A stretch of 36,127 nt of DNA, taken from the NCBI GenBank assembly GCA_030065255.1, contig JASJCX010000004.1:1-36127 (forward strand), in the 5' to 3' direction. Each line of letters starts with the position of its first letter. Position 1 is the stretch's first letter. Under the pieces are notes generated by a model. It did no database searches, was not told the DNA's origin, and saw only the letters and a list, made by a program, of their open reading frames with translations. This DNA is from Calothrix sp. MO_167.B42. Lineage in GTDB: Bacteria; Cyanobacteriota; Cyanobacteriia; Cyanobacteriales; Nostocaceae. Positions 1 to 36,127 of the stretch are shown here, in pieces. Made by a program: the position numbers and the translations under genes.

Positions 1-452
1 TGTACTTGCATTCTTTGAGTCAATAAATCTGCTGTGGGTTCATCGTTGACTTCTTCTACTAGGGGAAAAATAGAACGTGCAGTTCGTACTACCGCTTCTT
101 GTCCCTCCACCAATAAACGGATCATTTCTTTAGCTTTGGGAACCCCTGGAGTTTCAGGAATGGAGGTTAGTTTAGCATATTCACTATAGGTTCCTGGTGC
201 GGGATGACCCAGGGAGCGAATTCTTTCTGCAACTAAATCTACGGCTAAGGCTAACTCTGTATACTGGGTTTCAAACATTAAATGCAATGTTTGGAACATT
301 GGCCCGGTTACGTTCCAATGGAAACTGTGAGTTTTCAGATACAAAGAATAGGTGTCTGCTAACAAACGAGATAGTCCTTCGGCTATTTTCACACGGTTGG
401 CTTCATCAATGCCGATGTTGACTGGTAGAGATGCTCCTGTCTGAGTTGCCAT
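1..452 (-). CDS. Dps/ferritin-like stress protection protein (partial, C-terminus outside window)
   Basis: The reverse strand encodes a Dps-type ferritin-like protein, read here for 150 codons before it runs off the left edge. Members of this family oxidise Fe(II) with peroxide inside a dodecameric shell and may coat DNA, protecting cells from Fenton chemistry. The visible protein carries the Dps signature near residues 40-85: [12 protein letters not shown], then LH..FE.QY.EL, then [10 protein letters not shown], including the His, Asp and Glu positions that form the inter-subunit ferroxidase site in the family. The ATG at 452 follows an AGGAGG ribosome site five bases upstream, so the start is well supported. 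The neighbouring gene is sulfiredoxin on the same strand, another peroxide-stress function, though a strong hairpin separates them. Confident at family level; which of the several cyanobacterial Dps paralogues this is cannot be decided. Confidence 0.9.
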
Positions 453-540
453 AATCTCCTCCTAATTGGTTCTTAATTTTAATTAAACTAATTTTTATTA
501 ACTACTACTAGTGCATTGCATTAGTTCACCAGGGGCATTT

Positions 541-573
541 AGATCCCCGACTTCTCAAAGAAGTCGGGGATCT
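541..573. repeat. Perfect 15-bp hairpin (palindromic repeat or bidirectional terminator)
   Basis: Two perfect 15-base arms (AGATCCCCGACTTCT and its complement) flank a three-base CAA loop. The hairpin lies 10 bases after the sulfiredoxin stop on the minus strand and upstream of the dps gene. It lacks a long T-run, so it may be a dispersed palindromic repeat working as a transcript end or RNA stabiliser rather than a classical terminator. Confidence 0.7.
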
Positions 574-583
574 AAAAGGACTA

Positions 584-847
584 CTACGCTAAGTGCATTC
601 TCAATACGCTCTTGGGTGCTTTCCTAACCCTAGCTAGGATAGTTTCTTTGCCTAAACGTTGGCAAGCTTCATAGCGATGACATCCCGAAAATCCGTAGTA
701 TTGCCCATCCACTTCCAAAACATCGATGGGTTCTTGTTGCCCAATTTCCCTAATCGATTCCATTAAGGCTTGTACCTTGTTCGGATCGTTTTGTCTGGGC
801 AAGGGTCGCCGAATTTGGTGCAATGGAATTTGTTCTACCCTGACCAT
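584..847 (-). CDS. srxA: Sulfiredoxin (ParB/Srx fold)
   Basis: An 87-residue protein matching sulfiredoxin, the ATP-dependent enzyme that reduces the sulfinic acid form of over-oxidised 2-Cys peroxiredoxins. The diagnostic motif FSGCHRYEA lies at residues 53-61, with the catalytic cysteine at about residue 56 followed by the His-Arg pair that binds ATP phosphates. The N-terminal IPLHQIRRP and the central KVQALMESIREIGQQEPIDV segments are typical of the ParB/Srx fold. A longer reading (from 871) is possible, but the ATG at 847 has a GGGAGGAG ribosome site at ideal spacing, whereas the upstream ATG does not, so the short form was chosen. It is divergent from the SpoIID-domain gene and lies beside a Dps gene, consistent with peroxide defence. 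Confidence 0.9.
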   Translation of the reverse strand: MVRVEQIPLHQIRRPLPRQNDPNKVQALMESIREIGQQEPIDVLEVDGQYYGFSGCHRYEACQRLGKETILARVRKAPKSVLRMHLA

Positions 848-1007
848 AACAGCTCCTCCCTCAACAGTCATATTTCAACAATAAATAAATCATACTCGTT
901 ATGAGTTTATTTAGCAAGTAATTGTAAAAGCACAATGCTATTATGGGGGTAAAAACGCCACACTTAAGCTATATCAATATTTCGCACTGTTAGTAGAACA
1001 TATTTTC

Positions 1008-2597
1008 ATGAATATTTCGTTCCGGTCTTTTTCTGGCACTGCAATAGCAATTTTTTGTTGGCTGGGGTTCGCGGGGACACCAAGTCTAGGGGCAAGACAA
1101 TCAGATGTGGAGCTGAAGATAGGTATAGTACAGCGATTTGGCAGTCAAGCCAAGTCAGAATTACAATTGCAACCAGCTAAGGGCGATCGCTTGCAGTTGG
1201 AATTTAAACAAGGCAATGGGCAAAAAAGGTTAGTTACGGCTAATCCGGTAAAGTTAGAAATTGGGATGCAAGCTTTATCTCAACCGGTGTTAGATGAACG
1301 GGTGGTGTTGGGGACTTTCCGTACCTTTGAAACTGCTGAGGATAATGCTAATCAATGGCGCAAACAAGGGATTGAGGTAGAAATTGCCCAACCAGAACGC
1401 TGGCAAGTATGGGCAAAAAGGGATGTTTACAATACTCCTTTACTCAGGCGGTTTTTACTGGAAAGTGTGCAAGCTGCTGGTCAAAAAACATCCTATATAG
1501 ATAGCAAAATTTTAAAACAAGTCCCCTTAGTCAGTTGGGTAATCAATGGTTATCGTTACAGCCGCGATCGCGTCAAAATTAGTAGTGGGAAAAATGTAAT
1601 TTTCGTTAGTCAAGGAAAGAGGGCAAGAAACCCCCGTCTTTATGGTGGTAGATTGGCAATTCAGCCCAATGCCTATGGTAACTATACCCTAGTCAATCAT
1701 GTGCCCTTAGAAACCTATTTGCGTGGGGTTGTACCCTATGAAATTGGTACCAATGCCCCCGTGGCATCCCTAGAAGCCCAGAGCATCATTGCCCGCACTT
1801 ATGCCCTGAGGAATTTACGTAGATTTGAAATTGATGGGTATGAATTATGTGCAGATACCCACTGTCAGGTTTACTACGGATTAGATGGAACTTCCAGCAG
1901 TACGGATCAAGCGATCGCGGCTACTAAGGGTATGGTATTAACCTATGACAATCAATTGGTAGATGCCTTATATGCTTCCACCACTGGGGGAGTAACTGCT
2001 GGTTTTAGTGATGTGTGGAATGGAGAAGACCGACCTTATTTAAAGCCAGTTGTGGATGCTCCTAGTAATATTTGGAACTTGTCTGCCAATAGTTTATCCT
2101 CGGAAAGTAACTTCCGGCGGTTTATTAGTTTAAAAGAAGGATTTAATGAAAGCAAATGGAGTATGTTCCGGTGGCGTAGGGAAAGCGATGTCAAAAATAT
2201 TACCAATGGTCTGCAAAAGTTTATGAGGGTAAAAAACAGTCCCTATGCCAAATTTAAAAAACTGCGGGGAATGCAGGTAGTGGAGCGGGGCGAAGGGGGA
2301 CGCATCCTCAAGCTAGCAGTAAAAACCGACATTGGCACTTTTCATTTATACAAAGATGAAGTTCGCAGTGCTTTCTTTGCCCCTAAAAGTACTTTGTTTT
2401 ACTTACAACCCCTAAACAAAGGTAGACCTGGATTATGGGGATATGCTTTTGTTGGTGGAGGATTGGGGCATGGAGTTGGTTTAAGCCAAACTGGAGCGCA
2501 AAACCTAGCGAAACTAGGTTGGTCGAGTGATAAAATTCTCCAGTTTTATTATCCCGGTACTCAAATTAAACCACTCAGCGAAATCCAGAAACCGTAA
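1008..2597 (+). CDS. SpoIID/LytB domain-containing protein
   Basis: A 529-residue exported protein with a SpoIID/LytB domain. In Bacillus SpoIID is a lytic transglycosylase acting on peptidoglycan; the cyanobacterial homologues are usually annotated only by domain. Residues 1-29 form a signal peptide (hydrophobic stretch IAIFCWLGFAG, probable cleavage near LGA). Residues about 85-135 resemble a SPOR-like peptidoglycan-binding segment (GTFRTFETAEDNANQW). The SpoIID core runs from about residue 205 to the end and contains VPLETYLRGVVPYEI, ASLEAQSIIARTYALRN, STTGGVTAGFSDVWNG and the terminal GHGVGLSQTGAQNLA. The glutamate in VPYEI corresponds to the proposed catalytic position. The ATG at 1008 lacks a clear ribosome site. 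A hairpin just after the stop may end transcription. It is not a sporulation gene here; a role in septal or junctional peptidoglycan remodelling is inference. Confidence 0.88.
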   Translation: MNISFRSFSGTAIAIFCWLGFAGTPSLGARQSDVELKIGIVQRFGSQAKSELQLQPAKGDRLQLEFKQGNGQKRLVTANPVKLEIGMQALSQPVLDERVVLGTFRTFETAEDNANQWRKQGIEVEIAQPERWQVWAKRDVYNTPLLRRFLLESVQAAGQKTSYIDSKILKQVPLVSWVINGYRYSRDRVKISSGKNVIFVSQGKRARNPRLYGGRLAIQPNAYGNYTLVNHVPLETYLRGVVPYEIGTNAPVASLEAQSIIARTYALRNLRRFEIDGYELCADTHCQVYYGLDGTSSSTDQAIAATKGMVLTYDNQLVDALYASTTGGVTAGFSDVWNGEDRPYLKPVVDAPSNIWNLSANSLSSESNFRRFISLKEGFNESKWSMFRWRRESDVKNITNGLQKFMRVKNSPYAKFKKLRGMQVVERGEGGRILKLAVKTDIGTFHLYKDEVRSAFFAPKSTLFYLQPLNKGRPGLWGYAFVGGGLGHGVGLSQTGAQNLAKLGWSSDKILQFYYPGTQIKPLSEIQKP

Positions 2598-2605
2598 AAT
2601 TAAAT

Positions 2606-2639
2606 TAAGGCAGGAACACTAATTAATATTCCTGCCTTA
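2606..2639 (+). terminator. Candidate terminator hairpin after the SpoIID-domain gene
   Basis: Eleven-base perfect arms (TAAGGCAGGAA and its complement) enclose a 12-base AT-rich loop, starting nine bases after the stop codon. There is no immediate T-run, so termination efficiency is uncertain. Confidence 0.5.
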
Positions 2640-2804
2640 GACTAAATTTAGATTATATATTTTTGTGCTGTCATTGTTTTAACAAACAGAACATATAGAA
2701 CAGAAAGCACTGATGCAAATCTGTCTCATCTACTTTTTCATGCACCTAGTTATTTACTCTTGGCGATCCTGACAAGATAAGGTTTCTAGGTGCTGGGAAA
2801 ATTC

Positions 2805-3104
2805 CTAGTAGAGTGCTTCTTCTTGGTGGGTTTCGATGGTGCAATCAGAAGTTGGATAAGCAACGCAGGTGAGTACGTATCCACCTTCGATTTGCTCATC
2901 ATCCAAGAAGGATTGGTCGGACTGGTCAATGGTACCAGCTGTGATTTTACCAGCACAAGTGGAGCAAGCACCAGCACGGCAGGAGTAGGGCAGATCCAAA
3001 CCTTTTTCTTCTGCTGCATCTAAGATATAGGTATCGTCTGCCACTTCAATAGTTTCGTTTAAACCTTCAGCTTCGTTGATGAGTGTTACTTTGTAAGTTG
3101 CCAT
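2805..3104 (-). CDS. petF: Plant-type [2Fe-2S] ferredoxin
   Basis: A 99-residue soluble ferredoxin that carries electrons from photosystem I to FNR, nitrite reductase, thioredoxin reductase and other acceptors. Cysteines at residues 42, 47, 50 and 80 form the C-x4-C-x2-C ... C cluster motif ([10 protein letters not shown] and VLTC). The start [14 protein letters not shown] and the acidic end are those of the main vegetative-cell ferredoxin. The open frame extends 44 codons further upstream, but the ATG at 3104 has a GAGAGGA ribosome site and matches the conserved N-terminus. Transcribed alone, with about 470 bases of noncoding DNA upstream. High confidence for the family; the petF1 assignment over paralogues is by sequence feel. 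Confidence 0.93.
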
Positions 3105-3463
3105 TTTATTTTCCTCTCTTTTGCCAGCGGCAGTATAAGCTATCTTCAAGCAATTACCACGGCATATCTGAATTGATCGGCCGTTCATTAAAATTTGCTT
3201 CAATTCTGATACTACGAGAAAAATAGCCGGATGCAACTAGAAAATCCCTCTGATTTACCACGGATTAGTAATGAAATTTAGTTCCTGAATATTGATAAGT
3301 TTTTTTTATTAAAAAAAGGCTGTAAATCCCTATATCATCAAAAATAATTATATTGATCTTTGGAAAAACCTATTTTGCCAATCAATCATCTTGGCTGCTG
3401 GTTTTGATTTACTTATCTGCAAAAATCTTTTTCATATTTTGTGTAGGGTCTTATGTAGGGTCT

Positions 3464-3492
3464 GCTGAATAACCATAAAATATTGATTTATC
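3464..3492. repeat. Solo end of a dispersed element (GCTGAATAAC type)
   Basis: The string GCTGAATAACCATAAAA followed by TATTGATTTATCA recurs, inverted, at 8609-8637 with two or three changes. It looks like the end of an insertion element or MITE with no coding part nearby. The remaining noncoding DNA between petF and bvdR (3105-3531) holds the petF promoter region, but no clear promoter motif could be assigned. Confidence 0.45.
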
Positions 3493-3531
3493 ACAGTCCT
3501 TTTAGGGTATTTATTGGGGAATTAAGTGCTG

Positions 3532-3581
3532 TCCCCTATCCCCTGTACCCTATCCCCTATCCCCTATCCCCTATCCCCTAT
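3532..3581. repeat. Heptanucleotide tandem repeat (CCCCTAT)n
   Basis: About seven copies of CCCCTAT, one degenerate (CCCTGTA), run directly into the ATG of bvdR. This is the STRR class known from heterocystous cyanobacteria. It occupies the place where a ribosome-binding site would be and is readable in frame as an SPIP(L/Y) repeat from a GTG at 3526. Confidence 0.85.
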
Positions 3582-4587
3582 GCATACATCTACAACACCA
3601 TACAAAAGTTCAAGAATTAAGGTGGGTTTAGTTGGTATTGGATATGCAGCCAAAACAAGAGCAAAGGCATTACACAGTGATGAAATTGCTGCGAAAGCTC
3701 AACTTGTGGCTGTTTGCGGTCATTCTCTGGAAAAAACTACTACCTTTGCCCAAGAGTTTAATTGTACAGCGATCGCAACTTGGCAGGAGTTAGTTACCCT
3801 AGAAGATATTGATTTAGTAATTATCTCTACCATTAATCGAGATCATGGGATAATTGCTAAAGCCGCTCTTTCTCAGGATAAACACGTAGTTGTTGAGTAT
3901 CCTCTAGCTTTAGATGTGGGGGAAGCTGAGGAAATTATTGCCCTTGCCCAGACACAAAAAAAACTTCTGCATGTGGAGCATATTGAAGTGCTAGGGGGAG
4001 TACATCAAGCTATCAAGCAAAATCTCCCTCATATTGGTCAAATATTTTATGCCCGTTACAGCACCATCAAATCCCAGTTACCAGCGCCCCGTAAATGGAG
4101 TTACAACCACCAAATGTTTGGTTTTCCCTTGATGGCTGCCCTTTCCCGCGTCCATCGTCTGGTAGATTTGTTTGGTCCAGTTTTAACGGTTAATTGTCAC
4201 AATCGATTTTGGCAGACAGATAGGGAATATTACCAAGGCTGCATATGTGTTGCTCAATTGCAATTTGAGAGTGGATTATTGGGAAACATCACCTACGCTA
4301 AAGGGGAAACCCTATGGCACACTGAGCGCAGATTTGAAATTCATGGGGAAAACGGGGGGATTACGATCAACAAAGAGACAGGAGTTTTATTGCGAGCAGG
4401 GGACAGCATGCCTATGGAAATTGCCAGTCGCCGGGGTCTATTTGCCAAAGATACGGCGATGGTTTTAGACCACCTAATTCGTAATACTCCCTTATATATC
4501 ACCCCTACAGAAAGTTTGTATACCCTGAAGGTTGCTGATGCCGCCAGACGTTCCGCACAAACAGGGCTAACGATGACTATTAATTAA
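3580..4587 (+). CDS. bvdR: Biliverdin reductase (Gfo/Idh/MocA fold)
   Basis: A 335-residue NAD(P)H-dependent oxidoreductase closely resembling cyanobacterial BvdR, which reduces biliverdin to bilirubin and affects phycobiliprotein assembly. The Rossmann start IKVGLVGIGYAAK is followed by STINRDHG, VVVEYPLAL, then the distinctive block LLHVEHIEVLGGVHQAIKQNL, FYARYSTI, PAPRKWSYNHQ and FGFPLMAALSRVHRLVDLFG, all of which I recognise from Synechocystis BvdR. The ATG at 3580 begins just upstream of the conserved region and lies at the end of a CCCCTAT array; a GTG at 3526 would add 18 repeat-encoded residues and is less likely. No ribosome site is visible. The gene ends two bases from the convergent DUF1232 gene. 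Confidence 0.88.
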   Translation: MHTSTTPYKSSRIKVGLVGIGYAAKTRAKALHSDEIAAKAQLVAVCGHSLEKTTTFAQEFNCTAIATWQELVTLEDIDLVIISTINRDHGIIAKAALSQDKHVVVEYPLALDVGEAEEIIALAQTQKKLLHVEHIEVLGGVHQAIKQNLPHIGQIFYARYSTIKSQLPAPRKWSYNHQMFGFPLMAALSRVHRLVDLFGPVLTVNCHNRFWQTDREYYQGCICVAQLQFESGLLGNITYAKGETLWHTERRFEIHGENGGITINKETGVLLRAGDSMPMEIASRRGLFAKDTAMVLDHLIRNTPLYITPTESLYTLKVADAARRSAQTGLTMTIN

Positions 4588-4589
4588 TA

Positions 4590-4910
4590 TTACTTTACAG
4601 ACACAGCATCAACATCAACGGTATTAGCTGTAGATGTATCTACGTGAGTAGTTGCATTAGTTACATTCTCTTCGGTAGATTGACCTTGACGTGATTTAAA
4701 ACTTTCAATCACCAAACTAGAAACTTCAGTAACTAATAGTGTTAATAAAAACACATCATCCACTTGTCCTAAAATTGGAATCACGTCTGGAGAGATATCA
4801 ATGGGGCTAATCAAATAAACCAGCGTGCCTAAAATTACCCACCACCGATACTGAGGATGACGGAGCAAATTACGATACCATGCATAAATAGATTGGATAG
4901 AAAACTTCAT
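4590..4910 (-). CDS. DUF1232 (YkvA-like) small membrane protein
   Basis: A 106-residue protein with the DUF1232 signature: WWVILGTLVYLISPIDISPDVIPILGQVDDVFLL at residues 23-57 supplies a membrane segment and the conserved P-D-xx-P-D/E-xx-P region. The C-terminal 40 residues are a low-complexity Thr/Val/Asp tail. The molecular role of the family is unknown. Its stop codon is only two bases from that of the convergent bvdR, so the two transcripts must overlap or terminate inside each other. A short unrelated open stretch upstream (4919-5014) was not called. Confidence 0.82.
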   Translation of the reverse strand: MKFSIQSIYAWYRNLLRHPQYRWWVILGTLVYLISPIDISPDVIPILGQVDDVFLLTLLVTEVSSLVIESFKSRQGQSTEENVTNATTHVDTSTANTVDVDAVSVK

Positions 4911-5122
4911 GACATTAACCTCGAATTGTCTTTAATTTTGACAAATTATGTCCTAAACTTCCTGTGGGAATAACCGCACTAATTGCTCTGGAAAATGCTA
5001 CCAATCAAATCTGAGTTATTTCCTAACTATTGGTAGTTCCACAATAATAAAAATAGTACATTAAATCAAATAAAGTACTTAGGGATTGTTGCATAAGCAA
5101 TGGATAGAGGAGAGTTACAACT

Positions 5123-5938
5123 GTGGATATATTAGAAACATTTCAAAAGGGCGGCCCTGCAATGTGGCCCCTATTAGCCCTATCAATTTTGTCTTTGAGT
5201 GTTATCTTTGAACGATTGTGGTTCTGGTTACGCATTTTAAGTCAAGAAAGGGCAACTGTCGATCGCGTTTTGGAAGCAGCCCAAGATCATTGGGAGATAG
5301 CTAGGGATATAGCCAAACGGGCAACAGATCAACCTATTGGTAGATTTCTTTATGCACCTTTAAAGCTATCTTCCACAGATGCCGAAACTTTTCGACTAGC
5401 ATTAGAGTCTACTGCTGAGGAAGAGTTAGCTGGCATGCGTCGGGGGGAAAAGCTATTAGAAGTAGTAATCGCCTTATCTCCTTTATTAGGATTATTGGGT
5501 ACGGTTTTAGGTCTAATTACTTCTTTACGTGCCATCCGCATTGGGGATTTGGGTACCCAAGCCGCCGCAGGGGTAACTACTGGGATTGGTGAATCTTTGA
5601 TTAGTACTGCCACTGGGTTAGTAGTAGCCATTTTCACTCTGGTATTTTACCGTTTATTTCAAAGTTTTGTTTTCAACCAAGTTAAAGTTTTTCGCCGGGC
5701 AGGGAACGAATTAGAATTGCAGTATAGGCAATCACCACCAGAATATCGAAATAGTAGAGATGTCAGTGCTTTTGGGGTCAACCCTCCAGAATCTACCACC
5801 AAACCGATGGATACTTCTGATGTAATGGTCACAGAATCTCCAGAAAATCAATTTATCAACTACACCGAACAAAATCAAAACAATTTGGCTGAGACTAGGG
5901 AACAAAAAGATGCTGATACCTTAGGACTTGATAATTAA
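5123..5938 (+). CDS. exbB: ExbB/TolQ/MotA family proton channel protein
   Basis: A 271-residue integral membrane protein of the MotA/TolQ/ExbB family, which with ExbD conducts protons to energise outer-membrane transport (with TonB) or envelope maintenance. Three membrane segments are visible: residues about 13-33 (MWPLLALSILSLSVIFERLWF), 110-135 (VVIALSPLLGLLGTVLGLI) and 150-178 (GIGESLISTATGLVVAIFTLVFY). The ALSPLLGLLGTV and GIGESLISTATGL motifs are family hallmarks. The GTG start at 5123 is preceded by GAGGAG at good spacing. The last 70 residues are a hydrophilic, Asn/Glu-rich tail. exbD follows 42 bases downstream, so the pair is an operon. No tonB gene is in the window. Confidence 0.88.
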   Translation: MDILETFQKGGPAMWPLLALSILSLSVIFERLWFWLRILSQERATVDRVLEAAQDHWEIARDIAKRATDQPIGRFLYAPLKLSSTDAETFRLALESTAEEELAGMRRGEKLLEVVIALSPLLGLLGTVLGLITSLRAIRIGDLGTQAAAGVTTGIGESLISTATGLVVAIFTLVFYRLFQSFVFNQVKVFRRAGNELELQYRQSPPEYRNSRDVSAFGVNPPESTTKPMDTSDVMVTESPENQFINYTEQNQNNLAETREQKDADTLGLDN

Positions 5939-5980
5939 TCAACAAATAAAATCTTGATACCATGGTGTGAGAGGGCAATA

Positions 5981-6574
5981 ATGAAAATTAATCTGCAAAA
6001 TTCTGTTGAAGACGTACAAATTCAAGTTCTTCCCCTAATTGATGTTGTTTTTTGCATACTGACATTTTTTTTGCTAGCAGCTTTGCAATTTACTCGTCAA
6101 CAAGCAATTAATATAGATTTACCTAAAGCGAAAACAGGAACTTCTGCTCAGGTTAATTTAGAGCCGAATAAACGTAACATTTTACCTGTCTCCATAGACG
6201 CAATTGGTCAGACTTTTGTGGAAAAGGAACCTGTAAACAAGGAGAAGTTAGCAATCAAATTAAAACAATACCTAGAACAAAATCCCCAGGGTGTCTTAGT
6301 ATTAAATGCTTCTCGGACTGCTACGTACAATGATGTGATTGAGACATTAGATATATTAAGGGAAGTAGGAGGCGATCGCGTAGCTTTGGGAATAATTCCC
6401 GGTCCTCCCGGGGCTTCTAATAACTCTTCACCTACTCCTGCACCAATTAATCCCACTCCGCAGAATCTTTCCCCTGGCAATTCTAATTCTGGTACACCAC
6501 CATTAAATAACCAAGCGCCGGTGCCAAATGTACCTAGCCAACCCCAAACAGCGCCAGTGCAACCAAGCCCTTGA
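5981..6574 (+). CDS. exbD: ExbD/TolR family biopolymer transport protein
   Basis: A 197-residue partner of the upstream ExbB. The N-terminal segment VQIQVLPLIDVVFCILTFFLLAAL (about residues 12-35) holds the single membrane helix with the conserved aspartate (LIDVVF) that takes part in proton flow. Residues 40-135 form the periplasmic domain, and from about 140 on there is a Pro/Asn/Ser-rich tail (repeated PxP units) that probably reaches through the periplasm. The frame opens at a TTG (5954), but the ATG at 5981 with GAGAGGG six bases upstream fits the conserved N-terminus and was chosen. Co-transcribed with exbB. Confidence 0.86.
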   Translation: MKINLQNSVEDVQIQVLPLIDVVFCILTFFLLAALQFTRQQAINIDLPKAKTGTSAQVNLEPNKRNILPVSIDAIGQTFVEKEPVNKEKLAIKLKQYLEQNPQGVLVLNASRTATYNDVIETLDILREVGGDRVALGIIPGPPGASNNSSPTPAPINPTPQNLSPGNSNSGTPPLNNQAPVPNVPSQPQTAPVQPSP

Positions 6575-7064
6575 GGTTGAGGACCAACTCTTTGAAGAGG
6601 ACAAGGGGCACCGGTACACCGGAGAGGGGGCGAGAACCCCATAAATAAATTAAAAATGATTGAATCGAGTGATTGCAGGGAAATTGACAATCCTTCTCTC
6701 TTGCCCCCTGCCTCTTTCACCCCTTGCCAAATATTGCAAACATAAAGATATATAAAATAAATTGCCCCTATAAATAAAATTCCTGGTAAGTTACATGTTA
6801 CGAGTGAATACCAAGTTGGGGCGATCGCCAGTTATCTATGCTTTAACTTATCCTGACTTAACTCTTTATCTTCTGCTAATGAGCAATATCAACATATTCG
6901 GTAGTGCTTGTTCGCCAATTGGTCGAGAATTAACCGAAAGAAAGTTATGGCAACGGGCATACTCTAGAGTCTATGCTTTGCAACTTAGTATCTTGGTGCG
7001 TTATTTAATTTTTGATTACGTAGTACTTTGTAAATAGTCATTCAAGTTTCAGGGGTTGTGGCTA
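6575..7064. other. Intergenic region, no gene recognised
   Basis: Holds a G-rich stretch (6595-6640, with a CACCGGTACACCGG repeat resembling the fragment at 10615) and an 80-codon open frame at 6795-7037 that matches no family I know and lacks a ribosome site. I see no terminator or RNA. Confidence 0.5.
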
Positions 7065-7430
7065 ATGAATATTGGAGCCTTGTTAATCGCCTGGGTTATA
7101 ACAGCTGCGAGCTTATACATTATTAGTAAATTACCACCCTTAGGAGTAGAAGTTGATTCTCCGGGTAAAGCTTTTATTTCAGCAGCTGTATTGGGAATTG
7201 TCAACGCATTCGTTAGACCAGCTTTACGATTATTTTTTGCAATTCCAAACCTAGTCACTTTTGATTTATTGTCAAGTTTATTCACATTTATTATTACAGT
7301 GGTTTGTTTTGGTCTTGCAGCTTGGTTAGTTCAAGGCTTTCGTCTGCGCTTTGGGATTTGGAGTGCCATTATGGGGGCGTTTGCGCTCTCTTTAATCAGT
7401 GGTTTGATTTACAAATTATTGGGAGTTTAA
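7065..7430 (+). CDS. Phage holin family protein (4-TM, PF04020-like)
   Basis: A 121-residue hydrophobic protein with four membrane segments (about residues 1-20, 35-60, 68-92 and 97-118) and the conserved GIVNAFVRPALRLF and FDLLSSLFTFIITVVCFGLAAWLV blocks of the 'mycobacterial 4 TMS holin' family. Despite the name these proteins are widespread chromosomal membrane proteins with no demonstrated lytic role, and there are no other phage genes here. The ATG at 7065 is about ten bases after AGGGG; a TTG at 7056 abuts that site and is unlikely. Convergent with thf1. Confidence 0.8.
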   Translation: MNIGALLIAWVITAASLYIISKLPPLGVEVDSPGKAFISAAVLGIVNAFVRPALRLFFAIPNLVTFDLLSSLFTFIITVVCFGLAAWLVQGFRLRFGIWSAIMGAFALSLISGLIYKLLGV

Positions 7431-7490
7431 CATCAAAAACTGGGAAAAGGAGTTATGAATCGTGATTTCCTAACCCCTCACCTTTCCCAC

Positions 7491-8201
7491 TTATTCGTTT
7501 TCAGTTGGGGGAACTGCTGCGCTATTATCTGATTGTTTAGTGCGTTGTTCCCGTTTTTTGCGATCAGCAGCCACCATATCTGCCATAACAATTAGAGCTT
7601 GGGTCATTTTATCTAAATTGGAGCGGTATAACTCCAAATCCTTGATCAGCTTTTCATCAGATAAATTCAAGCCATTACCAATGGTTTTAAGTGCTTCATT
7701 GAGCTGCTTTTCATCTTTGACGAATTCTGGATCGGCAGATTCTAATAAACTATACAAACCAATTGCAAATAAACGACTATATTTAAATTGGGAATTATTA
7801 GCGATTGCTTGTAAAGTATTTTGCAAGTCAGCATCTCTATCTAAATGAGTGGTTTGACTTAACCACTCAATTAAATTGGCAACAGGTAAGTCACCGGCTA
7901 CAGCTTGTAAACGTTGAGCGTCTTGTTGATAAATATCTGGATTTACCTCCACAGCCTGGAGGAGGGCATTAAAAATAGATTCCTTGTCCCGTTCTGGCTG
8001 GTAACCTGCCATAAAACGTTCAAAGGTGGTGACGACACCCAAAGCATAAATTGGGTTGTAATTGAAATCTACGTTAACTGATAGTAGATGCATTTCTACC
8101 ATCAATTCTTCCACTACTCGTCGATAAATTGTGTTTATCGGTCGGGAATGAAGGGTGTAGAAGGTTCGCTTCGTATCAGAGACAGTACGGACGTTATTCA
8201 C
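7491..8201 (-). CDS. thf1: Thylakoid formation protein Psb29/Thf1
   Basis: A 236-residue protein matching Psb29/Thf1, needed for photosystem II assembly and repair; it binds FtsH proteases at the thylakoid. The N-terminus VNNVRTVSDTKRTFYTLHSR and the block VVEELMVEMHLLSVN, then YNPIYALGVVTTFERFMAGY and QPERDKESIFNAL, are characteristic. The C-terminal part is helical, with a possible coiled coil around KDLELYRSNLDKMTQALIVM. The frame extends 41 codons further upstream, but homologues start at the NNVRTVSD segment, and a GTG at 8201 encodes exactly that position. No convincing ribosome site is visible. A lysine/glutamate-rich tail ends the protein. Confidence 0.9.
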   Translation of the reverse strand: MNNVRTVSDTKRTFYTLHSRPINTIYRRVVEELMVEMHLLSVNVDFNYNPIYALGVVTTFERFMAGYQPERDKESIFNALLQAVEVNPDIYQQDAQRLQAVAGDLPVANLIEWLSQTTHLDRDADLQNTLQAIANNSQFKYSRLFAIGLYSLLESADPEFVKDEKQLNEALKTIGNGLNLSDEKLIKDLELYRSNLDKMTQALIVMADMVAADRKKREQRTKQSDNSAAVPPTENE

Positions 8202-8437
8202 AAATTTTTCAGGACAATGTAATTTTATTCTCTCGCTTCCAGTCAACTTTGCCAAGTTGAGGTTGGAGGTGACAGCAATGGTTCGATATTTAGAATAACT
8301 TATCAAGCTATACGATAGGTGCAAAATTATTTTCCATGTGGATGGGGTTTGAAAATATGTCCTAATGGGACAAACTACTAGTGTTCCACCACATTAATAA
8401 TTAGGGTTTGCAACAAAAAGTCTTTTAGCGGGGGTAG

Positions 8438-8465
8438 GCTTCGGCCGTGAGCTCAGCCGAACGGG
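8438..8465. repeat. Palindromic dispersed repeat (GTTCGGC/GAGCTC family), copy 1
   Basis: A 28-bp sequence, identical as reverse complement to 27318-27345, and related to 10535-10606 and 30169-30201. Its centre is a GTGAGCTCA core flanked by CGGCC and GCCGAAC arms. Confidence 0.75.
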
Positions 8466-8493
8466 AATAGGGAATAGGCAATAGGCAATAGTT
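8464..8493. repeat. Heptanucleotide repeat (GGSAATA)n
   Basis: Four units of GGGAATA or GGCAATA directly follow the palindromic repeat. The rest of the thf1 upstream region (8202-8620) contains a TACTAGTG motif at 8381, shared with 24416 and 509, and an imperfect inverted TGCAAGGA/TCCTTGCA pair near 8538-8577. No gene is seen. Confidence 0.7.
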
Positions 8494-8620
8494 ACAGCCT
8501 CTTTGTTTCTATTTTTTTACCCGCAAAAAAATACCAGATGCAAGGATTTTGGGTTGAAAATCTTAATTTCCTTGCACGCCCTTTCCCAAAAAATAGCCCA
8601 AAAATATTGATAAATCAATG

Positions 8621-8673
8621 TTTTATAGTTATTCAGCTCCACCCTAATTAGGGCTTGCTAAATAACTATAAAA
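8621..8673. repeat. 53-bp palindrome with CCCTAATTAGGG core
   Basis: Arms TTTTATAGTTATTCAGC (8621-8637) and its complement with one mismatch (8657-8673) surround a perfect 12-base palindrome CCCTAATTAGGG. The outer part matches the solo end at 3464. It is likely a MITE or the joined ends of an insertion sequence. It lies about 80 bases beyond the stop of the minus-strand glycoside hydrolase gene. Confidence 0.65.
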
Positions 8674-8750
8674 TGGGATTGGACAAATTTGTTGCAACTT
8701 CTGAAGGTGCCTTAATTGAACGTCCTAGATTTTTTCAAACCCTACTTAGT

Positions 8751-10250
8751 TTACCTCGGCCGACAAAATTTGCGATCGCCATCATGTTCTGGATGCTGCC
8801 AGGAATAGGCGAAATGACTGACTCCCCTGAGCTTAGGAGCAAATTTACGCAAGGCACCCATTTGTACTTCTAGGGGCGGACGATTACTCATAGAAGTACC
8901 CCAATTACCAGCTAGGGCGGGTATAATTTTTGTCCCTGGTTTTGCCATATTCACAACCCGTTGCACCTGTGGGACTATACAATTAGCTTTACCACAATTA
9001 GCATAAGCCATAGGATGCCACTCCAAATTACTGGAGAACCTATCCCAAGGTTGTAAGCGCGAATCATATCCCCTACCTACTGTTTGATTACCACCAGGGA
9101 AGAATACAACCCCGGCGGGAATCCCTCGCTGCTGGGCTGGATAAGCTGCTAGGGCGACGAAATCTAGAATACCTTGCATGGCATGGGCGACTGATAATTG
9201 CCACAAATCCCATTGCAGTTGTGGTTGTCTGTTTTGTGGAGATTGGATAGATTTTTGCCCTTGATTAACAACCCTTCCTTGCCATAGGGGTTCTCTTTCT
9301 CGGGGGTAAAGTCGATCTGTTTGTGCCACATCGGCTGCGGTGACATATCCTTTACGTAAAAAACGGCGAATTAACTCCAATCCTTTATTATTCTGTGCCC
9401 GTTCAAATAAAGCTTTTTGAATGGCTTCACTATATAGCCATAAATCCGTGACTTTAGTGGCAATAGAATTCGTTCCTGCCTGCCGGGGGTAGCGTATATA
9501 ATCAAACAAAATACCATCGGGACGACGACGGGTAACAGCCTGTACTAACTGGTAATAATCTTGTTTTGCCTTTTGGTTATATGGATCGATGAATACTTGG
9601 GAGCTATTATCTACCACATACAGACTCGTTTCTCCCTTACCATTACGAGCAATGACTCCTTCCCTATCTTGACGCTGGGCATAACTGTAACCGAAATTGG
9701 TAGTAAACATCCAGGCATATACTTTCAAGCCCCTCTCTCGTCCCTTTTGAATAGCGGTGGAGAGTAAGTCCACATTTTCTGCACCTGTTGTCCGAATCAC
9801 AGAAGGCCAAACCGTAGGATTACTAGCAGCAGGCAACAATACCCGCCCATCATAAAAAACTTCTAAGTAAACTTGATTGTATCCTTTATCAATAATCTTA
9901 TCCATAATCTCGTCAATGGCACCCGGTTGAGCATCACAGGGATATAAGCGCAACCAAATTGCCTGGACTTGGGGCCAAGTGCGATTGCGGCAGTCTCGCA
10001 CGGCTTGGGCATGTTGTTGCACTAGTTGACGATAACTATTTTGCACCTCCGTATCCCCTTTAACAGCAGCACGACGCAATCTTTGTTTGGCTTTTATTGC
10101 TGTTGAAGATAAATGACAATATTGGTTTAATTGTGCTTGGGCTGGCTTGATGCTGATTTTAGGAAATAACCATACAGTGGTAAATGTGCTGACAAGCAAT
10201 CCCCGCCAAAATAACTTTGATTTTAAATAGTTGACGCAATAGTTAGACAT
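8751..10250 (-). CDS. Secreted glycoside hydrolase family 10-like (GHL10, DUF187) protein
   Basis: A 499-residue exported protein of the GHL10 (PF02638) type, a TIM-barrel glycosyl-hydrolase-like family common in cyanobacteria and of undefined substrate. Residues 1-40 form a signal peptide (LFWRGLLVSTFTTVWLF, cleavage after AQA). After a basic helical segment, the barrel begins at about residue 92 (WPQVQAIWLRLYPC) and continues with YNQVYLEVFYDGRVLLP, GLKVYAWMFTTNFGYSY, VFIDPYNQKAKQDYY and the hallmark RPDGILFDYIRYPR, whose Asp is a candidate catalytic residue. The C-terminal HFAYSWQHPEHDGDRKFC is the normal family end, so the gene is complete. The frame opens with a TTG 12 codons earlier; the ATG at 10250 gives a better signal peptide. 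The ribosome site is weak. Confidence 0.85.
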   Translation of the reverse strand: MSNYCVNYLKSKLFWRGLLVSTFTTVWLFPKISIKPAQAQLNQYCHLSSTAIKAKQRLRRAAVKGDTEVQNSYRQLVQQHAQAVRDCRNRTWPQVQAIWLRLYPCDAQPGAIDEIMDKIIDKGYNQVYLEVFYDGRVLLPAASNPTVWPSVIRTTGAENVDLLSTAIQKGRERGLKVYAWMFTTNFGYSYAQRQDREGVIARNGKGETSLYVVDNSSQVFIDPYNQKAKQDYYQLVQAVTRRRPDGILFDYIRYPRQAGTNSIATKVTDLWLYSEAIQKALFERAQNNKGLELIRRFLRKGYVTAADVAQTDRLYPREREPLWQGRVVNQGQKSIQSPQNRQPQLQWDLWQLSVAHAMQGILDFVALAAYPAQQRGIPAGVVFFPGGNQTVGRGYDSRLQPWDRFSSNLEWHPMAYANCGKANCIVPQVQRVVNMAKPGTKIIPALAGNWGTSMSNRPPLEVQMGALRKFAPKLRGVSHFAYSWQHPEHDGDRKFCRPR

Positions 10251-10534
10251 ACCTACAAGCAAAAGAACGAAAAAATTCAAACCCAATTAACCTTTATCAA
10301 GTCAAAGTGCATGGAATTGCTTTTTGTGAAGCAGAAAGTCAAGTTGACATAGTTAGCACAACTTATCCTACTCTTGGAGAAGGTGCAAGATGGATGTAAT
10401 TAGATTTTTATAGCCTACTTACAAAATTAAGACTACAAAATACCTGATTCTGTTGCCGTTTTTTAGGAACATTATCAGATTATCGAGACTTTATGAGCAA
10501 ATTTAGCTGATGTTTGTCAAGTCAGTCAGAGGCA

Positions 10535-10606
10535 GGCTTCGACCGTGAGCTCAGCGTTCGACGGCTCGACTGAGCTTCGCCGAACGTCTGAGCTCACGCC
10601 GAAGTC
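10535..10606. repeat. Large imperfect palindrome of the GTTCGGC/GAGCTC family
   Basis: The left arm 10535-10560 and right arm 10581-10606 pair almost throughout (CTTCG, GTGAGCTCA and CGTTCG blocks) around a 20-base loop that itself belongs to the family. The inner part 10557-10588 matches 30170-30201 (reverse strand) in 31 of 32 bases. Confidence 0.75.
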
Positions 10607-10751
10607 CGAACGGGGGCACCGGAGCAGGGGGTTAGATTTCAACAGGTGTTAATGTTAAACATAATACTTTTACAGCGATCGCTATTTTAGTCTTAATTAC
10701 TGTAATTATTTGTTATTAATAATACTTGTATCATTTTGTATCAGATAGAAA

Positions 10752-10793
10752 GGCGGGATAAAATGTTAATGTTTTCCATGGAACTATCCCGCC
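10752..10793 (-). terminator. Candidate terminator downstream of psb27
   Basis: Nine-base perfect arms (GGCGGGATA and its complement) lie about 50 bases past the psb27 stop, with TTTCT following on the minus strand. The 24-base loop contains a further palindrome, TTCCATGGAA. Confidence 0.5.
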
Positions 10794-10845
10794 ATCAGTA
10801 TATGATGTACAAATATCTTGACCCATGACAATGGAAAGTCAATGT

Positions 10846-11241
10846 TTAAGACCCACGCTTAAGGGCAGCTTCAACCCGTTTAAACTGCTGTCTGAGACGT
10901 TTTTTCAGCTTTTCTGGTACTGGACGATTGGGATAGGTGGTGTAATGTCCAGCCAGGGAATTTAGAGCTGTACGCATGGTAGTAAAAGAAGCAAGATTGG
11001 AAACCGAGTTATTGCGCTGATAACGAGCGGCAAAGGTTTTAATTTGTTCGCGTGCTTCTGTTTGAAGTTCTACCCTATCTGGGGCATCTTTTGGTAGTTC
11101 TATAACATTTTTTAAATTATTAAGAACATCTAAAGTGTCTTGGCGATAATCCCCTGTTAAACCATCTCGACTAGCAAAACCTGTTAAGCCGATGAATGCT
11201 ACTAAAATTAGGGCTAGTAGGCTTGACCAATTGCGCTTCAT
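10846..11241 (-). CDS. psb27: Photosystem II assembly/repair protein Psb27
   Basis: A 131-residue Psb27, a lumenal factor that binds CP43 in photosystem II assembly and repair intermediates and keeps the manganese cluster site open. The mature domain is clear: LTGDYRQDTLDVLNNL, EAREQIKTFAARYQR, and the strongly conserved SFTTMRTALNSLAGHY plus YPNRPVPEKLKKRL. An N-terminal hydrophobic segment (SLLALILVAFIGLTG) follows MKRNW. In other cyanobacteria this segment ends with a lipobox cysteine (LTGC or LVGC); here the position is phenylalanine (TTT), so the lipid anchor appears to be missing. The ATG at 11241 was preferred over earlier in-frame starts because homologues begin with MKR. STRR arrays lie upstream. 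Confidence 0.9.
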   Translation of the reverse strand: MKRNWSSLLALILVAFIGLTGFASRDGLTGDYRQDTLDVLNNLKNVIELPKDAPDRVELQTEAREQIKTFAARYQRNNSVSNLASFTTMRTALNSLAGHYTTYPNRPVPEKLKKRLRQQFKRVEAALKRGS

Positions 11242-11307
11242 AAGCATGAAATGAAAACAATACCAAATCAACGTCCATCCTATCTTGTATTGGTATCTCA
11301 AGGAACA

Positions 11308-11413
11308 GTTGACAGTTGATGGTTGACAGTTGACAGTTGACAGCTGACGGTTAGGAATTGAAAATTATTATCACCCCCCACACTTCCCACACTCCCCACA
11401 CTTCCCACACTCC
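11308..11413. repeat. Two heptanucleotide-type repeats (TTGACAG)n and CCCACACTTCC
   Basis: 11308-11346 holds about five TTGACAG-like units. 11372-11413 holds alternating CACTTCCCA and CACTCCCCA units. The second recurs inverted at 14516-14555 at the start of the GT39 gene. Together they fill the gap between psb27 and the cofH stop. Confidence 0.75.
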
Positions 11414-11417
11414 TTCC

Positions 11418-12572
11418 CTAGGCGGACATAATGTTAGCCAATATTGGCTGATAAAGGGTATCCCTTTGTTGGTAAGGTCTTTGTAAAGATGCGATCGCAC
11501 CTTGTAAAGTTGATACTTCCATACAAGTGCCACCAATTGCTCCAGCCATGGTGGTAATGTGCTCCTCCATCAATGTGCCCCCAATATCATTGCAACCCCA
11601 CCTCAAAGCTTCTGTAGCCCCCTTTAATCCTAGTTTTACCCAGCTTGGTTGATGGTTGGGAATCCAATTTCCCAAAAAAATCCGAGCAACGGCTGTTAAT
11701 AGTAGGGCATCTGCTAATATTGGTTGGTCTCGTCCCACTCTCTTCCGTAAGGGTTTAGGGGCTTCTTGACCTACAAATGGTAGAATAATAAATTCTGTAA
11801 TTTTACCAGGATATCCTTGATTGATGGCAGTTTGTTGGAGCGATCGCAATTTTTCTAAATGACTAATTTGCTGTTGTGCTGTCTCAATGTGTCCTGACAA
11901 CATAGTACTGGTGGTGGGTAAACCCAGTTTATGGGCCGTACCCACAATTTCTAACCAAGTTGCTGTATTAATCTTTTCTGGGCACAGAATCCGCCGCACT
12001 TCATCATCTAAAATTTCTGCGGCGGTGCCAGGCATGGAATTAACACCAGCATCCTGTAAAGCTGCAATTACCTGGCTGTAACTCAATCCATCTTCACGGG
12101 CAATAAACTGGATTTCTTGGGGAGAAAAGGCATGGAGGTGTAGTTGGGGGAAATTTTGCTTAATTGTTTCTACCAACTTGATGTAATAAGCCAGAGATTG
12201 TCTATTGATTTTGGCTTTGAGGTTTAATCCCCCTTGCATGCAGATTTCCGTAGCACCTCTTTTGACTGCATCTGTAGTTTTTTCCAGAATTTGTGCCCAA
12301 TCTAACCAGTAAACCCCATCTTCCCCCTCATCACGGCGGAATGCACAAAAACCGCAATGTTGCTCACAAATGTTAGTAAAATTTATATTACGATTAATAA
12401 CATAGGTGACAGTATCCCCAGCTTGCTGCTTGCGGAGGCGGTCGGCAGTGCGACGAATGGCGGTAATATTGTCAGAATCAGTCTGTTGTAATAAGAATAC
12501 CCCTTCCAAGACAGATAAGTCATATCCCATCAAGGCGCGATCGAGAATACTATCAACGGATTTATCAATCAC
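11418..12572 (-). CDS. cofH: FO synthase subunit 2 (5-amino-6-(D-ribitylamino)uracil-tyrosine 4-hydroxyphenyl transferase)
   Basis: A 384-residue radical SAM enzyme. CofH joins a tyrosine-derived 4-hydroxybenzyl radical to the ribityl-uracil intermediate; with CofG it makes FO, the deazaflavin used in cyanobacteria as a photolyase antenna pigment. The cluster motif [10 protein letters not shown] lies at about residues 69-78 and is followed by [38 protein letters not shown], and near the end [16 protein letters not shown], all typical of CofH. The longest frame begins with a TTG at 12581; the GTG at 12572 gives a start ([10 protein letters not shown]) closer to homologues as I recall them. Neither has a clear ribosome site. 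cofG is not in the window, and the two are commonly unlinked in cyanobacteria. Confidence 0.9.
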
Positions 12573-12590
12573 AATTAGCAAAAAATTATT

Positions 12591-12788
12591 TCAAAATCTG
12601 CTTTTGATTGTGGCATATATGAGGGTAATAATCATTGGCGCAATAATTGGCACAATAATTATGAATCCTGTTTTCCCAAACTGGATTCTTTGACCATCCA
12701 TTTTCAGAATGGCTATCACACCTGCGGTTGCCATTAGAACCCATATGGCTGCAAAAATAATAAAAATAACAAATGCCGATTCATTCAT
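12591..12788 (-). CDS. Small hypothetical membrane protein
   Basis: A 65-residue protein, not recognised. It has two hydrophobic segments, residues about 4-27 (AFVIFIIFAAIWVLMATAGVI) and 40-60 (GFIIIVPIIAPMIITLIYA), joined by a short polar loop containing ILKMDGQRIQFGK. The frame continues ten codons upstream, but the ATG at 12788 gives a cleaner membrane protein. No ribosome site is seen. It ends 18 bases before the cofH frame on the same strand, so it could be cotranscribed. Composition is plausible for a real gene, but existence is uncertain. Confidence 0.5.
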   Translation of the reverse strand: MNESAFVIFIIFAAIWVLMATAGVIAILKMDGQRIQFGKTGFIIIVPIIAPMIITLIYATIKSRF

Positions 12789-13084
12789 AGTATTTTTGAT
12801 TATTATTGAATTGACCAAAGAAAAAATATTAAATACTCGCCAAACATTAAATCAATAAATTTAATGAACAATTCTCACTATTTTACGTCATCAGCATCAA
12901 GGTACAATCTACCTATATTATGATTTTAAATACTTTGATTGATTTTATGATTAAGTAGATGAACAAAAATGCTTGGGTGTGAGGCAAGAATCCCCCAGCC
13001 TTTAACGGCTTACTGTTACCAATATTTATTATCTCCTAAATTCCTATCCCACCGACAGTTATAAAACGTCGTCTCAAAGCGAAA

Positions 13085-13101
13085 GTCCTCTAAAAGAGGA
13101 C
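13085..13101. repeat. Single hairpin of the double-hairpin repeat family
   Basis: GTCCTCT and AGAGGAC arms around an AAA loop; the same stem occurs in the 130-bp repeats at 24587-24602. The surrounding noncoding DNA (12819-13284) has no other gene signal apart from the repeat listed next and a possible transposon end (12988-13280). Confidence 0.6.
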
Positions 13102-13191
13102 TCAATGAAAATTTTAGAATTAACAAATTGCACCAATGTCACTTAGCCGGTGATTTCCGCCTGAGAATGAATTTGTGTTTGCTTATAAACA

Positions 13192-13250
13192 AAGTCTACT
13201 TAAGTAGACTTGGGCTATGAGACTGGGATTTTCAATCCTAGCCGGGATAA
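13192..13250 (+). repeat. Double-hairpin repeat, copy D
   Basis: A perfect 20-base palindrome AAGTCTACTTAAGTAGACTT (13192-13211), then the linker GGGCTATGAGACT, then a second hairpin GGATT-TTC-AATCC (13226-13238) and a GCCGGG tail. The order and linker match the copies at 24.3-24.65 kb and 30.2 kb, while both stems differ in sequence but stay self-complementary. Confidence 0.65.
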
Positions 13251-13284
13251 AGGTTATAACGATTTTAAGGGTGGGGAGTGTCAA

Positions 13285-14514
13285 ATGAGTAAGATCGACA
13301 ATCACAATTCTCTTTTATCAGTGCCTACTGAATCTTTAGCAATTCCTCAACTTACCTGTAAAAATTCTCTCCTTTTATCCCTAGTAATTCCCACATATAA
13401 AGAACGGGAAAATATCCAAAATATTATCAAAATCCTCACTCAACTTCTAGATGAATCGATTCCTGGAGAATACGAACTCATTGTTGTTGATGATGACAGT
13501 CCAGATGGTACTTGGAAAATAGCACAATCACTGATGCCACAGTATCCCCAGTTGCAAGTAATACGCCGCCAATGGGAACGGGGGCTATCTTCGGCGGTGA
13601 TTAGGGGATGGCAGGTGGCAAGGGGTGATATTTTAGGGGTAATTGATGGTGATTTGCAGCATCCACCCCATATCATGTTGCAAATGCTAGGGGCTATGGA
13701 AAAAGACGCTGATTTAGTAGTTGCTAGCCGACATGTGGATGGTGGTGGGGTCAGCAGCTGGAGCTTTATGAGACGTTTTTTATCCCGTGGCGCTCAATTA
13801 TTGGGGTTAATGATTTTACCGGGGGTATTAGGTAGGGTTTCCGATCCCATGAGTGGATATTTTATGGTGCGTCGCTCTTGTGTAGCAGGTGTAAACCTTA
13901 ATCCAGTCGGGTATAAAATTTTGCTGGAGGTGATTGGGCGGGGTAACGTGGAAAAAATTGCTGAAGTTGGCTATGTGTTCTGCGAACGCAAACAAGGAGC
14001 GAGTAAGGTAACTTGGAGGCAATATGTGGATTATATCCACCATTTGGTACGTTTGCGTTTGTCTACAGTCAGATTAGAGAAATTTGGTCAAAGTATGGGT
14101 TTTCCGATTGGTAGATTTGTGCGATTTGGAGTGGTGGGATTGAGTGGGGTATTTGTAGATATGGCCGTACTTTATTTACTCAGTGACCCAACGACCATGG
14201 CTTTGCCCTTAACTCGCAGTAAAATTATTGCTGGGGAAGTGGCGATTTTCAATAATTTTTTATGGAATGATATTTGGACATTTGCTGATGTGTCTGCACA
14301 ACAGCAAGAATGGGGACAGCGTTTGAAAAGATTTGTTAAATTCAATCTGATTTGTTTGGCTGGATTGGTTTTGAATGTATTAGTACTGAATTTGGTATTC
14401 AATTTTATTTTACCTAATCGTTACATTGCTAACTTAATTGCGATCGCAGTTGCAACTATTTGGAATTTCTGGATAAATCTGAAGCTCAGTTGGCGAGTTA
14501 CCCAGGTGAAGTAG
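13285..14514 (+). CDS. GT2 glycosyltransferase fused to GtrA-like membrane domain (polyprenol-phosphate sugar synthase type)
   Basis: A 409-residue two-domain protein. Residues about 30-260 form a family 2 glycosyltransferase of the dolichol/polyprenol-phosphate mannose synthase type (SLVIPTYKERENI, VVDDDSPDGTW, GVIDGDLQHPP with the metal-binding DxD-like motif, and SDPMSGYFMVRRS). Residues about 275-405 form a GtrA-like domain with four membrane helices (FVRFGVVGLSGVFVDMAVLYLL, FNNFLWNDIWTF, FNLICLAGLVLNVLVLNLVF and the final helix), the arrangement that carries lipid-linked sugars across the membrane. The ATG at 13285 is preceded by GGGGAG at good spacing; the frame opens 25 codons earlier but without support. 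The C-terminus abuts the next glycosyltransferase gene, which probably uses the lipid-linked sugar made here. Confidence 0.87.
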   Translation: MSKIDNHNSLLSVPTESLAIPQLTCKNSLLLSLVIPTYKERENIQNIIKILTQLLDESIPGEYELIVVDDDSPDGTWKIAQSLMPQYPQLQVIRRQWERGLSSAVIRGWQVARGDILGVIDGDLQHPPHIMLQMLGAMEKDADLVVASRHVDGGGVSSWSFMRRFLSRGAQLLGLMILPGVLGRVSDPMSGYFMVRRSCVAGVNLNPVGYKILLEVIGRGNVEKIAEVGYVFCERKQGASKVTWRQYVDYIHHLVRLRLSTVRLEKFGQSMGFPIGRFVRFGVVGLSGVFVDMAVLYLLSDPTTMALPLTRSKIIAGEVAIFNNFLWNDIWTFADVSAQQQEWGQRLKRFVKFNLICLAGLVLNVLVLNLVFNFILPNRYIANLIAIAVATIWNFWINLKLSWRVTQVK

Positions 14515-14543
14515 AGGAGTGTGGGGAGTGTGGGAGGGAAGGA

Positions 14544-16271
14544 GTGAGGGAAAACTCAAAGTCCAGGATTTACTTAGTGTTGGTAGTCTGGTTCATTATT
14601 GGTTTAGGACTGCGTTTAATTAATTTAACTGGCAAACCTCCTTGGACAGATGAGTTTTCTACCCTAGTATTTAGTTTGGGTAATAGTTTTTTAGATGTAC
14701 CCTTAGACAAAGCGATCGCAGTTGATACCCTGTTACAACCGCTACAGCCACAAGTGAATGCTGGCATTGCCAATGTATTGTCCCATTTACTTACCCAAAG
14801 CAATCATCCACCACTTTATTTTGTTCTCTCCCACTGGTGGATAGGGTTATTTTCGACACAACAAGGATTAGTATCCTTATGGGGTGCGCGATCGCTTGCT
14901 GCTATTTTAGGTGCATTATCCATACCAGCTATCTATGGTTTAAGTTGGATTGCCTTTCGTTCCCCTGTGGTAAGTCACATCGCTGGGGCAATGATGGCGG
15001 TTTCTCCTTTCAGTATTTTCCTCGCCCAGGAGGCACGCCATTATACTTTGGTAACTTTGTGGGTAATTGCTTCATTTAGTTGTTTATTAATTGCAACGCG
15101 CCATATTCAAAATAAAACCAAGTTACCGATTTGGCTCATTCTCTGCTGGATATTAATCAATGCTTTGGGTATTGCTTCCCATTACTTTTTTGTGCTGACT
15201 ATGTTTACTTCAGCAGTCGTATTAATATTTCTGGCTGGGAGACAAGAGGCAGGGGGGCAGGGAGCAGGGAGCAGGGGGAGGCAGGGAGATGCAGATGCTT
15301 TTTTATTTTGGAAATCTCCTTGGAAACAAATTTATATTGTTGCTGTGGGTACTATTGTGGCTGGTTTAGTCTGGCTACCAGTTTTTTTACAAAACTCCTA
15401 TGGGAATCAATTAACTGAATGGATTCAGGATTCTAGATCTGGATTAGCTTGGTTAAGTCCGATTTTTCAGGCTTTAGGAACATGGATTACCATGATTGCC
15501 TTACTACCCGTAGAATCATCACAACTATGGGTAGTTATTGCTTCTGGTGTGGCGATGCTCATGTTCTTTATTTGGGCAATACCATTGTTGTGGCGGGGTA
15601 TAAAAGTAGTCCTACAGGAACCACACACTAATTTAATCACACTGGTACTAATTAGTTTAATTACCGTAGCGATCGCTTTATTCTTTATTTTTACCTATTT
15701 GCTCGGCATTGACTTGACTAGGGGTGCTCGCTACCACTTTGTTTACTTTCCCGCTGTGATTGTATTATTGGCTGCAAGTCTAGGAATCCATTGGCAAAAT
15801 CCCAGGGATCAAATGCAAAGATGGGGCATAGGAGGTAAACAAGCGGTAGTACTAATTTGGTTCATGGGGTTATTAAGTGTAATTACAGTAGTTAGTAATT
15901 TTGGGTATCAAAAATATTACCGACCAGATTCCTTTATGCAGCTAATTACCAATACTTCTAACCAACCCGTACTCATTGCCACAACCCAGAAAACCCATGT
16001 GCATATCGGGGAAATGATGGGGGTTGCGAGGGAATTTAAGTTAACAAACTCTAGTCTAAATCCCTTATTTCTTTTGGCTCATCAAAAGCAGAATCCCCAG
16101 ACATCAACCGCTTCCCTAGAAAACACTTTAAAAGTATTACCACGCCCTGTAGATTTATGGTTAGTTAACTTTCGCGCTCCAATTCCAGAATCCGTCAAAC
16201 TATGTACCCCTAACAACAAAGCTTTACCAGCGATTGATGGCTACGAGTATCAACTTTATCATTGTCTATAA
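14544..16271 (+). CDS. GT39-like membrane glycosyltransferase
   Basis: A 575-residue polytopic protein resembling the PMT/ArnT-type GT39 family, which transfers sugars from polyprenyl phosphate donors outside the membrane. The N-terminal membrane helix (IYLVLVVWFIIGLGLRLI) is followed by the conserved PPWTDEFSTL motif with the acidic catalytic-type residues, then HPPLYFVLSHWW and about nine further helices. The frame opens at 14460 with a TTG inside the preceding gene; the GTG at 14544 has GGGAGG about seven bases before it and starts just ahead of the first helix, so it was chosen. That start region is itself a dispersed GAGTGTGGG repeat. Another repeat (15247-15292) lies inside the coding region and encodes a Gly/Gln/Arg-rich loop between helices. 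Likely cotranscribed with the GT2-GtrA gene. Confidence 0.82.
   Translation: MRENSKSRIYLVLVVWFIIGLGLRLINLTGKPPWTDEFSTLVFSLGNSFLDVPLDKAIAVDTLLQPLQPQVNAGIANVLSHLLTQSNHPPLYFVLSHWWIGLFSTQQGLVSLWGARSLAAILGALSIPAIYGLSWIAFRSPVVSHIAGAMMAVSPFSIFLAQEARHYTLVTLWVIASFSCLLIATRHIQNKTKLPIWLILCWILINALGIASHYFFVLTMFTSAVVLIFLAGRQEAGGQGAGSRGRQGDADAFLFWKSPWKQIYIVAVGTIVAGLVWLPVFLQNSYGNQLTEWIQDSRSGLAWLSPIFQALGTWITMIALLPVESSQLWVVIASGVAMLMFFIWAIPLLWRGIKVVLQEPHTNLITLVLISLITVAIALFFIFTYLLGIDLTRGARYHFVYFPAVIVLLAASLGIHWQNPRDQMQRWGIGGKQAVVLIWFMGLLSVITVVSNFGYQKYYRPDSFMQLITNTSNQPVLIATTQKTHVHIGEMMGVAREFKLTNSSLNPLFLLAHQKQNPQTSTASLENTLKVLPRPVDLWLVNFRAPIPESVKLCTPNNKALPAIDGYEYQLYHCL
15247..15292. repeat. Heptanucleotide repeat (GGGAGCA)n inside a coding region
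   Basis: Several GGGAGCA/GGCAGGG units lie in frame within the GT39-like gene, encoding EAGGQGAGSRGRQGDA. The same repeat is found in intergenic DNA at 33826-33866. Confidence 0.8.
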
Positions 16272-16274
16272 GAA

Positions 16275-16299
16275 GTTGATAGTTGATAGTTGATAGTTG
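16275..16299. repeat. Heptanucleotide repeat (AGTTGAT)n
   Basis: Three and a half AGTTGAT units directly after the GT39-like gene stop codon. Confidence 0.75.
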
Positions 16300-16308
16300 G
16301 CGGTGTGA

Positions 16309-16448
16309 AGTACACTACTCCTTCACTCTGATCACTGATTAAATGGATGACACTGATGACACGGATAGACGTTGATAACCAAACAATTAACTGGTGATCA
16401 CTGATTAAATGGATGACGCTGATGACACGGCTACACCTTGATAACCCA
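16309..16448. repeat. Dispersed repeat, left inverted copy (two units)
   Basis: Two related units, each with GATTAAATGGATGAC, CTGATGACACGG and TTGATAACC. An inverted single-unit copy is at 19071-19161. The right copy starts like unit 1 and ends like unit 2, as if a deletion had joined them. Confidence 0.75.
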
Positions 16449-16452
16449 ACTG

Positions 16453-16572
16453 TCAACTCTTAACTCTTCACTCTTAACTCTTCACTCTTAACTCTTCACT
16501 CTTCACTCTTAACTCTTCACTCTTAACTCTTCACTCTTAACTCTTCACTCCTTCACTCCTTCACTCCTCCAC
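16453..16572. repeat. Long heptanucleotide array (AACTCTT/CACTCTT)n
   Basis: About 16 units alternating AACTCTT and CACTCTT, ending in CACTCCTT units. It runs into the 3' end of the DUF3318 gene and supplies its last codons (GGVKE-stop). Confidence 0.9.
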
Positions 16573-17152
16573 TGACTGCTGACAAGCCAGCGATCGCTCG
16601 TAGGTTTTGACAGCGAATTAATTCGGTAAAATTTAAGCCAGAACGCCTTTCAATTTTGGCCACAGCCTCAATAGCTGTTAATAAATGTTGTGCGGCTTCC
16701 ACCTCTGAATAACCCCGTCGCAATGCTACTCGAATTGCTCCCTTATCAGCATTTAACTCCGATTCCTGGGAGCGGTTTGTCCGCCAAATCCGATTAATTG
16801 CGATCGCAGTTAATCCCCCAGCCACAACTACACCCACTGCATCTGATTGGGAAAACTCCACCAATCCAGCTAAAATTCCTACTAAGGTTACTCCTTGATA
16901 AATATCAGGTTTGAACCACTTCACCCCTGTTAACCAACTCACCATTCGCAGTAATAACAAGTCCCGTTGTGGTTTCGTCAGACGATGCCACAAATCAAAA
17001 TTAATATGTATTGGTCGTTCTTGATTCCACGGCAAAGGAAAAGTTGCATCTATTACCTTTGGTTGCTCTGGTTTACTGACTATTTTTACAGTCATGCGTC
17101 CAGAAGCTGGCATGATATCAAATAAGCGGCGGATCTCAACTTTTGGCTCCAT
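16553..17152 (-). CDS. DUF3318 domain-containing protein
   Basis: A 199-residue conserved cyanobacterial protein of unknown function, which I associate with DUF3318. Visible features: N-terminal EIRRLFDIMPASGRM, the block WNQERPIHINFDLWHRLTKPQRDLLLLRMVSWL, a hydrophobic stretch at residues about 93-118 (VTLVGILAGLVEFSQSDAVGVVVAGGLTAIA) that may be one or two membrane segments, and SELNADKGAIRVALRRGYSEVEAAQHLLTAIEAV. The layout distantly recalls M48 peptidases, but no HExxH motif is present. The start ATG at 17152 has GGAGG five bases upstream, in or next to the left end of an IS605-type insertion, so the native promoter has probably been displaced. The last few codons come from a tandem repeat. 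Confidence 0.72.
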   Translation of the reverse strand: MEPKVEIRRLFDIMPASGRMTVKIVSKPEQPKVIDATFPLPWNQERPIHINFDLWHRLTKPQRDLLLLRMVSWLTGVKWFKPDIYQGVTLVGILAGLVEFSQSDAVGVVVAGGLTAIAINRIWRTNRSQESELNADKGAIRVALRRGYSEVEAAQHLLTAIEAVAKIERRSGLNFTELIRCQNLRAIAGLSAVSGGVKE

Positions 17153-17211
17153 CTAAACCTCCGCAAGGGTACTCCCACCACACCGCAGGTTGGTGGTGAG
17201 GGGAATTGCGG

Positions 17212-17246
17212 GATAATTAAAGGGGTTCAATGCCCCTTTAATTATC
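17212..17246 (-). terminator. Hairpin overlapping the tnpA stop codon
   Basis: Fourteen-base perfect arms (GATAATTAAAGGGG and its complement) with a seven-base loop include the last tnpA codons and stop. It could end tnpA transcription before the DUF3318 gene, and is also part of the IS left end. Confidence 0.6.
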
Positions 17247-17645
17247 AGGATTATTTTGTTTCTCCACATAGGATTTAAGTTGCTCAAGAGTAACTCCTCC
17301 GCATGATGCGACAAAATATGCACCCGTCCAAAAAACGGGCTTGTTGTAAAACTGATTAACTTGTTCATGAAACTCTTTACGAATTAATCGACTTGAAACA
17401 GTTTTCAAGTTGTTGACTAACTTGCTGACTGCAACATCTGTTGGGTAACTAATGACTAAATGAACATGGTCTGATTCTCCGTTAAATTCAGTGACTTTAC
17501 TCTTCCACTTGGCGCAAGTATTTTCAAATATTTCTTGTAAACGATTAAGCATTGGCTGAGTAATTACTTTTCTGCGATATTTAGTTACAAGCACTAAATG
17601 AATATTTAAACTATAAACTGCTCTATGTCCTACGTTGTAACTCAT
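17238..17645 (-). CDS. tnpA: IS200/IS605 family transposase TnpA (Y1 HUH)
   Basis: A 135-residue Y1 transposase, normal length for IS200. The HUH motif is HVH at residues 60-62 (GESDHVHLVISYP) and the catalytic tyrosine is in LKSYVEKQ at about residue 126. The N-terminus VYSLNIHLVLVTKYRRKV is family-typical. It cuts and rejoins single-stranded DNA at the hairpin ends of the element. The frame is intact and divergent from tnpB. Confidence 0.93.
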   Translation of the reverse strand: MSYNVGHRAVYSLNIHLVLVTKYRRKVITQPMLNRLQEIFENTCAKWKSKVTEFNGESDHVHLVISYPTDVAVSKLVNNLKTVSSRLIRKEFHEQVNQFYNKPVFWTGAYFVASCGGVTLEQLKSYVEKQNNPDN

Positions 17646-17669
17646 ACCACTAAATGATATTATGGCTAT

Positions 17670-18929
17670 ATGTTACTAACTTACCAGTACAAACTCAATC
17701 CCAAAACAGAACAGGTTGTCATCCTTGAAGCCTGGGGAGAACTGCTGCGTCGTCACTATAACTACGCGTTAGAACAAAGACTAGACTGGTTAAATAGAAC
17801 AAGGTCACAGATTGACCGTTGTAGTTTGGTTTGTGAACCAATTGGTGAGATATCTGGGAAAGTTGATTACTATACACAAGCGGCTGACCTTAAACAAACT
17901 AAAGAACTATTTCCTGAATACAAAAACATCTATGCCGATTGCCAACAGCAAAACCTCATGAGGTTAGACAAGGCATGGAAGCGGTGGTTAGTACCAGATA
18001 AAAATGGTAACAGAGGAGGACGACCAAGATTTAAAAAACGTGGTGATATGTGCTCATTTACTTTTCCTCGTGTTAACTGTGCCAAAGCCGGAGCGCGTTT
18101 AACAGGTAATATTCTCAAACTCTCTAAGATTGGGGGAATTGAGGTGATTTTACACCGCCCAATTCCAGACGGATTTGACATTAAACAAGCGACTATCCTC
18201 AAAAAAGCAGATGGTTGGTATGTCAGTTTTTCTCTGGAAGATAAAACCGTACCCACTTTATTACCTGTTGATGAAATTAAAGCTGCTACTGGCATAGATG
18301 TTGGGTTAGAAAAGTTTTTAACTACTGCTGATGGGCAAAGTATTGAAGTACCACAGTATTACCGCAAAACACAATCTACTCTAGCCCGTCAACAACGCAA
18401 GCTTGCACGTAAAACCAAGGGGTCTAAAAACTACCAGAAACAAGCCAATAAGGTTGCAAGACTTCACTTGCACGTTGCAAGACAAAGGAAAGAGTTTCAC
18501 TATCAAGTTGCTCATTGGTTGACTAAATCCTATGACTTAATTGTTTTTGAAAACCTAAACATTAAGGGTTTGGCTAGAACACGTCTAGCTAAGTCAATAC
18601 TCGATGTTGCCTGGGGCGCATTTCTCCAAATCATGCAAGCAGTAGCGGTAAGACGCGGCAAACATACAAAAGGAGTTGACCCTAGAAGAACAAGTATTAA
18701 TTGTTCTGGTTGTGGACAGAGGGTTGAGAAAACTCTTGCGGTTCGTGTTCATAGCTGTTCCTGTGGGTTGGTGATTGACCGGGATTGGAATAGCGCATTG
18801 AATCTTTTAAATCATGGGTCGGTTGGACTACCGATTCCTGGCTGTGGAGGCTTAGACGTTGGTCAGCCAGTGAAACAGCAAGTCTCATTTGTGAATTTGA
18901 GATGCTCCCGCGCTAACCGCAAGCGGTAA
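17670..18929 (+). CDS. tnpB: TnpB, RNA-guided nuclease of IS605-type element
   Basis: A 419-residue TnpB, the compact RuvC nuclease ancestral to Cas12, guided by an RNA from the transposon right end to cut the empty donor site and favour retention of the element. The N-terminal helical domain contains LLRRHYNYALEQRL and the GNRGGRPRFKKRG segment. The RuvC residues are visible: D210 in GIDVGLEKF, E294 in IVFENLNIKG and D372 in DRDWNSALN. The zinc ribbon has C345/C348 (CSGCG) and C363/C365 (CSCG); the one-residue spacing in the second pair is a variant I recall from cyanobacterial TnpBs. The frame is intact and all catalytic residues are present, so it is likely active. Confidence 0.93.
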   Translation: MLLTYQYKLNPKTEQVVILEAWGELLRRHYNYALEQRLDWLNRTRSQIDRCSLVCEPIGEISGKVDYYTQAADLKQTKELFPEYKNIYADCQQQNLMRLDKAWKRWLVPDKNGNRGGRPRFKKRGDMCSFTFPRVNCAKAGARLTGNILKLSKIGGIEVILHRPIPDGFDIKQATILKKADGWYVSFSLEDKTVPTLLPVDEIKAATGIDVGLEKFLTTADGQSIEVPQYYRKTQSTLARQQRKLARKTKGSKNYQKQANKVARLHLHVARQRKEFHYQVAHWLTKSYDLIVFENLNIKGLARTRLAKSILDVAWGAFLQIMQAVAVRRGKHTKGVDPRRTSINCSGCGQRVEKTLAVRVHSCSCGLVIDRDWNSALNLLNHGSVGLPIPGCGGLDVGQPVKQQVSFVNLRCSRANRKR

Positions 18930-18946
18930 GCCGTGAGAGTTGTCAC
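18780..18946 (+). ncRNA. Putative TnpB guide RNA (omega/reRNA) region
   Basis: By analogy with ISDra2 and related elements, the guide RNA derives from the 3' end of tnpB through the right end. The last part (18905-18939) folds into a strong imperfect hairpin with a CCGC-AA-GCGG tip. The guide would begin after about 18946, in the sequence ATTGGCTATTAGC. The 5' limit is a guess. Confidence 0.4.
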
Positions 18947-19070
18947 ATTGGCTATTAGCTATTAGCCTTCAAGTTTATAAATTGTTGGGGATTATACTAA
19001 TTCTATATTATTCAGCTCCAAAACCATGGTTGCAGAGTCAGTGGAGGAGTGAGGAAGTGAAAAGTTGATA

Positions 19071-19161
19071 GTTGACAGTTGGGTTATCAAGGTGCAACCG
19101 TGTCATCAGTGTCATCCATTTAATCCGCGATCGCCAGTTAAGGAGTAGTGTACTTGAAACC
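19071..19161. repeat. Dispersed repeat, right inverted copy
   Basis: Reverse complement of the 16309-16448 repeat: GGGTTATCAAGGTG, CCGTGTCATCAGTGTCATCC, then GGAGTAGTGTACTT. It is preceded at 19009 by TATTCAGCTCCA, shared with 8629-8640. Confidence 0.75.
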
Positions 19162-19225
19162 GTCACCTATCACCTGTCACCCGTCACCTGTCACCTGTCA
19201 CCTATCACCTATCACCTGTCAACTG
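19161..19225. repeat. Heptanucleotide array (GTCACCT/ATCACCT)n
   Basis: About nine seven-base units, GTCACCT or ATCACCT, ending in CAACTGT. It lies upstream of the zinc-ribbon gene. No other feature is seen between the IS right end and 19272 apart from the repeats listed. Confidence 0.88.
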
Positions 19226-19271
19226 TGAGATTCGAGTGTATATTTAAACTCAAAATTCATAACTGAAAATC

Positions 19272-19550
19272 ATGAAATCTTTTACTCCCGTACCCCCACA
19301 ATGGACGCAAAAAGCAACCCATGCCCAGGAATTTTGTTGCCCTCAGTGCAAATCGAGTACCTTAGAAGCTGAAGAAGTATGGATTAATCGCACATCACCT
19401 GTAATGACAGCAGATTATCGCCGTAAATGGCAAGAATTTTACCAATGTCACTGTGGTTGTGCCTGGTGGGGCTGGAGTAGCGATCGCAAAATGTATCCCA
19501 TGGAAAAAAAAGATGATTTTCCCCAGGAATCTCCTGATTTGGGATTTTAA
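19272..19550 (+). CDS. Hypothetical zinc-ribbon-like protein
   Basis: A 92-residue soluble protein with CPQC at residues 24-27 (EFCCPQCKSSTLEAEEVWINR) and CHCGC at about 59-63 (WQEFYQCHCGCAWWGWSSDR), a pair of cysteine knuckles fitting a small zinc ribbon. The tryptophan-rich segment after the second knuckle is distinctive. The family looks cyanobacteria-specific, but I cannot name a function. The ATG at 19272 lies in an AT-rich context with no strong ribosome site. Confidence 0.65.
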   Translation: MKSFTPVPPQWTQKATHAQEFCCPQCKSSTLEAEEVWINRTSPVMTADYRRKWQEFYQCHCGCAWWGWSSDRKMYPMEKKDDFPQESPDLGF

Positions 19551-19785
19551 ACTCCTTACGATAATCCGTTAATCTCCTTTTTTTCGTACCTTCTTTGTCT
19601 ATTTTCGTTCTCAAATAGATATTTATAGAACCAATTAACAATAAATATGAATTAACTCAAAAGTTTTTATGATTAAAATAACTAATAATTGACTTTAAAA
19701 ATTGACATTTTACAAAATTGGTGTTCCTAGACAAAAATAAAAGTGTAGGAAAAATAATACCAGAAATTGGAGGTCGCAGCAGCGT

Positions 19786-21516
19786 ATGGTTGCACTCACT
19801 ACTCAGACTGAAAATACCAAACCCCAAGGTCGCTTGACCATACAAACCGTGGAAATTGGTGCAGAAACCAAGGCTATTCGTTGTTTGGATTGGGATCGCG
19901 ATCGCTTTGATATTGAGTTCGGTTTACAAAATGGTACTACATACAATTCGTTTCTGATTCAAGGTGAAAAGACTGCTTTAATTGATACTTCCCATTGCAA
20001 ATTTGAGGATTTGTACTTGGATGCGGTGCAGGGGCTGATTGACCTTGCAACCTTGGATTATTTAATTATTAGTCACACGGAACCAGACCACAGTGGCTTG
20101 GTCAAAGATGTATTGCAATTAGCTCCCTATGTCACCGTAGTAGGTGCAAAGGTGGCGATCCAATTCCTGGAAAATATGGTACATCAGCCGTTCCAATCCC
20201 GGATAGTCAAGAGTGGAGAACGCCTGGATTTGGGGAATGGTCACGAGTTAGAATTCGTTTCTGCGCCTAATTTACACTGGCCAGATACAATTTTTACTTA
20301 TGATGCTAAAACCCGCATCCTGTTTACCTGTGATGCCTTCGGAATGCATTATTGTAACGACTATACCTTTGATGAAGATGCAGAAATACTCAAAGCAGAT
20401 TTTAAATATTATTATGACTGCTTGATGGGGCCAAATGCTCGTTCCGTCTTATCTGCAATCAAGCGGATGCAAAAGCTGGATACCCAAATGATTGCTACAG
20501 GACATGGCCCTTTGTTGCAATATCATCTCTCAGATTGGGTGCAGAATTACCAACAATGGAGTAAGGAACAGGCAAAAGCAGATACATTAGTGGCAATATT
20601 TTATGCGGAAGATTACGGTTATAGCGACCAATTAGCCAGAGCCATCACCCATGGTATTCTCAGAAATGGGGTAGCGGTGGAGTTGGTGGATTTAAGCACC
20701 GCAGAACCCCAAGAAATCCGGGAAATTGTTAGCCAAGCAGCAGGTTTAGTCATGGGAATGCCATCCCAATCGGATTACAATGGCAATGCAGCCTTAAGTA
20801 CTATTCTTGCAGCTGCTCACAGTAAACAAGCAGTGGGATTATTTGAAACCGGGGGAGGGGAAGACGAACCGATTTTTCCCCTCCGCAATAAGTTTCAAGA
20901 AATTGGACTCACAGAAGCCTTTGAGCCAATCTTAATTAAAGAAGTACCAACCAAAGTTACCGAACAACTATGTGATGAAGCTGGAACAGACATTGGACAA
21001 TGGTTAACACGCGATCGCACTATTAAACAAATTAAAGCCTTAGATAACGATTTAGAAAAGGCATTGGGAAGATTAAGTAGTGGACTCTATATTCTTACTA
21101 CCAAAAAAGGAGATATCAGCAGTGCGATGTTTGCTTCATGGGTAATGCAAGCGAGTAGGGAACCCTTGGGAGTCGCCATTGCAGTTGCTAAAGATCGAGC
21201 AATAGAATCATTATTACATATAGGCGATCGCTTTGTTCTTAATGTCCTAGAGGAAGATAACTATCAAGGTTTAATGAAACACTTCCTCAAGCGTTTTTCT
21301 CCCGGTGCAGATAGGTTTGCAGATATCAAAACCTATAGTGGGAGTAATGGAAGTCAAATTTTAGCAGATGCCTTAGCATATATGGAATGTGAAGTCAGCA
21401 GTCGCATGGAATGTAGCGATCACTGGATTATTTACAGCAATGTCCATACAGGGAGAGTGGCTAAAGTTGATGCACTCACAGCCGTTCACCATCGTAAAGT
21501 TGGAAATCACTATTAA
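19786..21516 (+). CDS. flv4: Flavodiiron protein Flv4 (diflavin flavoprotein)
   Basis: A 576-residue cyanobacterial flavodiiron protein: beta-lactamase-like diiron domain (residues about 30-255), flavodoxin domain (about 265-410) and a C-terminal flavin reductase domain (about 425-570). The first diiron ligand motif is canonical, H97-T-E99-P-D101-H102, with further ligands in NLHWPD, CDAF and TGHGP. Together with Flv2 it forms the Flv2/Flv4 heterodimer that drains excess electrons from photosystem II under high light and low CO2. The assignment to Flv4 rather than Flv3 rests on the gene order flv4 / sll0218-like / flv2, which is diagnostic. The ATG at 19786 follows GGAGG at slightly long spacing. 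Confidence 0.88.
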   Translation: MVALTTQTENTKPQGRLTIQTVEIGAETKAIRCLDWDRDRFDIEFGLQNGTTYNSFLIQGEKTALIDTSHCKFEDLYLDAVQGLIDLATLDYLIISHTEPDHSGLVKDVLQLAPYVTVVGAKVAIQFLENMVHQPFQSRIVKSGERLDLGNGHELEFVSAPNLHWPDTIFTYDAKTRILFTCDAFGMHYCNDYTFDEDAEILKADFKYYYDCLMGPNARSVLSAIKRMQKLDTQMIATGHGPLLQYHLSDWVQNYQQWSKEQAKADTLVAIFYAEDYGYSDQLARAITHGILRNGVAVELVDLSTAEPQEIREIVSQAAGLVMGMPSQSDYNGNAALSTILAAAHSKQAVGLFETGGGEDEPIFPLRNKFQEIGLTEAFEPILIKEVPTKVTEQLCDEAGTDIGQWLTRDRTIKQIKALDNDLEKALGRLSSGLYILTTKKGDISSAMFASWVMQASREPLGVAIAVAKDRAIESLLHIGDRFVLNVLEEDNYQGLMKHFLKRFSPGADRFADIKTYSGSNGSQILADALAYMECEVSSRMECSDHWIIYSNVHTGRVAKVDALTAVHHRKVGNHY

Positions 21517-21649
21517 TATTTTGGATTTTGTGTCTATTTTGGATTAAAAATCAGCGTCTATCCTTAGGCTCTAAAAATCTATCTGTCTCATTCTTTTTTC
21601 AAATTAATGAATTCATAATTCTCGCTCCCTTCATGAGAGTCCTATAACA

Positions 21650-22150
21650 ATGCAAAATTTATTAAAAGATATCCCTGTAAAAACGATAAAAAGGGAAAGC
21701 TGGTTAAATTTAGGTCGCATCGTCCAAGCACTGGAACTAATCCAAGACTTAATCGTAATTTCCCTGTGTATCGGGTTATTTAGCTTCATGGTACTGCAAA
21801 TTAAAACCATGTTCCTTTCCCTCATCCCCCCGATTCACTTTCATGTAGTCATGGCAGATATCCTGTCATTACTGATTCTAGTGGAATTATTCCGTCTGCT
21901 AATTATTTATCTGCAAGAACAACGAGTATCCATCGGTGTGGCGGTTGAAGTCTCCATTGTCTCAGTTTTACGGGAAATAATCGTCAATGGAGTTCTAGAA
22001 ATCAAATTTATGCAAGTATTAGCTGCTTGTGCATTTCTGCTAGTGCTGGGTTTACTACTGATCATCCGCGTCTGGTTACCTCCCACCTTTGAAAGAATCG
22101 ACCCCGAACAAGAAGTTTCCAAACGATACAAGAAATACCTTACACCATAA
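21650..22150 (+). CDS. Sll0218-like membrane protein (PsiE family) of the flv4-flv2 operon
   Basis: A 166-residue membrane protein of the phosphate-starvation-inducible PsiE family. Four membrane segments are visible, about residues 28-55 (LIQDLIVISLCIGLFSFMVLQI), 68-88 (MADILSLLILVELFRLLIIYL), 97-115 and 121-145 (VLAACAFLLVLGLLLIIRVWL). In Synechocystis the equivalent gene, sll0218, lies between flv4 and flv2 and its product helps photosystem II assembly or stabilisation. Position and size match here. It is 133 bases after flv4. The downstream gap to flv2 is unusually long because repeats have entered it. Confidence 0.82.
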   Translation: MQNLLKDIPVKTIKRESWLNLGRIVQALELIQDLIVISLCIGLFSFMVLQIKTMFLSLIPPIHFHVVMADILSLLILVELFRLLIIYLQEQRVSIGVAVEVSIVSVLREIIVNGVLEIKFMQVLAACAFLLVLGLLLIIRVWLPPTFERIDPEQEVSKRYKKYLTP

Positions 22151-22279
22151 ATTTTGGATTTTAGATTTTAGATTTTAGATTATCCGTTGTCTATTGTTCA
22201 GCCCGAATTATTCAACTTCTGTGTTAACCCTCTTTCTCTGAGTCCTCCGCGTTTGGAGCGGTTTTTTAAACCTCCTACA

Positions 22280-22325
22280 GCAATGGACATATTGGTTAAG
22301 ACAGTATTATTCGACTCAATAACTC
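22280..22325 (+). repeat. Dispersed repeat CAATGGACATATTGGTTA, copy 1
   Basis: About 45 bases shared with 27170-27214 at nearly 90% identity, including TTCGACTCAA. Shorter related copies lie at 24233 and 28022. Confidence 0.7.
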
Positions 22326-22448
22326 AGGACTTACGCAAGTGTCACAATCGGTTGTTGGTGCGTGACGCTATAAGTCTTATTACTACGTTCAAATCTTTTC
22401 GTAGCGTCACACACCCTACACAAAAAATATGCCGGTTGCGTAAGTCCT
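22326..22448. mobile_element. 123-bp MITE with 13-bp perfect terminal inverted repeats
   Basis: Ends AGGACTTACGCAA (22326-22338) and its exact complement (22436-22448). Inside, GGTGCGTGACGCTA (22357-22370) and a complement with one mismatch (22402-22415) form a second palindrome. ATAACT occurs on both flanks and may be a target duplication. No coding capacity; it would need a transposase in trans. Confidence 0.8.
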
Positions 22449-22505
22449 ATAACTGTCAACTGTCAACTGTCAACTATCAACTATCAACTGTCAACTATCA
22501 ACTGT
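22449..22505. repeat. Heptanucleotide array (CAACTGT/CAACTAT)n
   Basis: Eight units directly after the MITE and ending six bases before the flv2 start codon, so that flv2 has no visible Shine-Dalgarno sequence. Confidence 0.88.
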
Positions 22506-22511
22506 TTACCC

Positions 22512-24236
22512 ATGTCTACCCCAACCTTAACCAATCCCCGGGACGTTCAAATTACAGAAATAGCTACCCATACCATTGTATTGCGATCGCGTACTTGGCA
22601 ACGCCTAAAATTTGAAGTAGAATACGCCCGTCAAAAAGGAACTACCGCTAATTCCTACCTAATTCAAGCCACACACACCGCCTTAATCGACCCCCCTGGG
22701 GAATCTTTCACCCAGATTTTCCTGGAACAACTGCAAACACACCAAGACTTAACCCAGTTAAATTACATTATCCTCAACCACGTCAATCCTAACCGGATGG
22801 CGACCTTAAAAGTACTCCTAGAACAAGCACCCCAAGTCCAAATCATCTGTTCTAAACCGGCTGCCATCGCCCTGAAGACCACTTTCCCCCATTGGGAGGA
22901 AAACATCAAAATTGTCCGTTCTGAAGATTCCCTGGATTTAGGACAAGGGCATCAATTACAATTTGTCACTGTTCCTACCCCCCGATGGGCCGATGGCATG
23001 TGTACTTACGATCCTAGTACCCAAATCCTTTACACAGACAAGTTTTTTGGAGTTCACCTGTGCAGTGATGTTGTCTTTGATGAAAACTGGAAACAACTAG
23101 ATAGCGATCGCCATTACTATTTTGACTGTCTCCACGGAACCCAAGCCAAACAAGTAGAAGCAGCCTTGAATAAATTAGCACCATTGACCGCGAAATTATA
23201 CGCACCCGGTCATGGTCCGATTGTCCGTTACAGTCTCAGTCGCTTTACCTACGATTACCGTCAATGGTGTCAACAGCAGAAAACTCAAGAATTACGGGTA
23301 GCCTTACTTTATGCTTCTGCTTACGGTAACACAGCTATCATGGCAAATGCGATCGCCCAAGGATTATTGCAAAATGGTATCTCTGTGGAATCTATTAACT
23401 GCGAATTTACCGAACCCAGCGAAATTACCTGTGCGGTAGAAGCCTGTGATGGTTTTATCATCGGTTCCCCCACTTTAGGAGGACATGTACCCACCCAAAT
23501 TCAAACCGCTTTGGGAATAGTTTTATCCGCAGCAGCAAAAACTAAACTCGCGGGTGTGTTTGGTTCCTATGGTTGGAGTGGGGAAGCTGTGAATTTAATT
23601 GAAGGGAAATTATTGGATGCAAATTACCGTTTGGGATTTCCTTCCATCAGCGTCAAATTTAGTCCCACGGAGTTTATTTTACAACAGTGCGAGGATGCAG
23701 GAGCGGAATTTGCCCAAGTATTGAGGAAGAACAAAAAGCTGCGGACTTCTCGCCAAGTATTGACGGAAACCCATGTAGACAGGACGGAACAAGCTGTAGG
23801 CAGAATTATCGGTTCCCTATGCGTCCTCAGTAGCAGACGGGGAGATAGTCACAGTGGAATCCTCACATCTTTAGTATCTCAAGCTACCTTTAATCCCCCT
23901 GGTTTAATGATTGCCATTGGTCAGAATACCGATGCAATTATTCATCCTGGCGAGCAATTTGTACTGAATATCCTCAAAGAAGGACGTAACCTCAGGCGAC
24001 ATTTTTCTGCACGCAGTACTCCAGGAGATAATCCTTTTGCACAGTTAGATACCAAGGTCGCTAATAATGGCTGCTTGATTCTTAATGATGCCCTTGCCTA
24101 TTTAGAGTGTACTGTACAGCAAAGGATGTCAGCTGGGGAAGAATGGTTAATTTATGCAACTGTAGATAAGGGAGAAGTATTGGAACCGACTGGGGTGACA
24201 GCGATTGACCATCGCAAATCAGGTAGTCATTTATAG
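22512..24236 (+). CDS. flv2: Flavodiiron protein Flv2 (non-canonical diiron site)
   Basis: A 574-residue flavodiiron protein with the same three domains as Flv4. The first ligand motif is degenerate, H90-V-N92-P-N94-R95 instead of H-x-E-x-D-H, and the WPDT histidine motif is replaced by PRWADG. This loss of iron ligands is typical of Flv1 and Flv2, the non-canonical partners of Flv3 and Flv4. Flavodoxin (about 255-400) and flavin reductase (about 425-570) domains look intact. With flv4 and the sll0218-like gene upstream, Flv2 is the better call. The ATG at 22512 follows an STRR and lacks a ribosome site. The stop codon lies in a dispersed ATAGCAGT repeat. Confidence 0.88.
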   Translation: MSTPTLTNPRDVQITEIATHTIVLRSRTWQRLKFEVEYARQKGTTANSYLIQATHTALIDPPGESFTQIFLEQLQTHQDLTQLNYIILNHVNPNRMATLKVLLEQAPQVQIICSKPAAIALKTTFPHWEENIKIVRSEDSLDLGQGHQLQFVTVPTPRWADGMCTYDPSTQILYTDKFFGVHLCSDVVFDENWKQLDSDRHYYFDCLHGTQAKQVEAALNKLAPLTAKLYAPGHGPIVRYSLSRFTYDYRQWCQQQKTQELRVALLYASAYGNTAIMANAIAQGLLQNGISVESINCEFTEPSEITCAVEACDGFIIGSPTLGGHVPTQIQTALGIVLSAAAKTKLAGVFGSYGWSGEAVNLIEGKLLDANYRLGFPSISVKFSPTEFILQQCEDAGAEFAQVLRKNKKLRTSRQVLTETHVDRTEQAVGRIIGSLCVLSSRRGDSHSGILTSLVSQATFNPPGLMIAIGQNTDAIIHPGEQFVLNILKEGRNLRRHFSARSTPGDNPFAQLDTKVANNGCLILNDALAYLECTVQQRMSAGEEWLIYATVDKGEVLEPTGVTAIDHRKSGSHL

Positions 24237-24268
24237 CAGTCGCCATCATGGTTAGGACGTTTTTGCTG
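24231..24268 (+). repeat. ATAGCAGT ... GGTTAGGAC repeat end
   Basis: Begins inside the flv2 stop codon region; matches the ends of the 28022-28110 element (ATAGCAGT, then GGTTAGGA and GTTTTTG). Confidence 0.6.
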
Positions 24269-24318
24269 TTTTTGCTAAAACCGTGGGATTGTTTCATCGC
24301 ATAAAATATGATGGGATT

Positions 24319-24382
24319 TATATCACACCCGCCTGGGGTTGAAAACCCCACCTCTAATAGGTAAATTCGTCTAAAGACGACT
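24319..24382 (-). repeat. Double-hairpin repeat, copy C (inverted)
   Basis: Read on the minus strand: hairpin TCGTCT-TT-AGACGA (24380-24367), a linker resembling TTTGCTATGAGA, hairpin TGGGGTT-TTC-AACCCCA (24350-24334), then GGCGGGTGTGATATA. Same order as copies A and B, with different but complementary stems. Confidence 0.7.
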
Positions 24383-24415
24383 GGGAAATAGCCATCAAAA
24401 CTAATGGGACAAAGC

Positions 24416-24675
24416 ACTAGTGGTTCATCGCATTAGTTATGGAGGGAAGCATTCCAGCCCTCTTTAGAGGACTTTTGCTTTCAGACAGGGACTAAAAGTC
24501 CCTAGCGGATCTGATATACACCCAACAAAATTAATGCGATAGAGTACTAGTGGTTCATCGCATAAGTTATGAAGGGGAGCATTCCAGTCCTCTTTAGAGG
24601 ACTTTTGCTATGAGACAGGGACTTTTAGTCCCTGGCGGATTTGATATACACCCAACAAAATTAATGCGATAGAGT
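24416..24675 (+). repeat. 130-bp tandem direct repeat (two units) with double hairpins A and B
   Basis: ACTAG marks the unit boundaries at 24416, 24546 and 24676, exactly 130 bases apart. Each unit contains TTCATCGCAT, a CCTCT-TT-AGAGG stem, the linker TTTTGCT-TGAGAC-like, a GGGACT-N3-AGTCCC stem and GGCGGAT-TGATATACACCC. The loop of the second stem is AAA in one unit and TTT in the other. A degenerate upstream unit may begin near 24291. No gene is seen in 24237-24825. Confidence 0.88.
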
Positions 24676-24742
24676 ACTAGCGTTTTGATAATTGCTCAAT
24701 GTTTCACTTAAGAATAGTACCTGAAGATTAATGTATTCTTAA

Positions 24743-24782
24743 ACTTTCAGGATTAACCTTAAATAACAGGCATCCTGAAAGT
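24743..24782. promoter_or_regulatory. Inverted repeat upstream of phoX (candidate operator)
   Basis: ACTTTCAGGAT (24743-24753) and its exact complement (24772-24782) are separated by 18 bases that include GATTAACCTTAAATAAC, loosely like a cyanobacterial Pho box half-site (TTAACCT). It lies 44 bases before the phoX start. A regulatory role is inference; the 11-base spaced repeats of a standard Pho box are not present. Confidence 0.4.
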
Positions 24783-24825
24783 CTAGTTTAGTTTCACTAA
24801 CCGGTGGGGTGTAGGAAAAAAGCTG

Positions 24826-27039
24826 ATGAGTATTAAACGTAGGGATTTTTTACTATTCATGGCAGGGAGTGCAGGAGCATTAACCCTCAGCTCTTTGGGT
24901 GGGTGCAATAGTAACAGTGCCAATCAGTTCGTTATATCCTCTGGAAAATCATCATTTGCTTTTGAGCCAATTAAAGGCGCAATTCCCCTAGAAACTTCTG
25001 CCCTATCCCCAGAAGAACAGAAACAACAATACAGCGAATATGAAATTGTCGATGATTTAGTCTTGCCAGATGGGTATAAATACCAGGTAATTGCCGCATG
25101 GGGCGATGGCGTAGGAGATTCTCGCTTCGGTTACAATAATGACTACCTATCTTTTGTTCCTACGGGTGAAAACCAAGGATACCTATCGGTTAATTTTGAA
25201 TATATTAGTGCTATTCCCTGGATGCAAACCTATGAAGAAGTTATAGGAACAACACTACCTTTTGATGAAGTAAAAGCATTACTCAAGGGAAGAAACGCAG
25301 TTAATGCTTTTGCATTGCCCAATGATAATCCATTAAAACGCAAAATTAGGCAAATTTGTCAAGCAGCTTTTATAGATCAAGGAGTGGGGGTGATATCTAT
25401 CCGCAAAACTGGGGATGGCCAATGGGAACGTACTAATTCCCCAGCAGATAGAAGAATTACAGGTATTTCTGGGTTATCAGATGGACGTTATTTACAAGCC
25501 ACAGGACCAGCCATCGCAGTATTTCGCAAAAAAACTGGACAGGGGTATATAGATAAATTGAGCGATCGCATTATTGGTACTTTTGCCAATTGTGCTGGTG
25601 GAACCACTCCTTGGGGCACTGTTTTGAGTGCCGAAGAAAATTTTCAAGCTCAAGTTCCGGAACCAGTTTATGCTGATGGTACGTCATTCGATCCGAGTAA
25701 ATTACCCTTTGTTTTGGATCAAAAAGCTTTGTTTGGACAAGGTAATGTATTTGGATTAGCTGGTAACAAATATGGCTGGATTGTGGAGGTAGATCCAGCC
25801 AAACCCCAGGACTATGGCACTAAACATACTTGGTTGGGGCGTTATCGTCACGAAGCTGTGGGCATCAGGGTAGAGTCCGGGAAACCCCTGGCTTTTTATT
25901 CTGGATGCGATCGCCGGGGCGGTCATGTTTATAAGTTTATCAGTAGCGATCGCGTCAAAGATCCCCAAGATAAAGCTAATTCCCAACTACTGCAAAAGGG
26001 AATGCTCTATGCTGCAAAATTTAACCCCGACGGCACGGGGACTTGGATACCACTCAAAGCAGATACCCCAGTCAACCCAGACCTTCCCAGCCAAGTTGTA
26101 GGCAATCTCATTCCCTTACCCAAAGGACCACCAGCTCCTAAATTACAATTATTCCCTGATGTTCCAGATCCCATTGAAGGCGGGTACTTGGAGGTGACTC
26201 AAGACAAGGAAATAGCCCAGTATAAAAGTAAGTATAAACAATTAGGGGACCTCTATATCGGTAACGCCCAAGAAAAACAGGGCGCAATTTTAATTGATGC
26301 CCATTATGCAGCTAATTGTGCTGGTGCCACTTGTACAGCCCGTCCAGAAGATACAGAAGTTGCCCCCAATGGAGACTTATACATCAGCTTTACCTCTGGC
26401 TTTCCTAGTAAAGATGGTGGTCCCCATAGGCAAGTGTTTCAAGGACCCAAAGGAGAAGTACCCTACGAATATGGTTGGGTAATGCGATTAACAGAGGATA
26501 GTAATGACCCTGGTGCTTTGACCTTTAAATGGCAAATGTTAGCCACTGGTGGAGAACCCGCAGCTGGTGGCCTTGGTTTCGCCAACCCAGACAACTTGTT
26601 AATTAACCGTCAAGGTCATGTGTGGATGGTTACAGATATCTCCACCAGCAAAATGAACAAATCCCTTGCTAACCGGACTAATAGCCAAGGAAAATCAACT
26701 CCCTTATTAAATGTGTTCGGTAACAACACCATCTGGTTTATTCCTACTAGTGGGGATAATGCCAGTCAAGCCTTTTTATTTGCTACTGGACCGATGGAGT
26801 GTGAAATCACCGGGCCTTGTTTTACCCCTGACGAGCAAACAATGTTTGTTGCTATTCAGCATCCTGGAGAAGCTAACGGTATACGCAAAAGTAATACATC
26901 GCAGATGAGGGAAATTATGGTTACTACCACAACTGGAGAAGAATTCTTACAAAAACGCCAGGTTCCCATTGGATCTAACTGGCCTAGTAAAAATCCTGAT
27001 ACCCCGCCAAAACCAGCCATTGTTGCGATTAGTTCCTAA
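24826..27039 (+). CDS. phoX: PhoX-type alkaline phosphatase (DUF839), Tat-exported
   Basis: A 737-residue protein of the PhoX family: calcium- and iron-dependent phosphatases with a beta-propeller fold that release phosphate from esters outside the cytoplasm. The N-terminus KRRDFLLFMAGSAGALTLSSLGGC is a twin-arginine signal ending in a lipobox-like LGGC, so the protein may be lipid-anchored. Family blocks are GGTTPWGTVLSAEENF, GRYRHEAVG, FYSGCDRRGGHVYKF, ARPEDTEVAPNGDLYISFT and GFANPDNLLI; the Asp/Glu residues in these coordinate metals. The ATG at 24826 has AGGA upstream. An inverted repeat lies in the promoter region. Transcribed alone, with repeats on both sides. Confidence 0.87.
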   Translation: MSIKRRDFLLFMAGSAGALTLSSLGGCNSNSANQFVISSGKSSFAFEPIKGAIPLETSALSPEEQKQQYSEYEIVDDLVLPDGYKYQVIAAWGDGVGDSRFGYNNDYLSFVPTGENQGYLSVNFEYISAIPWMQTYEEVIGTTLPFDEVKALLKGRNAVNAFALPNDNPLKRKIRQICQAAFIDQGVGVISIRKTGDGQWERTNSPADRRITGISGLSDGRYLQATGPAIAVFRKKTGQGYIDKLSDRIIGTFANCAGGTTPWGTVLSAEENFQAQVPEPVYADGTSFDPSKLPFVLDQKALFGQGNVFGLAGNKYGWIVEVDPAKPQDYGTKHTWLGRYRHEAVGIRVESGKPLAFYSGCDRRGGHVYKFISSDRVKDPQDKANSQLLQKGMLYAAKFNPDGTGTWIPLKADTPVNPDLPSQVVGNLIPLPKGPPAPKLQLFPDVPDPIEGGYLEVTQDKEIAQYKSKYKQLGDLYIGNAQEKQGAILIDAHYAANCAGATCTARPEDTEVAPNGDLYISFTSGFPSKDGGPHRQVFQGPKGEVPYEYGWVMRLTEDSNDPGALTFKWQMLATGGEPAAGGLGFANPDNLLINRQGHVWMVTDISTSKMNKSLANRTNSQGKSTPLLNVFGNNTIWFIPTSGDNASQAFLFATGPMECEITGPCFTPDEQTMFVAIQHPGEANGIRKSNTSQMREIMVTTTTGEEFLQKRQVPIGSNWPSKNPDTPPKPAIVAISS

Positions 27040-27169
27040 AGCAGAACATAGACAACAGAATAATGGAGAGAAATCATTAGAACTGTCAAAATTAGATGGA
27101 GTATCCGAGAAAAGAGGTAAAAATATATGATAATATTTTTCAATAACTAGGGTAATTTTTCAAATATAA

Positions 27170-27214
27170 CAATGGACATATTGGTTAGGACAGCATTGTT
27201 CGACTCAAGAACTG
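27170..27214 (+). repeat. Dispersed repeat CAATGGACATATTGGTTA, copy 2
   Basis: Close match to 22280-22325. In both places a CAACTGT-type array follows downstream. Confidence 0.7.
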
Positions 27215-27239
27215 TCAATCGTCTGATGAAGTGATGAAG

Positions 27240-27376
27240 TGATGAGGGGAGTGTGGGTAGTGTGCAGAGTGCGGGAGGTTTAACCATCAACTACCAACTA
27301 TCAACTATCAACTCCTACCGTTCGGCTGAGCTCACGGCCGAAGCCTGTCAACTGTCAACTGTCAACTGTCAACATG
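27240..27376. repeat. STRRs interrupted by the 28-bp palindromic repeat
   Basis: A GAGTGTGGG-type stretch (27243-27278) is followed by CAACTAT units (27285-27313), then the palindromic repeat 27318-27345 (exact reverse complement of 8438-8465), then four TGTCAAC units (27346-27374). The whole array lies between phoX and the Crp/Fnr regulator; no gene is seen in 27040-27406. Confidence 0.8.
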
Positions 27377-27406
27377 GGTACACCGATAACCAACCAGTAA
27401 CATAAA

Positions 27407-27991
27407 GTGATACCGACTACCCTCCCACCTCCATCCATACCACCAGCAAAATTACGGCAACAAGTATTTACTCGCCGTGAAGTAATGCCAGTACATCATG
27501 ATATTTTGTGGCGTATTGACCTTGGAGTAGTTCGCACTCAAACAATGAATGAAGATGGTGTAGCAATTACTTTAGGTTACTGGGGAGTTGGGGATTTAAT
27601 TGGTTATCCTTTATCGAAAATAAAGCCCTATCAAATTGAATGTTTAACAGATATAAAAGTTACAGTATTACCACTGGAACTGTGGCATAAAAATGTTAAT
27701 GGATTATTAAATCACATTCAACAATCTGAAGAACTATTAAACATTATTCACCACCAGCCAGTGTCCCTACGTTTGTGGAAATTTCTACTGTGGCTGGGTG
27801 AAAAGTTTGGGATCGCAGTAGAAAAAGGAAAATTAATCGATTTGTGCGTGACTCATCAGGAACTTGCAGAAGTTTTAAATACAACTAGAGTCACCGTAAC
27901 CCGCATATTAAAAGAGTTTGAGGCGCAAGGAAAAATTATACGTCACAAGAAAGCTATTATTTTACGGTTGCCAAATCAATTAACACCATAG
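27407..27991 (+). CDS. Crp/Fnr family transcriptional regulator
   Basis: A 194-residue regulator. Residues about 20-110 form a short cyclic-nucleotide-binding-like beta barrel (FTRREVMPVHHDILWRIDLGVVRTQTM, GYWGVGDLIGYPLSK). Residues about 125-190 hold the winged helix: VTHQELAEVLNTTRVTVTRILKEFEAQGKI, the Crp-type helix-turn-helix. The cyclic-AMP-binding residues of CRP and the N-terminal cysteines of FNR are not seen, so the ligand is unknown; it is not NtcA. The start is a GTG at 27407 without a ribosome site; a later ATG at 27485 would cut into the conserved barrel. An STRR lies about 30 bases upstream. Its targets cannot be told from context. Confidence 0.82.
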   Translation: MIPTTLPPPSIPPAKLRQQVFTRREVMPVHHDILWRIDLGVVRTQTMNEDGVAITLGYWGVGDLIGYPLSKIKPYQIECLTDIKVTVLPLELWHKNVNGLLNHIQQSEELLNIIHHQPVSLRLWKFLLWLGEKFGIAVEKGKLIDLCVTHQELAEVLNTTRVTVTRILKEFEAQGKIIRHKKAIILRLPNQLTP

Positions 27992-28021
27992 TTCCAGTTG
28001 ATAATCTTACTTTTAACCTAA

Positions 28022-28110
28022 TATAGCAGTAGACATATTGGTTAGGACTGTCAACTGTCAACTGTCAACATCAAAAACATCCTAACTATCTAATGCAACT
28101 GCTATATATT
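28022..28110. mobile_element. Small MITE-like element with ATATAGCAGT ends
   Basis: Imperfect inverted ends: TATAGCAGTAGACAT ... GGTTAGGAC on the left and GTCCTAAC-like ... ATGCAACTGCTATA on the right. Three CAACTGT units lie inside the left half. Related single ends are at 24233 and 22280. Nothing else recognised between 27992 and 28351. Confidence 0.6.
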
Positions 28111-28351
28111 ATAGAGAAATTATTATAGAAAAACTTAAGATTTTTAGCAGTGGAAGTGTTACTAATAAAAAAGGTGGTAGCCGTGGAAAAATGGACTGTG
28201 AATTTCCTGTAAACTTTCCATTTATATCTTTGGCAACAGCCAATAATTCTGGTAGAATCCCTTTTAAACTCATGGATGATTTTTCTGGATACAAAATAAA
28301 CAGTAAATGCTACTATGAGAAATATATTTGGTGTGAGTGAGAATCTAAATA

Positions 28352-29938
28352 ATGAGTAAACTATTTTTAAATGCTCTAAGAATGAGCCCCGTGGTCTTAG
28401 CTGCCACTTTTAGTGTTGCTAACTCCGCGATCGCAGGAGAAATAACTTCAGTCTCACAGTTGACTGATAATTCTTCCCAAGAGATGGGTCAAGTGACTTC
28501 CGTATCTCAGTTTTCTGACGTACAACCTACAGACTGGGCATTCCAAGCATTGCAATCCCTAGTTGAACGCTACGGTTGTATTGCTGGTTATCCCAATGGT
28601 ACATATCGTGGGAACCGTGCCTTAACCCGTTATGAGTTTGCTGCTGGTTTAAATGCTTGTTTGGATCGGGTTAACGAACTGATCGCTACAGCCACTGCTG
28701 ACCTAGTAACCAAAGAAGACCTAGCAACCTTACAACGCTTACAAGAAGAATTTTCTGCTGAATTAGCAACCTTGCGCGGTCGAGTAGATTCCTTAGAAGC
28801 CCGTACAGCTGAATTGGAAGCAAACCAGTTTTCTACCACCACCAAATTAAAAGGGGAAGCAATTTTTTCTTTGTCCAGCGCATTTGGAGATGAAAGGGCT
28901 GACGGTACTGGTGATGATATAGATGACAACATCACTTTTTCCAGTCGGGTACGTCTGAATTTATTAACCAGCTTCACTGGCACAGACCAGTTGCAAACCC
29001 GTTTAGAAGCAGCGAATATTACTCCATTCGATGATGCTACTGGTACTAACATGGCTCGCTTGGGCTTTGACAGTAACACTGACGACAATCAGATTGAAGT
29101 TGATAAACTCAACTATTCCTTTAACTTAGCCCTAGCTAAGATTAAGGTTGATGCCATCGGTGGTGAATTAAACGAGAACGTTAACGTTTTCAATCCCCTA
29201 TTTAAGAGTAGTGGAAGTGGTGCTTTGTCACGGTATGGGCGTTTCAGTCCCATTTACCGCCAAGCCTTTGATGGTTCTGGTGTAACCCTAAGTTTCAATC
29301 CTAATGGTAGATTCACCTTCAATGCAGCCTACTATGGACATAATGCTGATAGTCCTGAAGATGGAGAGGGTCTTTACAATGGTGCTAATACCGCCTTTGC
29401 TCAGATCCAGTTCAAGCCTAGCAAACAATTAGGTATTGGTCTTGCTTACGCTCGTACTTATCAAAATAATGGTGATATTAACCTACTCAACAGCACAGGT
29501 GGCGAATTTGCTGCCGATCCTTTCGACGGTGATGCAACCGTAGCTAACAACTATGGTGTCCAGGCTTCCTTCCGACCCAGCGATAAAATTGTTGTCAGTG
29601 GTTGGGCTGGTTTAACCAATGCGGAAGCTAAATCTGGTGTCAACGATGGTGCTGACGCTGATATTTTCTACTGGTCTGCGAACGTGGGTATTCAAGACTT
29701 TGGTGCAGAAGGTAATGTCTTGGGTTTAATTATTGGTCAATCACCCAGAGTTACCGATAATGATGTTGCTGGTCGTGAAGATGATGATACTTCCTTCCAT
29801 CTAGAAGGTCTTTACAAGGTGAAGCTGAGTGACAATATCGCCGTTACTCCTGGTTTGATTGTTATCTTCAACCCCGAGCATAACAGCGACAACGATACCG
29901 TTTATGTAGGTACTATTCGTACCACCTTCAAGTTCTAA
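28352..29938 (+). CDS. SLH-domain porin (iron uptake porin / OprB-like)
   Basis: A 528-residue cyanobacterial outer-membrane porin. The signal peptide covers about residues 1-29 (cleavage near AIA). An SLH domain at about 52-112 (FSDVQPTDWAFQALQSLVERYGCIAGYPNGTYRG, RALTRYEFAAGLNACLDRV) binds the peptidoglycan layer. A coiled coil follows at about 118-158 (LATLQRLQEEFSAELATLRGRVDSLEARTAELEAN). The rest is a beta-barrel with alternating residues and acidic loops, ending in the outer-membrane signature phenylalanine (TTFKF). This is the architecture of the SomA/SomB family, now often annotated as iron uptake porin. The ATG at 28352 was taken. A strong terminator follows. Confidence 0.9.
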   Translation: MSKLFLNALRMSPVVLAATFSVANSAIAGEITSVSQLTDNSSQEMGQVTSVSQFSDVQPTDWAFQALQSLVERYGCIAGYPNGTYRGNRALTRYEFAAGLNACLDRVNELIATATADLVTKEDLATLQRLQEEFSAELATLRGRVDSLEARTAELEANQFSTTTKLKGEAIFSLSSAFGDERADGTGDDIDDNITFSSRVRLNLLTSFTGTDQLQTRLEAANITPFDDATGTNMARLGFDSNTDDNQIEVDKLNYSFNLALAKIKVDAIGGELNENVNVFNPLFKSSGSGALSRYGRFSPIYRQAFDGSGVTLSFNPNGRFTFNAAYYGHNADSPEDGEGLYNGANTAFAQIQFKPSKQLGIGLAYARTYQNNGDINLLNSTGGEFAADPFDGDATVANNYGVQASFRPSDKIVVSGWAGLTNAEAKSGVNDGADADIFYWSANVGIQDFGAEGNVLGLIIGQSPRVTDNDVAGREDDDTSFHLEGLYKVKLSDNIAVTPGLIVIFNPEHNSDNDTVYVGTIRTTFKF

Positions 29939-29963
29939 AATCGATAATTTTTAGTTATCTACG

Positions 29964-29991
29964 AAACCCGTCCATAGGACGGGTTTTTTTT
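29964..29991 (+). terminator. Rho-independent terminator of the porin gene
   Basis: A ten-base perfect stem (AAACCCGTCC and its complement) with an ATA loop, followed by a run of Ts, 25 bases after the porin stop codon. Textbook intrinsic terminator. Confidence 0.92.
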
Positions 29992-30013
29992 ATCGGTGTC
30001 AATCAATGTGAAC

Positions 30014-30169
30014 TCATATCATGTCCGGGGGCATACCCATAGTATGTCATTGCGAGTGGAACGAAGTGAAACGACGCAATCACAAGGCCTTTGGGATTGC
30101 TTCCCTACTCTGCGAGAACGCTTTCAGCGAACGGTCGCAATGACGGTTATTTAAACGGACATGATATCA
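30014..30169. repeat. Nested palindromic element (TGATATCATGTCCG / GTCATTGCGA)
   Basis: Outer arms TCATATCATGTCCG (30014-30027) and CGGACATGATATCA (30156-30169) pair with one mismatch. Inner arms GTCATTGCGA (30046-30055) and TCGCAATGAC (30135-30144) pair perfectly. A related solo end, TGATATCATTTCCG, is at 33910. Confidence 0.75.
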
Positions 30170-30201
30170 GACGTTCGGCGAAGCTCAGTCAAGCCGTCGA
30201 A
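30169..30201 (-). repeat. GTTCGGC-family palindromic repeat fragment
   Basis: Reverse complement of 10557-10588 with one mismatch; directly abuts the preceding element. Confidence 0.7.
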
Positions 30202-30240
30202 TGATTTTGGATTTTAGGTTTACAACCTTTAATCCCATTT

Positions 30241-30270
30241 GGGATTGAAAATCCCAGTCTCATAGCATAG
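30241..30270 (-). repeat. Double-hairpin repeat, copy E (second hairpin and linker only)
   Basis: On the minus strand, GCTATGAGACT followed by the hairpin GGGATT-TTC-AATCCC, as in copy D at 13.2 kb. The first hairpin is absent. Confidence 0.6.
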
Positions 30271-30303
30271 TTTGTTCAATCCGTTCAACATGAAATTAAC
30301 TTC

Positions 30304-31425
30304 TTAATGATGGTGATGGTGATGGTGATGGTGATTAGTAGTTTGTGAATTAACCGTTGTTCCTTGTTCCGAGATTAATTCAGTAATGTGAGGATTAGCC
30401 CATTGTGCAACCATTGCTAAAAATTCTGGATGATCGTTCACGCAGGCCATTTGTATATAACTTACATCAGCGTGCTGCTTTTCCAGGTCGTGAATAATAT
30501 GGTGTACGTCTAACAGGGTTTCATGGTTTTCCGTAGCAAAGCCAATGGGCATAAAGATGATAGCTTTTGCACCCAACTGGATCAGGTTTTTGGCTGCTTG
30601 GGTAGCATTGGGCTGAGTCCATTCAATCAAAGGCGTATCATGGTTCAACCAGCCTACGGAAATTAAGGGATAGCGGTTGATTAATTTATCCCTTACTAAG
30701 TCATATAGTGCTTGACTTTCGGTAATTCCCGAGGTAAATCCCTTAGCTTTATGGGGACAGCCATGGTTTGTCAACACAATGCCAATTTCCGAAGGGAGAT
30801 GGGTGCTAACTAAACTAGATTCGATTTCTGACTCTACTAAATTTGCCATCAAATCGATGTAAGCTGGCTCATTAAAGAAAGAGGGAATATAACGCTGACC
30901 CTTAATCCAATGATCCTCCCCATCAGCAATATTATCTAGGGCCTTATTTACTTGTTCAATAGCTATACCACTGGTGAAGATGGAATCCACCACTAACAGT
31001 GGATAAATCAACAACTTCTCAAACCCAGCTGCTTTAATTTGCTCTAATACTTGGGAGGGAAGAAAAGGAGCACAGAAGTTGAAAGCTTTGAATACTTGAA
31101 CCCTATCCCCCCATTTGCTCTGTAGGTTCTTCTCAATCCCTGCCCGTTGTTTTTCAAAGATAGAATTGTGGGGGGAAATAAAATCATCATGCTTGTGTCC
31201 CCATTCATGGCGATCGAATAATGCCAATAGTTTTGCCAGGGGGGGATAAATCCAAGTTGGTACGGGTGCAAACTTTGCTGTCAGTAGATTTAAAGCTTGC
31301 TCGTTGTAATTAGCAAAATCTTCATAGCTTTCTACTTCTCCGTAACCCATGAGCAATACAGCAACGCGCTCTTGATTCGGTAGATATTCTGGACTTTTGT
31401 TTAGGGTATCTGAGATAGCAACCAC
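30304..31425 (-). CDS. Ferrochelatase-family protein with C-terminal polyhistidine
   Basis: A 373-residue protein of the ferrochelatase (HemH-type chelatase) superfamily. The fold markers are VAVLLMGYGEVESYEDF at the N-terminus, YPLLVVDSIFTSGIAIEQV in the middle, VLTNHGCPHKAKGF (the His fits the family's metal-inserting histidine) and PIGFATENHETLLDVHHII (the Glu fits the proton acceptor). It differs from the standard cyanobacterial HemH, lacking both the LLNLGGP start and the C-terminal chlorophyll-binding helix, so it is a paralogue that may insert another metal or use another tetrapyrrole. It ends in nine consecutive histidines, coded by alternating CAC and CAT, suited to binding Ni, Co, Zn or Cu. 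The GTG start at 31425 has GAGGAA upstream. Confidence 0.78.
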   Translation of the reverse strand: MVAISDTLNKSPEYLPNQERVAVLLMGYGEVESYEDFANYNEQALNLLTAKFAPVPTWIYPPLAKLLALFDRHEWGHKHDDFISPHNSIFEKQRAGIEKNLQSKWGDRVQVFKAFNFCAPFLPSQVLEQIKAAGFEKLLIYPLLVVDSIFTSGIAIEQVNKALDNIADGEDHWIKGQRYIPSFFNEPAYIDLMANLVESEIESSLVSTHLPSEIGIVLTNHGCPHKAKGFTSGITESQALYDLVRDKLINRYPLISVGWLNHDTPLIEWTQPNATQAAKNLIQLGAKAIIFMPIGFATENHETLLDVHHIIHDLEKQHADVSYIQMACVNDHPEFLAMVAQWANPHITELISEQGTTVNSQTTNHHHHHHHHH

Positions 31426-31761
31426 AGCGAGTTCCTCAATACAATCAGAGTGGAGAGATAAAAAATAGCTTGGTGTTTTTTCTTACTAAACCATTATTAT
31501 CCCTTCCAGGGGGATAGGATATGAACAAACATTAACAAAGTATTAACTGTTGTATCCTCTTGTAATTGCTACAGACTAAGTATAAGACCCCATAAGGCGA
31601 CAAGCCTATGTATAGCTCCCCTTACGGCTAAATTAACATTTAGCAACAAGTTGTTATTAGATATGTTACCCAGGGAAAAATCTTTATAATTGCTTAACTT
31701 CACAATGTCATGGTAGATACACAATTGATATGAGCAGGGCAAGAAATTTGATTGTTGATAC
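31426..31761. other. Divergent intergenic region, no gene recognised
   Basis: Contains the promoters of the chelatase-like gene (minus) and the hydrolase-like gene (plus). A TATCCC/GGGATA inverted pair lies near 31498-31518 and a CATAAGGC ... GCCTATG imperfect hairpin near 31590-31610. Neither matches a riboswitch I know. Confidence 0.4.
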
Positions 31762-32376
31762 ATGAACAGAAAAATGAAGATTATTGTTTGCCCTGGAATT
31801 CATGAACCAGGATTAACTGATAATTTTGTATTAAATTGCTTAGAGCCAGTAGTCGAAAAACTTGACAAAGAAGGTTCAATAGATATACTGATTTATCCAG
31901 GTCAAGGATTGGCGAGTTTATCAGGTTTGCATATTTTAAAATTTTTATGGGAACGCACTCAGGCAGTTTCTTGGGGGTACCCTTGGGAAATTTTCCCAGA
32001 AACTCCATTAGTTTTTATTAGCTTTAGTGCGGGAGTTGTGGGTGCAATGTTCGCAGCAACAAATTGGCATATTCTGGGAGGTGTCATCAAAGCCTTTGTT
32101 GCTATAGATGGTTGGGGAGTACCACTGTGGGGTGAATTTCCCATTCACCGCATCAGTCACGATTACTTTACCCATTGGAGTGCAAAAATCCTCGGTGGTG
32201 GGCACAATAACTTTTATGCAGAGCCATCCGTCGAGCATTTACAAATGTGGCGAGAGCCACAGAGCATTCAAGGCTGGTGGGTAGACTCGCCAATCGGGGG
32301 TTCATCTGCCAATCAAAAACTGAGTTTAACTCAATTTTTATACCTGCTATTGCAGGACGACTATGAAAAAAAATAG
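31762..32376 (+). CDS. Conserved alpha/beta-hydrolase-like protein
   Basis: A 204-residue protein that looks like an alpha/beta hydrolase without full catalytic support. The N-terminus MKIIVCPGIHEPGLTDNF gives the first strand and an oxyanion-type loop. FISFSAGVVGAMFAA at about residues 86-100 resembles a nucleophile elbow (S-x-S-A-G). HISHDYF and HNNFYAEPSVEHLQMW supply candidate histidines. The family seems restricted to cyanobacteria and its substrate is unknown. An internal ATG at 31774 is an equally good start; neither has a clear ribosome site. It is divergent from the ferrochelatase-like gene. Confidence 0.7.
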   Translation: MNRKMKIIVCPGIHEPGLTDNFVLNCLEPVVEKLDKEGSIDILIYPGQGLASLSGLHILKFLWERTQAVSWGYPWEIFPETPLVFISFSAGVVGAMFAATNWHILGGVIKAFVAIDGWGVPLWGEFPIHRISHDYFTHWSAKILGGGHNNFYAEPSVEHLQMWREPQSIQGWWVDSPIGGSSANQKLSLTQFLYLLLQDDYEKK

Positions 32377-32532
32377 TCCGGAAAATGGATTTAGTAATCG
32401 GGAGTGAGAAATTAGAAAATTAAGAGTGGAGTTATTCTAGTTATGAATCAACAAATTCTAGATTGCAAAGTCTATAAACTAAGTAATGCTCCTATAAACT
32501 CCATCCCGTTGATCTCTATCACTAATGTTTAG

Positions 32533-33792
32533 ATGTTTCCTATTGAACCTGCTGCTGTGAATAATGGGTTTTCTGTCTTGCTTAAAAGCCGCAATTTTAT
32601 GCTGCTGTGGATTGGGCAACTAGTATCCCAATTAGGAGATAAAGTCTTTTTTGTATTAATGATTGCCTTATTGGAGAACTACTCATCTCCAGCAGGTTTA
32701 ACGGTAAAACCCAACGACATTTTGCTGATGGCATTTACCATCCCAGCTATCCTATTTGGTTCTGTGGGAGGCGTATTTGTAGATCGGTTCCCCAAAAAGG
32801 TGATTATGGTGGGTTCTGATTTTGTCAGGGGTTTATTGGTATTATGCCTGCCATTCTTACCACAAAAATTTATTATCCTGTTGCTGCTTGTCTTTGCTAT
32901 CTCTACAATTACCCAATTTTTCGCCCCAGCAGAACATGCAGCCTTGCCTTTAATCGTTCGCAAAGAATCTTTAATGGCTGCTAATGCCCTATTTAGTAGC
33001 ACCATGATGACAGCTATGATTGTCGGTTTTGCTGTGGGGGTACCTATTTTAAGTTGGGCAAATAATTGGATTGCAGCAGATTATGGACGGGAATTGGTAG
33101 TCGCAACGTTCTATCTCGCTTCAGCGTTCATTATGCTACCCATTAAATTTAAAGAGCCTAAAAAGTTATTGGATAGCCAAGCATCAATTCATCCTTGGGT
33201 GGATTTTAAGGAAGGAGTGCGCTACCTGACAAAAAATGTTTTGATTCTTAATGCCATGTTGCAAATCGTAACCCTGTATTGCGTATTTGCTGCTTTAATT
33301 TCATTATCCATGCGATTGGCAGGGGAATTTGGCTTAAGAAAGGAAGAATTTAGTTTTTTCCTGGCAGCAGCTGGCATAGGTATGGTGTCAGGGGCGGGAA
33401 TTTTGGGTCATTGGAATAATAGACTACATCGTAGACCATTACCATTAATCGGATTTTCGATCATGGCTGTGGTGCTAGGGATGTTTACCTTTACCCACAA
33501 CCTGAAATTAGCTTTGGGGTTATGTGTCTCCTTGGGAATTGGAGCCTCTTTTATTTATGTACCCATGCAAACCCTCATTCAGCAGCGTACTCCCCACTCC
33601 ATGCATGGCAAAGTATTTGGCTTTCAAAATCATGCCGTTAATATTGCCCTATCTGCCCCTTTAGCGATTGCAGGTCCCTTAACAGATGCTTTTGGCTTGC
33701 GACCTGTTTTAGTGAGTATGAGTCTGATTGTAGCTGGTGTGGGCCTGTGGGCTTGGAAAAATACCAGGCGGGTTTTGAAAGATGTGCTTTGA
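32533..33792 (+). CDS. MFS transporter (MFS_3 / enterobactin-exporter-like)
   Basis: A 419-residue major facilitator with about twelve membrane helices. Diagnostic parts: FMLLWIGQLVSQLGDKVFFVLMIALL (first helix), IPAILFGSVGGVFVDRFPKKVIMVGSDFVRGLLVL (the helix 2-3 loop with the D-R-x-x-K/R signature), FFAPAEHAALPLIVRKESLMAANAL, and SMHGKVFGFQNHAVNIALSAPLAIAGPLTDAFG. These resemble the MFS_3 branch that includes EntS. The substrate is unknown. The ATG at 32533 follows an in-frame TAG and has no obvious ribosome site. It is 156 bases after the hydrolase-like gene, on the same strand, and could be cotranscribed. Confidence 0.83.
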   Translation: MFPIEPAAVNNGFSVLLKSRNFMLLWIGQLVSQLGDKVFFVLMIALLENYSSPAGLTVKPNDILLMAFTIPAILFGSVGGVFVDRFPKKVIMVGSDFVRGLLVLCLPFLPQKFIILLLLVFAISTITQFFAPAEHAALPLIVRKESLMAANALFSSTMMTAMIVGFAVGVPILSWANNWIAADYGRELVVATFYLASAFIMLPIKFKEPKKLLDSQASIHPWVDFKEGVRYLTKNVLILNAMLQIVTLYCVFAALISLSMRLAGEFGLRKEEFSFFLAAAGIGMVSGAGILGHWNNRLHRRPLPLIGFSIMAVVLGMFTFTHNLKLALGLCVSLGIGASFIYVPMQTLIQQRTPHSMHGKVFGFQNHAVNIALSAPLAIAGPLTDAFGLRPVLVSMSLIVAGVGLWAWKNTRRVLKDVL

Positions 33793-33825
33793 CACTCCGT
33801 TAACCTAAGCATGAGAGTCAGGAAG

Positions 33826-33866
33826 AGGCAGGGGGCAGGAGAGCAGGGAGCAGGGAGCAGGGGTCA
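33826..33866. repeat. Heptanucleotide repeat (GCAGGGA)n
   Basis: Four or more GCAGGGA/GCAGGAG units after the MFS gene; same repeat as inside the GT39-like gene at 15247. The remaining DNA to 34075 holds the TGATATCATTTCCG solo end and no gene. Confidence 0.8.
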
Positions 33867-34135
33867 AATCCCGGTTCGCTATTTTCCTCAATTTTATTGA
33901 TTGTATGCGTGATATCATTTCCGTTTGTATCGGAATTATTTAAATTTCCTTCTTCTCCCTCTGACTCTGCGCTCTGTTGTGCCTGGAGTAGTTTTTTTTA
34001 TCATTCCGATGTAACCGGATTTGATATGATTCGGGTTTTGCTCGGTTTTGTTTTTGGTGATTGATTTTGTCGAAAGTGGGTAGCTAGCTAGCGAGGTTTC
34101 CTCCGTAGTGGCTCCTTTTCCAACTAGCCCCCTCC

Positions 34136-34170
34136 GAACCGTGCTTACGAGATTTCCAGGTACACGGCTC
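34136..34170 (-). ncRNA. Group II intron domain V
   Basis: A 35-base hairpin GAGCCGTGT ... CACGGTTC with a GAAA-like internal region, the conserved catalytic domain of group II introns, at its expected place just after the intron protein's stop codon. Confidence 0.75.
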
Positions 34171-34186
34171 TCCAGTATTCTGCGTT

Positions 34187-35071
34187 TCACAAGACTCTTT
34201 TACCTGTAGGTCTACCGGGGTGTATTGCATCGTGGCATTGAGGACAGACCATCAAAGTCTTCCTTTTACGTGCGGACATAACTTGCATCCAAAGCGGTTG
34301 TTCCTTCCTGCCTTTCATTTTGAGGTCTTTGAGGGCGCGAATGTGATGAACTTCAATATCACCTCTTGCCCCACAAAGCTCGCATTCGTCAGCGAGAAGC
34401 CGTTTAACTAGTTCATTTCTGAACGCGGGTTTTCGCTTTGTGGGCAAATCTTCTATGTTCGCTTTTAGGTTACGTTTTAATTGAATGCCGCCGAAACGAG
34501 CAACTAAGGGTTTCTTGCCATCTCTGGGAACGATTATTTCCACACATTTTCTCAAACCGTGCGGAAGTTTTACCGTCTTATGATATTTGGCACAGATTTT
34601 AGCCACGCTTGTCTTGTGTTTGCAAGCAAGGGTTTTCATTAAGGAACTCCACATAATCCATTGGAGTTTTCGGAGCCATGCAATATTTTGGGCAAGGCTA
34701 TAGAATTGTACGTATCCTCTAAATTCTGATTGGTAAATGTTAACGATAGTAAAATCGTCATCATTTATTAATTCAGGACGATGAATGGGTTTGCCATTCC
34801 TCATATATAGAGCGCACTTTTCTTCTATAAAGCTTGCTGGAATTCTTAGGGCAACAATTCCGTTAATTGAGCGTCTACCTTGGGTATGCTTATTGTCAGA
34901 ATGTTGAACTAAAATATTGTAACCTAAAAAGTTTGCCACCTCATTTCTGGCGTGGGTAATTAAGGTCTTTTCTGGGGATAATTCTAACTGTAGTTTTTCA
35001 GCCAGAAATACCTTTAGTTTTTCCTTAATTTCTTTAGCTTCTTGAAATGAGCCAATAAAACTCGCGTACCT
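34187..35071 (-). pseudogene. Group II intron-encoded protein, C-terminal part (maturase X, HNH); RT domain deleted
   Basis: About 294 residues homologous to the C-terminal half of a group II intron protein. It begins at ERYA-SFIGSF, where intact proteins read RYADDF..SFIGS, so the catalytic YADD aspartates are gone, along with all upstream RT motifs. Present are LELSPEKTLITHARNEVANFLGYNI (end of RT), the maturase/thumb region GYVQFYSLAQNIAWLRKLQWIMWSSLMKTLACKHKTS, and a C-terminal HNH endonuclease (CELCGARGDIEVHHIRALKDL, then CPQCHDAIH). The open frame reaches 35182, but the first 37 codons are ribozyme sequence. It cannot act as a reverse transcriptase. Confidence 0.85.
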
Positions 35072-35571
35072 CTCGATACAAGTGAGAAGAATACCTGTTC
35101 TCCTTCGCCATGTGGACGGCTTTCCCGTCCCCGGACTACTATGAGAACTCTGTAACCATAGGGGTCTCCCCCCGTAGGTCATCCCGTGCTTAATTAACTC
35201 GGTACGTAACAGTGTGATTTAGGTGTCCCATTCATTCCTTAAGCCATCTCATCGGTGGCTGACTCCGGACGGAAGAAGTTGCGTGGTTCAAATGCTTAAA
35301 ACTACGCACCGTCGGTTATTCCTTTTTAGGCGTTGTAGGAATAGGCAATCGCTTATACCGTCAGAATTGGGCTTCAAGTAGTTTAACCTTCACCATGTCA
35401 CACAAGTCTTGCCGAACAATAGTTTTAACGCCTTCTCTCCATTTTCGGCTTTACCAACATGCTGTTGTCCCTTTTGTCTTTCGACTCCAGGTAAGTTGGT
35501 TAACTTAGAGACGTTCTTCTTAGTCTCTCCCAACTAAGGTTGGGGATACCGTGCTAACAGTCACGGCGCAC

Positions 35572-36120
35572 ACATTTGGCAATATCTGCATCTAAGACGT
35601 ATTTCGCCTTTTGGCATATTGCTGTATGGATTGCTTCAACAGCATCATGTGTTGATCTTCTTGGTCGAAAACCGTATGAGTGAGGTTCAAACTTTGCTTC
35701 CCATTCTGGCTCTAATGCCAGTTTAAGTAATGCTTGGGTTGCCCTATCTCTCATAACTGGGATACCCAAGGGACGTTTTTCATCTTTACCGGGTTTTGGT
35801 ATCCATACCCTACGAGTTGGTAATCTACTGGATTTGATTTCCAGTGTGCTTACCATACTTATACGTTGTACGGGCGTTAGGGATTTGATTCCATCAACCC
35901 CAGCAGTTTTCCTCCCTTGGTTTTCCTGTGTTACTCGCCTCACAGCGAGACACTTTGCGTACCAAGATTTTGTCAGAAGCCTTTGCAAACGATGGACTTT
36001 TTTAACATTTCCACTCAACGAAGCTTGATAGATTCTCTTTTGGAGCTTGAAGACTTTAACCTGAATTTTCTTCCAGGGTAAATCCTTCCATTCATACCTA
36101 ACCGCAAGCGATTGGCTCAT
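35572..36120 (-). pseudogene. Outer group II intron reverse transcriptase, N-terminal part, interrupted
   Basis: The first 183 residues of a group II intron reverse transcriptase/maturase: KWYAKCLAVRRVTQENQGRKTAGVDGI (RT0), RRVWIPKPGKDEKRPLGIPVMRDRATQALLKLALEPEWEAKFEPHSYGFRPRRSTHDAVEAI (RT1-RT3) and KYVLDADIAKC (RT3, first catalytic Asp). At that cysteine the second intron begins; the in-frame continuation VRRDC-stop (to 35554) is intron sequence. After the nested intron, FDKINH resumes at 34074-34057, but the rest of the RT is not found downstream, so the outer intron has lost its 3' part. The 5' ribozyme part of the outer intron lies beyond the window. Confidence 0.85.
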
Positions 36121-36127
36121 AACATAT

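Follow-up and report, generated by a model that had tools for sequence, protein, structure and literature searches.

A probably dead twintron in Calothrix, with a group II intron nested at motif A of another intron's reverse transcriptase

The window, by which we mean the whole 36,127-nt stretch of Calothrix sp. MO_167.B42 DNA analyzed here, carries close to one end, on the minus strand, the start of a reverse transcriptase (RT) gene of the group II type. Its frame (36120-35572) matches the profiles PF13655 RVT_N (E 4.2e-35) and PF00078 RVT_1 (E 5.9e-12). The frame breaks off after DADIAKC, and it does so, as the first-pass annotation had claimed, exactly where a group II intron begins: GTGCGCC starts at 35571, and its GTGCG has the GTGYG form of a group II 5′ end. 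The features are collected in Table 1. What had been described as an intron of about 1.5 kb with domains V and VI does carry them (RF00029, 45 bits against a cut-off of 40, at 34172-34075), and on its 3′ side FDKINH, proposed as the continuation of the RT, is in frame when the intron end is set at 34075.

Table 1. Features of the nested introns in the window (positions of the window; identities to locus L219 refer to the uninterrupted RT of genome G034).
Feature	Position	Strand	Remarks
Outer intron RT ORF, 5′ part	35572..36120	(-)	183 codons, last residues DADIAKC; RVT_N + RVT_1; DNA match to G034
IBS2 ATTGC, exon -12 to -8	35579..35583	(-)	5/5 pairs with EBS2
IBS1 AAATGT, exon -6 to -1	35572..35577	(-)	6/6 pairs with EBS1
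Inner group II intron	34075..35571	(-)	GTGCGCC...CCCACT, 1497 nt
Proposed EBS2 GCGAT, intron nt 220-224	35348..35352	(-)	hairpin loop of D1
Proposed EBS1 GCATTT, intron nt 277-282	35290..35295	(-)	terminal loop of covarying hairpin
Internal deletion junction	35060..35061	(-)	~907 nt gone relative to L029, from RT start codon to just past YADD
Inner intron-encoded protein remnant	34187..35060	(-)	open frame; Intron_maturas2 + AI2M-like_HNH; dN/dS 0.10
D5 + D6 of inner intron	34075..34172	(-)	RF00029, 45 bits
Outer RT 3′ exon remnants	34027..34074	(-)	34074-34050 (FDKINHQK) 96%, 34049-34027 100% against L219
113-nt repeated element in outer remnant	33914..34026	(-)	ATCA on both sides, inverted ends
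Outer RT remnant	33863..33913	(-)	94% match to L219 1116-1066
Outer intron 3′ end, last part of D6	33796..33820	(-)	25/25 nt against L219 268-244

Homologues without the intron show what has been interrupted. The 5′ part of the outer RT is 92.5% identical in DNA, over 557 nt, to the uninterrupted RT of genome G034 (L219), and in G053, G087 and G034 the RT reads through the insertion site in open frames of 598, 602 and 571 aa, with protein identities of 85%, 85% and 87%. The possibility that the 1.5 kb is a normal part of one single intron, named beforehand as what would overturn the nesting, is ruled out by these uninterrupted RTs. The empty site of G034 reads AAATGT^TTCGAC, where the caret marks the junction (GATATTGCCAAATGT^TTCGACAAAATC); the additional T at 34075 thus came with the inner intron, and from this comparison it is best read as the last base of that intron. 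The annotation had left two explanations for this T, a 3′ boundary one base off or a frameshift. The boundary was indeed off by one, the intron running from 35571 to 34075, and the 3′ limit at 34076 has to be given up. With the exon frame kept in this way, the intron ends in ACT. Group II introns usually end in AY, and by that rule the splice would fall one base earlier than 34075.

The same arrangement recurs in other genomes. Among 150 relatives, the inner intron is matched at nearly full length in G014 (twice), G040 and G143, and also in G054, where the contig cuts it short. Every one of these matches lies at the motif; four loci (L027, L028, L029 and L031) have both junctions there and a fifth, contig-cut one (L030) has the 3′ junction, which excludes chance. 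A group II intron is inserted inside another intron's RT gene in the window, and it lies, as first supposed, at a conserved RT motif, with junctions exact against the uninterrupted homologues and the same motif occupied in other genomes. A chimera, in which the assembly joined two unrelated intron fragments, might be suspected from a draft of 384 contigs, and from a contig that stops at 36127, inside the element, so that D1-D3 of the outer intron lie beyond the window. But both junctions are exact in frame and are repeated in complete genomes and plasmids, and we give such an accident practically no credence.

Both partners have decayed in the window, as had been proposed. The inner intron lacks about 907 nt in comparison with the G040 copy (L029, 2404 nt), including the RT part of its protein, so that an intact RT/maturase, open in relatives, is absent from the window. 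The maturase and HNH remnant has a dN/dS of 0.10 against both L029 and L027, compared with 0.09 between those two, in a calculation that took in four of seven sequences (L190, L195 and L199 were left out). Thus the loss of the RT part looks recent, or else the remaining frame stayed useful. The outer tail survives in pieces of 25, 23, 51 and 25 nt, at 96, 100, 94 and 100% identity to G034; about 340 nt of the outer intron are gone between 34050 and 34049, and about 800 nt more are also gone. In comparison with L219, on which RF00029 spans 247-323, the outer D5 is absent from the window and just the last part of D6 is left, which leaves no functional outer ribozyme there. An earlier view of ours, that the outer intron ends after FDKINH, was overturned by these pieces, which reach 33796. 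A BLAST search with the 3′ flank (word size 7, E 1e-3), run on a set from which G034 was absent, gave no match. When the window's own genome was searched for intact inner and outer introns, as the annotation had recommended, that genome, which is 80% complete, held no intact copy of either and no other copy of either protein; neither partner is therefore likely to move there.

Some further repeats lie in the window. CCCTGCT heptamers occupy 33862-33821 in place of outer intron sequence. The 113-nt element (33914-34026, minus strand) is MITE-like, with imperfect inverted ends of about 24 nt (about 19/24 by eye), and has 43 matches in its own draft genome, itself included. At some distance, 17238-17645 (-) and 17670-18929 (+) form a divergent pair that by eye resembles IS200/IS605 TnpA and TnpB.

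The two nested introns are not close kin. The protein of L029 (594 aa) is LtrA-like, scoring 398.9 bits with LtrA against 120.6 with 6me0, a different intron RT of solved structure, which we take to be the Thermosynechococcus T.el4h protein; the outer RT piece scores 124.5 bits with 6me0 against 48 with LtrA. Judged by these best matches, the inner and outer introns belong to different protein lineages.

How widespread is the inner intron, and where does it sit? A pattern made from the first 30 nt of the intron, which is blind to the exon, was run on 218 genomes from the same family, and 17 of these gave a total of 34 copies. RTs of two classes hold 29 of the 34, at the site DI(A/E)(K/Q)C^F. 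Flanking sequence was fetched for every one of the 34 and, with the G143 copy and a Chloroflexota copy added, 36 copies were examined: 20 are at DIEKC^, a further one (L210) is in that RT too, with a single base inserted in the exon, 10 are at DIA(K/Q)C^ (the window included), and five are elsewhere, outside RTs (L187, L196, L205, L213 and L214). Both ends could be recognized in 21 of the 36, of which 17 measure 2399-2405 nt and the other four 1497 (the window), 2047, 2577 and 3681 nt. In eighteen of these 21, FD of an RT follows in frame; of the rest, L187 is outside an RT, and L199 and L200 (G529) continue into a later part of the RT, their outer RTs having lost the stretch between. As a side observation, L213 and L214 (both G581) lie in ORFs that by eye encode WD repeats, at ..GKC^, which is another repeated motif.

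A pattern scan of GTDB genomes returned 115 stretches. In 20 of them the inner intron lies in an RT; 19 of the 20 are from Nostocales, and the last is from Ktedonosporobacter rubrisoli (Chloroflexota). The other 95 were dismissed by eye, on how the exon translates and how the intron starts. The Chloroflexota copy (L139) is the sole full copy in its genome, and it occupies the same site with both junctions (CCCACT^TTCGACCGCATCAATCAT). Copies also lie on plasmids, in records of Nostoc UHCC 0302, Calothrix NIES-4105 and Nostoc MS1, and full-length inner introns occupy the same motif in other genomes. In a phylum sample of 386 genomes, three had a match, the window's own among them; a G290 match in that sample, with two mismatches, is not counted as the inner intron. 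The exact junction pattern had 0 matches in viral contigs. On the other hand, there are 386 empty target motifs in 129 of the 218 genomes, with 0 for the reversed control among the matches listed, and 7 genomes with copies resident in RTs, together with 2 that have no such copies, still hold empty targets, so the spread of the intron is limited. The carrier genomes gave a hint that their targets are saturated, but an empty site is equally lacking in many genomes that do not carry the intron, and we make no such claim.

The site can be examined through its pairing with the intron. The annotation had named a lack of EBS pairing with the flanking exon as a refutation; instead, the proposed EBS1 and EBS2, which were placed by eye with the exons known beforehand, pair with the window's exon at 11/11 positions, and among 72,230 window positions none pairs better and three others pair equally. 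Pairing could be scored in 24 of the 36 copies (in the 12 left out, the contigs end before the EBS region), and is 11/11 in 6, 10/11 in 14, 9/11 in 3 and 6/11 in 1, the last being L210, whose exon has one inserted base. For 9 of these scored copies, L210 aside, between 1 and 8 positions of the copy's own locus pair better (these copies fall among L028, L029, L187, L188, L193, L195, L208, L209, L211, L212 and L215), so that pairing alone names no unique site. The consensus of our own alignment of 11 D1 sequences folds into 142 pairs, and for 42 of these one sequence or more has both partners altered. The inner intron combines this covarying, conserved D1 fold with EBS-IBS pairing, its Rfam D1-D4 match (35179-35100) being under the cut-off at 23.6 versus 35 bits.

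The choice of EBS2 was itself revised: GGTAT, picked by eye, was dropped when it did not follow the exon changes, and GCGAT/TCGAT did. The first base of EBS2 is T in 6/6 genomes of that type, with a target A at -8, and introns of the G type have C at -8 in 5/7 genomes. The base before CGAT tends to agree with the class of RT that the intron occupies (Fisher p 0.021, counted by genome, in a test chosen after seeing the data and with G014, which has both types, left out). The inner introns' own RTs read DI(R/K)GC; of nine compared with the exon that the intron occupies, eight pair worse and one pairs equally well.

All this could still be the record of an ordinary dispersed intron, one that inserts at any IBS-like sequence, where RTs happen to be the most numerous matches and other insertions have been purged. 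The 386 empty motif sites in 218 genomes do make RT targets plentiful, and 5 of the 34 copies are outside RTs, at target-like sites, so the preference for RTs is not absolute. Such an intron would not, however, be expected to place 29 of 34 copies at one codon boundary of one gene family, nor to have the base before CGAT tend to match the RT class, as it does in the test chosen after the fact. We find this account unlikely, at perhaps the weight of one chance among several.

We next consider how the copies relate to the introns that hold them. D5/D6 of both the inner and the outer intron are found in 11 of 20 loci, and these loci are therefore twintrons. In G014, four inner copies are 100% identical over 2399 nt, against 48-76% identity in their 450-nt exon flanks; G503 also has four identical inner copies, and two of their outer introns are the same. 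Identical copies in diverged flanks point to recent insertion into dispersed targets in G014 and G503, and gene conversion could be partly behind the identity. Pushed to its limit, that last thought becomes an alternative in which the outer lineages were invaded long ago and gene conversion keeps the inner copies within each genome identical. It would account for the 100% identity within G014, G503 and G529, and also for the two G529 loci, with their common 3′ but not 5′ flanks, as recombination through the intron would leave them. But the intron is missing from most RT copies, its occurrence is scattered (17 of 218 genomes), and an insertion into each outer lineage would still be required. 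We consider it improbable.

Recent insertion is not the only movement suggested by these comparisons. In G562, L210-L212 share 4.62 kb of outer plus inner intron at 99.5-99.9% in three places. The shared part begins at approximately the outer GTGCG and stops 3 nt beyond the outer D6 match, and the fetched stretches show no similarity farther out; here the composite seems to have moved as one unit. L190 and L192 in G503 share 4.66 kb at 99.7%, with similarity reaching about 56 nt past the outer D6, which makes them a less clean case. Two separate observations belong to these loci. L199 and L200 (G529) have identical inner introns and 3′ flanks but only 74% identity in their 5′ exons, a pattern that recombination through the inner intron would leave. 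The other strand carries two tRNA matches at L190:732-1014, near a Calothrix twintron.

It is already known that group II introns can be nested and can home into intron ORFs. Dai and Zimmerly reportedly described nested introns of Methanosarcina acetivorans in 2003, in a paper whose title is said to speak of related intron ORFs. The present case differs in that inner and outer introns are of different protein lineages and in bacteria. Methanosarcina nested introns and homing into intron ORFs are described in the part of PMC4424553 available to us. The Thermosynechococcus elongatus twintrons, in the portion of PMC2882425 that we consulted, are introns of family F3 that sit inside F1 introns, between the RT's first two start codons. 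They resemble ours in having a group II intron at one conserved site in other introns' RT ORF, and identical inner copies in diverged outer introns; according to the same portion, though, their inner introns are ORF-less and close relatives of the outer ones, whereas the inner intron here encodes its own protein of another lineage and is found at motif A across several genera and in outer RTs of two classes. The F3-type arrangement (ORF-less inner intron, first two start codons, related outer RT) is not what we find. In Trichodesmium (PMC4649490, as excerpted), a cyanobacterial group II intron is likewise nested in a group II intron, in a protein gene and with splicing measured, but the excerpt describes one twintron and no family aimed at RT motif A. 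A survey, in the extract of PMC8919778 that we consulted, states that nested introns escaped its program. In our literature search we recognized no description of an inner-intron family at RT motif A. What look like new elements are the motif A target, the unrelated inner and outer introns, the two outer classes and the two phyla.

Our explanation, in which we have high confidence taken as a whole, is that a group II intron of the LtrA-like kind entered the RT motif A codons (DIAKC^FD) of another group II intron, probably by retrohoming, where pairing of EBS1 and EBS2 with the conserved motif A sequence would guide it. Its lineage is one of Nostocales, met once in Chloroflexota, and most of its copies are at motif A of other introns' RTs, of two classes; a motif that RTs cannot easily change would be a multi-copy, mobile and mostly non-host target. 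With the inner intron spliced out, the outer RT would be whole again, and the outer intron could then stay mobile and carry its passenger. The insertions, their site and the patterns of identity are read from the DNA itself, as is the decay; we infer splicing, retrohoming and the dependence of the outer RT on inner splicing. In the window's genome, the RT part of the inner protein has been deleted and the outer intron has collapsed, and what is left in the window is, within the same high confidence, a dead twintron. The broader picture, of a passenger lineage on unrelated group II introns that homes into motif A, is carried with the composite, adapts its EBS2 to the RT class and has crossed between Cyanobacteria and Chloroflexota in either direction, we put forward as somewhat probable.

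Homing endonucleases favor codons that genes cannot change. If our reading is true, the same strategy would be used by one retroelement against another, with the catalytic core of the victim's enzyme as the target. The copies would offer a naturally occurring collection in which identical introns occupy diverged targets, among them two RT classes and one pair from different phyla, and which suits tests of EBS/IBS adaptation, sequential splicing, composite mobility and the cost to the outer intron. It also carries a warning for annotation: RT genes split at DI(A/E)KC may be spliced, not dead.
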